Of a DNA stretch of 64,000 nucleotides, positions 1-64,000 are shown one piece after another (the first letter of the stretch is position 1; every line of letters begins with the position of its first letter). The notes below the pieces were generated by a model that worked only from the letters and a program-made list of their open reading frames with translations, was not told the origin of the DNA and did not search any database. The translations under genes and the position numbers were made by a program. The stretch spans positions 3,162,001 through 3,226,000 of the forward strand of contig NZ_CP095757.1 in NCBI RefSeq assembly GCF_023093535.1. The letters run 5' to 3'. This stretch comes from Halovivax limisalsi (GTDB taxonomy: Archaea; Halobacteriota; Halobacteria; Halobacteriales; Natrialbaceae).

Positions 1-101
1 GTGTTCTCCGAAGAGTCGGACCGGGACTCGCGCGGAGACAGATCGGTCGGGACCGTGTATGCGGGGCGGTCCAGCGGGACCGTCGGTTCCCACCCGCACG
101 A

Positions 102-767
102 TCAGCACAGCCCGTCGACGACGTCACTCCCTTCGAGGTAGACGAGGTCGTGACGGGCGGCGTAGGCGCGGGCGTCCTGGGGCGTCAGCGCGGCGCCGGT
201 CTCGTCGTCGAGCATCTCGCAGACCACGACCGCGGGCTCGGCGTCGGCGGCCGCGGCGAGCGCGAGGGCGAGTTCCGTGTGACCCTCGCGCTGTGCGAGG
301 CCCTCAGGGGCGCCCTTCAGGAGGTGGACGTGACCGGGGACGCGAAACCGGTCGGCGAAGTCGGCGGCGTCGGGGTCGGCCGCGGCGTCGGCCAGTTCGC
401 GGATGGTCAGCGAGCGATCGTCGTCGGTGATGCCGGTGTAGGTGTCGCGGTGGTTGACGGTGAGCGAGAACGAGGAACGCTCGTCGTACCCCAGGTCGTG
501 ATCGCCCGCAGCGGGGTGGGAGACGGCCTCCGAGTAGAACGGCAGGTCGAACGCCTCCGCGACGTCGTGGGGCAGGGCGACGCAGACCAGGCCGCCGGCG
601 TCGTTTCGCAGGCGGGAGACGGCCTCGGGCGTGACGGCCGCGGCCGGGTAGATCAGGTCAGTCTCGCCCTCGCGGTCGGCGGCGTCGTGGACGCAGATCG
701 GGTCGCCGCGGGCGACGGATTCGATCGCGCGCTCGAGGGCGCTCGCCCCGGCCTGGTGGCCGGACAT
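102..767 (-). CDS. ribB: 3,4-dihydroxy-2-butanone 4-phosphate synthase
   Basis: Makes 3,4-dihydroxy-2-butanone 4-phosphate from ribulose 5-phosphate, one of the two precursors of riboflavin. The protein has the family's early acidic motif HDAADREGETDLIYPA (about residues 28-43), the central SLTVNHRDTYTGITDDDRS segment and a late HVHLLKG..GHTELA block, and has the usual single-domain length (221 residues). An upstream in-frame ATG at 785 would overlap the preceding gene by 17 bases; I prefer 767 because a GGAG lies about 10 bases before it and the extra residues look non-native. It is the second gene of a two-gene operon with the riboflavin kinase, so supply of the ring precursor and FMN formation are co-expressed. 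Confidence 0.93.
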   Translation of the reverse strand: MSGHQAGASALERAIESVARGDPICVHDAADREGETDLIYPAAAVTPEAVSRLRNDAGGLVCVALPHDVAEAFDLPFYSEAVSHPAAGDHDLGYDERSSFSLTVNHRDTYTGITDDDRSLTIRELADAAADPDAADFADRFRVPGHVHLLKGAPEGLAQREGHTELALALAAAADAEPAVVVCEMLDDETGAALTPQDARAYAARHDLVYLEGSDVVDGLC

Positions 768-768
768 C

Positions 769-1479
769 TCAGTGATCTCCGACATGGACGATCACCTGGT
801 CGCCGTCGGTCAGCTCGAGGACGTCGCGAAGTTTTTCGGGAGCGATCAGTTCGAGCTGGTCCTCGTCGTGGTGGGTTCGCTCGGGCGCGATCGTGTGCGC
901 TTCGACGTAGGTCTCGCCGTCGGCCGTCTCGACGGTGGCCGGGTGGCAGACCGCCGGGCCGTAGGTGCGCTCCTCGTCCTCCCAGCCGTCGATCGGAACG
1001 GGCTCGACGGCGTCCATCGCGCGCCGTCGGCGGACGCTCTCCGCGCGGAGTTCGACGTTGAGCGTCCCGGGGAACGGGTCGTACCCCAGTCGGTCCTCGA
1101 ACTGGCGCTGGTAGCCCGGCAGGGAGATGTAGTGACGGCCCTCGCCCATGCCGCTGGTGACGGTCCCCTCGAGGTCGACCTGCGGGGCCGTCTCGAAGAT
1201 GCGGCGGTACTCCTCGTAGGCGGCCCGGAGTTCCCGCTCGCCCTCGTCGGTGAGGACGACCCACTGGCCGTCACTCACGGTGTCGCGGTCGATCAACCCG
1301 GCCCGTTCCAGGCGCTGGAGGCGTCTGGACGCCGTCTGGTTCGACGCGTCCAGTCGCTCGGCGAGGTCGGCACACGAGATCTTGACGTCGCCCTCCAGCC
1401 CGCCCATGAGGGCGAGTAACTTCAGCGTGGCCCGCTCGTCGTGGCTCACGGCCGACGTCGCTGTCAGTGACATGCTCAT
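769..1479 (-). CDS. ribK: CTP-dependent riboflavin kinase with N-terminal HTH
   Basis: Archaeal riboflavin kinase (DUF120 family) that phosphorylates riboflavin to FMN with CTP. Residues about 10-75 form a winged-helix domain ([21 protein letters not shown]), and residues about 90-230 are the kinase domain with the family signature [16 protein letters not shown] and a [10 protein letters not shown] block. In Halobacteria the same HTH fusion is thought to repress riboflavin genes, so autoregulation of this operon is a reasonable inference. The reading frame is open from 1506, but MSMSLTATS at 1479 is the better start. It ends 1 base before the ribB start, so the two are almost certainly co-transcribed. 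Confidence 0.93.
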
Positions 1480-1608
1480 CACTTCCCGGCCCCGTGGTAA
1501 AAGCATACCGAATGTGGTATGGTCCCCAATACTGTTACGCTCGCCGGCCTGCGATCGTCGCTTACTGCTGTCCGGGATAGCGCCACACCCGGGGTGGTGG
1601 ATCTCGAA

Positions 1609-2442
1609 TTACAGCGCCTCCGCAATGTAGTCGTCGATTCGTTCGACGCGGTCGGGGTCGCGCGTCCAGAAGCCTCGCCAGATCCGCGGTTCGGCTTCCA
1701 GGGCGAGCAGTGCGGCCGGGGAACGCTCGTCGGACGCCGGTCGAAAGACGACGAACCAGCTGTGGCGGTGCTCGTCGGTCGAACCGGTGTGAACCGTGAT
1801 GGCGGGCGCATCGGGACCTGAGCCGGTGAGAGGATCGGGGCTCGTCCCCTCGAAGCCATAGCAGTGGACGTCCACGTCAGTTCCCGCGAGCCGTTCGTAC
1901 ACCGATCGCGTGCCGTGTTCGTCTTCGATCCGACCGAGGTCCTGGAACGCCGATCGAAGTGTTCCGTGTCCCGCGTTCCAAGCGAGCCGTTCGATGTAGC
2001 GCGAGACGGCGATCAGGACGAACTTCTCCTTGTGGGCCAGCGGGTACCCACGAAGTTCGAAACGACTGTCCGCGAGCGCGAGGATGGCGTCCGGGACGGA
2101 TACCGCCTCGAGATCGCGCGTCCCGGTCACGTACAGGTCGGAGTTGACCGCCAGCAGATCCTCGTAAACGGCCGTCATCGGCGAGGTGGCGACGATCTCG
2201 TCGTCCCGGATCGCCACCAGCGCGTCACCGTCGACGTCGAGGTCGGACCGGAATTCGACCTCGATCGTCTGCGTCTCGAACACGTCCCCAATCATCCGCC
2301 CCAGCGGGTCGTCGTCCGCGGCGACGACCGCGAGCGACGTCGTCGGGTTCGCATCACGGTCGACAAAGGAGCGCAGAGACACGGGCTGGAGAGGGGTTCG
2401 TATCCTGGTAATGGTTTCGGCCTCGCCCGCCTCGGCAGCCAC
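1609..2442 (-). CDS. DICT sensory domain protein
   Basis: A 277-residue soluble protein resembling haloarchaeal DICT-domain proteins, a sensory fold found with diguanylate cyclases and two-component systems. Typical features are the N-terminal VSLRSFVDRDANPTTSLAVVAADD-type opening, the VEFRSDLDVDGDALVAIRDDE..ATSPM segment in the middle and the closing RPASDERSPAALLALE..IWRGFWTRDPDRV region. It starts with GTG 3 bases after the cofH stop, and a GGAG ribosome site lies inside the cofH end, so translation is probably coupled to cofH. Its role here is unknown; a redox or light-related sensor is possible because cofH makes the chromophore precursor of F420, but that is only context. Confidence 0.75.
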   Translation of the reverse strand: MAAEAGEAETITRIRTPLQPVSLRSFVDRDANPTTSLAVVAADDDPLGRMIGDVFETQTIEVEFRSDLDVDGDALVAIRDDEIVATSPMTAVYEDLLAVNSDLYVTGTRDLEAVSVPDAILALADSRFELRGYPLAHKEKFVLIAVSRYIERLAWNAGHGTLRSAFQDLGRIEDEHGTRSVYERLAGTDVDVHCYGFEGTSPDPLTGSGPDAPAITVHTGSTDEHRHSWFVVFRPASDERSPAALLALEAEPRIWRGFWTRDPDRVERIDDYIAEAL

Positions 2443-2445
2443 CCG

Positions 2446-3873
2446 TTACTCCTCTACCAGAGGCGTTCCGTCAGCCTTCGGACCGAGGCGCGGCCCGAGC
2501 GGCCGCTCGTCGGGATCGACGACGCGTCGCCGCTCGTAATCGGTCGATCGCTCGACCGGGATCCGGCCGATCGAGCTGATCAACTCGACGTAGTCGGCGA
2601 CCGACCGGAACTCGCCGTACTCCCCGCCGGCGCGCTTGGTGATCTCCTCGGAAAGAATGGTCCCCATGAAGTCGTCGGCGCCGCAGGTCAACATCTTCAG
2701 CCCGCCCTCGTCGCCGTACTTCACCCACGACGACTGGACGTGGTCGATGTTGTCGAGGAAGAGCCGGGAGACGGCGATCAGCAGTTCGTCCTCGTCGCGC
2801 GAGGCGCCGCCGGAGACGACGCCGTGTTCGTACAGCGGCGTCTCGTGGTGGACGAAGGAGAGCGGAACGAACTCCGTGATGGCGCCGTCGACGCGCTCCT
2901 GCAGGTCCCGGATTCGCTTCAGGTGCAACGCGCGGTGGGCCTCGGTCTCGACGTGGCCGTACATCATCGTCGCGGTGAGGCCCAGCCCGACGTCGGCGGC
3001 CGCCTCCATCGCGTCGAGCCACCCCTGCGTGTCGATCTTCCCGGGACAGATGACGTCGCGAACCTCGTCGACGAGGATCTCCGCTGCCGTTCCGGGGACC
3101 GTATCGAGACCGGCCTCGCGAAGTCGGCGGTAGATCTCCGCGTACGACCAGTCGGTGCCGCGGCGGGCGTGGGCCGCCTCCTCGGGCGTCATCGAGTGGA
3201 CGTGGACGCCGTCGACGCTCATCGCGTCGATCTGTTCGACGTAGGTGCCCGGATCTTTCGCGTACGCTTCGGGTGATTTGTAGGTCAGATCGCGGTAGGC
3301 CGCCTCCGGTCCGCGCTCGTCGACGGCCGCCTCGAGGAGCTCGCGGTGCTCGGCGTCGAGTGCGAACGCGGGGTGCAGGCCGGAGACCGACGTGACCTCG
3401 TAGATTCCGCGCTCGACGGCGTCGGCGACGATGTCGCGGCTCTCGGCGGGCGTCTTGGTAAAGCCCGGAACCGTCACGTCCTCCGCCGCCTCGAAATCCG
3501 TCTCGAAGGTGTGGGCCGCGTCCTTGAAGTTACAGAACAGACAGCCGACGGTGCAAGCGGTGGTGACGTTGTTGTTGAGGTTCGCCACGAACGTAACCTC
3601 TTCGCCGACGACGTCCCGACGTCGGTGATCGGCGGCTTCGAGCACGCGTTCCTTGCGGCGCCGGTCGATCCCCGCGTCGTCGGTGCCGGTCGTCAGGAGT
3701 TCGATCGCGTCGTCGACGGTGAGGCGGACGCCGTCGCGCGCCTTGGCGAGCGCGTTCTCGAACGACTGACCGGTCTCCGGGGTGTGCTCGAACGAGACGT
3801 CCGGCTCGTCGCCGGCGAGCGCGTCGGCGTCGGCTCCCCCGGGGACGTCGCCCGTTCCCGCTGTTCCGTCCAT
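2446..3873 (-). CDS. cofH: FO synthase subunit 2, radical SAM
   Basis: CofH joins tyrosine to 5-amino-6-ribitylaminouracil, after which CofG closes the deazaflavin ring to give FO, the core of coenzyme F420. The radical-SAM cluster motif CTVGCLFC is at residues about 107-114 and is followed by CofH-type blocks (GGLHPAF-like SGLHPAFA, VHVHSMTPEE, LGLTATMMYGHVE, SFVHHETPLY, CGADDFMGTI). The 475-residue length is usual for haloarchaea. The frame stays open far upstream, but MDGTAG at 3873 starts the recognisable protein. CofG is not in this window. Its substrate ribitylaminouracil is also a riboflavin intermediate, which fits the neighbouring ribB-ribK genes. Confidence 0.92.
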   Translation of the reverse strand: MDGTAGTGDVPGGADADALAGDEPDVSFEHTPETGQSFENALAKARDGVRLTVDDAIELLTTGTDDAGIDRRRKERVLEAADHRRRDVVGEEVTFVANLNNNVTTACTVGCLFCNFKDAAHTFETDFEAAEDVTVPGFTKTPAESRDIVADAVERGIYEVTSVSGLHPAFALDAEHRELLEAAVDERGPEAAYRDLTYKSPEAYAKDPGTYVEQIDAMSVDGVHVHSMTPEEAAHARRGTDWSYAEIYRRLREAGLDTVPGTAAEILVDEVRDVICPGKIDTQGWLDAMEAAADVGLGLTATMMYGHVETEAHRALHLKRIRDLQERVDGAITEFVPLSFVHHETPLYEHGVVSGGASRDEDELLIAVSRLFLDNIDHVQSSWVKYGDEGGLKMLTCGADDFMGTILSEEITKRAGGEYGEFRSVADYVELISSIGRIPVERSTDYERRRVVDPDERPLGPRLGPKADGTPLVEE

Positions 3874-4189
3874 CAGTGAAACGAGGTCCACCAGTGCGCA
3901 AAAACGTGGTGATACGCCGCAGGTGTTGCCTGCGATCGGCCAATCCGAGACGCGAGAGAGAGAGTACTCGCAAGCGTGGGAGAGAGCGATCCCGGCGTCC
4001 CGCGGCGGTCGACAGACGACGCGATCGGTACTCGACGACGGCGCCGACGATACGGACTGAAACTTTGATGGGGTCGGGCCCCAGACGTCTCGATATGCAA
4101 GCCGGTCTGCGGATCGCTGGTGGGCGAACTGGATCGACGGGCGGTCACGACGGCGTCGTCCCGGGCCGATTCGTGGCGACGGTGGTCGC
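3874..4189. other. Divergent intergenic region cofH / purC
   Basis: About 316 bases between two divergent genes. Open frames crossing it are rich in Arg and Ser, the signature of out-of-frame reading in high-GC haloarchaeal DNA, and I see no convincing small gene. It must hold both promoters, but no strong TATA-like box stands out; the run ACTGAAACTTTGATGGGG near 4055-4072 is the most A/T-rich part. Confidence 0.5.
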
Positions 4190-5209
4190 ATGACGAGCGT
4201 CAAGGAGTTTCGGATCGACGAACCGGCCAACGAGACCGAGCTCGGGCGCGGCGCGTTCGTCTTCACCGACGACTACTCCGTCTTCGACTGGGGCAAGATG
4301 CCGGACAAGATCCCCCAGAAGGGGGCGAGCCTCTGTACGATGGGCGCATATAACTTCGAGCGGCTCGAAGCCGCCGGCGTTCCAACTCACTACCGCGGGG
4401 TCGTCGAGGGCGGCGAAGTCCTCGAACTGGCCGAGGCCAGCGAACCGCCGCGCGAGATGGCGATCGACCTGACGCAGGTCCCCGACTTACCCAACGAAGG
4501 GCGGACCTATGCGTACGACGCCTACCACGACGAGGCGGGCGAGAACTACCTCGTCCCCCTGGAGATCGTCTTTCGCAACGAGGTACCGGTCGGGTCGAGC
4601 CTGCGACGCCGGACGACGCCGGCGGACCACGACCTCGAATTCGAGACGTGGCCCGACGAGGCGGTCGAGTTAGCGACACCGATCGTCGAGTTCTCGACCA
4701 AGTACGAGGAGTCGGACCGCTACCTCGATCGCGCCGAGGCCGATACCATCGCCGGCGCAGCCTCGGTCGACGCGCTGGAATCGATCGCGCGCGACGTGAA
4801 CCGGCTCGTCACCGAGCAGGCCGACGAGGCGGGGCTCGACCACCAGGACGGCAAGATCGAGTGTTGCTACTACCGGGGCGAGATCCGCGTGGCCGACGTC
4901 GTCGGCACGTTCGACGAGAATCGGTTCGGCTACGAGGGAACCCAGCTCTCGAAGGAGGTCCTCCGGCAGCACCACAAGCGCACGCAACCGGCGTGGGTCG
5001 ATGCCGTCGACGCCGCGAAGGCCGAGGCCGAGCGCCGCGATCGCGCCGACTGGAAGGCGCTGTGCGAGCGCGATCCGGAACCGCTCGAGGAGAGCGTGCT
5101 GGAAACCGCGCGCGACATGTACTGCGCGGGGACGAACGCGTACACGGGCGTCCACTTCTTCGACGCCCCCGCGCTCTCGACCGCGATCGGCGCCGTCAGT
5201 CGGCTGTGA
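4190..5209 (+). CDS. purC: SAICAR synthase (phosphoribosylaminoimidazole succinocarboxamide synthase)
   Basis: Catalyses the ATP-dependent addition of aspartate to CAIR in purine synthesis. The N-terminus shows the nucleotide-binding start GRGAFVFTDDYSVFDWGKMPDKIPQKG, typical of PurC (FTDRISVFD-like), followed by VPTHYRGVV, the PLEIVFRNEVPVGSSLRRR block and the C-terminal GKIECCYY..VADVVGTFDENRF segment. At 339 residues it is the long archaeal form. It sits in a purine cluster with purU, purS and purQ, although purU is on the other strand. Confidence 0.95.
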   Translation: MTSVKEFRIDEPANETELGRGAFVFTDDYSVFDWGKMPDKIPQKGASLCTMGAYNFERLEAAGVPTHYRGVVEGGEVLELAEASEPPREMAIDLTQVPDLPNEGRTYAYDAYHDEAGENYLVPLEIVFRNEVPVGSSLRRRTTPADHDLEFETWPDEAVELATPIVEFSTKYEESDRYLDRAEADTIAGAASVDALESIARDVNRLVTEQADEAGLDHQDGKIECCYYRGEIRVADVVGTFDENRFGYEGTQLSKEVLRQHHKRTQPAWVDAVDAAKAEAERRDRADWKALCERDPEPLEESVLETARDMYCAGTNAYTGVHFFDAPALSTAIGAVSRL

Positions 5210-5246
5210 CGGTTCGAGTGCGAGACGCCGAGAACCGGTTGGGTCG

Positions 5247-6206
5247 CTACGGTGATCGGGCGGCGTCGACGTGTCGCTCGTCGGGTCCATCGACCGGCTC
5301 GTCCGGATTCGCGCGTCTCGCGGCCGCCGGCAGCCCGAGCTGGTACCGCTCGCCGTTCTCCCGGACCGTCGTCCGGCCGCGGTGGACGGAGACGTCGCCG
5401 TTGAGGTGCAGTCGGACGGCCTCGAGGAGCGCGTCGGCCTCGAGCGGTTGGCCCCGTTCGCGCATCGCCTGCCGGTCCGCGTCGTCCGGCACGTCGAACG
5501 CGCGCTGGGTGATGATCGGCCCCTGATCGAGGTCCGTCGTGACGTAGTGGGCGGTGACGCCAGCGATGCGCACGCCGGCCTCGATCGCCTGTCGATAGGC
5601 TTCCGCCCCCGGGAACGCCGGCAACAACGACGGATGGACGTTGATGATGCGATCCTCGTACCGGAAAACCACGTTCGGACTCAGGATCCGCATGAAGCGC
5701 GCGAGCACGACGAGGTCGACGTCGTACGCGCCGAGTCGATCGAGCAGGCGCTCCTCGTCGACCTCACCCGAGGCCGTGCCGACGTCGTGGAACGGGACGC
5801 CGTGGGCCTCGGCCAGCCCCTCGAGATCGTCGTGGTTCCCGATGACGACGGCGATCTCGGCGCCGAGCTCGTCGTCGGCCCGCGCGTCGAACAGCGCCTC
5901 GAGACAGTGTCGCTCCCGGGTGACCAACACGGCGATGCGCTGGGTCTCGCGGTCGGCCGGAAACCGCACCTGGACGTCGAGTCCGAGTTCCTCGCCGAGG
6001 GCCTCGAGATCCGCCCGGAGCGTCGCCGCCGTACAGACCATTCCCGCCGTGTCGACCGCGAGCGACATCCGGAAGACGCCGTCGCGAACCGCCTGATCGA
6101 CGTCCTCGATGTTACACCCGCGCTCGAAGAGCAGGCTCGTGACCCGTGCGACCAGCCCCGTGTCATCGTCTCCGATGACCGTGATCTCGGTCAGATCGCT
6201 CGTCAT
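5247..6206 (-). CDS. purU: Formyltetrahydrofolate deformylase
   Basis: Hydrolyses 10-formyltetrahydrofolate to formate and tetrahydrofolate. An ACT regulatory domain (ITVIGDDDTGLVARVTSLLFERGCNIEDVDQAVRDG, residues about 6-42) is followed by a formyl-transferase domain with IAVLVTRERHCLEALF, LARFMRILSP, and the INVHPSLLPAFPGAEAYRQA block containing the conserved Asn and His; an Asp is conserved in YVTTDLDQGPII. The 319-residue length is slightly over the bacterial PurU size. MTSDLTEI at 6206 is the likely start, 20 codons inside a longer open frame. Close to purC, purS and purQ, so formate supply for purine synthesis is the expected role; no separate PurN is visible here. Confidence 0.9.
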   Translation of the reverse strand: MTSDLTEITVIGDDDTGLVARVTSLLFERGCNIEDVDQAVRDGVFRMSLAVDTAGMVCTAATLRADLEALGEELGLDVQVRFPADRETQRIAVLVTRERHCLEALFDARADDELGAEIAVVIGNHDDLEGLAEAHGVPFHDVGTASGEVDEERLLDRLGAYDVDLVVLARFMRILSPNVVFRYEDRIINVHPSLLPAFPGAEAYRQAIEAGVRIAGVTAHYVTTDLDQGPIITQRAFDVPDDADRQAMRERGQPLEADALLEAVRLHLNGDVSVHRGRTTVRENGERYQLGLPAAARRANPDEPVDGPDERHVDAARSP

Positions 6207-6463
6207 CGAAACCACGCACGTTCGCCGGATGCGGTCATCATCGCTACACGTTCCACGGCGAATCAACGGTAAAAATCTTTAGTTCGGCGCAAGTCTCCCG
6301 CGCCGACGGGCGATCGCCTGGCAACACTCCCGGGATTCTCACTCGCTCCGCTCGCTCGCGGATCGCTACGCTCTCCGCTCCCCGTTCGCAGATACGAGGT
6401 CCTCGTTCCGCTGGGACCTCGCTAACGAAAGGGTTTTTGATAACGCTCGCGCGCGATAACGTA

Positions 6464-6715
6464 ATGACAGCCTACACCGCGACGGTGACCGTGCGACTCA
6501 AGCACGGCGTGCTCGATCCCGAGGCCGAGACCACGCAGCGGGCCTTAGAGCGCCTCGAGTTCGAACTCGAGGATCTCCGGTCGGCCGACCAGTTCGAGGT
6601 CGACCTCGACGCGGCCGACGCCGACGCCGCGGCCGACCGGGCGGGCGAGATGGCCGAACGGCTGCTCGCGAATCCGACCATTCACGACTACGAGGTCGAC
6701 GTGACGGAGCGATGA
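6464..6715 (+). CDS. purS: Phosphoribosylformylglycinamidine synthase subunit PurS
   Basis: Small 83-residue subunit that bridges PurQ and PurL in the FGAM synthase complex. Matches the family from TATVTVRLKHGVLDPEAETTQRALERL through the C-terminal AERLLANPTIHDYEVDV. Start at 6464 is chosen because MTAYTATVTV is the canonical N-terminus and an A/T-rich GGGTTTTTGATAACG lies about 25 bases upstream, suggesting a nearly leaderless transcript. Overlaps purQ by 4 bases (ATGA), so translation is coupled. The large PurL subunit is not in the window. Confidence 0.93.
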   Translation: MTAYTATVTVRLKHGVLDPEAETTQRALERLEFELEDLRSADQFEVDLDAADADAAADRAGEMAERLLANPTIHDYEVDVTER

Positions 6716-7386
6716 CGGTCGCAATCGTTCGATTCGGCGGTTCGAACTGCGATCGCGACGCCGAGCGTGCGCTCTCTCACCTGGGAATCGACGCCGAGAT
6801 CGTGTGGCACGAAGACGGGCTACCGCCGGACACCGACGGCGTCGTCCTCCCGGGCGGCTTCTCCTACGGGGATTACCTCCGGGCGGGGGCGATGGCCGCA
6901 CACTCGCCGATCCTCTCGGCGGTCGAATCGGTCGCCGCCGACGGCGTTCCCGTCCTCGGCATCTGCAACGGGGCCCAGATCGGCTGTGAGGCCGGGCTCA
7001 CCGAGGGGGCGTTTACGACGAACGAGAGCGCGCGGTTCCAGTGCGAGCACGTTCACCTGCGCGTCGAACGGGCCGACACGCCGTGGACGGCGGCCTACGA
7101 GGAGGGCCAGGTGATCGAAATCCCGATCGCCCACGGCGAGGGCCGGTACGAAATCGACGCCGATCGCCTCGCGGAACTCGAAGCCGGGGACCGCGTGCTG
7201 TTTCGGTACTGCGACGCCGACGGTGCGGTGACCGAGGCGGCGAACCCCAACGGGTCGCGAGGCAACGTCGCCGGCGTGTTGGGCGAGCGCGAATCCGTCG
7301 CGGTGATGATGCCACACCCCGAGCGCGCGACGCTCCCGCACGTCGACGGCACCGACGGCCGGGGCGTCCTGCGAGCGTTCGAGTAG
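6712..7386 (+). CDS. purQ: Phosphoribosylformylglycinamidine synthase, glutaminase subunit
   Basis: Class I glutamine amidotransferase subunit that supplies ammonia to PurL for FGAM formation. It opens with VAIVRFGGSNCDRDAERAL, has the oxyanion block VLPGGFSYGDYLRAGAMA, the catalytic cysteine in LGICNGAQIG, and the His/Glu pair in MMPHPERA near the C-terminus. Length of 224 residues is normal. Coupled to purS by a 4-base overlap. Confidence 0.95.
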   Translation: MTVAIVRFGGSNCDRDAERALSHLGIDAEIVWHEDGLPPDTDGVVLPGGFSYGDYLRAGAMAAHSPILSAVESVAADGVPVLGICNGAQIGCEAGLTEGAFTTNESARFQCEHVHLRVERADTPWTAAYEEGQVIEIPIAHGEGRYEIDADRLAELEAGDRVLFRYCDADGAVTEAANPNGSRGNVAGVLGERESVAVMMPHPERATLPHVDGTDGRGVLRAFE

Positions 7387-7548
7387 GGGCCACCGGAACC
7401 GTGGCCAGCGGCGATCGATCGCCGGCGAGGGACCCCGGTCGGCTTCGAGAGCCGATCGGGAAAAATCCAGCGCGACCAGAATCGGCTACAACGTTAATGA
7501 CGGATGGATCCCATTCCCACGTTGAGGAACGCGCACGAGGACGATCGA

Positions 7549-9456
<1,908 letters not shown>

Positions 9457-9594
9457 GTCAGTTCGCGGCAGGACAGTCGCGTCGCCCGCGGACGGGACGT
9501 AGTCGCTTCGCCCGCGAGCGGAAGCGCAGGTGGATCCGGCCGTAGTTGACGGCTGAGTTCGCAACTGGCTCCGGTGACGGCGTTCGCACCGGTT

Positions 9595-10128
9595 TCAGCC
9601 GAAGTGTTCCTGGTAGAGATCCTGGGCGTGTTCGATCGCGTCGTAGGCGGCCTGGCGATCCTCCCAGCCCAGCGTTTCGACTTCCTTGCCGGCTTCCAGG
9701 TTCTTGTAGGTCGCGAAGAACTCGTCGATCTCGTCGAGTTGCTGCTGGGGAATGTCGTCGAGGTTCTCGACGTGATCGTACCGCGGATCCTCGTCGGGGA
9801 CGGCGATGACCTTGTCGTCCTGTTCGCCGTCGTCGTCCATCTTCATCAGCGCGACGGGGCGGGCCTCGATGACGCAGCCGGGGAACGTCGCGTCTTCGAC
9901 GAGAACGAGGACGTCGAACGGATCCTCGTCGTCGTAGTAGCTCTGCGGGATGAAGCCGTAGTCGGAGGGGTAGTGAACGTTCGAGTGCAGGACGCGGTCG
10001 AGCACGACGCCGGGGACGTCCTTGTCGTACTCGTACTTGTTGCGTTCGCCCTTGAGACACTCGATAACGGCGTAGATGGTCTCGGGTGGGTTCGGTCCGG
10101 TTTCGAGGTCTTCCCAGAGGTTCGTCAT
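9595..10128 (-). CDS. ppa: Inorganic pyrophosphatase (type I)
   Basis: Soluble family I pyrophosphatase, 177 residues, which pulls biosynthetic reactions forward by hydrolysing PPi. Visible are IECLKGERNKYEYDKD, VHYPSDYGFIPQSYYDDEDPFDVLVL (the metal-binding Asp cluster), GCVIEARPVALMKMDDDGEQDDKVIAV, and YKNLEAGKEVETLGW. The start at 10128 is 20-odd codons inside a longer frame and is supported by an A/T-rich box (TACTTTTTGATA on the minus strand) about 30 bases upstream, giving a leaderless mRNA. Divergent from the padR gene. Confidence 0.95.
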   Translation of the reverse strand: MTNLWEDLETGPNPPETIYAVIECLKGERNKYEYDKDVPGVVLDRVLHSNVHYPSDYGFIPQSYYDDEDPFDVLVLVEDATFPGCVIEARPVALMKMDDDGEQDDKVIAVPDEDPRYDHVENLDDIPQQQLDEIDEFFATYKNLEAGKEVETLGWEDRQAAYDAIEHAQDLYQEHFG

Positions 10129-10150
10129 GCGTCTTCGTGATCCGTGGTGT

Positions 10151-10166
10151 ATCAAAAAGTACTTTC
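10151..10166 (-). promoter_or_regulatory. Predicted TATA box of ppa
   Basis: On the minus strand the stretch reads AAAGTACTTTTTGATA. Its centre is about 30 bases from the ppa ATG, the spacing expected for an archaeal TATA element of a leaderless gene. Confidence 0.5.
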
Positions 10167-10278
10167 GTAATCGTACTGAACAACAAGTGGAAGGCACCTG
10201 CGCTGTCGCCGGCCGATCGACCCGGACCGGGCGACGACGCGGCTGTCTGGCACCGACCGCCCCACTAACCCGTAAGAA

Positions 10279-10291
10279 AGGGTTAAATAGT
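10279..10291 (+). promoter_or_regulatory. Predicted TATA box of padR gene
   Basis: GGGTTAAATAG, about 26 bases before the ATG at 10312, fits a haloarchaeal TATA element with a leaderless start. Confidence 0.5.
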
Positions 10292-10311
10292 TCGGTGACA
10301 TTACGCTAACT

Positions 10312-10671
10312 ATGTCAGAGGCACAATCAATCACCGACGATGCACGCACCGCCAGAGATCTGACCGCGTTCCAGAACAACATCCTGACCATCCTCTCGAC
10401 GGAACCGATGTACGGGCTCGCGATCAAGCGCGAACTCGAGGACTACTACGACACGGAGGTCAACCACGGCCGCCTCTACCCGAACCTCGACGAGCTCGTC
10501 GACCTCGGCCTGATCGAGAAGAGCGAACTCGACAAGCGAACCAACCAGTACGAGCTCACCGACGAGGGGCTCGAGGCAGTCCTCGACCAGCTCGAGTGGA
10601 CGCTCTCGAAGGTCGTCACCGACGCGGACCGCGCCGACCAGGTTCGATCCCTGATCGACGACAGCTACTGA
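10312..10671 (+). CDS. PadR family transcriptional regulator
   Basis: A 119-residue winged-helix regulator. The PadR pattern is clear: LTAFQNNILTILSTEPMYGLAIKRELEDYY, VNHGRLYPNLDELVDLGLIEKSELDKRTNQYELTDEGL, then a C-terminal helix with VVTDADRADQVRSLIDD for dimerisation. The recognition helix lies around GRLYPNLDEL. Its target is unknown; the divergent ppa gene shares the intergenic promoter region and is an obvious candidate, as is autoregulation. Confidence 0.88.
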   Translation: MSEAQSITDDARTARDLTAFQNNILTILSTEPMYGLAIKRELEDYYDTEVNHGRLYPNLDELVDLGLIEKSELDKRTNQYELTDEGLEAVLDQLEWTLSKVVTDADRADQVRSLIDDSY

Positions 10672-10824
10672 CACCACTACCAGTTCCGTCGACGATCACG
10701 GCCGCTGTGTCGCCGTCGTCCCCCTCGGGGTGAAGACGGCCCGTCTACCGGTCCCGACATCCTCCGCTCCGGAGTGGCGACGCCGTCTCGTCCACCGAAG
10801 CGAACCACGGAACGCACAGTGACA

Positions 10825-11538
10825 TCACTCGGATGGGATCCGATCCGGCACGTCGTAGTCGGGAACCGGCTCGTCACAGACCGAAAAGAGGTGTTCGATC
10901 GACTGGACGACGGCGGCACGGGCCGCGGCCGTCGGCCAGGCGTTTCGAACGTAGTACTCGGCGAGAAACTCCTCGATCTCCGCGCCCGTGGCCGCAGGAA
11001 TCGGTTTCGCGTAGTGATTGCCGACGAAGTCCGCGAATATCGCGGCGTTTTCGGCGTGGGGCTCGCCGTACGCCTCGCGAACGCGGTCGACGCGGGCCCG
11101 GTTAGCCGCGTCGAGCGCGTCCCAATCGTCCGGATCGCCGGGACCGGCGAGCGAGAGTTCGACCGCCCGATCGGTCTCGTCGATCCGGTCGATCCGGACG
11201 ACGCCGTCCTCGAGCCAGTCGGTCGGATAACAGACGAGCGTGTCGTCCTCGGCCCTGATGCGCGCGGTGTAGCCGTGTTCGGCGAGGATCGAGGCGCGAC
11301 GCGTCTCGTAGGCCTCGCGCTCGTTCTCGTCGACCGCGCGGCGGGCGAGTCGCGTCAGCCGTTCGACGGCTCGGAGGTCGTCGGCCGGGAGCGCTTCGTC
11401 CGCGAATCGGTCGAGCGAGGACGCGTCGGTCGCTCGGTCCGACGAGGATTCCGCCGTCTGTCGTTCGGGGGACGATCCGTCGGCGTCGGGACGATCGCCC
11501 TCGGGTCGATCGGCGTCGTCTCCTGCGGGGGCAGTCAT
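10825..11538 (-). CDS. Conserved haloarchaeal protein of the rnhA neighbourhood
   Basis: A 237-residue acidic protein with a disordered Asp/Ser-rich N-terminus (residues 1-45) and a mainly helical core (LTRLARRAVDENEREAYETRRASILAEHGYTARIR, then FADFVGNHYAKPIPAATGAEIEEFLAEYYVRNAWP). I recognise the type as the protein commonly annotated as rnhA operon protein in haloarchaea (DUF7108-like, from memory). No catalytic motif is visible. Here it is separated from rnhA by a small gene on the other strand. Function unknown. Confidence 0.7.
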   Translation of the reverse strand: MTAPAGDDADRPEGDRPDADGSSPERQTAESSSDRATDASSLDRFADEALPADDLRAVERLTRLARRAVDENEREAYETRRASILAEHGYTARIRAEDDTLVCYPTDWLEDGVVRIDRIDETDRAVELSLAGPGDPDDWDALDAANRARVDRVREAYGEPHAENAAIFADFVGNHYAKPIPAATGAEIEEFLAEYYVRNAWPTAAARAAVVQSIEHLFSVCDEPVPDYDVPDRIPSE

Positions 11539-11669
11539 TCGGTGTCGGCGGTTGGCCCGTCGGACACATGCGCCTGTCGGTCGCCGGCCGAGCCGGCGGT
11601 CGATCGCGCGTCGGCAGATCGTGCGTCCGTTGGGTAGATCTATAGGCCGTCGTCACGTCACCGTCCGGT

Positions 11670-11981
11670 ATGCTCGAAGGCACGGAGCTCGAGCGCGACG
11701 TGGTACAGTTCGCCGTGCGCGAAGCCGTTTCGCTCGCCATGGAAACCCCGCTCGGCGACCCCATTCGGGAGGCGGTCGAGGCGACCGGCGGCGCGACGGG
11801 TGCGCGCCTGGCGGAACCGACCGGTGAGAGCGAATCGGTGACCGAGGCGGTCGAACCCGAACCCGGCGACGACGCGGACGGGTCCGGCGGGCGATCGGTC
11901 GGCCGGACGGTCGTCGGGATGGCAGTCGCCGGCGTCGCGATCTACCTCGCGCTCCGGTGGTTCGGCGCGGGCGAGGAGTAA
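11670..11981 (+). CDS. Small protein with one C-terminal membrane segment
   Basis: 103 residues: a helical N-terminus (LERDVVQFAVREAVSLAMETPLGDPIREAVEAT), an acidic linker, and one hydrophobic segment VVGMAVAGVAIYLALRWF at residues about 81-98 followed by a short tail. The layout suggests a tail-anchored membrane protein with its N-terminus in the cytoplasm. It lies divergent from the 10825-11538 gene. No function can be assigned. Confidence 0.65.
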   Translation: MLEGTELERDVVQFAVREAVSLAMETPLGDPIREAVEATGGATGARLAEPTGESESVTEAVEPEPGDDADGSGGRSVGRTVVGMAVAGVAIYLALRWFGAGEE

Positions 11982-12060
11982 GGCCAGACGACGGGCGAGT
12001 CCAGAGCGAAAAGTCGACGTGCGACCCAGGACGGCGGGCCCGGCCGACCCCGACGCAGCT

Positions 12061-12654
12061 TCAGTCCCCGTCGAGCGCCTCGTTGGCGAGTTCGTCCGCC
12101 CGGTCGTTGACCTCGCGCGGGACGTGTTCGATGGTCCACTCGTCGAACGCCGAGAGGTGTTCGCGGACGGTCACTCGCTTCTCGCGGAGTTCGGGATCGT
12201 TGGTGTCGTACTCGCCGCGGACCTGCTTGACGACGAGTTCCGAGTCGCCCCGACAGTGGAGTTCGTCGAACCCGAACTCGCGGGCGGCCGCGAGGGCGTC
12301 GACGAGCGCCTCGTACTCGGCCTGGTTGTTCGTCGCGCGGCCGATGCGCTCGCTGCCCTCCGCGACGATTCCGTCGCCGCTGACGAGGACCCAGCCGATC
12401 GCGGCGGGGCCCGGATTGCCGCGCGCGGCACCGTCCCAGTAGAGGTGCGCCCGGCCGCCGCCGTCGCGGAGGACGGCCGTGATGTCCGTCGGACGGGCCC
12501 CCTGGACGACCACCTTCCCGTCGTAGGCGATCGCGGTGGCGTCGCCGTGGCTCGCCCGCCAGCGTTCGTGGTCGGTGTTTCCGGACTCGACGGACACGCC
12601 CGCCTCGGCCAGTCGCTCACGGGCCGCGTCGACGTCGCACTCGATAACCGGCAT
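12061..12654 (-). CDS. rnhA: Ribonuclease HI
   Basis: Degrades the RNA strand of RNA-DNA hybrids. The catalytic core is visible as LYWDGAARGNPGPAAIGWVL (first Asp), NNQAEYEALVDALAAA (Glu), LHCRGDSELVVKQVRGEYD (second Asp) and REVNDRADELANEAL (last Asp). Residues 1-65 are an extra N-terminal region common in haloarchaeal RNase HI. Start at 12654 (MPVIECDVDAAR) is preferred because a TTTTATTTG box lies about 27 bases upstream on the minus strand. Divergent from a TFB gene. Confidence 0.92.
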   Translation of the reverse strand: MPVIECDVDAARERLAEAGVSVESGNTDHERWRASHGDATAIAYDGKVVVQGARPTDITAVLRDGGGRAHLYWDGAARGNPGPAAIGWVLVSGDGIVAEGSERIGRATNNQAEYEALVDALAAAREFGFDELHCRGDSELVVKQVRGEYDTNDPELREKRVTVREHLSAFDEWTIEHVPREVNDRADELANEALDGD

Positions 12655-12673
12655 CGACCGACCGAAGACGGAT

Positions 12674-12687
12674 ATCAAATAAAACCT
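12674..12687 (-). promoter_or_regulatory. Predicted TATA box of rnhA
   Basis: AGGTTTTATTTGAT on the minus strand, centred about 27 bases upstream of the ATG at 12654. It supports the shorter start and a leaderless transcript. Confidence 0.5.
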
Positions 12688-12699
12688 TTCTGGTTTCTA

Positions 12700-12721
12700 T
12701 CTGAATTTCAGAACTGTTCTG
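12700..12721. promoter_or_regulatory. Two overlapping palindromes between rnhA and tfb
   Basis: TCTGAATTTCAGA (12700-12712) is a 13-base palindrome about a central T, and CAGAACTGTTCTG (12709-12721) is a second one that shares its last four bases. They sit in the A/T-rich gap between the two divergent genes and upstream of both TATA boxes, where an operator or activator site would be expected. Confidence 0.4.
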
Positions 12722-12778
12722 GCGTAAAATACCCGAGGGGGCCAAAATCGGCCTACAACCGGTGCCCATCCGCGGAAG

Positions 12779-12790
12779 GTTTATATATAT
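12779..12790 (+). promoter_or_regulatory. TATA box of the TFB gene
   Basis: GTTTATATATAT is an excellent archaeal TATA element about 31 bases upstream of the ATG at 12815, predicting a transcript start only a few bases before the start codon. Confidence 0.65.
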
Positions 12791-12814
12791 GGAAGATACT
12801 ACTATAAAAGTGCG

Positions 12815-13777
12815 ATGACACGGTCCACCCGCCAGCGGGAGCGCACGCGCGAGACAGAGGAGGAAGCGGAGTCCGAGGGAGTCCGCGCCTGTCCGGAGTG
12901 CGAGTCCGACAACCTGGTGAAAGATTCTGATCGAGGGGAACTCATCTGTGAAGACTGCGGACTCGTCGTCGAGGAGGAAAAGATCGACCCCGGCCCGGAG
13001 TGGCGCGCGTTCAATCACCAAGAACGCCAGGAGAAGTCCCGCGTCGGCGCGCCGACGACCCAGACGATGCACGACAAGGGGCTGACGACCACCATCGACT
13101 GGAAGGACAAGGACGCCTACGGGCGTTCGATATCCTCGAAGAAACGCAGCCAGATGCACCGGCTGCGCAAGTGGCAGGAGCGCATTCGGACCAAGGACGC
13201 CGGCGAACGCAACCTGCAGTTCGCCCTCTCCGAGATCGACCGAATGGCCTCGGCGCTCGGCGTTCCGCGCTCGGTGCGCGAGGTCGCGTCGGTCATCTAC
13301 CGTCGCGCGCTCAAGGAAGACCTCATCCGCGGGCGATCCATCGAGGGCGTCTCGACGTCCGCGCTCTACGCCGCCTGTCGGAAGGAAGGAATCCCGCGCA
13401 GTCTCGAGGAGATTTCCGAGGTCTCCCGGGTCGAGCGCAAGGAGATCGGGCGCACCTATCGATACATCTCGCAGGAACTCGGCCTCGAGATGCGCCCCGT
13501 CGACCCCAAGAAGTACGTCCCCCGCTTTTGCTCCGAACTCGAACTCTCCGAAGAGGTCCAGACCAAGGCCAACGAGATCATCGAGAAGACAGCCGAGGAG
13601 GGGCTGCTCTCGGGCAAGTCCCCCACGGGCTACGCCGCCGCGGCCATCTACGCCGCCTCGCTGCTCTGTAACGAGAAGAAGACCCAGCGCGAAGTCGCCG
13701 ACGTCGCCCAGGTGACCGAGGTGACGATCCGGAACCGGTACCAGGAACAGATCGAAGCGATGGGCATCCACGGCTAG
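12815..13777 (+). CDS. tfb: Transcription initiation factor IIB (TFB)
   Basis: General transcription factor that binds TBP-TATA and recruits RNA polymerase. Residues about 25-55 form the zinc ribbon ([21 protein letters not shown]); the B-reader/B-linker follows ([41 protein letters not shown]); two cyclin folds fill residues about 110-320, each with the [10 protein letters not shown] / [10 protein letters not shown] type helix. 320 residues is normal. Haloarchaea carry several TFBs, and a second copy is at the right edge of this window. An N-terminal Arg/Glu-rich tail of about 20 residues precedes the ribbon. Confidence 0.95.
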
Positions 13778-13982
13778 GTCGCCCACTCGCCGCGAAACGA
13801 CCGCCCCGCACTCCCCGGCCGACGTCCGGTCGGCCGAACTCCTCCGCCGCGTTCGACGACCCGACACCACCCGGTCTCCCGCTGGTTCGGGGACGTCCGT
13901 CGGCGGCACCGTCGGGTTCGGGTCGGACCGGGCCCCGCGCCGACGGACAACATTAACACCGCGCGCCGCTTACCGACGGTAG

Positions 13983-15287
13983 ATGCGCCTCGACGACTAC
14001 ATCGAGGACTTAGAGCCCGACGAGGAAGCCGAGCGGCGGCGCCTCGCCAAGGAGAAGTCCTACGCGATCACGGACCACCTCGAGACGGTCGAGCGCCGGT
14101 TCGACGACGCCCTCAGCGGCGACTCGCTCGTCGGGTCGAGCGCGCCCTCGATCTTCGTCGGGCGATCGACGTACCCCGACGTACCCGTCGGCCTGCTCTC
14201 GCCGGTCGGCGACGAGGGAAACGCCGCCGACTACGTCACCGACGGCGAGTGGTACCGAAAGGAGTACGGCATCGACGACGTCCTCCAGCGACGGACGGGG
14301 CTGCTCAACTCGAGCAAGCGGGCGAACGTCGACGCCCCGAGCGTCGCCTCGCGGCTGTCACCGTCGGTCCACGACGTCTGGGAGGGGTTCGTTGGCGTCC
14401 AGCGCGAGGTCGCCATCGCCGACCGGCCGGTCGACCTCGAGATCGGCCTGGACGGCAAACCCGACCTGAATCTCGACGTCGGCGCCGACGTGGCCACGCC
14501 GCGCGGGCCGCGCGCCACCGCGCGCGACGCCGAGCTCCGCGAGAATCCCCACGTCCCCCGACAGGTCGAGAAGACCCTCGAGGACGACGACTGGCAGGCC
14601 CAGGGCGCGATGACCTACCTCTACCGTCGCGGCTTCGACGTCTACGAGATCAACTCCATCCTCTCGGCGGGTGCGCTGGGGCAGGCCGAGAACCGGCGGC
14701 TCGTGCCGACGCGGTGGTCGATCACCGCCGTCGACGACGCGGTGGGCGAGTACCTCCGCGGGCGGATCAGGAACGAGCGGAGCGTCGACGAGGTTCAGGT
14801 CTGGCTGAACGAGTACGTCGGCAACCGCTACTGGGTGATCCTCGCGCCGGGCACCTGGGAGTTCGAACTCGTCGAGATGAAAGCGCCCGGCAGCGTCTGG
14901 AACCCCTCGCCGGGCGGGAACATCTGGATGGGCAGCGCGAGCGAGGGCTACGAAGGCCGGTCGAGCTACGTCAAGGAGACCGCCGGCGCGTACTACGCCT
15001 CGAGACTCGGCGTCCTCGAACACCTCGAGTCGATCGGGCGCCAGGCGAAGTGTCTGGTGCTGCGCGAGGTCTCGGACGAGTACTACGCGCCGGTCGGCGT
15101 CTGGCAGGTGCGCGAGAGCGTCCGCAACGCCTTCGAGGGCGAGTACGGCACCGCCGAGACGTTCCACGAGGCGATCGCGACGGTGAGCGAGCGCCTGCCG
15201 GTCTCGCTCGAGCGCCTCCGGCGCAAGTCGGAACTCGCCGCCGGACTGCAGTCGAACCTGGCCGCGTTCGCGACCCGGACCGACTGA
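13983..15287 (+). CDS. nreA: DNA repair protein NreA
   Basis: Archaeal repair factor reported to act with UvrABC and PCNA against DNA crosslink damage. The 434-residue protein has the conserved core (SIFVGRSTYPDVPVGLLSPV, GLLNSSKRANVDAPSVASRLS, YLYRRGFDVYEINSILSAGALGQAENRRLVPTRWSITAVDD, GNIWMGSASEGYEGRSSYV). The last residues contain QSNLAAF, which fits the short PCNA-interaction pattern QxxLxxF described at the C-terminus of haloarchaeal NreA. There is no N-terminal zinc finger here. It stands alone downstream of the TFB gene. Confidence 0.9.
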   Translation: MRLDDYIEDLEPDEEAERRRLAKEKSYAITDHLETVERRFDDALSGDSLVGSSAPSIFVGRSTYPDVPVGLLSPVGDEGNAADYVTDGEWYRKEYGIDDVLQRRTGLLNSSKRANVDAPSVASRLSPSVHDVWEGFVGVQREVAIADRPVDLEIGLDGKPDLNLDVGADVATPRGPRATARDAELRENPHVPRQVEKTLEDDDWQAQGAMTYLYRRGFDVYEINSILSAGALGQAENRRLVPTRWSITAVDDAVGEYLRGRIRNERSVDEVQVWLNEYVGNRYWVILAPGTWEFELVEMKAPGSVWNPSPGGNIWMGSASEGYEGRSSYVKETAGAYYASRLGVLEHLESIGRQAKCLVLREVSDEYYAPVGVWQVRESVRNAFEGEYGTAETFHEAIATVSERLPVSLERLRRKSELAAGLQSNLAAFATRTD

Positions 15288-15359
15288 TCGTCCTTGTCGA
15301 CCTCCTGTCGACGAGTCGACGCTCCTGTCCGGCACCTCGACGGCCCTGGCGAACGGACT

Positions 15360-15605
15360 ATGGTCCCGCCGGTGCTCGGACGACACGTGCTCGAAGTGCT
15401 CGCCCTCGTGACGCTCCTGATCGTCGTGCCGATCGTCGTCCTCGCCGTCATCGGCGGCGTCGTCGCCTGGCTGGAGGAAAACGCCGAACGGGATCTCGAG
15501 GACCTCGAAACGGCACCCGGGGACGGGGAGGGCACGGTGCGGGAATCGTCGGACGGAACAACGGGCGACCCAGAATCGAACGGTTCGGGCGACGAGGCGG
15601 CCTGA
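15360..15605 (+). CDS. Small single-pass membrane protein
   Basis: 81 residues with one membrane helix near the N-terminus (VLEVLALVTLLIVVPIVVLAVIGGVVAWL, residues about 8-36) and an acidic Gly/Ser/Glu-rich cytoplasmic tail. ATG at 15360 is chosen over an earlier in-frame ATG because the upstream residues (CRRVDAPVRHLDGPG) look out-of-frame. Function unknown. Confidence 0.6.
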   Translation: MVPPVLGRHVLEVLALVTLLIVVPIVVLAVIGGVVAWLEENAERDLEDLETAPGDGEGTVRESSDGTTGDPESNGSGDEAA

Positions 15606-15675
15606 GGGGGCGTCTTCTCGAACGACGGACCCTTCGAACCGTCGCGAGCGACGGTAGGCTGACCCGCTCGGGACC

Positions 15676-16755
15676 TCAGTCCTGCGCGATCGATTCGGGG
15701 GTCGACGGAGCCTCCGGTTCGGGGTCGTCCGTCACCCGCCAGTTCTCGCTAAAGACGACCATACTGGCCTTGAGCACCGCCAGGATGACCGGCCCGAGGA
15801 AGATGCCGAGGAAGCCGAGCAGGTAGATGCCGCCGAGGACGCCGACGAGGACGACGCCGGGGTGCAACCCGGAGCCGCGATCGACGACGATGGCCCGGAG
15901 GTAGTTGTCCACCACCGAGAGAACGGCCACCCCGTAGGCGAGGAGGACGAGCGCCGAGCCGGTCTCCCCGGTGAACCAGAGGTAGCCGACGGCCGGCGTC
16001 CAGACCACCCAGACGCCCATGACGGGGATGACGCCCATGACGATCATCACGACCGTCCAGAACGTCACGTTCGAGACGCCGACCAGGTAGAGGCCGATGC
16101 CGCCGAGGGTCCCCTGCACGACCGCGATGAGCAGGTGGCTGTTGATCACCGCCCAGGCCACGGTCGAGATCTCGTCTTCCAGTTCCCGCTGGACGTCGTC
16201 GTGCAACGGGACGACCTGTCGCATCCAGGCGATCAGCGTCCGGCCGTCGAGGAGGAAATAGTAGAGCAAGAACGCCAGCGTCATGAGCCCGACCGTGGTG
16301 TGCAGCGTCGTGTTGATCACGTTGACGAGTTCGGAGAGGACGAACTCGGACGTCGAGAGCCCGACGTCCTCGATCGTCGTCAGGATCGTCGACTCGAGGT
16401 CGTCGACGTACACCGCGGGGATACCGACCTCATCGACCAGGAACGTCCGACTCGACTCGATCATCACCTCGAGGTCGCCGGTTCCGAGCCGGTCGACGAA
16501 CTCGGCGGCCCACGAGACGAGCAGGAACGAGAACACGACCAGCGGCACGACGGCGACGGCGAACGCCGCCACGGTGAGCAGCGCCGCTGAGACCCGGCCG
16601 CCGACCCGCGGAGCGAGCCGTCGGTGGAACGGGTGAAGCACGAACGCGAGCAGCGCCGCTCCGAGGACGTACTGGAGGAACGGCGCGACCATGAGGTAGC
16701 CGATCACCGCGAGCGCCACCACCAGTCCCGCGAAGAACTTCGTCCGAACGTCCAT
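15676..16755 (-). CDS. AI-2E family transporter (PerM-like permease)
   Basis: 359-residue integral membrane protein with about eight predicted segments: a paired N-terminal set (FFAGLVVALAVIGYLMVAPFLQYVLGAALLAFVLHPF), ALLTVAAFAVAVVPLVVFSFLLVSW, TVGLMTLAFLLYYFLL, and the C-terminal cluster with VSNVTFWTVVMIVMGVIPVMGVWVVWTPA and DNYLRAIVVDRGSGLHPGVVLVGVLGGIYLLGFLGIFLGPVILAVL. This last region with NYLRP-like and GxxGxxxGP patterns is diagnostic of the family. Substrate unknown; members have been linked to autoinducer export or Na+/H+ exchange. Confidence 0.88.
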   Translation of the reverse strand: MDVRTKFFAGLVVALAVIGYLMVAPFLQYVLGAALLAFVLHPFHRRLAPRVGGRVSAALLTVAAFAVAVVPLVVFSFLLVSWAAEFVDRLGTGDLEVMIESSRTFLVDEVGIPAVYVDDLESTILTTIEDVGLSTSEFVLSELVNVINTTLHTTVGLMTLAFLLYYFLLDGRTLIAWMRQVVPLHDDVQRELEDEISTVAWAVINSHLLIAVVQGTLGGIGLYLVGVSNVTFWTVVMIVMGVIPVMGVWVVWTPAVGYLWFTGETGSALVLLAYGVAVLSVVDNYLRAIVVDRGSGLHPGVVLVGVLGGIYLLGFLGIFLGPVILAVLKASMVVFSENWRVTDDPEPEAPSTPESIAQD

Positions 16756-16861
16756 GGATCACCCTGACTGTAAGTTCACATAAGCTTTCACCTTCGAGGA
16801 GAGAGGTCCGCGGCCGCTCGCGGCGTCCGAACCGAGGCTACAGAACTCGCAGAGGACGGCG

Positions 16862-17320
16862 TTACTCCCCGGCGTCAACGGTGTCGAGTCGCTCGAACAG
16901 TTCGTCGACGAGGGCGCCGGTTCGATCGACGATGTCGCGCCAGGCCTCGTCGTCCGGCGCGATACCGAGGCGGTGGGCGATCTTCATGATCGAGAGGTGA
17001 TAGACGCGCTGGCGGCCGGGCTCGACTTCCCAGACGACCACGTTACAGGGAAAGAGCCCGCCGATCCGCAACGTCTGATCCAGCGCCTCGTCCGCAACGG
17101 CGGGGTTACAGGCGCCCAGCACGTAGTACGGATCGCGGTCCGCGTCGACCTTCTCGTTGAGCAGGTCCGACGGCGAGAACTCGACCGGAATCCCGAATCC
17201 GACGTCCGTACAGACCGAGCGGACGTGTTCGATCGCCGCCTCGTGATCCATCGCGAGCGTCGCCTGTTTCTCACCGTACTCGTCCGGGTCGATCGTCTCC
17301 GGGTCGAACGGCAGGTCCAT
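16862..17320 (-). CDS. DUF302 domain protein
   Basis: 152-residue cytoplasmic protein of the DUF302 family: HEAAIEHVRSVCTDVGFGIPVEFSPSDLLNEKVDADRDPYYVLGACNPAVADEAL is the typical core, with the ACNP motif, followed by IGGLFPCNVVVWEVEPGRQRVYHLSIMK. Start at 17320 (MDLPFDP) is chosen over an open extension to 17395. Family members often lie near metal or sulfur genes; nothing here shows its role. Confidence 0.82.
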   Translation of the reverse strand: MDLPFDPETIDPDEYGEKQATLAMDHEAAIEHVRSVCTDVGFGIPVEFSPSDLLNEKVDADRDPYYVLGACNPAVADEALDQTLRIGGLFPCNVVVWEVEPGRQRVYHLSIMKIAHRLGIAPDDEAWRDIVDRTGALVDELFERLDTVDAGE

Positions 17321-17410
17321 AGTACCAGGTTCTCGTCCGCGATGAAAAACCTCCCCCTCGATCGTCGCGCACTCGCTCTCCCTGCCGACCACCACGCGGT
17401 CCGCACCGCT

Positions 17411-18109
17411 TTAGAGCGGAACCGGCAGCCACTCCAACACCGAGAGCGCGGGTCGGGGGTCGAACAGCGGGTCGTGGAGTACCAGCCAGTCGAGCAGGAC
17501 GAGGCCCGCGCCGTGGGCGATCACGGATGGGAGGACGGAGTTCGACGCGTAGTCGACCCCGCCGAAGAGCGCGTCGGTCGGGCCGGAGAGGACGAACTCG
17601 ATCGGCGGCTTCCCCCAGTGGTGGAACATGTACAGCACGGGGCTGATGAAGATCGCCCCGATGCCGATCTCCGAGACGCCGACGCAGAGGAGGCCGCGAT
17701 AGTAGGTCTCCGCGGCGAGCGCGAGCGTGAACAGCTTCAACGCGTGCGGGATGAATTCCCCGGGCGCGGTGCCCGTCGACCAGATGGGATAGAACTCGCG
17801 GATGGTCGGCAGCGTCGAGCCGACCACGTAGAACGGCAGGACGAACAAGCCGAGCAGGACGGCGTTGCGAACCGCGGGGCGAGTCACGCGCCAGCCGACG
17901 CGCTTGCCGTGAGTGAGCCCCAGCGCGAGCGGGCCGCCGATCAGTAAGGTGACGTCGACGACGAGCCGGCGATCGATATCGGCGGGGACGATCGCCATCC
18001 AGCACACCGTGATGAGGCCGCCGGCGAGGAGCGACTGCTGGACCCAGCTCAACCTCGACAGCCGGCCGCGGATCGAGCGGCGTTCCGTGCTGGCGCCGTC
18101 GACGCCCAC
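17411..18109 (-). CDS. CPBP-like intramembrane protease family protein
   Basis: 232-residue membrane protein with about six or seven segments. The region AETYYRGLL with later FHHWG and IAHGAGL resembles the Glu/Arg and His motifs of CPBP (Abi/CAAX) proteases, but only one Glu precedes the Arg, where most members have EExxxR. It could therefore be an active divergent member or a degenerate one. Two bases separate its start from the upstream stop of the DUF5789-like gene, so they form an operon. Confidence 0.6.
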   Translation of the reverse strand: MGVDGASTERRSIRGRLSRLSWVQQSLLAGGLITVCWMAIVPADIDRRLVVDVTLLIGGPLALGLTHGKRVGWRVTRPAVRNAVLLGLFVLPFYVVGSTLPTIREFYPIWSTGTAPGEFIPHALKLFTLALAAETYYRGLLCVGVSEIGIGAIFISPVLYMFHHWGKPPIEFVLSGPTDALFGGVDYASNSVLPSVIAHGAGLVLLDWLVLHDPLFDPRPALSVLEWLPVPL

Positions 18110-18111
18110 GA

Positions 18112-18393
18112 TTACTCCGCCGTCCGAACGGGGCCGTCACCCATCGCGTCGCGGATCTCGCGTTCGAACGCCTGGCGCGACTCGAAGTACGTCTCGTCGA
18201 CCGTCGCGAGGAGGTCCTCCAGGGCCACCGGACCATCCGGCGTCCTGACGACGGTCTCGCCCTCGCGCTCGTCGACCCGGCTCGCCTGGATCGGCCAGTG
18301 GAGTCGACTCGCAACGCGGGCCAAGGGCGCGCCCTCGACCGGAACGGGCTCGCCCAGTTCAACCCCGGCGTCCTCGTCCTCGTCGTCGCTCAT
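18112..18393 (-). CDS. Small DUF5789-like haloarchaeal protein
   Basis: 93 residues, acidic N-terminus, then a compact domain RVASRLHWPIQASRVDEREGETVVRTPDGPVALEDLLATVDETYFESRQAFEREIRDAMGD. The order, a short helix, then a strand pair around a DGP turn, then a helix with YES-like residues, resembles the haloarchaeal DUF5789/DUF2795-like family. Function unknown. First gene of a two-gene unit with the CPBP-like gene. Confidence 0.65.
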   Translation of the reverse strand: MSDDEDEDAGVELGEPVPVEGAPLARVASRLHWPIQASRVDEREGETVVRTPDGPVALEDLLATVDETYFESRQAFEREIRDAMGDGPVRTAE

Positions 18394-18639
18394 ACCGATG
18401 CGTACTGCGGGATGTCGATTCAAGGTTTCGCTTCGGCACACGGCCAGCAAACACCCGTGGCGACGACCCACCGACGAACGCCGACCGGCAGGCACTCGAA
18501 ACCGACGGGCGTCGGACGATCCGGGCCCTGACGACGGGATCAGGGCGTCACCTGTCGCGATTCTGACGGGGCGCTCGGGGATCCGCGTCTGCCGCGCGTC
18601 TGACGTACTGTTTTGGGGCGGGCGTGCGAACGAGACGGT

Positions 18640-19575
18640 ATGACCAGCCTCTCGGAGGTATACGCGCGAAACGAACGGGAGGTGACGAGCCCCGAACGGC
18701 TCTACGGCGGCACGGCGCTGTTGCTCACCGGGGCGGCGCTGGCCGTCCTGGCGGTCCTCGTCGTGACGACCGACCTATTCACGTTCGCCGTCAGCGGGAC
18801 GTACGTCGAACGCGAAGCCGCCGGCATCCTGGGCGGGCTCGCCGTCCCGGCGGTCCTCGTCGGCGTCTTCACCGTGCTCCCGGCCAGTCGCCGCGCCCAG
18901 GCCGCGGCAGCGATCAGCGCCAGCCTGTGCGTCCTCGGGGTGGCGCTGTTCAACCACGCGTACCCGGACCACTGGGACGGCCACGGTCAGGACCTCACGT
19001 TCTACGTCGCCGTCGTCTACCTTCTGGGCCTCATCAGCGCCATCGTCTGTCTCTTCGTCGTCGTGGTCAACTTCAAGACGCGAAACGACCCCGGCGGCGC
19101 CCTCGAGATGAACGTCACCCGCCGCGGCGAGACGAAGGTCGTCGAAGTCGAGCGCGACCGCGGCCTGGGCGGCGTCGGCCTGATGGGCGGGACGCCGGAC
19201 GGCGAGGTCGAAACCCAGACCAATCGGCCCGACGAGGACGGTTCGTCGCGGAGCGCCGGCGAGGCCGCGTCCTCGGTCGCGAGCGCCGCCCGATCGGCGG
19301 TGTCGGCCGGTGCGGACCAGGGAGGATCGATAGTCGGCGGGGCGGGTCCACGCCCCACCAGCGACGGCGGGACGGACGCCCGGGAGATCACGAGCCCGCG
19401 AGCGGAGGCGTCGACCGACCGGACGACGCCGGCGGAGCCGGCGGATCACTACTGCGGCAACTGCCAGCACTTCGAGTACCGGCGCGATTCGTCGGGCATG
19501 GTTCCCTTCTGCGGCCACGACGGCGAGCGCATGGAGGACATGGACGCCTGCGACGCGTGGGAACCCAACCGGTAA
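18640..19575 (+). CDS. Four-helix membrane protein with C-terminal zinc-binding cluster
   Basis: 311 residues. Four membrane helices in residues 22-150 (LLLTGAALAVLAVLVVTTDLF; GILGGLAVPAVLVGVFTVLPA; AAAISASLCVLGVALF; VAVVYLLGLISAIVCLFVVVVNF) are followed by a long Ser/Ala/Gly-rich linker and a C-terminal cluster CGNCQHF...PFCGHDGERMEDMDACDAW with four cysteines and a histidine that probably bind zinc. Conserved type in haloarchaea, function unknown. ATG at 18640 begins a natural N-terminus. Confidence 0.7.
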   Translation: MTSLSEVYARNEREVTSPERLYGGTALLLTGAALAVLAVLVVTTDLFTFAVSGTYVEREAAGILGGLAVPAVLVGVFTVLPASRRAQAAAAISASLCVLGVALFNHAYPDHWDGHGQDLTFYVAVVYLLGLISAIVCLFVVVVNFKTRNDPGGALEMNVTRRGETKVVEVERDRGLGGVGLMGGTPDGEVETQTNRPDEDGSSRSAGEAASSVASAARSAVSAGADQGGSIVGGAGPRPTSDGGTDAREITSPRAEASTDRTTPAEPADHYCGNCQHFEYRRDSSGMVPFCGHDGERMEDMDACDAWEPNR

Positions 19576-19596
19576 GTGGACCGCGAATCGGACTGG

Positions 19597-20082
19597 CTAG
19601 AGACCGAGTATCGGACGGACCGCGTCGAACCAGCCGGCCTGGACGCCGTATACGATAACAGCCGCCAGGGAGAGCTCGACCGCGGTGATGAGCAGGGTGA
19701 CGACGTCGGCCGCGTGACTGTTCGCCGGGACGCCCACCGGCAGGCCGTACTCGCGACCGAGCAGCGGGTAGAACAGCGCGATCCCGCGGGTGTTGCCCGC
19801 GACGTCGAGGACGTAGTGGGTGACGATCCCGATCCAGACGTACTGGAGGTTGCCGAACGCGTAGGGAAACGCGGCGAAGCCGGCGAGCAGCGGGAGGTTG
19901 TGCAGCGTCTTTCGGTGATCGCCCATCACGGTGTCGATGTCGGGGACGAGGGCGCCGAGCATGACCGGCACGCCGATCTCGAGGATCGCCCGCGCGGTCG
20001 CCTCGCCGCCGCTCGGCTCGGCGAGCGCGCCCAGCCCCGCGCCGACGAGGACCGCGTTCATCACGTGGTCCCGTTTGTTCAT
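19597..20082 (-). CDS. Membrane-bound metal-dependent hydrolase-like protein (DUF457/YdjM type)
   Basis: 161 residues with about four membrane segments. The N-terminus MNKRDHVMNAVLVGAGLG, the LGALVPDIDTVMGDHRKTLHNLPLLAG block (Pro-Asp-x-Asp and the His-rich motif) and the later THYVLDVAGNTRGIALFYPL are hallmarks of the YdjM/DUF457 family. The conserved Asp and His residues are predicted metal ligands. An ATG two codons upstream is possible. Physiological role unknown. Confidence 0.8.
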   Translation of the reverse strand: MNKRDHVMNAVLVGAGLGALAEPSGGEATARAILEIGVPVMLGALVPDIDTVMGDHRKTLHNLPLLAGFAAFPYAFGNLQYVWIGIVTHYVLDVAGNTRGIALFYPLLGREYGLPVGVPANSHAADVVTLLITAVELSLAAVIVYGVQAGWFDAVRPILGL

Positions 20083-20347
20083 ACACACGAGGGGAGTTTC
20101 GGCGCGGATGAATACCTTTCCTTCCGGCCGTTATCGGAAACCGAAACCGGGTTCGTTCTCCATATTTGACTACAGTCGGCACTTACCACGGGTGTTGAAA
20201 GCGAGCAGCAGGTTTCGATCGGTTTTCTAACGTCTATTGGCGGTCTACCCGGCACAGAATCGGAAACGGATCGGGAATTCGGCAGTCCGACGACGGGCGG
20301 ACCGAACGCGGACCGTCCGGAACTGAGGGCGCAGCGGCGGCCGACCG

Positions 20348-20866
20348 TCAACGCTCGACGCGATCGGCCGTCTCGAGGAGGCATTCGAGCGATCGCTCGA
20401 CCGTCGCGGCGCGGATGGCCGCCCGATCGCCGTCGAATTCGAAGCGCTCCGCGTCGGCGAACGACGACTCGCTGCCCCACGGGCCGGCGTACGCGACGCC
20501 GACGTAGACGGTGCCGACCGGTGTATCCTCGGCCCCGCCCGTCGGTCCGGCGACGCCGGTGATCGAGAGCCCCCAGGTGACGTCGCAGGCGTCGCGGACG
20601 CCCCGGGCCATCTCCCGCGCGACGGGGTCGGAGACGGCCCCGTGCTCGTCGAGCGCCTCGCGGCTCACGCAGAGGTGGCGACGCTTGGCGCCGTACGCGT
20701 AGGTCGTCAAGCCGGCCTCGAAGTAGTCGCTCGCGCCCGGAATCGCGGTCAGCGTCGCGCCCACCAGCCCGCCGGTGCAGGATTCGGCCACCGCCAGGGT
20801 TTCCTCGGCGTCTCGAAGCGCGTCGGCGACGCGCATCGGCAGGTCGCGGTCGATGTCGTCGTTCAT
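20348..20866 (-). CDS. cinA: CinA family nicotinamide-nucleotide amidohydrolase domain
   Basis: 172-residue stand-alone C-terminal CinA domain (PncC type) that deamidates NMN to NaMN and salvages pyridine nucleotides. Motifs: ADALRDAEETLAVAESCTGGLVGATLTAIPGASDYFEAGLTTYAYGAKRRHLCVS, with the catalytic Ser/Lys region, VAREMARGVRDACDVTWGLSITGVAGPTGG, and GTVYVGVAY. MNDDIDRDLP at 20866 is the better start. Confidence 0.88.
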   Translation of the reverse strand: MNDDIDRDLPMRVADALRDAEETLAVAESCTGGLVGATLTAIPGASDYFEAGLTTYAYGAKRRHLCVSREALDEHGAVSDPVAREMARGVRDACDVTWGLSITGVAGPTGGAEDTPVGTVYVGVAYAGPWGSESSFADAERFEFDGDRAAIRAATVERSLECLLETADRVER

Positions 20867-21012
20867 GCGCCGACGAACGACCTCCGCCGTAGTCAAACCG
20901 GTGGACCGGCGTCGCCCGTCGGTCGTTCCGTCGCGGCGGGCCAGCGACGCGACCCGTCACGCGTTCGCCGCCGACGAAAGAACCACGACCCCGTCGCCCC
21001 AGTACCTTACGT

Positions 21013-22113
21013 ATGGAGTACGAGACGCCGCTGTTCTTTCACGTGATGGCCTACGCGGCCGACGCGGACCGCGACGTGGTCGACATGGTGAGCGGGAACC
21101 CGGACTGGGAACCTCCCGAGGCGCTGCGCGAGGGGCTCCGAGCGTACGCGGACTTCGACGCCGACCGCTTTCAGTACCCGCCGAGTCACGGCCTCCGGGA
21201 GCTTCGCGAGGAGATCGCAGCCCGGCGCGGCGTCGACGAGGAACGGGTCGTGGTGACCAACGGCGGCGGGGAGGCGAACTACCTCGCGATGGCCCGCGCG
21301 TTAGAGCGCGACGCGGGCGACGAAGTCGTCCTCACCGACCCGGTCTACCCCTACTACCCCGGGAAGACGACCATGTTGGGCGGCCGGCCGCGGTACGTCT
21401 CGGCCGGCACCGACGGCCAGCTCGACCCCGACGACGTCCGCTCGGTCGCGAGCGAGGACACCGCCGCGATCGTCGTCAACACGCCCAACAACCCGACGGG
21501 GGCGGTCTACCCCGAGTCAACCGTCCGCGAACTCGTCGCCATCGCCGAAGCCCACGACGCGATCTGCGTCGTCGACGAGGTCTACGACCACTACGACCTC
21601 TCGGGCACCTTCACCAGCGCGCTCTCGGTCGACTCCGACCGCCGGATCGTCACCAACGCCTTCTCGAAGACGTTCGCCATCACCGGCTTTCGCGTCGGCT
21701 ACGCGATCTTCCCGCCCCACCTCGTCGAGGACGCCAAGAGCCGACACATGCTCGTCAACGTCGCCGGCAGCCGACCTGCGCAGTACGCCGTCCTGCAGGC
21801 GCTACGGAATACGGATCCGGCCTACCACGAGGCCAATCGCGAGCTGCTCCGCGAGCGCGTCGCGACGTTCACCGACGCACTCGACCGGGCGGGTGCCGAC
21901 TACACTCGCCCGGACGGCGCGTTCTACGTCCTTGCGCGCTTCGAGGACTATCCGGGGACGCTCGAGAACACCGAACGGCTGATCGACGAGGCCGGCGTCG
22001 CCGGCATGCCGGGGTCGGCGTTCGGCGAAACCTGCGAACCCTGGCTCCGGTTCGCGCTCGTGACGCCGCGGCTCGAGGAGGCCGCCGAGCGACTCGCGGC
22101 GTACTTCGCGTAG
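21013..22113 (+). CDS. Pyridoxal-phosphate aminotransferase, class I/II
   Basis: 366-residue fold-type I aminotransferase. The PLP lysine lies in TNAFSKTFAITGFRVGYA; also visible are VVTNGGGEANYLAMARAL (cofactor phosphate loop), NTPNNPTGAVYP, CVVDEVYDHYD (Asp binding the pyridine N) and a C-terminal Arg in EPWLRFALVT. It resembles archaeal aspartate/aromatic aminotransferases, but the substrate cannot be read from the sequence. No operon partners are evident. Confidence 0.9.
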   Translation: MEYETPLFFHVMAYAADADRDVVDMVSGNPDWEPPEALREGLRAYADFDADRFQYPPSHGLRELREEIAARRGVDEERVVVTNGGGEANYLAMARALERDAGDEVVLTDPVYPYYPGKTTMLGGRPRYVSAGTDGQLDPDDVRSVASEDTAAIVVNTPNNPTGAVYPESTVRELVAIAEAHDAICVVDEVYDHYDLSGTFTSALSVDSDRRIVTNAFSKTFAITGFRVGYAIFPPHLVEDAKSRHMLVNVAGSRPAQYAVLQALRNTDPAYHEANRELLRERVATFTDALDRAGADYTRPDGAFYVLARFEDYPGTLENTERLIDEAGVAGMPGSAFGETCEPWLRFALVTPRLEEAAERLAAYFA

Positions 22114-22186
22114 CGAGCGGGCGACGGTCCGACGACAGCATCCCTCGACCGACGCATACTCGTGACTGGATCGACTTCGTCGGGTA

Positions 22187-23509
22187 ATGAGCGGACTCGA
22201 CGTCGAACCGGCCGAGGGGGACGAACGGGCCGACAACGAAATCGAGGTGACGCCGACGGAGTCGGTCGACGACCGCGACGTCGATTCAGGGGACGGCGCC
22301 GGATCGGCCGACGGAACGCAGCGGATCGACGTCTCGGTCGACGACGGCGAGGGCGTCGACGGCCCGTCGTACGTCCTCTACGGCGGGAAGGGCGGCGTCG
22401 GCAAGACGACGATGGCCGCCGCGACGGCCATCTCGAGCGCTCGCGACGGCGTTCGCACGCTCGTCGTCTCGACCGATCCGGCCCACTCGCTCTCGGACGC
22501 GCTCGAGACGGACGTCCCGAGTTCGCCCGAGCGATTGCGCGAGGACGTTCCGCTCTACGGCGTCGAGATCGACCCGGAGGCCGCGATGGAGGCCGGCGAG
22601 ACCGCGTTCGGCGGCCCGGGCGACCCGTTCGGCGACGCCGGGATGGACGCCCAGGGCGCCGGCGAGGGGGCGAACGACGGGACTGGCGACGGGCCGTTCG
22701 GCGCAGGGGGAGCCGGTCCCTTTGGCGACGCAGGGGGAGGCGGACCGTCCGCCAGCGCAGACGGCGGACCGTTCGGGGACGAAGGGGGTCCCTTCGGCGG
22801 GCTCGCGGCGGCGATGGAGGGAGAGAATCCGATGGCGGGTCTGCTCGGCGGGACGATGCCCGGCGCGGACGAGGCGGCGGCCGTCCAGCTCCTGCTCGAG
22901 TACCTGGACGACGATCGCTTCGACCGCGTCGTCGTCGACACCGCGCCCACCGGTCACACCCTCCGTTTGCTCGAACTCCCCGAACTGCTCGACTCGATGG
23001 TGGGCAAGGTCCTCACGGTTCGTCAGCGGATCGGCAACATGATCGACGGGATCAAGGGGATGTTCGGCGGCGAATCCGGCCAGGATGGCCTCGACGTCGA
23101 GGAGCTCCGCGCGCTGAGCGATCGCATCGAACGCCTCCGGGAGGCGCTCCAGGATCCGTCGCGAACCGACTTCCGGATCGTCACGGTCCCCGAGGAGATG
23201 AGCGTCCTCGAGTCGAAGCGACTGCGCGAGCAACTCCAGTCGGCGGGGATACCGGTCGGGACGGTCGTCGTCAACCGCGTGATGGAGCCGCTGGCCGACG
23301 TGACCGACGAGGTGTCGGGCGAGAACTTCCTGAGCCCGAATCTCGACGACTGCGAATTTTGTCAACGGCGGTGGGACGTCCAGCAGGACGCCCTGGCCGA
23401 AGCGCAGGACCTCTTCCGGGGCACGGACGTCCGGCGCGTCCCGCTGTTCGCCGACGAGGTCCGCGGCGAGTCGATGTTGTCGGTGGTCGCGGCGTGTCTC
23501 CGGGGGTAA
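22187..23509 (+). CDS. ArsA/Get3-type ATPase with Gly-rich insert
   Basis: 440-residue deviant-Walker ATPase of the ArsA/Get3 family, likely for tail-anchored membrane protein targeting. P-loop GGKGGVGKT at residues about 66-74; DPAHSLSDAL switch I; VVDTAPTGHTLRLLELPE switch II; CEFC near residue 390 is the Cys pair that binds zinc in Get3 dimers. Between residues about 140 and 215 there is an insert rich in Gly/Ala/Asp with repeated GPFG units, and the first 60 residues are an acidic tail. No arsenite genes are near. Confidence 0.88.
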   Translation: MSGLDVEPAEGDERADNEIEVTPTESVDDRDVDSGDGAGSADGTQRIDVSVDDGEGVDGPSYVLYGGKGGVGKTTMAAATAISSARDGVRTLVVSTDPAHSLSDALETDVPSSPERLREDVPLYGVEIDPEAAMEAGETAFGGPGDPFGDAGMDAQGAGEGANDGTGDGPFGAGGAGPFGDAGGGGPSASADGGPFGDEGGPFGGLAAAMEGENPMAGLLGGTMPGADEAAAVQLLLEYLDDDRFDRVVVDTAPTGHTLRLLELPELLDSMVGKVLTVRQRIGNMIDGIKGMFGGESGQDGLDVEELRALSDRIERLREALQDPSRTDFRIVTVPEEMSVLESKRLREQLQSAGIPVGTVVVNRVMEPLADVTDEVSGENFLSPNLDDCEFCQRRWDVQQDALAEAQDLFRGTDVRRVPLFADEVRGESMLSVVAACLRG

Positions 23510-23548
23510 CGAACGACCGACGATCACCGCGAGAACCGTCGTTCGGTG

Positions 23549-24904
23549 TCAGTCGTCGATCACGACGACGCGCAGGTCGTTGACGTTCGTCCCCGTCGGG
23601 CCGGTTCGTACCAGCGCGGATTCGGCATCGAGCATCGTCGCCGCATCGTGTCGGTCGAGTGCGTCTCGCGCGTCGGGGATCCGATCCGCGAGCGTCGTCT
23701 TGTCGACGATCGCTCCGGCGGCGTCCGTCGGGCCGTCGACGCCGTCGGTGTCGACGCTCGCGAGGACGGCGTCGATGTCTGCCTCGGCCAGGTCGATCGC
23801 CGCGGCCAGCGCGAGTTCCTGGGCCGGCCCGCCGGTGCCGTCGCCGTCGACCGACACCGTGACCTCGCCCCCCGAGAGCAGGACGGCGGGTGGGTCGATC
23901 GGCTCGCCACGAACGGCGCACTCTGATGCGACGGCGGCGTGGAACCGTCCGGCCTCGGCGGCAGCTCCCTCGATCGCACTCGAGATGACGAGCGGTCGAT
24001 AGTCCGCGTCGCGAGCCGCCTCGCGAGCGGCCTCGATCGCCGTCCGACCGTTCGCCAGGCAGTGCCAGTCGGTCGCGTCGAAATCGAGATCCGTTTCTGT
24101 CGGGGTTTCCGCCTGGTTACCGGCCGCGCCGCTCTCGAGGTGGTCGACGACCGCGTCGGGCACCCGGTCGCGCAGGCCGTACCGACCGAGGACGGCCAGC
24201 GCGTCCGCGTAGGTTGTCGGGTCGGGCACCGTCGGGCCGCTGGCGATCACGCCCGGATCGTCGCCGACCACGTCGCTGATCGCGAGCGTGCAGACCGTCG
24301 CCGGGGCGGCCGCAAGCGCGAGTCGGCCACCCTTGATCGCGGAGAGGTGCTTGCGAACGGCGTTGAGTTCGTCGATCGACGCGCCGGACTCCAGAAGCGC
24401 GGACGTGGTTCGTTCGAGATCGGACAGCTCGAGATCGCGCGCCGGCGCCGCGAGCAACGCGCTCCCGCCCCCGGTGACGATCGCGACGACGAGCGTCCGC
24501 TCGCCGGCCTCGCGCGCCAGCGACAGGATCCGTCGCGTGGCCGCGACGTTGGCCTCGCTCGGTACCGGGTGCGTGCCGTCGGCGACGTCGACGGTGGCGG
24601 GCGAATCGAGCCCGTCCTCCGGTTTCGGCGTCGTCACGATCGAGCCGCCGTCGATCCGATCGCCCAGAGCGTCCGCGAGCGCGCGGGCGAGGCCGTCGGC
24701 GGCCTTGCCGCCGCCGAGGAGGAGCAGGCGGTCGAAGCGAGACAGGTCGTACGTCGAGTCGCCGACGCGCAGCGTCTCGGCCTCGGCCGTCACGGCCTCG
24801 GAGACGAGTCGCGCCGGTCGGGCGGCGGCGATGCCGGCCTCGAGGCAATCGAGGGCGACCTCGTGGGCTGGCGTTCGGGCGTGGCGATCGCGGTTTTCGA
24901 ACAT
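23549..24904 (-). CDS. Glycerate 2-kinase (DUF4147/MOFRL)
   Basis: 451-residue protein with an N-terminal DUF4147 domain (LLLLGGGKAADGLARALADALGDRI, residues about 60-85, and VTGGGSALLAAP) and a C-terminal MOFRL domain (LLSGGEVTVSVDGDGTGGPAQELALAAAI, VLASVDTDGVDGPTDAAGAIVD, TGPTGTNVNDLRV). It converts glycerate to 2-phosphoglycerate and would feed a semi-phosphorylative sugar-acid route. An SDR gene begins the same-strand pair upstream, with a 16-base gap. Confidence 0.88.
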   Translation of the reverse strand: MFENRDRHARTPAHEVALDCLEAGIAAARPARLVSEAVTAEAETLRVGDSTYDLSRFDRLLLLGGGKAADGLARALADALGDRIDGGSIVTTPKPEDGLDSPATVDVADGTHPVPSEANVAATRRILSLAREAGERTLVVAIVTGGGSALLAAPARDLELSDLERTTSALLESGASIDELNAVRKHLSAIKGGRLALAAAPATVCTLAISDVVGDDPGVIASGPTVPDPTTYADALAVLGRYGLRDRVPDAVVDHLESGAAGNQAETPTETDLDFDATDWHCLANGRTAIEAAREAARDADYRPLVISSAIEGAAAEAGRFHAAVASECAVRGEPIDPPAVLLSGGEVTVSVDGDGTGGPAQELALAAAIDLAEADIDAVLASVDTDGVDGPTDAAGAIVDKTTLADRIPDARDALDRHDAATMLDAESALVRTGPTGTNVNDLRVVVIDD

Positions 24905-24920
24905 CGGGATGGGACGGCGG

Positions 24921-25877
24921 TCAGACGAGTTTGCGAACGACGCCGTAGATCGCGTCGCGCATTCGATCCGGCAGGAAGCGGGCGTAGGCGCCGTAGGTCG
25001 CGACCGGTCCGACGGGATAGCGCGCCGGCGGATCGGAACAGGTCGCGGCGTGGACGATCGCGTCGGCGACGTCCGCTGGCGCGCTCGCCAGCGGACCGCT
25101 GCCGCCGAGGAGCCGTGTATCCTCGAGGACCTCGTAGAGGTCCGCGTAGTCCGCCGTCCGTTCGGCGGGGAGTTCGTCCTCGACGCGCTCGGTAAACCCC
25201 GTCTCGACGGGGCCGGGTTCGATCAGGACGACGTCGAGATCGAACGGGTCGACCTCGACGCGCAGCGCGTCGCTCATCGCCTCCAGCGCGTGCTTCGAGG
25301 CGGCGTAGGCGCCGGACCCGGCGACGGCGATCCGACCGTTGATGCTCGAGACGTTGATGATCCGGCCCTCGCCCTGGGCGCGCATGTGCGGGAGCGCGGC
25401 CCGCGTCAGGCGGTGCGGGCCGAAGACGTTGACGTCGAACTGGGACTGCAGGTCCTCGGTCGGGACGTCCTCCAGCGGCCCCATCTGGGCGAAGCCCGCG
25501 TTGTTGACGACGCAATCGAGCCCGCCCGTCTCCTCTATCACGCGCTCGATCGCCGTCGTCACCTGCGCCGAGTCGGTGACGTCGAGCGTGATCGTCTCGC
25601 AGCCCGCCTCGGCGAGGTCGGCCACGTCGCCGGGGTCGCGCGCCGACGCGACGACGGTCCAGTCCTCGTCGAGGAAGGCGAGGGCCGTCGCGCGCCCGAT
25701 CCCGGACGAACAGCCGGTGATCAGGACGCTCCGCTTTCGCGTGTATCGGTCTTCGTCGAGTCGCTCCTCGGTCAGCGCACGGTCGTCCGTTCCGGCGCGC
25801 TCGTCCGATCGCTCCGTCCGGCCCGTTCGCGTCGAGTCGGCCGACTCGCGCGCGTCGGCCGCCGTCGCACTGGTCAT
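24921..25877 (-). CDS. Short-chain dehydrogenase/reductase
   Basis: 318-residue classical SDR. NAD(P)-binding motif TGCSSGIGRATA, NNAG block VVNNAGFAQMGPLEDV, catalytic Ser in NVSSINGRIAVAGSGAYAASKHALEAM (YxxxK), and IEPGPVETGF. The first about 50 residues are an acidic Asp/Arg/Thr-rich tail before the Rossmann fold. Resembles broad-specificity oxidoreductases of the DltE/retinol-dehydrogenase-like group; substrate unknown. Probably one transcript with the glycerate kinase gene. Confidence 0.88.
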   Translation of the reverse strand: MTSATAADARESADSTRTGRTERSDERAGTDDRALTEERLDEDRYTRKRSVLITGCSSGIGRATALAFLDEDWTVVASARDPGDVADLAEAGCETITLDVTDSAQVTTAIERVIEETGGLDCVVNNAGFAQMGPLEDVPTEDLQSQFDVNVFGPHRLTRAALPHMRAQGEGRIINVSSINGRIAVAGSGAYAASKHALEAMSDALRVEVDPFDLDVVLIEPGPVETGFTERVEDELPAERTADYADLYEVLEDTRLLGGSGPLASAPADVADAIVHAATCSDPPARYPVGPVATYGAYARFLPDRMRDAIYGVVRKLV

Positions 25878-25942
25878 ACGCGTCCACTTCACACCCTGAT
25901 ACGTAAGTCCCGCCGATTTTCTCCGCCGGCGGACCGGGTGCA

Positions 25943-26398
25943 TCACCAGTCGAGGTCGTCGAGCCGCCCGTCGATCGAGGCGAATCGCCGCCTGAACGTC
26001 CGGTACGGATGTTCGTCCTCGACGTGGGGTGCCGGCTCGCGCTCTGTCGACCCGTCCGAACGGGTAACCTGGAAGTGCACTGGACCGTGCTCGGGTTCCG
26101 TTTCGTCGCAGTGCCAGCCGAATCCTCGATCGCGATCCGGTTCCCACCACTGGATCCAGTAGTGCGGCCGGTCACCGGTGAGATCGAATTCGACCCGAAG
26201 CCTCGCCGGCGCATCGTCCGACCGGCCGAGGAAGACGATCGGATCGACCTCACAGACGACCTCGTTCGCGTCGAGTCGGGACGGAACGTACCGGACCGAC
26301 TCGCACCCGGCCGTCCGCACCAACCGATCGTGGACCCGCTCGAGGAGTTTGCGCTCCGAGGGAACCCAGACGCCACGTATCGGACCCACCGAACTCAC
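25943..26398 (-). CDS. Possible TumE-like toxin partner of HTH protein
   Basis: 151 residues. After a helical start (LLERVHDRLVRTAGCE) it has beta-rich segments ARLRVEFDLTGDRPHYWIQWWEPDRDRGFGWHCDETEPEHGPVHFQV and a His/Glu-rich end PAPHVEDEHPYRTF. The late cluster WHCDETEPEHGPVHF..PHVEDEHPYR loosely resembles the RxDNxPHH..HxH patterns of TumE/DUF6516 toxins. The upstream HTH gene overlaps its start by 4 bases, as in toxin-antitoxin pairs. This is an inference from layout and weak motif likeness; it may simply be an uncharacterised haloarchaeal protein. Confidence 0.55.
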   Translation of the reverse strand: MSSVGPIRGVWVPSERKLLERVHDRLVRTAGCESVRYVPSRLDANEVVCEVDPIVFLGRSDDAPARLRVEFDLTGDRPHYWIQWWEPDRDRGFGWHCDETEPEHGPVHFQVTRSDGSTEREPAPHVEDEHPYRTFRRRFASIDGRLDDLDW

Positions 26399-26913
26399 CC
26401 GGCCGTTTCGAGCGTCGCCGAATCCGGCAACTCGTCGGTCAGCGTCGTCACGTCGTCGTAGATAGACAAGGCCGAGGCGATGGTCTCCCGCGTTCGTTCG
26501 CTGGTCTCCCAGCGGCGGATCACGCGCCGCCGGTCACGGATCGCCTCGGCGTCGAGATCCCCGGCGAGCGATTGTTCGAGTTCGTCGCGCGAATCGACGC
26601 CGTACTCCCGTTTCCAGCGGTCGATGCGGTCGGCGATCGCCTCGAGCTCGCCGCGCAGCGACTCCCTGTCGTTCGTCAGCACGAGTTCTCGCAATCGGTC
26701 GAAGTACGCCCGCGTGGGATCGGGGAGGTACTCGCCCGAGTCGGTGACGAGCAGTTCGCCCGCGTCGACCAGTTCGTCGAGGTACTTCTTGGCAGTGTCC
26801 CACTTGACGTCCGCCTGGTCGGCGACGCAGTTGGCCGTCCGCGGCCGCGAGAGTGTCGTCGCGATCGTCTCGACGCGTTCTCGGGCCGTCGCCGAGTCAC
26901 TCCACGATTCCAT
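26395..26913 (-). CDS. HTH protein (DUF7342-like), possible antitoxin
   Basis: 172 residues with an N-terminal winged helix (TLSRPRTANCVADQADVKWDTAKKYLDELVDAGELLVTDSGEYLPDPTRAYFDRLRELV) followed by helical C-terminus (LRGELEAIADRIDRWKREYGVDSRDELEQSL). This layout is common in haloarchaea as DUF7342. The stretch ATCTATATGGGG on the minus strand at about 26936-26947 is a TATA-like box some 27 bases before the ATG at 26913, which decides the start against two upstream in-frame ATGs. It overlaps the following gene by 4 bases. Confidence 0.7.
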   Translation of the reverse strand: MESWSDSATARERVETIATTLSRPRTANCVADQADVKWDTAKKYLDELVDAGELLVTDSGEYLPDPTRAYFDRLRELVLTNDRESLRGELEAIADRIDRWKREYGVDSRDELEQSLAGDLDAEAIRDRRRVIRRWETSERTRETIASALSIYDDVTTLTDELPDSATLETAG

Positions 26914-27001
26914 GCGGATAGATCGATTCCGTTTCCCCATATAGATTGGGATCATGCCCAAATTATTGGACCCCTAGTGGGCGACATCCGCTCGACAATA
27001 C

Positions 27002-27937
27002 TCAGCGCAGATACTCCTCTTTCACTTCGTCGGCGTACGCGTCGGCCAGCCGCGTCGGTTCGGGAAGCTTGTACCCGGCGGCGAACGCGAGGGCGACGTC
27101 CGCCGCCGTCGTCGCGGAGACGCGATGGCCCGCGCTCACTATCAGGGGGTTCACGTGGCGATTCGGCGAGTCGTACTGCTTCGTCTGGACGGCGTAACCG
27201 ATCGTCGGCCAGTCGGGATCGTCGGTAGAGGTATCGTCGGCCGCGGCGACGTTCACGGCGTCCGCCGATTCGCCACCTTCTCCCTCGATCTCGTCGGGCC
27301 CCTCGACGTCCGCGTTCGCCTCGATGGCCACCCGCTCGCCGGCCGCGAGCCCGTCGGTCGAGGCCACCGGCTCGCCGCAGAGGAGGCTCTTCGCGACGCC
27401 GATGCTGGGTGCATCGAGCACGACGCCCATGTGCGTCGCAATGCCCGCCTGCCGGAAGTGGATGCGTCCGCTGCCGTCGAAGACGTACAGGTCCGGCTCG
27501 ACGGAGAGCTCCTCGATCGCCGCCAGAATCGCGCCGCCCTCGCGGAAGGAGAGCAATCCCGGGATGTAGGGGATCTCGAGCGGGGTCACGGCGTGGACGC
27601 GCTCGACGACGTCCCACTCCGAGCCTGCGGGTTGTAGGACGACGATCGCGGAGAGCGCGCGATCCTGCTCTAAGAGGAACGACTGGTCGACGCCGGCGAC
27701 GAGCGGCGGGTCCGCGGGTTCGGCGGCGTCGGCATCGGGCCGCGACTCGGTGGTCGAACGGGCGGACGCCGCCTGCGCGTCGGCCGTCGCCCTGGCGAGC
27801 GGGTCGCCGAGGAGCGACGGATCGAAATCAAGGTCGTCCGCGAAGACGGCGCTCCGGGCAATTTCGCGCTGCATGGTCTCCATTTCGTCACGCGAGAGCG
27901 ACGGGTCGGGTGCGAGGTCCGGGCGGGGCGCTGGCAT
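27002..27937 (-). CDS. nfi: Endonuclease V
   Basis: Cleaves DNA near deaminated bases such as hypoxanthine. Catalytic acidic residues are in VAGVDQSF (first Asp), GLLSFREGGAIL (Glu) and LYVFDGSGRIHFRQAGIATHMGVVLDAPSIGVAKSLLCG (second Asp). The 311-residue protein is longer than bacterial EndoV (about 220) because of a 60-residue Ala/Asp-rich segment before the first Asp and an acidic insert near residue 220-245, both common haloarchaeal additions. MPAPRPDL at 27937 is the start; the frame is open upstream. Confidence 0.9.
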   Translation of the reverse strand: MPAPRPDLAPDPSLSRDEMETMQREIARSAVFADDLDFDPSLLGDPLARATADAQAASARSTTESRPDADAAEPADPPLVAGVDQSFLLEQDRALSAIVVLQPAGSEWDVVERVHAVTPLEIPYIPGLLSFREGGAILAAIEELSVEPDLYVFDGSGRIHFRQAGIATHMGVVLDAPSIGVAKSLLCGEPVASTDGLAAGERVAIEANADVEGPDEIEGEGGESADAVNVAAADDTSTDDPDWPTIGYAVQTKQYDSPNRHVNPLIVSAGHRVSATTAADVALAFAAGYKLPEPTRLADAYADEVKEEYLR

Positions 27938-28058
27938 GGGTGGAATGGTCTGGTGCGGCTGATAATAGCGTCGTGGTTGGAAGGTCCGGTGTCGGCTTCG
28001 GTTGGTATCAGCGTCGACAGCGGTTGGCTTCAGTGTCGGGGTGAAACGCGGGACGGTA

Positions 28059-28997
28059 TCAGAACGGGCCGCGCCCGCCGCCGGGTCCACCCGGTCCACC
28101 CGGGCCGCCGGGACCGCCCGGGCCCAGCTGGAACTGGTTCGGCCCGCGGATCGTTTGCGTGCGCTTTACGTACTCGCCGACGGCGAAGCCGACGAGCAGG
28201 CCGACCAGATGGGCCCCGTGTGCGATCCCGCCGAGACCCGAGAGATTGAACCCGACGAGTCCCAGGCTCAGCACCGCGAAGCCGACCGTCAGCACCCACA
28301 GCGGCATCGGGATGAAGAACATAAAGTAGACTTTCAGGTTCGGGTGCAGAATCGTAATCACGCCCAGAATCGCCAGTGCCGCACCGGAGGCGCCGAGCAC
28401 GCCCGAGGCCGGACCGGGTGTGAGGATCTGAAGCGCTATCTGGGACAGCCCGGCGAGTGCTCCCGCACCCAGGAAGAGTGCCCAGTACTGCTTGTCGCTG
28501 AGATACCGCGACAGCAGCGGCCCGAAGAAGAATATCACGATGCTATTGAAAACGAGGTGAAATATATTGGACGGATCGTGGGAGAAGATGGAGGTGATCC
28601 ACGTCCAGACGTACTCCGGATGCTGTGGCGTAAGGACGAACAGCATTCGGTGGATCGCCGGCCCAGCCAGAAAGATCGTGAGCCACTGCGCGAGAAACGT
28701 CACCCACATGAACAGCAGGATCGTGTAGGTCACGTTGCCGCGGAAGTACGCGAGCGGGCCCCCGGGCCCCGTATCGATCGGTAGCTTCGCCATGATACGG
28801 TCGGTCGTCGACGCCGACGACCCGTTCACCGATTCGTCGAACCCGCTGTCGAAGACGCCGCCCGGATCGTTCCAGTTCTGCAGCCCGGAGCAATCGTGAT
28901 TTTCCGGCAGCCGGTGCTCGGAGCAGTGGGTTCCGCCGCAGTGTCGGCAGTTGTACGGCATACTGACCGACGCCCCACACACGTCACACGTCGCCAT
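28059..28997 (-). CDS. Rhomboid protease with N-terminal AN1-type zinc finger
   Basis: 312 residues. Residues 4-36 form an AN1-like zinc finger (C4, C7, C17, C20, C25, H28, H34, C36). Six or so membrane helices follow, with the catalytic serine at 204 in GASGAALAI and the catalytic histidine in IAHGAHLVGLLVG (H260 or H263). The NIFHLVFNSIVIFFFGP segment supplies the conserved Asn/His. The C-terminus is a (GPGG)n tail. Cleaves within membranes; substrates unknown. The zinc-finger fusion is recurrent in haloarchaea. Confidence 0.9.
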   Translation of the reverse strand: MATCDVCGASVSMPYNCRHCGGTHCSEHRLPENHDCSGLQNWNDPGGVFDSGFDESVNGSSASTTDRIMAKLPIDTGPGGPLAYFRGNVTYTILLFMWVTFLAQWLTIFLAGPAIHRMLFVLTPQHPEYVWTWITSIFSHDPSNIFHLVFNSIVIFFFGPLLSRYLSDKQYWALFLGAGALAGLSQIALQILTPGPASGVLGASGAALAILGVITILHPNLKVYFMFFIPMPLWVLTVGFAVLSLGLVGFNLSGLGGIAHGAHLVGLLVGFAVGEYVKRTQTIRGPNQFQLGPGGPGGPGGPGGPGGGRGPF

Positions 28998-29134
28998 TGC
29001 GCGGGGGTTTGCGCCGGATCGCTATGGGGTTTGGGGTTTCGACCGCTCGCGAACCGGTTCGGACCGTCGCATCGCCGCGGACCGATTCACCGTGCGGCGG
29101 ATCATTTTTGCCCGCGGACCGTCGAGGGACGAAC

Positions 29135-29575
29135 GTGCAACCGTACGAGCGCGCCCAGCTCGTCGAACGCGTCGGCCGCGACGGGGCGACCGTCGGCGCC
29201 GACATCCCGGATCGCATCGAGATCCAGGGCGAGGATATCGACCTCGAATCGTTCGTCTTCGAGATCAAGCGCCGGGAGACGATCCCACCGGGCGAGCGCG
29301 ACCGCGTGGAGCAGGCGAAGCGAAACCTGCGCCGAGAGCGCGTCGAACGAATGGAGCTGATCGAGGAGGGAGACATCACGTTCGAGGAGGGCGAGGAGCT
29401 CGCGCGGGCGATCATCGGCATCGATCGCGCGCTCAACGCGCTCGAGAACCTCGGCCCGACCGACCTCGAACGCGAACGGCAGGCCCAGGACGTCGCCGAC
29501 CGCAAGCGCTGGATGTCCTTCCTGCGGAAGGCGCTAGGTAACGAAGACGACGCGGCGAACCGTCGCGGGCGGTGA
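29135..29575 (+). CDS. DUF5788-like haloarchaeal protein
   Basis: 146 residues starting with GTG (VQPYERAQLVERVGRDGATVGADIPDRIEIQG). Mostly helical and charged: EIKRRETIPPGERDRVEQAKRNLRRERVERMELIEEGDITFEEGEELARAIIGIDRALNALENLGPTD, then DRKRWMSFLRKALG. The pattern matches haloarchaeal DUF5788 from memory. Function unknown. GTG is chosen because the residues before it are Arg/Ser-rich and out of character. Confidence 0.72.
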   Translation: MQPYERAQLVERVGRDGATVGADIPDRIEIQGEDIDLESFVFEIKRRETIPPGERDRVEQAKRNLRRERVERMELIEEGDITFEEGEELARAIIGIDRALNALENLGPTDLERERQAQDVADRKRWMSFLRKALGNEDDAANRRGR

Positions 29576-29701
29576 CCTGGACGGCGCGGACGACGATCGG
29601 GACGACGCGCCGAGCCGGCGCGGGCGGTGATCGGCCGGGCAGTTGGAGGCCGCCCCTCGGGGCGGTAAGACACTAAGGGGCGGGCCCGCCAAGTGAGGCC
29701 C

Positions 29702-31477
29702 ATGACGACCAACGCGGAGCTCGCCGCCCGCTTCGAGGAGTTCGCGGACCTGCTCGAGGCCGACGACGTCGAGTACAAACCCCGCGCCTATCGCCGCGCG
29801 GCCGAGAACATCCTGGCCCACCCCGTCCCCATCGCGGAGGCGGTCGAGTCGGGCGACGAGGACGCCATCGACGACATCGAGGGCGTCGGCGACGCCATTT
29901 CTTCGAAGATAATCGAGTACGTCGAGACCGGCGAGATCGAAGAACTCGAAGAGTTGCGCGAGGAGCTGCCCGTCGACATGGCCGACCTCACCCGTATCGA
30001 GGGCGTCGGCCCGAAGACGGTCGGCACGCTCTACCGCGAACTCGGCATCGAGACGCTCGACGACCTCGAGGCGGCCGCCGAGGCCGGGGCAATCCGGGAG
30101 GTCAAGGGGTTCGGCGCGAAGACCGAACAGAACATCCTCGACAACCTCGAGTTCGCGCGGACGGTCGGCCAGCGCCACCTGGTGGGCGAGGCGCGGCCGC
30201 TCGCGGACGACGTGCTCGCCTACCTCCGGGACGTCGAAGAGGTCGAGCGGGCCACCGTGGGCGGCTCCATCCGTCGCTGGCGCGAGACGATCGGCGACGT
30301 CGACGTGCTGGCCGCGACCGAGGCGCCGGAGGCCGTCGTCGAGGCCCTCCTGGCGTGGGACTCCGTCGACGACGAGATCGAGTCCGGGCCGGCGAAGGCG
30401 AGCGTCCGCGTCGGCGAGATCCGGGTCGACCTGCGCGTCGTCGACCCGGCGGAGTTCGGCGCCGCGCTGCAGTACTTCACCGGCAGCAAGGACCACAACG
30501 TCCGCCTTCGCAACTACGCGATCGAGCGCGGGATGAAGCTCAACGAGTACGGCGCATTCGACGTCTCCGACCTCGCCGCGGCCGAAGACGACGACCCCAC
30601 TCACGTCGGCGGCGGGCCGCGAGCGGGCGAGCGAGTGGCGGGCGAGACGGAGGAAGGAATGTACGCCGCGCTCGACCTGCCGTGGATCCCGCCGGAACTC
30701 CGCGAGGATCGCGGCGAGATCGACGCCGCGGCGGCGGGCGAGCTCCCGGATCTCGTCGAGGTCGAGGACATCCGCGGCGACCTCCACACCCACACCGAGT
30801 GGTCAGACGGCAACAACACCATCGAGGAGATGGTCGAGACGGCCGCCGACCGGGGCTACGACTACTACGCGGTCGCCGACCACGCCGAGGGCCCCGGCGT
30901 CGTCGGCGGCATGGGCCTCTCGGACGCGGAGATCCTCGAACAGGTCGAGGCGATCCGCGCCGTCGACGACGAGTCCGAGATCCGCGTCTACGCGGGCATC
31001 GAGGCCAATATCGACGCCGACGGTGCGGTCGACCTCGGGGACGAGGTGATCGACGCCCTCGACGTCGTCGTCGCCTCGCCCCACAGCGCGCTCGACCAGG
31101 ATCCGGACAGCGCGGGCGAGCGCCTCGTCCGCGCGATCGAGAACCCGGCGGTCGACATCCTCGGCCATCCCAGCGGCCGGTTGCTGAACGAACGCGAGGG
31201 GCTCGCCATCGACGCGGGTGCGCTGGGCGAGGCGGCCGCGGCCAGCGACACCGCCCTCGAAGTGAACGCGAACCCGCGCCGGCTCGACCTCTGGGGGAGC
31301 GCCGTCCAGGCGGCGATCGACGAAGGGGCACCGATCGCGATCGACACTGACGCCCACCGACCCGCGACCCTCGAATACGTCCGCTGGGGCGTCCACACGG
31401 CTCGCCGGGGCTGGGCGGAACCCGGTGACGTCGTCAACACCTGGGAGCGATCCGATCTCGAGGCCTTCCTCCACTGA
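29702..31477 (+). CDS. polX: DNA polymerase/3'-5' exonuclease PolX
   Basis: 591 residues. N-terminal helix-hairpin-helix repeats (IEGVGDAISSKIIEYVETGE; IEGVGPKTVGTLYRELG; VKGFGAKTEQNILDNL), a family X nucleotidyltransferase core (VGGSIRRWRETIGDVDVLAATE with GS and DxD; EIRVDLRVVDPAEFGAALQYFTGSKDHNVRLR), and a C-terminal PHP exonuclease domain (GDLHTHTEWSDGNNTIEEMV, AVADHAEGP, GIEANID, VVASPHSAL, DILGHPSGR, IDTDAHRP) with an intact metal-binding set. Acts in base excision repair and gap filling. Start at 29702; three extra codons upstream are possible. Confidence 0.94.
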   Translation: MTTNAELAARFEEFADLLEADDVEYKPRAYRRAAENILAHPVPIAEAVESGDEDAIDDIEGVGDAISSKIIEYVETGEIEELEELREELPVDMADLTRIEGVGPKTVGTLYRELGIETLDDLEAAAEAGAIREVKGFGAKTEQNILDNLEFARTVGQRHLVGEARPLADDVLAYLRDVEEVERATVGGSIRRWRETIGDVDVLAATEAPEAVVEALLAWDSVDDEIESGPAKASVRVGEIRVDLRVVDPAEFGAALQYFTGSKDHNVRLRNYAIERGMKLNEYGAFDVSDLAAAEDDDPTHVGGGPRAGERVAGETEEGMYAALDLPWIPPELREDRGEIDAAAAGELPDLVEVEDIRGDLHTHTEWSDGNNTIEEMVETAADRGYDYYAVADHAEGPGVVGGMGLSDAEILEQVEAIRAVDDESEIRVYAGIEANIDADGAVDLGDEVIDALDVVVASPHSALDQDPDSAGERLVRAIENPAVDILGHPSGRLLNEREGLAIDAGALGEAAAASDTALEVNANPRRLDLWGSAVQAAIDEGAPIAIDTDAHRPATLEYVRWGVHTARRGWAEPGDVVNTWERSDLEAFLH

Positions 31478-31575
31478 AACGAACGGACGATTCGTCCCGG
31501 GCCCGACGGAGGGTGCTGCGTTCGCCGTCCCGTTCGACCCATCGGAGATTTACCGGTTCCGCTCGAAGCCCGAAC

Positions 31576-32040
31576 GTGCGACTGCTCGTCGACGTTATGT
31601 GCGGGCGGCTCGTCCCCTACCTCCGGATGTGCGGCCACGATACCGCCTACGCGGGCGATCGAGGCCTGGAAGCCGACGCGGACGTCCTCGCCGTCGCGGA
31701 CGCCGAGGAGCGAACGGTCCTCACGCGCGACGTCGAACTCGCGTCTCGGGCCGCGTCGTCGATCCTGCTCGACGCCCGCGACGTGACGGGACAGCTCGAA
31801 GCGCTCGCGGCGGCCGGCGTCGACCTGACCCTTCCCGCAGCGCCGACCCGCTGTGGCGCGTGCAACGGACCGCTCGTCCCGGTCGATCCAGCTGACTCGA
31901 CGCCCGAATACGCGCCTGACCCGAGCGACGAATCCACCTGGCGCTGTCGCGAGTGCGGGCAGCACTTCTGGCGGGGAAGTCACTGGGAGCGAGTTCGGCG
32001 GACGCTCGCGTCACTCGAACGGGACGTGAACGACGCGTAA
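31576..32040 (+). CDS. Mut7-C RNase domain protein
   Basis: 154 residues, GTG start (VRLLVDVMCGRLVPYLRMCGHDTAYA). The N-terminal PIN-like Mut7-C fold has conserved acidic residues in LVDVMCGRL and TVLTRDVELASRA, and the C-terminus is a zinc ribbon with two Cys pairs (CGACNGPL and CRECGQHFWRGSHW). Predicted metal-dependent RNase. No neighbour indicates a pathway. Confidence 0.82.
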   Translation: MRLLVDVMCGRLVPYLRMCGHDTAYAGDRGLEADADVLAVADAEERTVLTRDVELASRAASSILLDARDVTGQLEALAAAGVDLTLPAAPTRCGACNGPLVPVDPADSTPEYAPDPSDESTWRCRECGQHFWRGSHWERVRRTLASLERDVNDA

Positions 32041-32159
32041 CCCGGCCGAACGAACGGAATCGTCGACGAAACGGTGACTACCACGGAATCGCGGGGAACG
32101 AAGGGCGAACACGGCGACGATGCGCGCGAACGGACCGACGTCACTCGATCGCCGGCCCC

Positions 32160-32684
32160 TCAGTCGGCGTCCATCTCGTCTTCGAGCATGGCCGCGAGCT
32201 CTTCGGGGTCGATCTCCTCCTCGACGAGCCGTCGGACCCAGTCGACGTTGATCGTGGTCGTGAACACGCGCGTACCGCCGTCGAAGAGCGTGACCTCGAG
32301 CCAGTCGACCATTTCGACGAGCGATTCGACGTCATCGACTCCCTTCTGCAATCCGCGACCCAGTTCGGCCATCGCCTTCTTCCGGTCGTCCCGAACGACG
32401 TCGGCGGTGACGACGAGGGTCTTCCCGTCGAGTTTGATCGACCGGATCTTCACGTGCTCGGTGAGATCGTTGAGGTCGTCGACGTCGATCCCCGGCACGT
32501 CGCCGCCGTCGCCTCCATCCCCGCCGTCGCCACCGCTTCCGCCATCGCCGCCGTCGCTCCCGTCGCCGCCGCGCGTCCGGACGTCCTCGGTCGGCTCCGC
32601 ATCGCCATCGTCGTCGTTCATACAGCCGGCGAGCGCGATCGTGAGGGCGGTACCACTTCCCAGGATGACGGATCGTCGATCCAT
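32160..32684 (-). CDS. Secreted lipoprotein with Gly/Asp-rich linker
   Basis: 174 residues. The signal MDRRSVILGSGTALTIALAGC has twin Arg and a lipobox (ALAGC), so it is probably exported by Tat and lipid-anchored at Cys21. A linker of GDGGDGGSGG-type repeats (residues about 38-62) precedes a globular domain (LTEHVKIRSIKLDGKTLVVTADVV...WLEVTLFDGGTRVFTTTINVDWVRRLVEEE). This domain may be an alpha/beta fold; function unknown. Confidence 0.75.
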   Translation of the reverse strand: MDRRSVILGSGTALTIALAGCMNDDDGDAEPTEDVRTRGGDGSDGGDGGSGGDGGDGGDGGDVPGIDVDDLNDLTEHVKIRSIKLDGKTLVVTADVVRDDRKKAMAELGRGLQKGVDDVESLVEMVDWLEVTLFDGGTRVFTTTINVDWVRRLVEEEIDPEELAAMLEDEMDAD

Positions 32685-33044
32685 ATGGATCGCGACCCCC
32701 TCCCGCCAGTTTACTAAGGAGCCCCTGTTCCGGCAGCCGACGATCACACTCGCTTCCTACCAGCACCCAGGTGCTCCTTACGGCCGCCGGAGACCGGGTG
32801 GAACGCCGCCGCGGCGCCGCCACCGGCCCGTGCCGCCGTCGCGTTCACAGCAGTCGCAGTAGGGGCTCGTTGCCCGCTGGCTCGCACGACGGTCTCGTCC
32901 CGGATTCCTCCGTGCATCGCGGCCTCGACAGACCCGAGTCTGGCCGAGACGTCATCTCGACCGTATCGACGCGGGAGCAACTGAAATCCGCCGACGTGGG
33001 CGACGCCCATCGCGGACCGTCGCCGGGCTGCGGGAGGCGGCTGC
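32685..33044. other. Intergenic region, no gene seen
   Basis: About 360 bases between the lipoprotein promoter and the end of the PHP gene. Frames crossing it are Arg/Ser/Pro-rich and look like shadows. The minus-strand TTAGTAAACTGG near 32710 is the likely promoter region of the lipoprotein gene. Nothing else stands out. Confidence 0.45.
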
Positions 33045-33800
33045 TCAGTAGACGGCGCCGTCGTCGAAGCGACCGCGGTAGCGACGGTTCCCCGGGTGCG
33101 TCGGTACGCGGTCGGGGCGCAAGAGGCGTTTCGCCTTCGTCCAGGTGTTCTCCCACCCGAGGTGGGCGAGTTCGGTCATCGTCGTCGCCACCCGTGCGGC
33201 GCCCCGCTGGTGCGTGACGGTTCGCGGCCCGCCGGTTCTGAGAGCGTCGGACAGCGATTCCGGCCCGTCGACGGCCTCGAACGCGGTCCAGGCAGCCCCG
33301 ACCGTTCGTCCGATGTGGGCGTACGAGGAGGCGAATCCGGGCAGGTCGAGGCGGTCGGCCAGCCGACTGGCGCGTCGGTTGTGAAACGGCAGATGTTTCG
33401 GGTTGAACAGCTCGATCCCGTCGATCGCGTGGTGATAGGTTCGTAGCTCAGACTCTCCGAGGCTTACCGTCGCGAACGTGGGATGCGGAACGAGGATGAC
33501 GGCGTTCTGGCGCACGCACTCGTCGACCGCCGTCGAGAGCGAGATGAAATCCGGGATCGGCGAGTCGAGATCGAGCGCGAGCACGTGCTTTCGGTTCGCC
33601 CACGACCCGGTGAATATCTCCCGCGCGGGGATCACGTCGAGATCGTCGTCGGCGTACTCGCTCGCGGTGCGTTCGATTCGGTCCAGCGGCGTGAAGTGGG
33701 GCGCGTACACCAGCGCGTTGAGTCCGACGCGCTTTGCCCGGCTGACGACCGCCTCGTCCAGGACTTTCACGTGGAGGTCGACGCGATACTCCTCGGACAC
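33045..33800 (-). CDS. PHP-domain metal-dependent phosphoesterase-like protein
   Basis: About 251 residues with GTG start (a second GTG lies two codons upstream at 33806). The PHP opening is altered: YRVDLHVKVLDEAVV instead of DLHxHS. Later blocks are LNALVYAPHFTPLDRI, VIPAREIFTGSW, VILVPHPTFATVSL and IDGIELFN, which follow the order of PHP enzymes. Loss of the second His of the first motif may change metal binding. Haloarchaea have several such PHP-associated proteins; substrate unknown. Confidence 0.7.
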   Translation of the reverse strand: MSEEYRVDLHVKVLDEAVVSRAKRVGLNALVYAPHFTPLDRIERTASEYADDDLDVIPAREIFTGSWANRKHVLALDLDSPIPDFISLSTAVDECVRQNAVILVPHPTFATVSLGESELRTYHHAIDGIELFNPKHLPFHNRRASRLADRLDLPGFASSYAHIGRTVGAAWTAFEAVDGPESLSDALRTGGPRTVTHQRGAARVATTMTELAHLGWENTWTKAKRLLRPDRVPTHPGNRRYRGRFDDGAVY

Positions 33801-33995
33801 ACTCACTCGTTCTCGCGTACCGGACGTTATCGTTTCCGATTCTGTCGGCCCGGCGCGACCGATCACCCGCGGAGTGGCCCGATGAACCGCTCTCGGACAT
33901 TCGACGGGACACGTTCGGCGGTATGACACACGGACGCCCTCGCCGCTCGAAACGGGCGAAAGTTCCAATAGGACCGCCCGTAAATCAACGCTCGA

Positions 33996-34283
33996 ATGGT
34001 CTGGGAGTGCGGGATCGCGGGCTGTGGCTCGCGCTTCGACACCGTCGAAGACGCGATCGTCCACCAGGCGAGCGACCACGAGCGCCGCGAGTGCAAGGTC
34101 TGCGGGTCCGTCGTCCCGGACGGCTACCTGGCGATCTACCACGCCTTCACCGAACACAGCCGCGCCGAGTACGTCCGCGCCTACGGCGCCGACTCCTCCG
34201 ACGTCCGGTGTCGCGAATCGCTCCTCGACGAGATCGCGGACGTCGTCGATCAGGAAGCGCTCTCGGACCGCCTCGACGGCTGA
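33996..34283 (+). CDS. Small zinc-finger protein (C2H2-like pair)
   Basis: 95 residues with two finger-like units: CGIAGCGSRFDTVEDAIVHQASDH (C-x4-C...H-x4-H) and CKVCGSVVPDGYLAIYHAFTEH (C-x2-C...H-x4-H). A short helical acidic tail follows. Haloarchaea encode many such small zinc-finger proteins, usually with unknown targets; DNA or protein binding is plausible. Confidence 0.75.
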   Translation: MVWECGIAGCGSRFDTVEDAIVHQASDHERRECKVCGSVVPDGYLAIYHAFTEHSRAEYVRAYGADSSDVRCRESLLDEIADVVDQEALSDRLDG

Positions 34284-34441
34284 CCCGCCCGACGGTCCCG
34301 TCCCCTCGACCGCGAGTATTCCGAGCGCACCGACACAGGCTCCGCAGACGTGTACCTCCACGTCTCGAATATGGGCGTAATGGAAATAGGCGCGGCATCG
34401 AAGTGGTACGTATTAGTGATAGATACAGGAATTAGAATACG

Positions 34442-34888
34442 ATGGCATATAGGAGAGAGGCGATCTTGTCCGCGACGGCTGCTGCCGTCGCCAGCGTTGG
34501 CGGCTGCGTTCAAGAGCCAGCCGATTCTACGCCCGGAAAACGGTCGACGGAGGAGATCCAAACGACGTTCGAGACAGGAGTGGACACAGCTATAGAAACA
34601 GCCGACGACCCGATCGTCTCGTTCAAAGCGGGCGAAATCGTCGTGATCGGAACCTACGCGATCGGTAACTACTGCTACAACCCGACCCTGGCTGAGCCAG
34701 CATACGACGAGGCCGCGGACCGGTTGGAGATCAGAGTCACCCGAGAGCACGTCGGGAGTACCGAGTGTGAAGATATCAACCAGGAAATTTCATATCGTGC
34801 CGTCGTTACCTTCGATGGCCAACCGCCGGAGACCGTTCACGTGATAGAAAACGACGGGGGCGAAACGACCCGAAGCCGACCGCACTGA
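34442..34888 (+). CDS. Predicted lipoprotein
   Basis: 148 residues. Signal MAYRREAILSATAAAVASVGGC with twin Arg and a Cys at residue 22 in a lipobox-like GGC. The rest is a beta-rich domain (IVSFKAGEIVVIGTYAIGNYCYNP, RLEIRVTREHVG, ISYRAVVTFDGQPPETVHVIEN) with three further cysteines. It is less G+C-rich than its neighbours, and an A/T-rich promoter (ATTAGTGATAGATACAGG) precedes it. Function unknown. Confidence 0.7.
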   Translation: MAYRREAILSATAAAVASVGGCVQEPADSTPGKRSTEEIQTTFETGVDTAIETADDPIVSFKAGEIVVIGTYAIGNYCYNPTLAEPAYDEAADRLEIRVTREHVGSTECEDINQEISYRAVVTFDGQPPETVHVIENDGGETTRSRPH

Positions 34889-34995
34889 GTCGAGCGCACA
34901 CCTGCGTTCGAAGCGTCTATCGGATCCGCGCCGTTATCGCACCAGTTCTATCCGTTAGGCCTGGCTGCCTGTGAAACGTGTGCCAGATCCTCAGC

Positions 34996-35237
34996 GCTCG
35001 TCACTGTCTGCTCACGGCGCGACGCGCCGTTCGCATGGTCCGACGAACTATCGTTCGTCGCTATATTCAGCGCGGCAGTGCCACGCTGACTGCTTGACGA
35101 GCGCGTCGGCGCTCGTCACTGGGCTCGCGGGCGTTGCGAGGCGGTTTCACCGCCTCGACGGTCGCGGCGCGTAGCGCCGCGCACTCCCCGCTCGCAATCC
35201 CCGACGAGCGGTTCACTCCGTTCACCGCTCGTCACTG
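34996..35237. repeat. Tandem hairpin array, period about 115 bp
   Basis: GCTCGTCACTG occurs at 34996, 35111 and 35227, that is, with spacings of 115 and 116 bases; the last copy is the nusG 3' end read on the other strand. Between them lie many perfect hairpins: CGACGAAC/GTTCGTCG, GACGAGCGC/GCGCTCGTC, GAGGCGG/CCGCCTC, GCGGCGC/GCGCCGC and GACGAGCGGT/ACCGCTCGTC. The last hairpin includes the nusG stop codon and could act as its transcript end. Confidence 0.6.
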
Positions 35238-35659
35238 TCCAACACGCGGATCTGGTCGCCTCGCACCGTCACGGGGATCGGGACCGTCGCCTCGTAGAGT
35301 TCGACCGTCACCTGGTCCTTGCCCTCGTCGATGCGCTGGACCTGGGCCTTCTCGCCCTTGAACGGGCCGGCGATGAGTTCGACGATGTCGCCCTCGGCGA
35401 TCCCTTCGACGTCCGGTTTCGGCGAGAGGAAGTGTTCGACTTCGGAGATGTCAGACTTGCCGGGGACGATGCTCCGGGCGTGGGGAATGTCCTCGAGGAC
35501 GCGTTCGAGGACGGCGTTGCCCTCGGCTTCGACCATCACGTACGAGGTCAGGGAGTCCGGCGCGAGCGCGGCGTGGACTTCCTCCTCCTCGCGGTTGATG
35601 ATCATGTCCGCGACGGTCTGCTCCTGGCTCGCCGTCGTCTTCACGGCGTAGATGCCCAT
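35222..35659 (-). CDS. nusG: Transcription elongation factor NusG/Spt5
   Basis: 145-residue archaeal Spt5. NGN domain [20 protein letters not shown]...[31 protein letters not shown], then KOW domain [25 protein letters not shown]. It binds the RNA polymerase clamp with Spt4 and increases processivity. Its ATG shares one base with the secE stop (TGATG), the conserved secE-nusG pair of archaea. Confidence 0.95.
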
Positions 35660-35832
35660 CAGATGCCACCGGTCAGCAGACCCATGGTCACCCCGATGAT
35701 GAAGCCGAGCATTCCCACGAGGAGGACGCCGGCGCCGGCGATCTTCGAAACCTGGTAGAACTCCTCTTTCGTCGGCGTCGTCGCCATCTTCAGCACGCGG
35801 ACGTACGACGTGAGATCGTAGGGTACGTTCAT
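35659..35832 (-). CDS. secE: Protein translocase subunit SecE
   Basis: 57 residues: [40 protein letters not shown], then [17 protein letters not shown]. The TxEEFxxVxK motif followed by a single membrane helix is diagnostic of SecE/Sec61-gamma. It forms the SecYEG channel. The stop TGA overlaps the nusG start by one base. It is short and easily missed by automatic calling. A TATA-like AGATAAAAG lies about 29 bases upstream on the minus strand. Confidence 0.93.
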
Positions 35833-35854
35833 AGCTGGATCAACAACGTGGACG

Positions 35855-35868
35855 CTCTTTTATCTGTC
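35855..35868 (-). promoter_or_regulatory. Predicted TATA box of secE-nusG
   Basis: On the minus strand the bases read ACAGATAAAAGAGC, about 29 bases before the secE ATG, consistent with a leaderless transcript. Confidence 0.5.
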
Positions 35869-35955
35869 TTTCCGTCGGCCGATCGACGCATCGTCGGCCC
35901 AGACCGTTGCACCTGACTGCCGGTCCATCAAGCGTCTCGCTCTCGAAGCGGGTCC

Positions 35956-36135
35956 ATGGCTCAAGACGATACCGACCGCGCGGACGAACTCGAAGCCGAA
36001 CGAGCGGCCGAGATCGAAGACGAACTCGAACGCGTCGGGCGCGATCCGGACGAAGTCGACGCCGACGACGAGGCGGTCGGCACCCAGAGCGCGCCGCGAC
36101 GGGACGAGGAAGATAGCGAGAACGAAGCGGAGTAG
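35956..36135 (+). CDS. Small acidic hypothetical protein
   Basis: 59 residues beginning MAQDDTDRADELEAERAAEI and ending RRDEEDSENEAE. It is almost wholly charged, probably helical then disordered. High G+C at third codon positions (GAC, GAA/GAG, GCC) supports coding. Divergent from secE-nusG. Function unknown. Confidence 0.6.
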   Translation: MAQDDTDRADELEAERAAEIEDELERVGRDPDEVDADDEAVGTQSAPRRDEEDSENEAE

Positions 36136-36225
36136 CGCTCTTCATCGCCTCCCGATCGGTGAACACGTCGGCGGAGCCGCTCGAATGCGAACCGGGACCT
36201 CGATCTGTCGATTACGCGGCGTCCG

Positions 36226-36996
36226 TCACGCTGGAACCCTCGAAGCGACATTACCATCGGGAGCCGTCCCAGTTTCCCAGGATTCCTGGTGAACTGGGTC
36301 GCCGAAAGCGGGGCTGCTAATACCGTTCCAGTCCTCCTGAGCTATGAGGTCGTCCAGCGGTGGAACGATCGAAGAATCCCACGACGATTCGTGAGCCAGC
36401 GTCATATTCGGGTCAGTCAGCTCCGCATCCCACGATTCCTCGTGTACTGGCGCGGCAAACGACGGAAGCAAGTCCGGGCTCCAGCCGTCCTCGTGGACCA
36501 GATCGTCGAATGGCCCGAGGAGATCGGGAAACCAATCCTCGCCGAAGACCAGATTTCCGTATCGGCTCACGGTCACGGCTTCACGCTCCTCGATGCGGGT
36601 ACCGTCATCAAGTTCGGCCAAGACGCGAAGCAGGAATTCACCGTGCCCGTTGTAGATGTGAGAGCGACTGATCAGCGTGGTTCCGGGGACCGATTCGCCG
36701 AGTTCGTGACCAATTCCGTCGATCGTCTCGCTACGAGCGAGTGACCCGTCCCCGAACACGATCCACCACGTGTCGACGGCCTCAATCTGCTCGTCCGGTA
36801 CGGTAATGTCGATGAACGTCGCATCTCCGACGGTTGGTTCTGACTGTCGAATCGAGACGCTTAGCGAAAATTCGACGGGTTCTTCGTCCTGGTTACTGTC
36901 CGAAAATACCTGTTGACCGGCACCTGTACCGGTGAGCCAGAGGCCAGCGAAACCCCCTAGGATTCGGCGACGGCGATTGGACACATCGCTCCTCAT
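36226..36996 (-). CDS. Exported protein with six 17-residue repeats
   Basis: 256 residues. A Tat-like start (SNRRRRILGGFAGLWLTGTGAG) precedes a beta-sandwich domain (residues about 41-145, VEFSLSVSIRQSEPTVGDATFIDITV...GHGEFLLRVLAELDDGT), similar in layout to PKD or CARDB domains. Residues 149-250 are six back-to-back repeats of exactly 17 residues, each with Trp at position 7 (155, 172, 189, 206, 223, 240) and often HExxW or EDW. It overlaps the upstream jelly-roll-like gene by 4 bases. Lower G+C than neighbours. Probably a surface protein; function unknown. Confidence 0.75.
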   Translation of the reverse strand: MRSDVSNRRRRILGGFAGLWLTGTGAGQQVFSDSNQDEEPVEFSLSVSIRQSEPTVGDATFIDITVPDEQIEAVDTWWIVFGDGSLARSETIDGIGHELGESVPGTTLISRSHIYNGHGEFLLRVLAELDDGTRIEEREAVTVSRYGNLVFGEDWFPDLLGPFDDLVHEDGWSPDLLPSFAAPVHEESWDAELTDPNMTLAHESSWDSSIVPPLDDLIAQEDWNGISSPAFGDPVHQESWETGTAPDGNVASRVPA

Positions 36997-37610
36997 TTAT
37001 CGTAGTAGATCCGCGTCCGGTCAAACCAATGATTTCTGGAATGACCGTCCACTGACGAGGGATTATAGAAAACCATACCAACGCCTCCACCATCAGCAAG
37101 GCCCGGATTAGAATCGATTAAGTCCTCATTCTCATTGTAGCGAGTCCACTCATGTTCCATCGATTCACGGAACTCCGGACGAACATGGACGTCGCCTTCC
37201 GACTCGAACACCGTGCACCGAAACTGAAACCACTCACCATTTTGATTTGGGGTGTTTCGCATCTGAATCTTTTTGACGGTCGTGCCATCTCCATTGGTTT
37301 CCTTATATAAACCAATTCGATCGGCAGTGGAGTTGTCAAGGAAACGCATCGAATCGACAGCATAGAAGTTATGTTCGTCTTGCCACCTAAACGCCATCCC
37401 GAACGAGCCATAATTTCCACAATATGCGTGTGTTTCCAACTGCGCTTCGGCCGGTGAGTCGTCGATTGACTGCTTGAGGATGGCCATGTTTTTCGCGGAA
37501 TGGTTTCGTTGTCCATCGACGAAGAGTGATCGATCGCCTTCGAACGCCCGTGTCTCGCTCTGGTGGAAGTGTTCCGATTGGCCAACCCATTTCCAGTCGC
37601 TAAATCCCAT
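36993..37610 (-). CDS. Jelly-roll (LamG-like) domain protein
   Basis: 205 residues without a clear signal peptide. The order of strands (MAILKQSIDDSPAEAQLETHAYCGNYGSFGMAFRWQDEHNFYAVDSM...ADRIGLYKETNGDGTTVKKIQM...NGEWFQFRCTVFESEGDVHVRPEF...GGGVGMVFYN...WFDRTRIYY) is that of concanavalin-like jelly rolls that bind glycans. Start ATG at 37610 (a GTG lies two codons earlier). The minus-strand TATA-like TTTATATAA near 37632-37641 is about 27-30 bases upstream. Coupled by a 4-base overlap to the repeat protein. A/T-rich relative to the genome. Confidence 0.65.
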   Translation of the reverse strand: MGFSDWKWVGQSEHFHQSETRAFEGDRSLFVDGQRNHSAKNMAILKQSIDDSPAEAQLETHAYCGNYGSFGMAFRWQDEHNFYAVDSMRFLDNSTADRIGLYKETNGDGTTVKKIQMRNTPNQNGEWFQFRCTVFESEGDVHVRPEFRESMEHEWTRYNENEDLIDSNPGLADGGGVGMVFYNPSSVDGHSRNHWFDRTRIYYDK

Positions 37611-37630
37611 AGCCACAATTTAGAGTGCTT

Positions 37631-37642
37631 CGTTATATAAAT
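37631..37642 (-). promoter_or_regulatory. Predicted TATA box of the jelly-roll/repeat-protein operon
   Basis: AATTTATATAAC on the minus strand, about 27 bases upstream of the ATG at 37610. The 89-base A/T-rich gap also has to hold the promoter of the divergent large toxin-like gene. Confidence 0.55.
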
Positions 37643-37699
37643 TACTTTTTAGAATTTCATATAGTAACATATTTCAGTTTGTGGTAAATACCTCCATTA

Positions 37700-40600
37700 A
37701 TGATTAACTCTCGCGATCGGTTTCTAGCAGTCGCCATTGCAATTCTTTTGGCGATGACACCGGTGGCTGGACCGGTGATAGCTGGCGAGTTAGGGAATTC
37801 GTACGATATCGGAATCAGTCCCAACAAGCCGGATATTGACCATAACAACACCTCGCCGATTGGGATGGAGGGGCGGCTGGACGACAATCGATCAACGCCG
37901 TTGGACCCCACGTGGCAATTCGACGGGGCAGACGGAGCGATCGAATCCTCGCCGACGATCGTGAACGGAACTGTGTACGTCGGCTCGAGTGACGGGTCGG
38001 TCTACGCCGTCGATTTCGAGACTGGAACCAAGCTGTGGGAGTTCGACGAACCGGACGGAGCGATCACCGGTTCGCCGACCGTCGACAACGGGGTGGTCTA
38101 CGTGGGCTCTCACGACGAGACGCTGTACGCCATCGACGCGGCTACCGGTGAGCAGCGCTGGGCATTCGATCGACCCTCGAACTGGATCTACGGGTCGCCG
38201 ACGGTCGTCGGTGGGACCGTCTACGTTGGCGCACTCGATAGTACCGTGTATGCGGTCGATACGGCGAGCGGAACCCTCGAATGGCGTTTCTCGGGTGATC
38301 GACACAGCTCCGATGGAGAACCGATGGGTCCCGTCGCTTCGTCTGTGACAGTCGTCAATCGCACCGTCTACGTGAGTTCGCTCGACGGGTCGCTCTATGC
38401 ACTCGATGCCTGGAACGGAAAGGAACAGTGGGAATTCGAGGACCCCGAGGGAGAACTGTTCTCCTCGCCGACAGTCGCCAACGAGACCGTCTTCGTCGGT
38501 TCGCACGACGAGTCATTGTACGCCGTAGACGCCGAAACCGGCGAAAAGCGGTGGTCGTTCTACCAGCCCGACGGTGCAATCCCGTCGACACCGACTGTGG
38601 ACGACGGGGTCGTCTACGTCGGATCAGCCGACAGGAACCTCTACGCTGTGGACGCCGAAACCGGGGTGATCCGGTGGGCGTTTAGCGAACTCCCGTTCGA
38701 AGGCCCCGAGGGCGGAATCAGTTCATCGCCGACGGTTGCGGGAGACACCGTCTACATCGGAGCGGACGACGGTATCGTGTACGCCGTCGACGAGACGACC
38801 GGTGACGAGATAGCCCGGTTCGACGCTGCCGACGAGGCCGTTCGCTCGTCGCCGACGGTCGTCGACGGAACCCTGGTCGTCGGTAGCGACGACGGGAATC
38901 TCACGGCGTTCGACACGGGCGGGTCGGCGGACAGCGACGGGTCACGCGTCGAGCACGGCACCCTCGGCCACGTTCATCCGTGTCCGGACCTCGAACTGGC
39001 GGACTCGAACGACGACTGTATCCCGGACGTCGTGGCGTCGGCGGACCTGCACATGCCCGAGGACGGGTCCGACGTAGCCGGCGACCCGATCGAGCTGGAT
39101 CCGACGGTGCGGGATTCGAGCGGGGATGGGATCCACGATCACGTGCTCCTCGACATCGAGTGGGAGGTCACCGAGGCGGGCAACGAGACGCACGTCGACG
39201 CCGCGGTCACCGACGCGATCGCTCACCCGTCCCGGATCGACTCGACGGGCGACGGACTCACCGATTACGAGCAACTCGTCGGCTGGAAGATCGCGTACAC
39301 GTCATCGCTCAACGACACGGTGGGCTTCTTCGAGGCCGTCAGCGACGCCGAGGACCTCGGCGCCGTCTCCCGAGCGTCGGAAACCTACATGACCCATGAG
39401 TGGGTGACGACCGATCCTCTCCGGAACGATACGTCGGGTGACGGTCTCTCCGACAGGGAGGAACAGGCCCTCGGGACCGACCCGCGATCGAACGATACGA
39501 CGGGCGACGGGTCGCCGGACGTCGAGGCCGGTACGGCCGAGTACGATCCGACGCTCTTCGAGGTGAGCCCGCCGCTGATCGAGGTCGACGACACCTCATT
39601 CGAGCCGGACAACGTCTCCGCCTCCTACCAAATCGACGTCACCGTCGAGGACCCGACCGGCATCGAGGCCGTCGAGATTCGCCGCGACGGGGACCTGGAG
39701 GCCAGCTTCGAAGACCCCGGAACGACGGCTGACCTCGAGACGACCCTCGAACTCGGCCCGGTCGACGCGGTCACGGACCTGTTCACCGGTGCAACGATCA
39801 CCGTTGAGGCTGCGGATTACCACGGGAACGAAGTCTCGGCGGTCGCGCGCGAACAGAATGACGTCTTCGGCGACGTCTCCCACCGGCTGAGCGAGCACGG
39901 CCTGACGACGCCCGAGATCGAGCGACACCTCGGCACGATGTCTGGGGCCTCGACCGGCCTCGGCGAGACGATCGATCTGCTCCGATTGCTGTACCACGAC
40001 CCCCTCGGTCTGATTCCGTCGATCAGGGAGGTCGTCGACGCCATCGAAAACTACGACGAGATTATCGAGGCCCTCCCGGAGCAGGTCCACCAGCAGCAGG
40101 AACTGAACAACCCGCACGATTCGGAGGCACAGCCGGAGCTCTACCAGGCCTACCGGGAGGGCTGGTACGCCGGCTACGTCACGTGGTTCGTGTTCGAAGC
40201 GGTCGTCCCGGCTGGCGAGGCGGCGAAGGCGGTCAAGAGCGTCGATCGACTCGACTCCGCGCTCGATCGGCTCAGTCCCTCGGAGATTCAGCGCGCGGCG
40301 AAGTACGCCTCCAGATCGGATCACACGCGGACGTCCGTGCTTCGTCACTCGCGCTATCAGATTTCGCAGAGAATCACCTCCGGACTCGGCGTGGGCCAGC
40401 ACATTGGCGAGCAAATACTCGGTCCAGTGCGGTCGAGCGGTCGGCAAGTGCAGGTTGCCGACCGGTTACGACGCTCGGACATCGATAGCGATCAGCTCGA
40501 ATCGCTCTCGGCAGCAGAGCGCGAGGGCATCGGCTCGTATCTCGCCCGCGGTGGCGACGAATCCGCACTCAAACGTGCACTCGACGTTGGCTGTCCAAGC

Positions 40601-41305
40601 AGCGCATCAACTTCGAGACCGAGCATCACGTCACGGCGATGCACGATCCCGGACGAGTGGTACACCGACGGGGCTGGGATCCGGCTGATTGAGGAACTCA
40701 ACGACGACTCGCTACAGGCGGTCCTGGACCTCGACGTCGATCGTGCCGCGGAGTTGCGATCGGCGTTCCCGCGCAAGCACGCCGATGGATATGCCACAGC
40801 GGACGAGATCGGAGCGTTCGCCCGTCACGTCAACGAGATATCTGACATCGATGGGATCAACAGCGGTCCCGTGAAGGACTTTATCACTGCGAACTCGAGA
40901 GGTAACGTCGATGGAGCACTCCGTGAGGTTGCGGTTGCAGCCGATATCGGTGCAGACTCCATCGAACGAATGAATATCCAGGTGGGACCGAAAGGGGTTG
41001 ATGGTGAATTGGACATCAAACTCAAATCCGGTCAGGTCGTAGAAACGAAACCGAATTTTGGAAGGAAACCATCGTCAACGTTTAACGAGATTAAGAAGAA
41101 ACTCACGGCCATGAAAAAACACGATCCGACGGAACTCGACGGGAACACGTTAACTATCCGAGCAGCGGAGGTCAACAACGTCGACGACGTGCAACGGATA
41201 GTTGACTCGTGGGAAAAAACCGTACGAGAAAGCGGCGAGTGGAACAACGCGGCCATCGATCTCCGCGTTATTGACGACAGCATAGGGGAAGTCGTTGCAG
41301 ACTGA
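37700..41305 (+). CDS. Secreted polymorphic toxin-like protein: PQQ propeller, DxDxD repeats, nuclease-like C-terminus
   Basis: 1201 residues. Residues 1-29 are a Sec-type signal (FLAVAIAILLAMTPVAGPVIAG). Residues about 70-412 hold eight PQQ/BamB propeller repeats (SSPTVxxGTVYVGSxDxxLYAVDxxTG..W.F). Residues about 430-610 contain five calcium-binding-like motifs such as DSTGDGLTDYEQ and DTSGDGLSDREEQ; a beta-sandwich follows (630-720). The helical region near 830-860 (YREGWYAGYVTWFVFEAVVP) resembles pre-toxin segments. Residues about 1050-1190 look like a PD-(D/E)xK nuclease: E1076 in GALREVAVA, D1105 in GELDI, E1115 and K1117 in VETK. Residues about 963-984 seem to be read in a shifted frame. 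A candidate immunity gene follows after 17 bases. Confidence 0.8.
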   Translation: MINSRDRFLAVAIAILLAMTPVAGPVIAGELGNSYDIGISPNKPDIDHNNTSPIGMEGRLDDNRSTPLDPTWQFDGADGAIESSPTIVNGTVYVGSSDGSVYAVDFETGTKLWEFDEPDGAITGSPTVDNGVVYVGSHDETLYAIDAATGEQRWAFDRPSNWIYGSPTVVGGTVYVGALDSTVYAVDTASGTLEWRFSGDRHSSDGEPMGPVASSVTVVNRTVYVSSLDGSLYALDAWNGKEQWEFEDPEGELFSSPTVANETVFVGSHDESLYAVDAETGEKRWSFYQPDGAIPSTPTVDDGVVYVGSADRNLYAVDAETGVIRWAFSELPFEGPEGGISSSPTVAGDTVYIGADDGIVYAVDETTGDEIARFDAADEAVRSSPTVVDGTLVVGSDDGNLTAFDTGGSADSDGSRVEHGTLGHVHPCPDLELADSNDDCIPDVVASADLHMPEDGSDVAGDPIELDPTVRDSSGDGIHDHVLLDIEWEVTEAGNETHVDAAVTDAIAHPSRIDSTGDGLTDYEQLVGWKIAYTSSLNDTVGFFEAVSDAEDLGAVSRASETYMTHEWVTTDPLRNDTSGDGLSDREEQALGTDPRSNDTTGDGSPDVEAGTAEYDPTLFEVSPPLIEVDDTSFEPDNVSASYQIDVTVEDPTGIEAVEIRRDGDLEASFEDPGTTADLETTLELGPVDAVTDLFTGATITVEAADYHGNEVSAVAREQNDVFGDVSHRLSEHGLTTPEIERHLGTMSGASTGLGETIDLLRLLYHDPLGLIPSIREVVDAIENYDEIIEALPEQVHQQQELNNPHDSEAQPELYQAYREGWYAGYVTWFVFEAVVPAGEAAKAVKSVDRLDSALDRLSPSEIQRAAKYASRSDHTRTSVLRHSRYQISQRITSGLGVGQHIGEQILGPVRSSGRQVQVADRLRRSDIDSDQLESLSAAEREGIGSYLARGGDESALKRALDVGCPSSASTSRPSITSRRCTIPDEWYTDGAGIRLIEELNDDSLQAVLDLDVDRAAELRSAFPRKHADGYATADEIGAFARHVNEISDIDGINSGPVKDFITANSRGNVDGALREVAVAADIGADSIERMNIQVGPKGVDGELDIKLKSGQVVETKPNFGRKPSSTFNEIKKKLTAMKKHDPTELDGNTLTIRAAEVNNVDDVQRIVDSWEKTVRESGEWNNAAIDLRVIDDSIGEVVAD
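40586..40652 (+). other. Compensated frameshift segment inside the toxin-like gene
   Basis: In the reading frame the stretch gives CPSSASTSRPSITSRRCTIP, a Ser/Arg-rich string typical of out-of-frame haloarchaeal DNA. Read two bases later, from 40588, it gives WLSKQRINFETEHHVTAMHD with almost all codons ending in G or C, then rejoins the main frame at DEWYTDGAG. One base lost near 40586 and one gained near 40650 explains both junctions. Confidence 0.65.
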
Positions 41306-41322
41306 ACGTTTAGAAGTAGAGT

Positions 41323-42072
41323 ATGAAGGATTTCATCGAAATTGCGTACGTGTTCGAGGAGCAACTAACAGTTGACGCGCTCGAAACCCTCTTCGAATCT
41401 CTCGCATCGCATCCGTATAGCAGTTCGGCGGCCAGCTCGCTAGACATCGTGTGCTGGGTCGAAACAGGAGGTATGGAGAAACAAGTCGGAACGTCAATGG
41501 ATGCGGCACGAGCCTGCAGAAAAGGATACGCGGCAAGTGTCACAATCGAGTTTGGTTCATTCGAACTAAGTATCGGTCCAGATCACGAGGACGAGTGCCT
41601 CTCGAATGTCCCTCACATTGTGTTTAGCGAGCACGTTCACCCGTTCAGAGTTCCCTCGACGGAGGACGTGGATCAGGGGTTTCATCGACGACGATTTCAG
41701 TTCGTGTCGGTGCTGGCGTATGCCGCAGAATTACTTGACCCTAACTGGGGATTTGGCCGCTGGGGAAACCTGGCTGTGGATTCGGACTCGACAGTGCGAG
41801 AACTGGCGACATCCAATGCACCACCCCTCTATGAATACAACGTGTTCGACTCCCAGACCGTCGAAACGATCGGCCGCGATCGCGTACTATCGGCGCCCGC
41901 GTGGTTCGTAGAGGAACTCGATTCCGGCGGCGTCTTCCTCGCCGTCCGAGAGCCGCCGAAACAGTGCAACTCCAGCCTAGCGCCCTGTGTCGAGGTTGCA
42001 GACCATCTCGGCATCCCGATCGCGAGAACGGAACGTACTACGGAATATCGAGAACGAATGGGGTCCACTTAG
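41323..42072 (+). CDS. Candidate immunity protein
   Basis: 249 residues, cytoplasmic, no signal. Starts MKDFIEIAYVFEEQLTVDALETLFESL and continues with a mixed alpha/beta domain (ASVTIEFGSFELSIGPDHEDE...FQFVSVLAYAAELLDPNWGFGRWGNLAVD...LYEYNVFDSQTVETIGRDRVLSAPAWFVEELDSGGVFLAVREPP). The layout, with an early PDHEDE, a DPNWGFGRWG turn and a late VFLAVRE strand, is like bacterial Imm-type immunity proteins (Imm52-like), a resemblance I cannot test. Its place 17 bases after a toxin-like C-terminus is the main evidence. The last residues may be eroded, because they run into the next broken module. Confidence 0.6.
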   Translation: MKDFIEIAYVFEEQLTVDALETLFESLASHPYSSSAASSLDIVCWVETGGMEKQVGTSMDAARACRKGYAASVTIEFGSFELSIGPDHEDECLSNVPHIVFSEHVHPFRVPSTEDVDQGFHRRRFQFVSVLAYAAELLDPNWGFGRWGNLAVDSDSTVRELATSNAPPLYEYNVFDSQTVETIGRDRVLSAPAWFVEELDSGGVFLAVREPPKQCNSSLAPCVEVADHLGIPIARTERTTEYRERMGST

Positions 42073-42487
42073 GAGAGGGTTGGCACCCGGGGAATCACCG
42101 AGTAACGAGAGGGTTCACAAGTGCCGTCCGATACGCGGACGACAGTGCGGACGTGATGGTGGAACCCGGTAACGGCGACTACGTCCTGGGCGTCACCCGG
42201 AATGGGCAGACCGAATACGTCGACGTGAAAACTGCGGGGGCAAGGCGAAATAGTGGTTCGTAAAATCAGCACAGCGGGAAGCAGAACATACACGTCCGAA
42301 TGAGTCTCACGTCGAAGATGTCGTCGGGAACGACGTCGGGTTTTCCCCACCAATCCAGCGAGTCTCACGGGAAGCGAGTGCACTGGTCGCACTCGCCCGA
42401 ACGCACGATATCGACGTCCGCGTCGACAGCGAGTACGTTCCTGATGCGCTCTACGACGAGGGCCACTATCCGCTGTGTGGAGACTAA
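42069..42487 (+). pseudogene. Broken orphan nuclease-like toxin module
   Basis: One frame reads HPGNHRVTRGFTSAVRYADD, SADVMVEPGNGDYVLGVTRN, GQTEYVDVKT and stops at 42261. The next frame carries a TAG at about 42250 and then WFVKSAQREAEHTRPNESHV and REASALVALARTHDIDVRVD, ending at 42485-42487. Joined at about 42235, the text is like a restriction-type fold: ADVMVE, YVDVKT, then an AQREA helix. A frameshift and a stop make it non-functional. It looks like a displaced old toxin tip kept behind the current toxin-immunity pair. Confidence 0.55.
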
Positions 42488-42535
42488 CCGAGAGTACGTT
42501 TTTCGTTCGAATTCACCCCGACAAGAACCAAGAAT

Positions 42536-43765
42536 TCACTCCAGTCCCGACACGACCTCCTCCGGCTCGACGTCGAAGTCACCGCCCCAGGCGAGTTCGG
42601 GGGAGCCGCCACCGCCGCCGCCGAATTCCTCCGTCAGTGCCCGGAGGATTGCCGCTGCATCCGCGTCCTCGCCCGCCGCGACGACGGCGAACGGCGACTC
42701 TTCCTCGCCGGCGACCACCACGACGTCGGCCACCTCGCCGGCCGTCTCGCGCGCGACCTCGCCCGCTTCGTCGGCGTCGACGCCGCCGGCCGTCGTGGCC
42801 ACCCAGGTGCGCCCGTCGCGTTCGAACGCCTCGGCGCCCTCGATCCTGGTTCTGACGAGTTCTCGCTGGAGCGTGTCGACCGAGTCGGCCAGTTCCGCGC
42901 GTTCGGTTTCGAGTCGCGAGAGCTCGCCCGTGGCCTCGCCGAGCGGGACGCCGAGCTGGCGGCTCGCGGCGAACGTCACGCGTTTTTCCGTCGCGCGCCG
43001 GTCGATCGCCCGCGGCCCGACGGCGAGTTCGACCCCGACCCGCCCCGGTCGCGGCTGCGTCGCGCCGAGGATCGTCACCGGCCCGATCTCGCGGGTGTTC
43101 CTGACGTGGGTCCCTGCGCAGGCGGCGGCGTCCCAGGTATCACTCGCCGCGTTGATCGTGTTTGCCCCGCCGCTGTCCGCGTCGCCGATCGTCACCACGC
43201 GAACGCGGCCCTTCTCGAAGGCGCCGTCGTCCGTCGCCTCGGAGATGGCGATATCGTCCGTTTCGCGCGCCTCAGCGACGGGGATCGAATCCCAGGAGAC
43301 GGACCGGGACTCCCAGACCACCTGGTTGAGCAGTTCGTCGAGTTCGACGAGCGCGTCGTCGTCGACGGCGTCGTTCGTCTCGACGTCGACGCGAGCGCGC
43401 TCGGCCCCGATCTCGACGCCCGCGTAGGCGACGTCGTTGAGGACGCGACGGGCCGCGCCGTAACAGACGTGACACGCGGTGTGGGCGCGCATGCAGTACA
43501 TGCGCGTCTCCCAGTCGATCGAGCACAGGACGCTGTTTCCCGCCCGAAAACGGGGCTCGTCCGAGAGGACGTGGACCACCTCGCCGTCTTCGAAGCGGAC
43601 GTCGGCGACGGGGACGTCGCCGATCGTCCCCTGATCCGCCGGCTGGCCGGCGCTCGCAGCGAAGAAGTGCGTCGTCTCGAGCCAGACGCGACGGCCGTCG
43701 ACGGCCGCCACCGTCGATTCGAACCGCGTTCCGTACGGTTCGGCAGCGGCCCGTTGGGGGCTCAT
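42536..43765 (-). CDS. alaX: Alanyl-tRNA editing protein (AlaX-L, DHHA1)
   Basis: Free-standing editing factor that hydrolyses mischarged Ser/Gly-tRNA(Ala). 409 residues. The zinc-binding editing site is MRAHTACHVCYGA (HxxxH) with AACAGTHVRNTREIG (CxxxH), preceded by the beta-barrel TTHFFAASAGQPADQGTIGDVPV, and a coiled segment and DHHA1-like domain fill the C-terminal 130 residues (VATTAGGVDADEAGEVARETAGEVADVVVVAGEEESPFAVVAAG). ATG at 43765 is chosen; a GTG one codon earlier is possible. A GGGGGGSPELAWGG tail is typical of the AlaRS C-terminus. Confidence 0.92.
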   Translation of the reverse strand: MSPQRAAAEPYGTRFESTVAAVDGRRVWLETTHFFAASAGQPADQGTIGDVPVADVRFEDGEVVHVLSDEPRFRAGNSVLCSIDWETRMYCMRAHTACHVCYGAARRVLNDVAYAGVEIGAERARVDVETNDAVDDDALVELDELLNQVVWESRSVSWDSIPVAEARETDDIAISEATDDGAFEKGRVRVVTIGDADSGGANTINAASDTWDAAACAGTHVRNTREIGPVTILGATQPRPGRVGVELAVGPRAIDRRATEKRVTFAASRQLGVPLGEATGELSRLETERAELADSVDTLQRELVRTRIEGAEAFERDGRTWVATTAGGVDADEAGEVARETAGEVADVVVVAGEEESPFAVVAAGEDADAAAILRALTEEFGGGGGGSPELAWGGDFDVEPEEVVSGLE

Positions 43766-43877
43766 CACTGCTCAGTGGGAGGGGAGGCGATAAAAATCTG
43801 CTCGCCGCGACCGTTCCGCTGGAAGACAGGTTCGCCACCAGAGTTCGGCGTCAGCGCACCACCTCGCTTCGTCCGGC

Positions 43878-44384
43878 TCACTCCGCGAGTTCGACGTCGA
43901 GTCGTTCCTCCAGCGCGTCGATCAGCCCGCCGCCGATGCCGGCCTGCGTCGCTCGCCCCTGTTCGATCGCCAGGAGATCGGATTCGGGAACCCCGAGGTC
44001 CTCGGCCAGTTCCTCCCGGGTGAGTCCCGCGTCCTGTCTGGCAGATTCGAGGACGTCACCGTACTCCGATACCAGGTAGGGCAGCGGGTCGTCGTCGTAG
44101 TTCGTCCCCTCGCGCTCCCAGTGCTCCGAGTCGCCGTCCCAGACGGGCGTCGCCTTCGCGACGTTCTGGGCGGCCTTCTTCTTTCGATTCCGCTCGTCTC
44201 GGTCGTTCGATCCGGACGACGACGTCGATCCCTTGGATCCGTCGCCGTGTGTCGCACAGCCGGGACAGACCGACAGCCGCGCCCCCGCCACCGTCTCCTC
44301 CGTGAGCGAGTCGCTCTCGGTCCCGCAGAGTTCGCACGTGGTTCCACCGCCGCCCCCGGTGGACCCGGTCGAGTACTTGGCCAT
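43878..44384 (-). CDS. Multiprotein-bridging factor 1-like HTH protein
   Basis: 168 residues. An N-terminal zinc ribbon (CELCGTESDSLTEETVAGARLSVCPGC) follows a Gly-rich stretch, then a basic KKKAAQNVAKATPVWD linker, and a C-terminal XRE-type HTH (LESARQDAGLTREELAEDLGVPESDLLAIEQGRA) precedes an acidic helix. This is the archaeal MBF1 architecture, which bridges regulators or the ribosome and the transcription machinery. Start MAKYSTGST at 44384. Confidence 0.88.
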   Translation of the reverse strand: MAKYSTGSTGGGGGTTCELCGTESDSLTEETVAGARLSVCPGCATHGDGSKGSTSSSGSNDRDERNRKKKAAQNVAKATPVWDGDSEHWEREGTNYDDDPLPYLVSEYGDVLESARQDAGLTREELAEDLGVPESDLLAIEQGRATQAGIGGGLIDALEERLDVELAE

Positions 44385-44452
44385 GCGGGTAATTCGGCGC
44401 TCCGGCATTTGAATGGCCCGCCTCCACCCACCCCGGGGCGCCCGGAAAAGAA

Positions 44453-44466
44453 CACGTTTTTATATC
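44453..44466 (+). promoter_or_regulatory. Predicted TATA box of tRNA-Leu
   Basis: CGTTTTTATATCGA, about 40 bases upstream of the mature tRNA 5' end, fits a promoter with a short 5' leader. Confidence 0.5.
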
Positions 44467-44503
44467 GACCCCCGGGTAGGATTTGGTGCGGAGTGCACAG
44501 CGA

Positions 44504-44568
<65 letters not shown>

Positions 44569-44588
<20 letters not shown>

Positions 44589-44738
44589 TCGCATGCGTCG
44601 CCGAAGGCGACGAAACGCGAGGCGGGGCGCGCGGAACCGTTCCGGTTCCGCGTTTCGGTCGAACGGGCGCGAAGCGCCCGTGAAACGCCGCCGAGCGTCG
44701 ATGCAGGTGGAGTCCCTTGGGACTGCACCCACGCACCA
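44569..44738 (+). repeat. 170-bp hairpin-rich direct repeat, copy 1
   Basis: Starts with the T-loop and 3' end of tRNA-Leu (TTCAAATCCGGTCCCACGCA) and continues for 150 bases. It holds four hairpins: CGTCGCC/GGCGACG, CGCGGAACC/GGTTCCGCG, ACGGGCGC/GCGCCCGT and GGTG-AGTCCC/GGGACT-CACC with one G-G mismatch. It ends in CCCACGCACCA, which again matches the tRNA 3' end. A copy with 3 differences lies 286 bases on. Confidence 0.8.
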
Positions 44739-44762
44739 TCTTCCTACCAAGGCAATATTGAA

Positions 44763-44874
44763 CAGCGACGGCGCTGTCCCGTCGGGGTCCGCCGGTGAGC
44801 AGTCGCGATCGCGACTGCGAACGTCGTCACGAAGCGAAAGCGGAGTGACGGAAGTTCAAATCCGGTCCCACGCA
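44763..44874 (+). pseudogene. Interrupted tRNA-Leu 3' fragment
   Basis: CAGCGACGGCGCTGTCCCGT, then CGGGGTCCGCCGGT, repeats the anticodon stem, variable arm and 5' side of the T-stem of the tRNA at 44504, with the anticodon loop reduced to two bases. A 58-base insert (44797-44854) splits the T-arm, then TTCAAATCCGGTCCCACGCA completes the 3' end. It cannot fold into a working tRNA. Confidence 0.7.
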
Positions 44875-45024
44875 TCGCATGCGTCGCCGAAGGCGACGAA
44901 ACGCGAGGCGGGGCGCGTGGAACCGTTCCGGTTCCGCGTTTCGGTCGAATGGGCGCGAAGCGCCCGTGAGACGCCGCCGAGCGTCGATGCAGGTGGAGTC
45001 CCTTGGGACTGCACCCACGCACCA
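44855..45024 (+). repeat. 170-bp hairpin-rich direct repeat, copy 2
   Basis: Same sequence as 44569-44738 with 3 transitions in 170 bases. Two of these lie inside stems and change a C-G pair to a T-G pair, so both hairpins would still fold as RNA. Frames reading through the region give Arg-rich strings and are not genes. Confidence 0.8.
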
Positions 45025-45179
45025 ACTTACTCTCGACGTCACCCGGACAGCGACGGCACCGTCAGTTCGGCGGCGAACCCCCGTCCGGATGGTCGGTGCG
45101 TTCGCCGTCGAATCGCCGTCGGAGTCGATACGCCTTCGGCGTCGGTACGTTTTCGACCGTGGAATACGACGCTCGAACG

Positions 45180-45731
45180 ATGGTCTGGACGACGAGGGGA
45201 CCGCGGCCGGCGTATTGCCCGACCTGCGGCGACGGACTCGGATCGACGGTCGTCGACGGCTCCTCGGTTCCGTACTGCGAGGCGTGTGAGCGGCGATTCT
45301 TTCGCAATCCGGTGCCGCTGGCGCGCGTCGCGGTCGTCGACGGTGCATCCGTCCTGCTCATCGAGCGGGGTGCCGGGGCGGATATCGGCGCGTGGGCATT
45401 GCCCGGCGGGCACGTCGACGCGAACGAATCGCTGTCGAACGCGGCCGCGCGCGAACTCGAAGAGGAGACTGGCGTTCGTGTCGCTCCCGACGCGCTGTCA
45501 CTTCTGGGAACGGGGTATCTCGAATTCGACGACGGGCACTCGCTGGTGTCGATCAACTACGCCGTGGCGCGCGAGGCGACGACGGGAGAGATCGTGGTCG
45601 GCGGCGACGCTGCCGACGCCCGATTCGTCGCCAGGGAGGCGATCGTCGACGATCCGCCGCGGGTGCGAGCGTCGGGACCGAAACAACTGCTTCGGGCGAT
45701 CGACGAGCACGGATCGGTGGGCCCCGCCTAA
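45180..45731 (+). CDS. NUDIX hydrolase with N-terminal zinc ribbon
   Basis: 183 residues. Zinc ribbon CPTCGDG...CEAC at residues about 12-39, then a NUDIX fold with the box GHVDANESLSNAAARELEEETGV (Gx5Ex7REUxEExGU complete). The ribbon plus NUDIX layout is like NADH pyrophosphatases (NudC-like) and many haloarchaeal NUDIX enzymes that trim nucleoside diphosphate derivatives. ATG at 45180 (MVWTTRGPRP) avoids the repeat array upstream, where the frame remains open by chance. Confidence 0.88.
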   Translation: MVWTTRGPRPAYCPTCGDGLGSTVVDGSSVPYCEACERRFFRNPVPLARVAVVDGASVLLIERGAGADIGAWALPGGHVDANESLSNAAARELEEETGVRVAPDALSLLGTGYLEFDDGHSLVSINYAVAREATTGEIVVGGDAADARFVAREAIVDDPPRVRASGPKQLLRAIDEHGSVGPA

Positions 45732-45744
45732 CCGTCCCAGTTCG

Positions 45745-46266
45745 TCAGGGCTCGCCGTTCGCGTCGGTGTCGCTGACCATCTGGATCCGCTCGATGCCGT
45801 CGATCTCCTCGACGATCTCGACGACGGCGTCGGGGACGAGCGACTCCCAGTCGCCGTCCTCGGTCATGCGCTCGCGGACCTCGCTGCCTTCGAGCACGCC
45901 CCGGTTGTACATCGGCGACTGGCGCACTTCGACGCCCGCCTCGCGAAAGAGCTGGATGACGAGCGGGTTGTTCGAGTACGCGACGTCGAAATCGGGGCTC
46001 ATGCTCTCGACGTGGCTCACCCAGACGGAGTTGCGTTCCAGATCCTCGATGGGGACGGCGTAGGTGACGAGGTCGAAGTCGGCGAGGCTCTTGGTGAGCA
46101 TCATGATGCGTTCGCCCGCGGTGAACGGGTTTCGCGCCGTGTGGGAGGCGTCCGCGCTGCCGATGCCGAGGACGAGTTCGTCGACGTCGGCGGCGATCCG
46201 CTCGACGACGCTGTAGTGGCCGTCGTGAAACGGCTGGAAGCGGCCGATGTAGATGCCTCGCTTCAT
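45745..46266 (-). CDS. nadM: Nicotinamide-nucleotide adenylyltransferase (NadM)
   Basis: 173 residues. Archaeal NMN adenylyltransferase that forms NAD from NMN and ATP. Motifs: GIYIGRFQPFHDGHYSVVERI (GRFQPFHxGH), IGIGSADASHTARNPFTAGERIMM, VYSNNP-like AYSNNPLVIQLF, and YNRGVLEGSEVRERM (the ISSTxxR-like region with GSxxR). ATG at 46266 gives the natural N-terminus MKRGIYIG. Convergent with the NUDIX gene (13-base gap). Confidence 0.95.
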   Translation of the reverse strand: MKRGIYIGRFQPFHDGHYSVVERIAADVDELVLGIGSADASHTARNPFTAGERIMMLTKSLADFDLVTYAVPIEDLERNSVWVSHVESMSPDFDVAYSNNPLVIQLFREAGVEVRQSPMYNRGVLEGSEVRERMTEDGDWESLVPDAVVEIVEEIDGIERIQMVSDTDANGEP

Positions 46267-46406
46267 GCGACGTAGATGCCCCGCGCCATACCGAGGCCGA
46301 TGCGCGCGTCTCGCATAAGGGTGGCGAGGCCGGCCCGCTCTCCGGGGTTGTCGAATTCGGCCGTTAGAGAGCCGGAGGTGGCTGTAAACAGCCGAACCCG
46401 AGGGAG

Positions 46407-46417
46407 AAAGTATATCA
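46407..46417 (+). promoter_or_regulatory. Predicted TATA box of lonB
   Basis: AAAGTATATCA, about 45 bases upstream of the lonB ATG, would give a short leader of about 15-20 bases, unlike most genes here that are leaderless. Confidence 0.4.
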
Positions 46418-46455
46418 GTGGCAATCCCCTCGATTCAGGTAGCAACTAGCCCCGT

Positions 46456-49068
46456 ATGAGTAACGACACGAACGACGATGGCCCTCCCGACGGGGAGGAC
46501 GAGGAACGCACCGAGGAGGAGGCCCCGGTGCGTGACGAGACTCCCGCAGATCAGGGGGCGTCATCCAACGACGACGAAGTGTCAGAGGCAGTCGACGACG
46601 GGTCGAGGACCGACAGGGACGCCGGGTCAGACGGCTCGGTGACGGATCCGGTCGACGAGACTGACGTGGACGAATCAGACGACGAGTCGACGGCGTCGGC
46701 TGACCGACCGACCGAAGCGGACGACCGATCGACCGAATCGGGAGCGGAATCGTCCGACTCGATCCGGATCGCGGATTCGGTGAGCGAGTCCCGCACCGAG
46801 GCGGACGACGAAGCCAGCACCGACGACGATGCCGAAGGTGACGACGGGGCGAAGACCGACGACGGCGGGAGCGAGTCGACCGCCGGCTCGTCCGATACCA
46901 CCTCGTCGCAGATCGCCGACAGCGTCTGGGCCGCGGTCGACCAGCAGGAGCGCCAGGAGCCCGACGACGGCGACGACGCGGACGACGGCTGGGACGACGA
47001 CGAGTGGGACGACGAGCCGACCGGTGACGACGAGATCGAGACGGTCGAGACGCTCGACGACCTCGGGAGCGAGGTCGAAGTCGACGAGCAACTCGAGATC
47101 GACGAGGACGAGGAGGACAACTTGCTCGGCGGCCTCCAGATCGACTCGACGGACGACATCGAGGTGCCCGACCGGCTGGTCGATCAGGTGATCGGCCAGG
47201 ACGAGGCCCGGGACATCATCATCAAGGCGGCCAAGCAGCGCCGGCACGTGATGATGATCGGCTCGCCGGGGACCGGCAAGTCGCTGCTGGCGAAGGCGAT
47301 GAGCCAGCTCCTCCCGCAAGAGGAGCTCCAGGACGTCCTCGTCTACCACAATCCGGACGACGGGAACGAGCCGAAGGTCCGGACCGTCCCGGCGGGCAAG
47401 GGCGAACAGATCATCGACGCCCACAAAGAGGAAGCCCGAAAGCGCAAACAGATGCGCTCGATCCTCATGTGGGTCATCATCGCCATCGTGGTGATCTACG
47501 CGTTCATCAGTGGGCCCCTCCTCCTCGGCATCATCGCCGCGGTAGTCATCTGGCTGTTCTTCCGCTACACCTCCCGCGGGATGGACGCGATGGTCCCGAA
47601 CATGATCATCGACAACTCGGACCAGCGCACGGCGCCGTTCGAGGACGCGACCGGCGCCCACGCTGGCGCGCTGCTGGGCGACGTCCGCCACGACCCGTTC
47701 CAGTCCGGCGGCATGGAGACGCCGAGTCACGACCGCGTCGAACCCGGCTCGATCCACAAGGCCAACAAGGGCGTGCTGTTCGTCGACGAGATCAACACGC
47801 TCGACATCCGCAGCCAGCAGAAGCTGATGACGGCCATCCAGGAGGGCGAGTTCGCCATCACTGGCCAGTCCGAGCGCTCCTCGGGCGCGATGGTCCAGAC
47901 CGAGCCGGTCCCGACGGACTTCATCATGATCGCGGCGGGCAACCTGGACGCGATGGAGAACATGCACCCCGCGCTGCGCTCGCGCATCAAGGGCTACGGC
48001 TACGAGGTGTACATGGACGACACCATCGAGGACACGCCCGAGATGCGACGCAAGTACGCCCGATTCATCGCCCAGGAGGTCGAGAAGGACGGCCGGCTGC
48101 CCCACTTCGATCGCGAGGCGATCGAGGAAGTCATGCTCGAAGCTCGGCGCCGGGCGGGTCGGAAGGGCCACCTGACGCTCCTGCTTCGCAACCTCGGCGG
48201 ACTGGTCCGCGTCGCGGGCGACATCGCCCGCGCAGAGGGTCGGGACTACACCACGCGCGAGGACGTCCTCCAGGCGAAGAAGCGCTCGCGCTCGATCGAG
48301 CAGCAACTCGCCGACGACTACATCGACCGGCGCAAGGACTACGAGCTGCAGGTCAACGAGGGCGGCGTCGAGGGCCGCGTCAACGGCCTCGCCGTGATGG
48401 GCGAGGATTCGGGCATCATGCTCCCCGTCATGGCGGAAGTGACGCCCGCGCAGGGCCCCGGCCGCGTCATCGCGACCGGCCAGCTCAAGGAGATGGCCCA
48501 GGAGTCCGTCCAGAACGTCTCCGCGATCATCAAGAAGTTCTCGGACGAGGACCTCTCGACGGGCGTCCCCGGCTGGGAGGAGGATCGCTACGGGGCGAGC
48601 GACTACCCCGACTCCTCGCTCACCGGCAAGGACGTCCACATCCAGTTCGTCCAGGCCGGCCAGCAGGGCGTCGACGGCGACTCGGCCTCGATCACCGTCG
48701 CGACCGCCGTCATCTCCGCGCTGGAGGACGTCCCCGTCGACCAGTCGGTCGCGATGACCGGCTCGCTCTCGGTTCGGGGCGACGTCCTGCCCGTCGGCGG
48801 GGTGACCCACAAGATCGAAGCCGCCGCCAAATCCGGCATCAAGACGGTTATCATCCCGAAGGCGAACGAGCAGGACGTCATGATCGAGGACGAGTACGAG
48901 GAGATGGTCGAGATCATCCCGGTCTCGAACATCAGCGAGGTGCTCGACGTCGCGCTGATGGGCGAGCCCGAGAAGGACTCGCTGCTCGATCGCCTCAAGT
49001 CGATCACGAACACGGCCTTCGACGGACAGGTGAGCGGGCGGGGCGGCTCGAATCCGAGTCCGCAGTAA
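46456..49068 (+). CDS. lonB: Membrane-anchored ATP-dependent protease LonB
   Basis: 870 residues. Residues 1 to about 230 are a disordered acidic Asp/Glu/Ser/Thr-rich extension. The AAA+ domain follows: Walker A GSPGTGKS (about 269-276), then two membrane helices inserted in the ATPase domain (ILMWVIIAIVVIYAFIS and LLLGIIAAVVIWLFF), Walker B GVLFVDEIN, sensor and arginine-finger region MHPALRSRIKGYGYEVY. The C-terminal Lon protease has the Ser of GVDGDSASIT and the Lys of VTHKIEAAAKSG. LonB is essential in haloarchaea and controls lipid and carotenoid enzymes. A CPBP protease gene starts 3 bases after the stop. Confidence 0.95.
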   Translation: MSNDTNDDGPPDGEDEERTEEEAPVRDETPADQGASSNDDEVSEAVDDGSRTDRDAGSDGSVTDPVDETDVDESDDESTASADRPTEADDRSTESGAESSDSIRIADSVSESRTEADDEASTDDDAEGDDGAKTDDGGSESTAGSSDTTSSQIADSVWAAVDQQERQEPDDGDDADDGWDDDEWDDEPTGDDEIETVETLDDLGSEVEVDEQLEIDEDEEDNLLGGLQIDSTDDIEVPDRLVDQVIGQDEARDIIIKAAKQRRHVMMIGSPGTGKSLLAKAMSQLLPQEELQDVLVYHNPDDGNEPKVRTVPAGKGEQIIDAHKEEARKRKQMRSILMWVIIAIVVIYAFISGPLLLGIIAAVVIWLFFRYTSRGMDAMVPNMIIDNSDQRTAPFEDATGAHAGALLGDVRHDPFQSGGMETPSHDRVEPGSIHKANKGVLFVDEINTLDIRSQQKLMTAIQEGEFAITGQSERSSGAMVQTEPVPTDFIMIAAGNLDAMENMHPALRSRIKGYGYEVYMDDTIEDTPEMRRKYARFIAQEVEKDGRLPHFDREAIEEVMLEARRRAGRKGHLTLLLRNLGGLVRVAGDIARAEGRDYTTREDVLQAKKRSRSIEQQLADDYIDRRKDYELQVNEGGVEGRVNGLAVMGEDSGIMLPVMAEVTPAQGPGRVIATGQLKEMAQESVQNVSAIIKKFSDEDLSTGVPGWEEDRYGASDYPDSSLTGKDVHIQFVQAGQQGVDGDSASITVATAVISALEDVPVDQSVAMTGSLSVRGDVLPVGGVTHKIEAAAKSGIKTVIIPKANEQDVMIEDEYEEMVEIIPVSNISEVLDVALMGEPEKDSLLDRLKSITNTAFDGQVSGRGGSNPSPQ

Positions 49069-49071
49069 CGG

Positions 49072-50076
49072 ATGGTCGACTGGGTGACGTTCGCGGCGAT
49101 CGTCACCCTGCTGACCGTTGCGATGGCGTTTCTCTCCGTTCGGACCCAGCAGACGTTGCGACCCGTCGGACAGAGCGATCCCGACGGACGATCCCCGCGG
49201 GCGAGGAACGAATCGGATCCGAACGGCGACCACGGTTCGCCGACCGACCGCTCGGAATCCGCCGGTGACGGCGGCGTCGGCACCGACTCGAACGACGCGG
49301 AGTCGGACGGTCCTGACTCGATCGGCCCAGAGCCGGACGGGGTCTCCGCCAATTCTCTCCTCGACGAGATCGACGAACCGACGTTCGGACCGGACGAGTC
49401 GACGCCCGGACCCGACGAATCGAATACTCGAGCCGCCGGCCGGGGGCGCGGTACCGGCGGAGAGCAGGTCGTCGCGTACGTGGGACCGACCCCGGTGACG
49501 AGACGGAGTTTGCTGTTGAACGTCGCTGCGACGCAAGCGCTGTTTCTCGCCCTCGTCGTCGGCGTGATCGTCTACGCGGAGGTTCCGGGCGGATCGCTCG
49601 GACTGGTCGGCGGCGCCGACGATGGCCTCGTCGGACTCGGTGCCGGCCTGGGGTTGTACGGCGCGAGCGAGGTCGGCGGTCGGCTGGCTCGTCGCCTCGG
49701 CGTCGACCACGACGAGTGGTTGCGCGAGAGTCTCGCGCCGACGAGCGCCCAGGGATGGGCGGGGCTCCTCGGGATCGTCTTACCGGTCGTCGCGCTCTTC
49801 GAGGAGTTGCTCTTTCGCGGCGTGTTGATCGGGGCGTTCGCCGCCGGCTTCGGCGTCTCGCCCTGGGTGCTGGCGATCGGGTCGTCGATCGTCTTCTCGC
49901 TCGGCCACGGCATCCAGGGCCGGGCCGGGGTCGTCGTCACCGGCGTCCTCGGCTTCGTGCTCGCGGCGGTGTTCGTCTCGACCGGCAGTCTCCTGACCGT
50001 CGTGGTGGCCCACTACGTCCTGAACGCCTGCGAGTTCGTCGTCCACGAGGGGTTCGACGTCGACCCGCTCGGGTGA
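49072..50076 (+). CDS. CPBP family intramembrane metalloprotease
   Basis: 334 residues. One N-terminal helix (VTFAAIVTLLTVAMAFLSV), a disordered Asp/Ser/Pro-rich linker (residues about 30-135), then a CPBP core with five to six helices and the motifs FEELLFRG (EExxxR), FSLGHG (FxxxH) and VAHYVLNA (H). Starts 3 bases after lonB, a gene pair also known in other haloarchaea, suggesting shared membrane proteolysis or quality control. Confidence 0.9.
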   Translation: MVDWVTFAAIVTLLTVAMAFLSVRTQQTLRPVGQSDPDGRSPRARNESDPNGDHGSPTDRSESAGDGGVGTDSNDAESDGPDSIGPEPDGVSANSLLDEIDEPTFGPDESTPGPDESNTRAAGRGRGTGGEQVVAYVGPTPVTRRSLLLNVAATQALFLALVVGVIVYAEVPGGSLGLVGGADDGLVGLGAGLGLYGASEVGGRLARRLGVDHDEWLRESLAPTSAQGWAGLLGIVLPVVALFEELLFRGVLIGAFAAGFGVSPWVLAIGSSIVFSLGHGIQGRAGVVVTGVLGFVLAAVFVSTGSLLTVVVAHYVLNACEFVVHEGFDVDPLG

Positions 50077-50203
50077 CTGGCGAGCGAGCAGGGTACCAAC
50101 CGACGTCGTGCGTGAAAGGCACCCGGCTGGGTCGGACCGACCCAGCGACGGACTGACGGACCAAAGCACCCGGGTGTAACCGGGGCGAGTGACTCGCCGT
50201 CGT

Positions 50204-50563
50204 ATGCAGACGTTACAGGAGGCGCCGGAGCGGATCCAGCAGCTGATGCTGTGGCGGTCGTGGGATACTTCGTCGTCTGGATCGCCGCGGTCGTCACCGA
50301 GTCGGCGGCGCCGCTCGTGGCGAGCGAGATCTTCTTCGGCCTTATCGCGCTGGGCGTCGGCGTCGTGTTGCTGCGACGGGCGCCACCGACCGAGCGGGTG
50401 TTACGCGTCCGGCGGACTGCTGGCGCTCGGCGGGCTGAGTCAGCTCTTGGACCTGGCCCTGCAGTTTGGCGGGGTCGACATCCCGATCCTCTACTCCCTC
50501 TCGACGGCGGCCATCTTCGCGGGCGTGGGCGGGTACGTCTACGTCGTCTGGGTGCGTCGCTAG
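50204..50563 (+). pseudogene. Small membrane protein with two compensating frameshifts
   Basis: The frame starts MQTLQEAPERIQQL, then becomes Ser/Arg-rich (WDTSSSGSPRSSPSRRRR) and ends with YASGGLLALGGLSQLLDLAL and YVYVVWVRR. Read one frame off between about 50245 and 50403, the middle becomes DAVAVVGYFVVWIAAVVTES, AAPLVASEIFFGLIALGVGV and VLLRRAPPTERVL, two clean membrane helices. The joined protein would be about 120 residues with four helices. Either two sequencing or assembly errors or real compensating indels are needed; as given the middle is nonsense. Function unknown. It overlaps the following gene's end by 4 bases, tail to tail. Confidence 0.6.
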
Positions 50564-51021
50564 AGCCCTTCCAGCGACCGGAGCTTCTGTTCGATCGCGG
50601 GCGGCGCGGCGCTCGGACCGTCGCGGACGCGGTGATCGGGAATGAGGAGCGGGGCCGGGTTCTCGTCGAGGGCCGTGCGGACGACGATCAGGTCGTCCTC
50701 GTCGTCGGCGTCGAGACCGGGGGTGAGCCCGGCGAGTTCGGCGACGTCGATCCCCGTCCCGTACTCGAGGTCGCGGACGCGTTCGAGTACGGCCCGCTGG
50801 TCGGTCGGGACCGTTAGCGCGATCGACACGTCGTCGAAGTCGACCGCGGCTACGCCGTCGAGGTACTCGAGAACGCGATCGAGGATCGGGTGGTCGTCCA
50901 CGGCGTCCTCGGGCGGGAGCTCGGGGAACGAGACGCTGATGACCCGGCCGCTCGCGATGCCCACCTGGACGTACCGCTCGAGGTACGGCGACTCGACGGC
51001 GTAGATGCCCGCGTCTTCCAT
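50560..51021 (-). CDS. MGMT-like protein lacking the catalytic cysteine
   Basis: 153 residues. The C-terminal half has the layout of methylated-DNA-cysteine methyltransferases: GTGIDVAELAGLTPG..DLIVVRTALDENPAPLLIPDHRVRDG. Where active enzymes have PCHRV, this one has P128-D129-H130-R131, so alkyl transfer to cysteine is impossible. It may bind damaged DNA as alkyltransferase-like proteins do, or have another role. The upstream gene direction is divergent to trpC. Start MEDAGIYAVES at 51021; upstream residues are unlike a protein. Confidence 0.75.
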   Translation of the reverse strand: MEDAGIYAVESPYLERYVQVGIASGRVISVSFPELPPEDAVDDHPILDRVLEYLDGVAAVDFDDVSIALTVPTDQRAVLERVRDLEYGTGIDVAELAGLTPGLDADDEDDLIVVRTALDENPAPLLIPDHRVRDGPSAAPPAIEQKLRSLEGL

Positions 51022-51204
51022 GTCCGAGCGAAAGCGGGCGAGCGCCTTGAAGATTCGGCTCGTCCCGACCAGTCGGTCGCCCCCGCGCCAGACGATTCGT
51101 CGCCGGTCGGTGGACCGCGATACCGCGCCGTCGTCGCCTCGCTTCCCATCGAAAGTGAGTCGGCCTTCCCGGCGGAATCGAGGCGAGCGCGGTCGTAACG
51201 CGCA

Positions 51205-51240
51205 AGGCTTATGTACAAACCAGTACATCGATGTACGATA
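51205..51240 (+). promoter_or_regulatory. trp operon promoter with three TGTACA-like boxes
   Basis: TGTACA at 51212, AGTACA at 51222 and TGTACG at 51232 are spaced exactly 10 bases apart, one helical turn. The last two also form the 14-base palindrome GTACATCGATGTAC (51223-51236). The region overlaps the likely TATA element (GGCTTATGTA, about 51207-51216) and runs up to the trpC ATG at 51241. TGTACA is the TRP-box hexamer described for TrpY of Methanothermobacter; a similar Trp-responsive repressor here is an inference. Confidence 0.6.
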
Positions 51241-52134
51241 ATGACTGATTCGAACGTGGCACCGGCCGTCCGATCGATCCTCGAGACGGCCAGGAATCGA
51301 ACGCCGCCGACCGACGACTCCGTGTCCGTGACTCCCCGGTCCCTCCCAGACGCGATCACGTCGGCCGACGCCGACGGTCGCGTCCCGATCGTCGCGGAGG
51401 TCAAACCGACGAGTCCGACGACCGACGGCGTCCGCGAGGACGACCCGGTCGACCTCGCCCGCCGGATGGTCGACGGCGGGGCGAGCGCCATCTCGGTGCT
51501 GACCGAGCCCGACCACTTCGGCGGCTCGCCGGCGACGCTGGAACGAGTGCGCTCGGCCGTCGACGTCCCCGTCCTCCGAAAGGACTTCGTGCTGGAAGAA
51601 GCCCAGCTCGACCGCGTCGCGGCCGACGTGATCTTGCTGATCGCGCGCTTCGTCGACGATCTCGCCGATCTGCTCGCGGCGGCCCGCGAGCGCGGGTTCC
51701 AGGTGCTCGTCGAGGTCCACACGCGCGACGAGCTTCGCGAGGCGCTGGCGGCCGGCGCCGCGTTCGTCGGCGTCAACAACCGCGATCTGGCCGCGCTCGA
51801 GGTCGATCTATCGACGTTCGAACGGGTCGTAGGGGCGGCCGGGGGCGACGCGACCGCGAACGAGTCTCCGACGTCCGGCCCCGCCGAAGGACTCGCGGAC
51901 GTCACGCTCGTGGCCGAGAGCGGAATCTCGACGCCGGCAGACGTCCGCCGCATGCGCCGAGCGGGGGCCGACGCCCTGCTGGTCGGCAGCGCGATCATGG
52001 GCGGCGACGTCGAGGCGAACACCCGGCGACTGGTCGAGGCCGGGCGAGCGGGGAACGGGCGGCCCGAGGACGAGCCATCTGACGCCGGCCCGGAGTCTCG
52101 TTCGGGGAGCGACCCGGAGGTGGACGTCGCATGA
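51241..52134 (+). CDS. trpC: Indole-3-glycerol phosphate synthase
   Basis: 297-residue TIM barrel that closes the indole ring in tryptophan synthesis. Motifs: [15 protein letters not shown] (catalytic Lys), [48 protein letters not shown] (Lys and Glu), [16 protein letters not shown] and [15 protein letters not shown] at 51241 is preferred over an in-frame ATG at 51211, which would lie in the promoter boxes. A disordered acidic tail of 25 residues precedes the 4-base overlap with trpB. Confidence 0.94.
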
Positions 52135-53513
52135 CCGACGCCTCGATCGGCCGACGCGAGGCGGTGGCCGACGCCGACGGCCGCTTCGGCCCCTACGGCG
52201 GCCAGTACGTCCCCGAGGCGCTGGTGCCCGCGCTAGCCGAACTGGTCGACGCCCACGAGCGCTACGTGCTGGACAACGAGGACGGCTTTCGCGACGAACT
52301 GCGCGAGCACCTGCGGACCTTCGCCGGCCGGCCGACGCCGCTCCAGCGGGCGGACGCCCTGAGTGAACGCTACGGCCGCGAGATCTACCTCAAGCGCGAG
52401 GATCTCGTCCACGGCGGCGCGCACAAGCTGAACAACGCCCTCGGGCAGGTCCTCCTGGCGAAGTACATGGGCAAAGAGCGCGTCATCGCCGAGACCGGCG
52501 CCGGTCAGCACGGCACCGCGACGGCGATGGCCGCGGCCCACCTGAATATGCCCTGCGAGATCTACATGGGCCGGGTCGACGTCAACCGCCAGCGACCCAA
52601 CGTCTACCGGATGCGGATGAGCGGCGCCGAGGTGACCCCCGTCGACGCGGGCAGCGCGACCCTCAAGGAAGCCATCAACGAGACGATGCGCGACTGGGCG
52701 GGCAGCGTCGAGACGACCCACTACGCCGTCGGGTCTGTCGTCGGGCCGCACCCCTTCCCGGCGCTGGTCCGGGACTTCCAGGCCGTCATCGGCGAGGAGA
52801 TCCGCGAGCAGATTCGCGACGAGGCCGGACGCCTCCCGGACGACGTCGTCGCCTGCGCCGGCGGCGGTTCGAACACGATGGGGACGTTCGCCGCGTTCGT
52901 TGGTGACGAGCGGCCTGACGACGCAGATTCCGAAGCTGACGCCACCGCGGACGTCGCCCTCCACGCCGTCGAGGCCGGCGGCTCCGACCTCGGCATCGAC
53001 GAGGCGTCCGGCGTGGCGCCGAACTCGGCGTCGCTCTCGACCGGCACCGAGGGCGTCCTCCACGGGGCGCTGACCAAGCTCCTCCAGACCGAGGACGGCC
53101 AGGTCGTCGAATCCCACAGCGTCAGCGCGGGGCTGGACTACGCCGGCGTCGGGCCCGAACTGGCCGAACTGGTCGACCGGGGCCGAGTGCGTCCGGCGAC
53201 GGTCGACGACGACGCGGCGCTCGCGGCGTTCCATCGCCTCTCGCGACTCGAGGGTATCATCCCGGCGCTCGAATCGAGTCACGCGCTCGCGTACCTGGAG
53301 GAGACCTGCGGGCCGGACGCCGACGCGTCGGGCGAGGGCGGCGGCGACGGGTCTGACAGGGACGACGACGGGTCGGGCAGGGACGACGCGCTCGGCGACC
53401 TCGTCGTCGTGACCGTCTCCGGTCGGGGCGACAAGGACCTGGAGACGGTTCTGGAGGAGACCGACAAACGCGACATCCCGACCGCGCCCGACGTGGAGGT
53501 GTTCGACGGATGA
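52131..53513 (+). CDS. trpB: Tryptophan synthase beta subunit
   Basis: 460 residues. PLP-binding Lys in [13 protein letters not shown], substrate loop [16 protein letters not shown], phosphate-binding [17 protein letters not shown], and ESSHAL near the C-terminus. Two acidic insertions unusual outside haloarchaea are seen: one after the GGGSN block ([10 protein letters not shown] region) and one of about 30 Gly/Asp/Ser residues before [12 protein letters not shown]. Overlaps trpC and trpA by 4 bases each. Confidence 0.95.
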
Positions 53514-54370
53514 GCGCCGACGGGCGCGCCGTCGAGACGGACTCGGCGATCGAGGCGGCGATCCGCGAGGGCTACCCGGCACTGATCCCCTACCTCACCG
53601 CGGGCGATCCAGACCTCGAGGCGACGAAGCGCTACGTCGAGGCGCTCGACCGCGGCGGCGCGGACGTGATCGAACTCGGCCTGCCGTTCTCGGAGCCGAT
53701 CGCGGAGGGGCCGACGATCCAGTCGGCGATCGCCCGCGCGCTCGAGGCGGGGACGACGCCCGACTCGTTCTTCGACCTCGTCGACTCGCTCGCGGTCGAG
53801 GCGCCGCTGGTCGTGATGACATACACCAACCTCCTGATGCAGTACGGCCCGGCCGATTCCGGCACCGACGTCACCCCGTTCGTCGAGCGGGCCGCCGCAG
53901 CCGGTCTCGACGGCGTGATCATCCCGGACCTGCCCGCGTCGGAAGCGGGGAGCGTGCGCGAAGCGTGCGAGGCCGCGGGGCTGGACCTGATCGCCATCGT
54001 GGCGCCGACGACCGAGGGCGAGCGCCTCGAGACGCTGCTCGCGACGACGAGCGGGTTCGCGTACGTCCAGGCGCGACTGGGGACGACCGGCGCGCGGACC
54101 GACGTCTCGACGGCGACCCACGAGAGCCTCGAACGCCTCGAGGACGCGGACGTCCCAGCGGCCGTCGGCTTCGGCGTGAGCGAACCCGAACACGCCCGCG
54201 AGATCGTCGCCGCCGGCGCCGACGGGGTCGTCGTCGGCAGCGCGCTGGTCGAGCTGGCGGCCGCGAGCGACGAGCCCGAACGCGACCTCCAAGCGACGGT
54301 GCGCGAACTCAAACGCGGGGCGGTTGCGGGCGCCGCGACGGATGCCACGGAGAGGCCAGACGATGAGTGA
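53510..54370 (+). CDS. trpA: Tryptophan synthase alpha subunit
   Basis: 286 residues. Cleaves indole-3-glycerol phosphate to indole for Trp[46 protein letters not shown] (catalytic Glu; the usual Asp of PxSDPxADG is Glu, SEP), [29 protein letters not shown], and [16 protein letters not shown] are present. The catalytic Asp position is in VIIPDLP. The 4-base overlap with trpB and a 36-base gap to the next gene suggest a four-gene transcript. Confidence 0.93.
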
Positions 54371-54406
54371 CCTGGCGACCAGAATCCGGCGAGGTGGTGA
54401 GCCTGC

Positions 54407-55195
54407 ATGACGATCGGACGCGACGCGCGACTCGACCGGCTCCGTACGGACGATCGGTACCTGATCGTCCCGATGGATCACGGCATCACCCTCGGCGCCG
54501 TTCGCGGGCTGGCCGACATCGAGTCGACCGTCGACGCCGTCACTCGCGGCGGCGCCGACGCCGTGCTGACCCAGAAGGGACTGGCCCCGCGGGTCCACCC
54601 GAACCGCAACGGCGCGGGCTACGTCGTCCACTGCAACGCCTCGACGGTCCTTGGCCCCGACAGCAACGACAAGCGCCGCACCTGCAGCGTCGAGGAGGCC
54701 GTCCGGGCGGGCGCCGACGCCGTCTCCTTCCACCTGAACGTCGGCTCGAACCACGAGCCCGACCAGCTGACCCAGCTGGCCGAGCTGACCGGCGACGCGG
54801 ATCGGCTGGGGATTCCCGTCCTCGCGATGGCCTACGCGCGCGGACCGGACCTCGAGGGCGACGAACCCGACGCGCTCGGCCACGCCGTCCGCCTCGCCGA
54901 GGAGGTCGGCGCCGACGTGGTCAAGACGGGCTACAGCGGCGACCCGGAGAGTTTCGAGTCGGTGATCGACGACACCGCGCTCCCGGTCGTGATCGCCGGG
55001 GGTTCCCGCGGGGACGACCGCGAAACGCTCGAGATGGTTCGGGGCGCGATGGACGCGGGCGCCGCGGGCGTGTCGATGGGCCGGTCGATCTTCCAGCACG
55101 ACGATCCCGGGGCGATCACGCGCGCGGTCTCGGCCGTGGTGCACAAGAATGTAGAAATAGATACCTCGTTAGAAAAGGTAGAAGTGAATCATTAG
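54407..55195 (+). CDS. 2-amino-3,7-dideoxy-D-threo-hept-6-ulosonate synthase
   Basis: 262-residue class I aldolase-like enzyme (AroA') that begins the archaeal route to 3-dehydroquinate. Motifs: LIVPMDHGITLGAV, AVLTQKGLAPRVHP (Schiff-base region begins here), VSFHLNVGSNHEPDQ, VLAMAYARGPDLEG, VVKTGYSGDPESF (Lys), VVIAGGSRGDDRETL and AGVSMGRSIFQHDDP. The last 16 codons (VHKNVEIDTSLEKVEVNH) use A/T-rich codons (ATA, TTA, GTA, AAT), in sharp contrast to the rest, although the residues still fit the family tail. It follows trpA and pairs with aroB' (60728) and aroD (62435). Confidence 0.92.
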   Translation: MTIGRDARLDRLRTDDRYLIVPMDHGITLGAVRGLADIESTVDAVTRGGADAVLTQKGLAPRVHPNRNGAGYVVHCNASTVLGPDSNDKRRTCSVEEAVRAGADAVSFHLNVGSNHEPDQLTQLAELTGDADRLGIPVLAMAYARGPDLEGDEPDALGHAVRLAEEVGADVVKTGYSGDPESFESVIDDTALPVVIAGGSRGDDRETLEMVRGAMDAGAAGVSMGRSIFQHDDPGAITRAVSAVVHKNVEIDTSLEKVEVNH

Positions 55196-55998
55196 ATGAC
55201 GAGTTAACGTTGCCACCTAATATTACGATTTCCACCGATACTGTCTAGTTCAGGGTGAGGAATGAGCAAATACTAGCGAGAAGACAACCGGTGACCTATC
55301 ACCCCACTCAGAGGTAACTTAGATGTGGATTATGACGGGGTAGGGAGAATATGTATACACCATTACCCGTCAAGATGTTTGGATTGATTTACACCGATGA
55401 ACTATTGGTTTGAGGAATCGTGGCCCGTGTTCGACTTATTCGCCTGAACCGTCCCTATAGAACAAACTGGAACTAACCGCACAAATATTCGGAGGATCAG
55501 AGCGATTCGCCGACGGATGCTTCATCGCGCGTCGAGGTCGACCAGAATCTTATTTAAAATGACGACGAATAGTCGTGGTTGTACACTGCGACCGACACTG
55601 AATTGAAGCTGTTACTCGAAATCAATATCTTCAACCGCCGATGGCCTTACCCCAAAGTAGCGCTTTTAGAGGGTTTAACCGAGAAACACGACATCGGCGA
55701 GATTACCATCAATACTTGCGGCTATCTAGCTGCCCACGCCACAAATGAAGTTGTTATCTCGCCAATATCGACCGACACATCTCGAAAAGTGGTCTGAAAC
55801 TATCTCAAGCAGGTCAACCGCTTTCAAACATTCTACGTGACAGTCCAGTCAACGCATGCCCCTAAATAAAAAGCTTCAGGCATCACACCAACCGAATTAA
55901 GCGATGATTGGCCGAACACCAGCCGAGAAGGCTCTGAACTAGACGGGGGCCATAGTTATCCTTCTATCAAGGCAGGAGAGTGATTATTTATTATGGGT
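55196..55998. other. A/T-rich gene-poor stretch with coding debris
   Basis: About 800 bases with much lower G+C than the rest of the window. The only coding-like text is a weak frame at 55579-55797 with further fragments after its stop (NYLKQVNRFQTFYVTVQSTH). No terminal inverted repeats, transposase or integrase motif could be recognised. It looks like eroded foreign DNA. Confidence 0.5.
55579..55797 (+). pseudogene. Possible gene remnant in the A/T-rich island
   Basis: 72-codon frame with a TTG start only: TATDTELKLLLEINIFNRRW, PYPKVALLEGLTEKHDIGEI, TINTCGYLAAHATNEVV. It looks protein-like (mixed composition, an HTH-like run), and after a TGA stop the same frame continues with NYLKQVNRFQTFYVTVQ before a second stop. 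This suggests a decayed gene of unknown family. Confidence 0.35.
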
Positions 55999-56844
55999 TT
56001 AATACTTAAAATCCCAATCGAAGAACATTTCCATGTCACGGATGTGGTAGGACGATGGGCCATCTGTGATGTCCATGGAGTATCCATTCACCGTATAGAT
56101 ATGTGGATCATTGGGATCCGGAGATCCAGCTGCATAATCATAGTAACTCGGATCACCGGGATGACCCCTGTCAAATTCATCGGTTTGAACACCATGGTTG
56201 GTCCAATAGCAAATGATGTTTTTGCCTGCTGGTATGCATGTTTGGAACTCTCCGTCTGATGGTATGCTCACTTCGGAAAGTGGCCCGTTTGCGTCCCAAA
56301 ATCCGAAGGCATACTCGCCACTTCCCTCCAATTCGAATTCTACATTGTGAATTGGATCTGGTTGAGTAACCATATTACAACTCTCTTTATCTTCTGGATT
56401 TGCCACAAGCTGCATCACTGCCTCACCATCTACTATAATTCCGTCCAGTATCCACTCATTTTCACTAACAAACCCATGAGCTTCCCCGTCATCAGCGTTA
56501 CCCCATAACATATCATGGTTTATCTGGTTATCATACGAAGAACCAGGTAGTCGCCTAACTTCCCGCATTCTTTCATTAAATACAATAGTAAATTCAGTAT
56601 TATCCTCTTTTCCTTCAAGAACGAATCCGTAGCACCCATTGAAGTCAGTGTTGGGATTTTCCCCGCCCTCATCAAGAGCAATGGCAGTATCCGACTCATC
56701 ATCAGGTTCGGCACTCCCCGTTGTAGACAATCCCGTTGCGGTAATGGCACTTGCAGCTACTGATTTGACAAAGATGCGTCGATTAGCCGAGGTGGCCAAA
56801 GTCCCCATTCTCTTCTCACTATTATTGCAATTTTCGTTGGACAT
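55999..56844 (-). CDS. Tat-exported protein of unknown function
   Basis: 281 residues, A/T-rich codons. N-terminus NRRIFVKSVAASAITATGLSTTGSA is a good Tat signal (RRxFVK). The mature part has Cys residues at several points (NGCYGFVLEGKEDN, ESCNMVTQPDP, FQTCIPAGKNIICYW) and a beta-rich pattern, ending ITDGPSSYHIRDMEMFFDWDFKY. The minus-strand GGTTTATACAC at 56870-56880 is a TATA-like box about 31 bases upstream. Only intact gene of the A/T-rich island; probably horizontally acquired. Function unknown. Confidence 0.7.
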   Translation of the reverse strand: MSNENCNNSEKRMGTLATSANRRIFVKSVAASAITATGLSTTGSAEPDDESDTAIALDEGGENPNTDFNGCYGFVLEGKEDNTEFTIVFNERMREVRRLPGSSYDNQINHDMLWGNADDGEAHGFVSENEWILDGIIVDGEAVMQLVANPEDKESCNMVTQPDPIHNVEFELEGSGEYAFGFWDANGPLSEVSIPSDGEFQTCIPAGKNIICYWTNHGVQTDEFDRGHPGDPSYYDYAAGSPDPNDPHIYTVNGYSMDITDGPSSYHIRDMEMFFDWDFKY

Positions 56845-57372
56845 TGCATTTTCTAAGAATATAATCGGGTGTATAAACCTTATGATATTACTCTTAATGA
56901 TTTTTATAGTCTATTTCGTTGAGTGTTTACCGGTTGCTATCATAGTAGTGGGCGAACTGTCAAGGAAACGCATTAATGAAATTCTGATGGCGCATCACGC
57001 CAAACTCGCCATCAACAACTATCGGGTTCCGACATCATCCACGTTGATCGACATCGGGGAGTTTCATGGGACAATTGCGATCTGCTACATTGAATTTGGC
57101 GTCCGATTGCCGTTGGGGTCCGAGTGAGCCCATTAATTCTGTCCATGTTCCACTTCTCGGCCCGTCAATGGCCAGTTGACTGGTACTTTCCTTCTCGCTT
57201 TACGGTGTCAGCAGTTGTGTCATCTTCGTATCTATCCTTCACGAAGTCATGTCGACAGACAATCTCCGAGTTAATTCAGTACGAAGTCGCTCTATCTGCT
57301 CCACGTCAGCAGGTGTTATTAATCTATTTCCGCTTCTCAATTATCATATTAATAGTTTAGCATCAGAGTATT
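56845..57372. other. A/T-rich stretch, no gene seen
   Basis: About 530 bases of low G+C. The frame on the plus strand at 56639-57127 largely mirrors the Tat-protein gene and then reads hydrophobic chance sequence. Segments such as 56950-57130 have mixed composition and may be remnants, but no family is recognisable on either strand. Confidence 0.45.
56870..56880 (-). promoter_or_regulatory. Predicted TATA box of the Tat-exported protein gene
   Basis: GGTTTATACAC on the minus strand, about 31 bases upstream of the ATG at 56844, fitting a leaderless start. Confidence 0.45.
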
Positions 57373-58311
57373 TTATAACAAACCTAATAAATCATTCACT
57401 ATACCTATCCCCGCACGCGCCACGTTCTCCGCGGCCAGGTCGACCGACGCGTCGGTACCCTCGAAACTCTCGTGAACGTGCTCGTCGGGCGCCGGCCGGT
57501 CGTAGTTCGCGACGGCCCGCAGGCTCAGGTAGCGATCGGCGGCGTCGAAGCGCGCGAGAGCCGTCGCCGTCGCGGCGTCTTCCATCTGCGTCGTCACGTA
57601 GGGGTCGATGCCGTAGGCCGCACAGAGCGACTCGACCTCGCGAGCGACGCTCGTTCCGTGCCAGAACTCGTCGCTGGTAATGGTCGGTCCGGCGCCGGTT
57701 CGGGGGCCGTGGTCCGGTGCAGCCGGGTAGCGGTCCTGGAACGCTCGCACGCGCTCGTTCACATGGAGCTCGAGGCCGCTCGTCGCCTCGCGTGCGCGCT
57801 CGACGAGGGTGGGATCGGGTTCGTGGAGCGAGCCCTCGGGTTCGTACGCGAGCGGTTCGACGGTGACGGGGCCGTCGCCCTGGTCGTCTGCTGACTCGGC
57901 GTCCGCCACTTCGTCCGGGTCCCAGCGGTGCTTGCGATCCCAGTCGAGGACCGCGTCCGCGACGAAGACGGATCCGAGCGACGCCCGTTCCGGCGGAGCG
58001 CCTGCGATCCCCGCAGAGATGACCGTCGTCGCGTCGAGATCGAGGCCGTCCGCACACCAGAGCGCGGCCACCGTCGTCGCCGCCGGCGCCTTCCCGAGAC
58101 CGGTCGTGGTGACCGCGACGCCGTCCTCGCTCAGGTAGAGCGGGCTCTCGGCGCCGGGGATCGTATAGGCCGCCCGGATGGAGAGCCGGTCGAGCCAGCG
58201 TCGGCGCTCGTCGAATGGCGGCTCGTACGTGACCGCGGGGAGGACGAGAACCGCGGGTTCCACCGCAGCGGTCGGGTCGAGCGGCCTCGGCGTCGGGAGC
58301 GAACCGGTCAT
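57373..58311 (-). CDS. Purine nucleoside permease/phosphorylase-like protein (NUP family)
   Basis: 312 residues. Matches the NUP type: AVLVLPAVTYEPPFDERRRWLDRL, ESPLYLSEDGVAVTTTGLGKAPAATTVAALW, VISAGIAGAPPERASLGSVFVADAVLDWDRKHRW, SDEFWHGTSVAREVESLCA, TTQMEDAATATALARF and LRAVANYDRPAPDE. The fold is that of nucleoside phosphorylases; in yeast the family is linked to nucleoside transport. No signal or helices here, so a cytoplasmic phosphorylase is more likely. Its last dozen codons (GIGIVNDLLGLL) are A/T-rich (ATA, TTA, AAT). Confidence 0.82.
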   Translation of the reverse strand: MTGSLPTPRPLDPTAAVEPAVLVLPAVTYEPPFDERRRWLDRLSIRAAYTIPGAESPLYLSEDGVAVTTTGLGKAPAATTVAALWCADGLDLDATTVISAGIAGAPPERASLGSVFVADAVLDWDRKHRWDPDEVADAESADDQGDGPVTVEPLAYEPEGSLHEPDPTLVERAREATSGLELHVNERVRAFQDRYPAAPDHGPRTGAGPTITSDEFWHGTSVAREVESLCAAYGIDPYVTTQMEDAATATALARFDAADRYLSLRAVANYDRPAPDEHVHESFEGTDASVDLAAENVARAGIGIVNDLLGLL

Positions 58312-58371
58312 ACCTGCGCCAGATGCGGGCCGGCGTCGAAAACGTGGCGGTCGGAATCGCGGACCGTAACC

Positions 58372-59103
58372 GTGACGGACCCGCCCTGCGTGGTCGGCCC
58401 TGTGACGCGCGAATCGGCCTCGACCGACGAAACGGCCGGCTCGTCGGGTCGCGACAGCGGCGACGTCGTCCCGCCGGAGACCGATCGGCAAGACGAGGCC
58501 GATATCGGCGGCGGTCGGTCGACGGACGCATCAGAGCGGGCCGAAACTCGCACGGAACCGACGGACGAAGAAATCCTCGCGCACGCCCGCGTTCACGCGA
58601 GATCGGTCGCCGACGAGATCGACGTCGACCTCGACGCGCTCGAGTGGGCCGTCTCGGCGCGGGCGAAGCGTCGGGCGGGCGTCTGCAAGTGGGACGCCGA
58701 CGATGCGGTGGCGACGATCGTCCTCTCGCGACGGGCGTACGAGACCTACGACCGGGCGTCGTTCGAGGCCGTCGTCAGGCACGAACTCATCCACGCCTGG
58801 GAGTTCCAGACGTTCGGCGAGTCGGATCACGGCGCGCGGTTTCGCGAGGTGGCAGACCGCCTGAACGTCTCGATCCACTGCGATTCGTTCACCGATCCGC
58901 GCTACCGACTACGGTGTCGCGCCGGCGACTGCGACTGGTCGCTCGATCGCCACCGCGCCTCGAAACCGATCAAGGACCCCAAACGGTACCGCTGCGGCGA
59001 CTGCGGCGGCGACCTGTTCGTCGAACACGTCGCGAGCGGGCGCACCTGGACGTCCGCCGCGGGCTACGAGAGTACTCGCTCGACGCTCGGCGCCGACTGG
59101 TAG
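58372..59103 (+). CDS. SprT-like zinc metalloprotease domain protein
   Basis: About 243 residues with GTG start (other GTGs at 58387 and 58396 are possible). After an acidic disordered first 65 residues comes a SprT-like domain with the zinc motif RHELIHAWEF (HExxH) and a downstream GARFREVADRLN, then a zinc ribbon (CRAGDCDWS...YRCGDCGGDLF). This resembles the Spartan/SprT group that digests DNA-protein crosslinks in eukaryotes. Divergent from the NUP gene with a 60-base gap. Confidence 0.8.
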   Translation: MTDPPCVVGPVTRESASTDETAGSSGRDSGDVVPPETDRQDEADIGGGRSTDASERAETRTEPTDEEILAHARVHARSVADEIDVDLDALEWAVSARAKRRAGVCKWDADDAVATIVLSRRAYETYDRASFEAVVRHELIHAWEFQTFGESDHGARFREVADRLNVSIHCDSFTDPRYRLRCRAGDCDWSLDRHRASKPIKDPKRYRCGDCGGDLFVEHVASGRTWTSAAGYESTRSTLGADW

Positions 59104-59233
59104 GGACGGTCCGTGTAGCCGAGCGCGTCCCGGCGCCGTCGATTCCGGCGCCAACGCTTCCTGCCGGCCGCTCCCGACGCGCGGGGCGACCCCATTCGCC
59201 GGCCTTTATCGGGATCCGCTCGAAACGGCGGGT

Positions 59234-59815
59234 ATGGGACTACTCGATCGGTTACGGGGTGAGGAATCGGGCGTCTGCAAGTTCTACTACGACCCCGACG
59301 ACGTCGTCTTCACCGTCTCGACTGACACCCACGTGATCGCCTACGCGGTCGCGATCTCCGACGCCGAGTGTCGGGCCCTCAGGGAGCTGCTCGAGGCAGA
59401 CGACGCGGCCGGGGACCGCGAAGCGTCCCTCACGCAGGCGATCGGGGGCGCGCTCGACGACGAGGCGGCCGACCCGGAGCGGATCGCCGCCCGCGTGAAC
59501 CGACCCAGACACGTCGCCGAGGGGCTCTGTACGCACTGGGAGTCGCTGCTCGACGACGATCCGGACGTCGTCTACCTGCCCCTCGGTGCGGTGGGCGAGC
59601 TGGCCGCCTACGTCGAGACGGTCCGCGCCCGCGACGAGCGCGAGGAGGACGCGTTCGCCCTGCCCGAGTCGTTCGAGACCGTCGCCTCGTTGCTGGTTCG
59701 GCTCAATGAAACGACGGATCGGGCTGAGAACCGGGTCGTGGTCCACCGCGATCGATTGCCGTCACCCGACGGTCACAGCACGGACGAGAGCCCGTCGAGC
59801 GAGGCGAACTCGTAG
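59234..59815 (+). CDS. Hypothetical haloarchaeal protein
   Basis: 193 residues, soluble, acidic: MGLLDRLRGEESGVCKFYYDPDDVVFTVSTDTHVIAYAVAISDAE, helical middle, and a C-terminal DERLPSPDG-type tail rich in Ser/Glu. No family recognised. Its stop lies 43 bases inside the end of the convergent HAD gene, so the two 3' ends overlap. High G+C third positions in both frames make the exact end plausible. Confidence 0.65.
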   Translation: MGLLDRLRGEESGVCKFYYDPDDVVFTVSTDTHVIAYAVAISDAECRALRELLEADDAAGDREASLTQAIGGALDDEAADPERIAARVNRPRHVAEGLCTHWESLLDDDPDVVYLPLGAVGELAAYVETVRARDEREEDAFALPESFETVASLLVRLNETTDRAENRVVVHRDRLPSPDGHSTDESPSSEANS

Positions 59816-60462
59816 GTCGGGCGGTGGGTCGAGTCCGCCTCCTCGATCTGATCGGCCCCCGCGGGCGGCGAGAGCCAGGCCGAATCCATCCCGGCGGCGT
59901 TGGCGCCGGCGACGTCCGCGTAGACGGTGTCGCCGACGTGGATGGTCCGTTCCGGCTCCGTTCCCAGCCCCGCGAGGGCCCGTTCGAACGGGATCGGATC
60001 GGGTTTCGGCGGCACGCCGGCGTCCGGGTCGACGAAGACCGACTCGTCGAACGCGTCGGCGATCCCGAGCGTCTCGAGTTTTTGTGACTGCGTCTCCCGG
60101 CTGCCGTTCGTGATCAACCCGACCGCGTCGGCTCGGTCCCGCGCGCGCTCGATGATCGACTCGGCCCCGTCGCGGAACGCGACGGCGGCTGGGTCGGAGG
60201 CGTCGAGGTACGCCTCGGCCAGCGGCCGGGAGTGGGCGGGATCGACCCCGGCGTCGGTCGCGGCGCGTTCGAAGAGGTTCCGGTGGAACTCGAGATCGGT
60301 CGTCGCGTCGGCGACCTCCGGGACGAGCGCGGAGAGGTCGTCGTACCCGCAGAAGGGTTCGCAACCGACCCGGTCGAACGCGCTCGCGAGGACGGCCTCC
60401 GCGTCCTGCGTCGAGACGCACAGCGTCCGATCCAGGTCGAAACAGACCGCGTCGTATCGCAT
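59773..60462 (-). CDS. HAD family hydrolase
   Basis: 229 residues. HAD motifs: CFDLDRTLC (nucleophile Asp, motif I), LITNGSRETQSQKLETLG (motif II Thr), KPDPIPFERAL (motif III Lys) and IHVGDTVYADVAGANAAGM (motif IV). Cap region between residues about 15 and 85. Similar to phosphoglycolate phosphatase or pyrimidine nucleotidase types; substrate not predictable. Convergent overlap of 43 bases with the neighbouring gene. Confidence 0.88.
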   Translation of the reverse strand: MRYDAVCFDLDRTLCVSTQDAEAVLASAFDRVGCEPFCGYDDLSALVPEVADATTDLEFHRNLFERAATDAGVDPAHSRPLAEAYLDASDPAAVAFRDGAESIIERARDRADAVGLITNGSRETQSQKLETLGIADAFDESVFVDPDAGVPPKPDPIPFERALAGLGTEPERTIHVGDTVYADVAGANAAGMDSAWLSPPAGADQIEEADSTHRPTYEFASLDGLSSVL

Positions 60463-60727
60463 CGAACGTTCGTAGGCCGGTCACCGTCCTTACCGTTTCG
60501 GGAGACGCGTTACCACACCTCGTTCTGCAGGTACGGTCGCCCACCCGTTTCTACAGACGCGTTCTCACGCCCGGTTCAGCAAACCAGTTCCGCGGGGAAG
60601 ATGGGGTCACCGCGCCAGCCGGGCGAGCGGGCGCGCGGGTCGGCCGGGTTTCGTCGGCCATTCCCGACCCCCGGCAACGGTCAGTCGTTCCGCCACGTTC
60701 AAGCCGGTACCGCGAGAGGGTCGAGGT

Positions 60728-61906
60728 ATGACGAGAGCTGTCTGGGTCAAGGCCGACGACAGCGTCGGCGACTGGGACGACCGGCGCGAACGCGTGACGG
60801 CCGCCCTCGAGGCGGGGGCGGACTGGGTGCTGGTCGACGAAGCGGACGTCGAGCGCGTCCGCGAACTCGGCGAGATCAACGTCGCCGCCTTCCGCACCGA
60901 CGGCGACGTCTCGCTGATCGACGACGCCGAGGCCGACGGGACGGCCGGCAGTCCCGACGTCGCGGTCGTCGGCAAGAACGGCGAAGGTGACGGCACGGTC
61001 GATCTCCCCGGGGACTTCTCGGGGTCGGCCGACCTCTCGACGCTCCGGCGGGATCGGCCCGTCCCAGCCGGGGCGTACGTCCGCATCCTGAACGAAGACT
61101 ACGAGGCCTTCGCCGAGGCGGCCGCGGCCGAAGCCGAGTACACGATCGTCATCGGCGAGGACTGGACGATCATCCCGCTCGAGAACCTGATCGCGCGCAT
61201 CGGCGAGGAGACCGAGCTCGTCGCGGGCGTCACGAACGCCGAGGAGGCCCGCACCGCCTTCGAGACGCTCGAACTCGGGGCCGACGCCGTCCTCCTCGAC
61301 AGCGCCGACCCCGACGAGATCCGCCGGACCGTCGAAGTCAGGGACGAGACCGACCGCGAGACGCTCGACCTGGAGTGGGCGACGGTCCGGTCGATCGAGC
61401 AGATCGGCTCCGCCGATCGCGTCTGCGTCGACACGGGGAGCCTGATGGACGACGACGAGGGGATGCTCGTCGGCTCGATGTCCCGCGGGCTCGTCTTCGT
61501 CCAGGCGGAGACGGCCGACTCACCCTACGTCGCCGCTCGCCCCTTCCGCGTCAACGCGGGCGCCGTCCACGCCTACGTCCGCACGCCCGGCGGTGAGACG
61601 AAGTACCTCTCCGAGCTCTCGAGCGGCGACGCCGTCCAGGTGGTCGACCGCGACGGCGGGACCCGCGAGGCGATCGTCGGCCGGGTCAAGATCGAACAGC
61701 GCCCCATGTTCCGCGTGGCGCTCGAAACCGAGTCGGGCGACCGCGTCGAAACCCTGTTGCAGAACGCGGAGACGGTCTCGGTCGCCACGCCCGAGGGGCG
61801 CACGGCCGTCACCGACCTCGAGACCGGCGACGAGATCGCCCTCTACTACGAGGAGACCGCGCGACACTTCGGCGAGGCGGTCGAGGAACAGATCATCGAG
61901 AAGTAG
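60728..61906 (+). CDS. 3-dehydroquinate synthase II (AroB')
   Basis: 392 residues. Archaeal enzyme that oxidatively deaminates and cyclises the product of the AroA' enzyme to 3-dehydroquinate. Starts TRAVWVKADDSVGDWDDRRERVTAALEAGADWVLV; continues with YTIVIGEDWTIIPLENLIARI, VCVDTGSLMDDDEGMLVGSMSRGLVFVQAE, RPFRVNAGAVHAYVRTPGGETKYLSELSSGD and VETLLQNAETVSVATPEG. With AroA' (54407) and AroD (62435) it covers the first three steps of the archaeal shikimate route in this window. Confidence 0.93.
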   Translation: MTRAVWVKADDSVGDWDDRRERVTAALEAGADWVLVDEADVERVRELGEINVAAFRTDGDVSLIDDAEADGTAGSPDVAVVGKNGEGDGTVDLPGDFSGSADLSTLRRDRPVPAGAYVRILNEDYEAFAEAAAAEAEYTIVIGEDWTIIPLENLIARIGEETELVAGVTNAEEARTAFETLELGADAVLLDSADPDEIRRTVEVRDETDRETLDLEWATVRSIEQIGSADRVCVDTGSLMDDDEGMLVGSMSRGLVFVQAETADSPYVAARPFRVNAGAVHAYVRTPGGETKYLSELSSGDAVQVVDRDGGTREAIVGRVKIEQRPMFRVALETESGDRVETLLQNAETVSVATPEGRTAVTDLETGDEIALYYEETARHFGEAVEEQIIEK

Positions 61907-61953
61907 CGGCGGCCGACGCGTTCGGTGCGCCCGATTGCAAGCCCCGCGATCGG

Positions 61954-62403
61954 TCAGACGGGCGGCTGGTCGGGCTCCTCGTCCAGTCGCGTCGTACACC
62001 AGTGACAGAACGTCAGGTCGTCGTCGAGCGGCTTTCCGCAGTGGGGACAGGAGGGCGTCGCCTCACCTGACTCCGGCTCGCCCGTGAGTTGCAGCCCCCG
62101 CATCCCCGCGTGAATCGCGGCGAACAGGGCGAGAAACGACAGGGTAAATTGCTCGAGCAGACCCGTGTTCGCCTCGATCGTCGCCGAGACCTCGGTGGAG
62201 AAGGCCCGGTACTGTGCCACGCTCGAGATCTGTGAGTCGCTCGCGAGCGCCGCGAGTTCGTCGACGGGCAGCAGCAGGGCAATAGAGAGGACGAAGAGCG
62301 TCCCGAAGAGAAACGCCTGTACCCAGTCGCGAAGGAGCGCGTGCCCACTCCCCGGAAAGACGAGCGAAAGGGCGGCGGCCGCCAGGGCGCGGATCCAGCT
62401 CAT
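61954..62403 (-). CDS. Membrane protein with C-terminal zinc ribbon
   Basis: 149 residues. Three hydrophobic helices in the first 105 residues (LAAAALSLVFPGSGHALL; AFLFGTLFVLSIALLLPV; FTLSFLALFAAIHAGMRGL), then a cytoplasmic zinc ribbon CPHCGKPL...CHWCTTRL. Common haloarchaeal layout, function unknown. Located 31 bases after the aroD start region, on the same strand and downstream of aroD. Confidence 0.72.
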   Translation of the reverse strand: MSWIRALAAAALSLVFPGSGHALLRDWVQAFLFGTLFVLSIALLLPVDELAALASDSQISSVAQYRAFSTEVSATIEANTGLLEQFTLSFLALFAAIHAGMRGLQLTGEPESGEATPSCPHCGKPLDDDLTFCHWCTTRLDEEPDQPPV

Positions 62404-62434
62404 CGGCAGTGGTTGCCGTTCTCACTCGAAGGGG

Positions 62435-63124
62435 TTAATTCCCTCGTTCCGAACACAATCGCTCGTAAAGCCCGGCGAGTTCGGCGACCGGTAGCTGGCC
62501 GGGTGCCGTCGCGCGCTCCGCGTCGACCGGCGCGTAGCCGATCGTCGAGCCGTAGATGGGCGCGACGACGCGCGTGTGCGCCCCCAGTTGCCCCATCGCC
62601 ATCGTCGCGACCGACAGGCCGCGCTCGGTCGCCCGCGCCGTCGCCGACAGGAGGGCCAGCGTGTCCGCCGGCGCGTCCGGCGTGACGGCGAGTTTCGCGA
62701 CGTCGGCGTGCTCGCTCGCGCGGGCCAGCAGCCGCTCCATCGCCCGCTCGGACGGGGTCGCCTCGAAGTCGTGGACCGACGCGATGACGGCGACGCCGCG
62801 CTCGCTCGCCCGTTCGAGGAGCGAGCGGGCCGTCCCGCGCCGGATCGCCGCCAGTTCGACGTCGACGGCCGCGACGGGCTCGACCTCGATCGCGCGTTCG
62901 AGGGTGTCGAGCCGATCCGGTCCGCCCGACGCACCGCCCTCCCAGTCGGCCCGGTTGGTCGCGATGATCGGCAGCGGGCCGTCGTACGACCGGAGCGCGG
63001 TCAGGGGATCGTCGGCCAGGTCCAGCCGAAACTCGACGGCGTCGGCGTGCTCGCGAACGGCCGGCGCCGACGCGTCGGCCAGCGTGTCCGTGGCGGCCGC
63101 GAGGACGAACGATTCGAAGTTCAT
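62435..63124 (-). CDS. aroD: 3-dehydroquinate dehydratase, type I
   Basis: 229 residues. Schiff-base Lys in VAKLAVTP (about residue 144), catalytic His in IASVHDFEATP (about 122), acidic residue in VEFRLDLADD, and IYGSTIGYA near the C-terminus (Ser/Arg binding region). Removes water from 3-dehydroquinate to give 3-dehydroshikimate. ATG at 63124 follows the longer upstream frame. Next to the zinc-ribbon membrane protein gene, near aroB'. Confidence 0.92.
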   Translation of the reverse strand: MNFESFVLAAATDTLADASAPAVREHADAVEFRLDLADDPLTALRSYDGPLPIIATNRADWEGGASGGPDRLDTLERAIEVEPVAAVDVELAAIRRGTARSLLERASERGVAVIASVHDFEATPSERAMERLLARASEHADVAKLAVTPDAPADTLALLSATARATERGLSVATMAMGQLGAHTRVVAPIYGSTIGYAPVDAERATAPGQLPVAELAGLYERLCSERGN

Positions 63125-63231
63125 ACGGAGATGCGAGGGTCCCGCCGGCAAAAATCGTCGGATCGGCGGTCGGTCGCCCGGCGCGACGGGGTGCGATCGG
63201 GGGAGCCGAGGGGCGAGGTCACTGCACCCGC

Positions 63232-64000
63232 TCAGGCCATCCCGATGGTCTCCTCGGCCTCGAGGAGTTCGTGGTAGCGGTTGCGGATCGTGACCTCGGA
63301 GATGTCGGCGACCTCGCTGACGGCGGCCTGCGTGGTCTTCTCGTTTGTGAGGAGGGCGGCGGCGTACACCGCGGCGGCCGCGAGGCCGACCGGCGACTTG
63401 CCGGAGTGGACGCCCTTCTCCTTGGCGTTCTTCAGGAGCGATCGAGCGCGGTGCTCCGACTCGTCGGAGAGATCCAGGCCCGAGGCGAAGCGCGGCACGT
63501 AGCTCTCGGGGTCGGCGGGCTGGACCTCGAGGCCGAGTTCGCGCACCACGTAGCGGTAGGTGCGGGCGATCTCGTTCTTCTCGACGCGGCTGACGTCGGC
63601 GATTTCGTCGAGCGAACGGGGGACGCCGGCCTGGCGCGCGGCGGCGTAGACGCAGGCCGTCGAGACGCCCTCGATGGATCGGCCGGGGAGCAGATCCTCT
63701 TCGAGCGCGCGGCGGTAGATGACCGACGCCGTCTCGCGGACGTTCGTCGGCAGGCCGACGGCGCTGGCCATGCGGTCGATCTCGCCGAGCGCCTGCTTCA
63801 GGTTGCGCTCCTTGGAGTCACGCGTCCGGAAGCGCTCGTTCCACTTGCGCAGGCGCTGCATCTTCTCGCGCTGGCGAGAGCCGAGCGAGTTGCCGTAGGC
63901 GTCCTTGTTGCGCCAGTCGATGTTGGTCGACAGGCCCTTGTCGTGCATCGTGTTGGTGGTCGGGGCGCCGACGCGGGACTTCTCGTTCTTCTCGCTGGCG
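63232..64000 (-). CDS. tfb: Transcription initiation factor IIB, second copy, cut by the window edge
   Basis: The frame is open through 64000, so only the C-terminal part (256 codons including stop) is seen. It begins [33 protein letters not shown] (B-linker), then two cyclin folds with [39 protein letters not shown] and [54 protein letters not shown]. It differs from the copy at 12815 (for example NSLGSRQREKMQRLRKWNERFRT against its [22 protein letters not shown]), so it is a diverged paralogue. The zinc ribbon lies outside the window. Confidence 0.92.
   Translation of the reverse strand, partial: ASEKNEKSRVGAPTTNTMHDKGLSTNIDWRNKDAYGNSLGSRQREKMQRLRKWNERFRTRDSKERNLKQALGEIDRMASAVGLPTNVRETASVIYRRALEEDLLPGRSIEGVSTACVYAAARQAGVPRSLDEIADVSRVEKNEIARTYRYVVRELGLEVQPADPESYVPRFASGLDLSDESEHRARSLLKNAKEKGVHSGKSPVGLAAAAVYAAALLTNEKTTQAAVSEVADISEVTIRNRYHELLEAEETIGMA

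Follow-up and report, generated by a model that had tools for sequence, protein, structure and literature searches.

A class-wide trailer behind haloarchaeal leucine tRNA genes, with a possible role in refolding its own precursor

The window analysed here is a stretch of 64,000 nucleotides of Halovivax limisalsi DNA (contig NZ_CP095757.1). ARAGORN identified a single tRNA gene in it, tRNA-Leu(GAG), and the repeat locus at this gene is flanked by genes for an HVO_2718-like regulator, a NUDIX protein and a nucleotidyltransferase. The regulator family gene (43878-44381, reverse strand, in the window; 7371-7892, forward strand, in locus L145) adjoins tRNA-Leu(GAG) in several families, lying upstream and divergent in the window and downstream in Haloferax. 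For the description of the locus, four strands are named a (GCGTGGG), b (CCCACGCA), c (CGATGC-A-GGTG) and d (CACCCACGCA, which repeats b); P1 is the pairing of b with c, P2 is that of c with d, and R1 is a 44-nt covariance model of the conserved end piece of the trailer. The features are as follows.

44504..44588, forward strand: tRNA-Leu(GAG) gene (ARAGORN; Rfam RF00005, E 4.3e-8)
44504..44510, forward strand: strand a, the tRNA 5' acceptor strand, partner of b in the cloverleaf or of d in the alternative fold
44581..44588, forward strand: strand b, the tRNA 3' acceptor strand with the discriminator, from the sequence
44586..44591, forward strand: P1 5' strand GCATCG, made of tRNA bases 71-73 and trailer positions +1 to +3
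44592..44698, forward strand: variable hairpin insert in the P1 loop, copy 1, from locus comparison; missing in Haloferax
44699..44704, forward strand: P1 3' strand CGATGC (strand c), copy 1, from P1 pairing, covariation and sequence
44706..44729, forward strand: P2 hairpin GGTGGAGTCCCTTGGGACTGCACC, copy 1 (R1 match 44699-44740, E 6e-13; inner pairs covary)
44728..44735, forward strand: strand d, repeating the acceptor 3' strand (CCCACGCA), copy 1, which tracks the host tRNA acceptor in the paralogue and in orthologues
44762..44796, forward strand: remnant resembling a tRNA-Leu 3' half (anticodon-arm-like hairpin, variable arm, T-arm 5' strand); 44767-44796 is 93% identical to 44540-44569
44797..44854, forward strand: insert of two hairpins that interrupts the remnant's T loop; a like architecture is seen in other families (L075, L128, L129, L130)
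44855..44874, forward strand: second copy of the tRNA from T loop to 3' end, TTCAAATCCGGTCCCACGCA, from sequence and repeat comparison
44985..44990, forward strand: P1 3' strand CGATGC, copy 2, from the sequence
44992..45015, forward strand: P2 hairpin, copy 2 (R1 match 44985-45026, E 2.8e-12)
45014..45021, forward strand: strand d, copy 2 (CCCACGCA), from the sequence

An earlier, sequence-only reading of this locus had described two copies of a repeat 286 nt apart, each beginning with the tRNA T-loop and 3' end and folding into several hairpins, with a split tRNA 3' fragment between them. All of this was confirmed. The repeat match runs from 44568-44745 against 44854-45031, the two copies diverge from 44739/45025 onwards, and the 171-nt repeat proper (44568-44738 and 44854-45024) has 98% identity, far above chance. 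The acceptor strand CCCACGCA starts at four places in the window (44581, 44728, 44867 and 45014). The less than 0.3 kb between the repeats consists of hairpins throughout and contains neither an integrase nor a cargo gene. The copies differ by three transitions only (44632 C/44918 T, 44664 C/44950 T and 44684 A/44970 G), of which the first two change a C-G pair into T-G within hairpin stems.

These stem-preserving transitions had been put forward as evidence for an RNA structure, and this argument did not survive comparison with the sister species (G001). There, copy 1 is short and copy 2 long, and the two share 56% identity. Copy 2 of Halovivax limisalsi (G000) is 87% identical to copy 2 of the sister species, the two copies 1 share only 58% identity, and the copies within G000 share 98%. 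Judged from these identities, the likeness of the copies in this genome is due to recent homogenization, copy 1 having been overwritten by copy 2. Since there are only three changes and copy 1 has been homogenized recently, the two transitions are no test of selection and have no statistical weight. A like homogenization involving a different hairpin block (99%) is seen in G045, and near-identical trailer copies inside one genome at L075 (G045), L128 (G253) and L129 (G256) indicate that homogenization recurs.

The second copy is present in G000 and G001, truncated in G002 and G003 and absent in G004, whereas the trailer itself is found in 316 of the 391 genomes of the class; remnant and insert are variously present, decayed or lost among relatives. 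We regard the second copy, made up of the tRNA 3'-half remnant and a trailer, as having arisen through recombination at the 3' end of the tRNA; it would have come to lie behind the first trailer and then homogenized it. In other genomes, L067 (G017) has a second, partial and interrupted trailer ~80 nt past the trailer (GGTGCTGCTCTCCCTCGTGGACA, hairpins, then CATCCACGCACATTCC), and the flank behind the trailer of L078 (G118) contains a long near-perfect inverted repeat around TACGGATTACTGTAACGATGTACCG.

The part of the locus that is shared widely is the end piece of the repeat. It stands behind tRNA-Leu(GAG) in all 47 family loci in the form ..CGATGC-A-GGTGATCTCCCTTCGNGGACATCACC-CACGCA(C/T)AATC, which in this genus reads ..CGATGC-A-GGTGGAGTCCCTTGGGACTGCACC-CACGCAC; L074, L079 and L080 have diverged forms. 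The large hairpins are missing in Haloferax, where a GCATC-GCAA-GATGC tetraloop hairpin makes use of the last three tRNA bases. By comparison of loci, the big hairpins are a variable, expandable P1 loop, and it is the final hairpin, together with the CCCACGCA that follows, that is conserved.

A first pattern search was too strict and suggested an element restricted to the genus. The covariance model R1 corrected this view to a class-wide spread. The 316 matching genomes belong to 71 of 86 genera, usually with one match per genome, and 309 of the 377 good genomes are among them, the sequences being related so that such counts are not independent events. Outside the Halobacteria, no match to R1 was found in a phylum sample of ~100 genomes. 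Among other families, 20 of 20 loci have the end piece immediately after tRNA-Leu(GAG), and it stands behind the same gene in all 13 named Haloferax and Halogranum loci (12 within ~60 nt, L137 at 312 nt), as in every locus that was read. Loci fetched by R1 are biased toward conserved forms; those fetched by the tRNA (L033-L080 and L146-L175, the second set picked for weak or missing matches) are free of that bias. Around one fifth of the genomes have no R1 match and therefore the element is not essential. Several loci (L147-L150, L152-L159, L167, L172 and L173) are trailer-less at tRNA-Leu(GAG) and often have generic tRNA-3'-end units instead, some of them in tandem. In the genus, no trailer of this kind was found at tRNA-Leu(CAG), and tRNA-Leu(TAA) and tRNA-Leu(TAG) have generic T-loop units in its place.

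Both helices of the trailer show compensatory changes. In P1, tRNA bases 71-73 and trailer positions +1 to +3 pair with CGATGC, and at least 5 bp are formed in 110 of 112 loci. Among 99 distinct sequences, position +1 is paired in all (TA in 91, CG in 8), +2 in 97 and +3 in 91, and each of the three exceeds all 2000 shuffles. The inner pairs of P2 covary as well (AT/AT, CT/AG, CA/TG and TC/AA), and its outer strands, GGTG and CACCCACGCA, are nearly invariant; the regular expression behind the count over 112 loci favours conserved outer strands, but the family loci, which were fetched by the tRNA, show the same. Since a mere hairpin should vary along its whole stem, the fixed outer strands suggest a second partner. 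The P2 arms are a few nt apart in L163 and >50 nt apart in L151, and the P1 loop measures between 4 and >100 nt.

A candidate for the second partner of strand d is strand a, the 5' acceptor strand of the tRNA itself. For the resulting alternative fold, 32 distinct strand sets were excised and joined by script patterns that left the varying position free to other bases; 94.2% of cells are paired as against 33-55% in slid controls, and 45 both-side changes, a count that depends on the patterns, compare with 17.6 in shuffles (0 of 500 as high). Strand a pairs with d in 100% of cells, with AU, UA, GC and UG at position 4. Covariation thus supports mutually exclusive helices with common strands: a with d and P1, and also inner P2 and GGTG/CACC. 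The exclusivity of the two folds, as read from these sequences, rests on the double complementarity of the common strands, which themselves vary little.

Computed folding points in the same direction. With ViennaRNA, the mean probability of a pairing with d is 0.976 for 40 GAG precursors and 0.959 for 29 precursors of tRNA-Leu(CAA), that of the cloverleaf acceptor being 0.016 and 0.008, respectively. With dinucleotide-shuffled trailers the cloverleaf acceptor stays at 0.585 (GAG) and 0.683 (CAA); shuffled trailers themselves disturb the acceptor too in 18-29% of cases. The mean gap is ~4.3 kcal/mol over 77 GAG precursors. For the window precursor up to the end of unit 1 the probabilities are 0.004 (a with b) and 0.957 (a with d), and with both units included the second d takes over the pairing. 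The alternative fold is thus predicted to be more stable than the cloverleaf by a calculation that leaves out modification, molar salt and the tertiary structure of the tRNA; during synthesis in the cell the cloverleaf would be the first to form.

A homologous trailer is located at tRNA-Leu(CAA). It consists of TCG..CGATGC or CTG..CAGTGC, followed by GGAAG..CTTCC and then CTCGCA, and its d (CCCTCGCA) copies the acceptor strand of its own tRNA. A second model, R2, which represents this trailer, matches 133 of 194 genomes and 48 of 65 genera, which is a lower bound as R2 misses known variants. In G223 the tRNA-Leu(CAA) acceptor has changed to GCGGGGG/CCCCCGC and d is CCCCCGCA. A search of the 391 genomes for GAAG..CTTCCCCCGCA returned seven loci next to tRNA-Leu(CAA), spread over three genera (g69, g89 and g34) of two families; each has a GCGGGGG acceptor and none GCGAGGG, so that d (CCCCCGCA) tracks the acceptor change. 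Identity of d with b could also arise by copying or as att-core identity. Where the two differ (G317, G214 and the first copy of L317), pairing of a with d is kept through G-U, a point that is weak alone, since most transitions would give it by chance. One genome that has lost the GAG trailer has three consecutive CAA-type trailers (G126:C1:1577042-1577494).

The signals around the trailer are consistent with a transcript that runs through it and ends after it, although this evidence is indirect. No T-tract lies within 8 nt of the tRNA end in any of 99 GAG or 38 CAA loci, whereas 21 of 40 further tRNAs from this genome have one. Of the 99 GAG loci, 90 have a pyrimidine tract (AATCCTTTC) after d, and conservation fades ~10 nt past d. 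The suggestion of a structured RNA co-transcribed with the tRNA thus gains from the class-wide conservation, the compensatory changes and this distribution of tracts, but the big hairpins on which it had laid stress turn out to be the variable part.

At the level of sequence we have established the strands and their order, the class-wide conservation, the covariation seen in P1, in inner P2 and between a and d, and the absence of the element from Rfam. To account for these observations we lean, with a little better than even confidence, towards a trailer acting in cis, conserved at tRNA-Leu(GAG) and with a homologue at tRNA-Leu(CAA), through which pre-tRNA-Leu could adopt either of two mutually exclusive folds. 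Fold A consists of the cloverleaf (a with b) and a trailer hairpin formed by c and d; fold B joins a to d and holds the 3' end of the tRNA itself in P1 with c. The trailer would be co-transcribed with the tRNA and fold A would come first, since d is the last strand to be made. Before d exists the cloverleaf could form and tRNase Z could cut after A73. Once made, c would draw the 3' end of the tRNA into P1 and d would take up the 5' strand, so that tRNase Z would have to act before this invasion by c and d. A precursor left uncut would be trapped in fold B, its 3' end double-stranded and its usual cut site buried in a helix. The trailer probably times 3' maturation in this way, and it may time or limit the output or maturation of both tRNA-Leu(GAG) and tRNA-Leu(CAA). 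In Haloferax volcanii, a precursor end would be expected shortly past CACGCACAAUCC, together with a trailer fragment starting from the +1 base of the tRNA. In a bolder form of this proposal, which we consider possible but doubtful, b and d would be interchangeable acceptor 3' strands, their exchange would be a regulated checkpoint on tRNA-Leu supply, and the generic units at about half of this genome's tRNA genes would represent the device at a younger stage, so that trailer-controlled tRNA folding would be a general mode of regulation throughout the class.

The element would thus be a class-wide non-coding feature of two leucine tRNA genes that is missing from Rfam 15 and apparently undescribed. 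If the cis-switch reading is true, tRNA maturation itself would come under control through RNA refolding, by way of a conserved structure that competes with the acceptor stem in its own precursor. The many additional tRNA 3' ends downstream of haloarchaeal tRNA genes, which are usually ascribed to mobile elements, would then also appear in a new light. The cis-switch reading is directly testable in Haloferax, for which deletion and small-RNA methods exist.

The generic units bear directly on a rival explanation. Around half of this genome's tRNA genes have downstream copies of their own 3' end, mostly 80-160 nt apart and in many cases preceded by an antisense stretch. Direct copies of at least 12 nt exact occur at 20 of 41 tRNA genes (2.3 expected from the flanks of other tRNAs), and antisense stretches of at least 10 nt at 14 (2.9 expected), with 0 of 5000 permutations reaching such counts. 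Such a tRNA has one to three units, in each of which a hairpin, a stretch antisense to the T loop of that tRNA and a core hairpin (CCTGCCAGTCGCAG..GACCGTCTGGC) are joined by a direct T-loop-to-3'-end copy, as in loci L183-L222 (for example L189 tRNA-Ile, L192 tRNA-Lys, L206 tRNA-Glu, L209 tRNA-Ser and L216 tRNA-Leu TAG). Remnant and insert in the window belong with these units, which also occur between tRNA-Leu(CAA) and its trailer in several genomes. The units are possibly related to the trailer, because the order of 3' end, hairpin, antisense, hairpin and 3' end copy is common to both. P1-P2-d could be an old minimal integrative element, with b and d as att repeats, d matching the tRNA as att core, and the second unit as a further insertion or tandem duplication. 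The abundance of exact 3'-end copies, the units ahead of the CAA trailer, the uneven presence of the window's second unit among relatives and the direct repeat of the tRNA 3' end all speak for recombination, and haloarchaeal elements in tRNA genes, which leave partial tRNAs, are well documented (PMC3119063, PMC7921747). This is the best account of the second copy as such, and the earlier suggestion of a scar left by an element integrated at the tRNA is fair for that copy behind its remnant. It is poor for the conserved trailer, which sits at the same two genes across most of the class, shows compensatory changes in P1 and inner P2 and keeps its 8-nt d copies while the flanks vary; moreover, an integrase would not fit. 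As an explanation of the trailer, we regard a recombination scar as rather unlikely.

Two further readings were considered. If tRNase Z freed the trailer as a stable hairpin RNA acting elsewhere, the partners of d might be mRNAs or the tRNA-Leu 5' strand, and both the conserved hairpin followed by a pyrimidine tract and the tRNA-derived fragments and ribosome-associated RNAs known from Haloferax (PMC3432209, PMC6104027) would be in keeping with this. However, d tracks the acceptor of its own tRNA in the paralogue and the orthologues, which would be needless for a free regulator of other targets. A text check also placed none of the known Haloferax sRNAs (s194, IG1.7/htsf242, Hts4 and the 27 genes tabulated in PMC3956466) at HVO_2718, the neighbour family of the locus. 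We thus judge a trans-acting small RNA quite unlikely. A protein-binding palindrome or a folded single-stranded recombination site behind the tRNA, with no role as RNA, seems highly improbable to us: DNA palindromes do yield covariation like that of RNA hairpins, and the generic units behind other tRNAs resemble folded recombination sites, but the P2 arm spacing and P1 loop length are too variable for an operator, the strand is constant, the position is always right after the tRNA, and G-U pairs preserve the pairing with a in the exceptional loci in which d and b are not alike.

A search of the window and six further loci against all 4227 families of Rfam 15, at gathering and permissive thresholds, returned only tRNA and chance hits. 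Guide RNAs of the H/ACA or C/D type were considered and set aside, since no Rfam guide-RNA family matched in the window; in L161 there is one trypanosomatid H/ACA match (E 0.94), under its cut-off and away from the trailer. Nothing pertinent on repeats or alternative folds behind tRNA genes was found in the open-access literature. The distal repeats of E. coli tyrT are tandem repeats of ~178 bp behind a tRNA gene, each with a tRNA 3' end, from which a processed small RNA, rtT RNA, is said to result. The window repeats likewise contain a tRNA 3' end behind a tRNA gene, but they gave no match to the Rfam family of rtT RNA, and the trailer core is an 8-nt acceptor copy with its antisense strand, present class-wide at two tRNA genes.

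Substrates of the splicing endonuclease were also set aside, since a survey of circular RNAs in Haloferax contains only products of tRNA-Trp, tRNA-Met, rRNA and one mRNA, and none of tRNA-Leu (PMC7714728). Haloarchaeal elements integrated in tRNA genes (PMC3119063, PMC7921747) similarly give rise to repeated tRNA 3' ends downstream of an intact tRNA gene, which explains the remnant and second copy; they are, however, of kilobase size, carry integrases and are strain-specific, in contrast to a trailer of ~65-150 nt that is gene-free and class-wide. With bistable cis-acting RNAs such as attenuators, riboswitches and T-box leaders, the trailer has in common mutually exclusive helices with common strands and compensatory changes that keep both, while its competing strand targets the acceptor stem in its own precursor, with no ligand or controlled downstream gene known. 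The haloarchaeal pre-tRNA-Trp intron carries a guide RNA (PMC2584109). The trailer differs from it in not being an intron, in matching no guide family and in having the acceptor stem as partner, and resembles it as a functional RNA within a pre-tRNA that would base-pair with that same tRNA.
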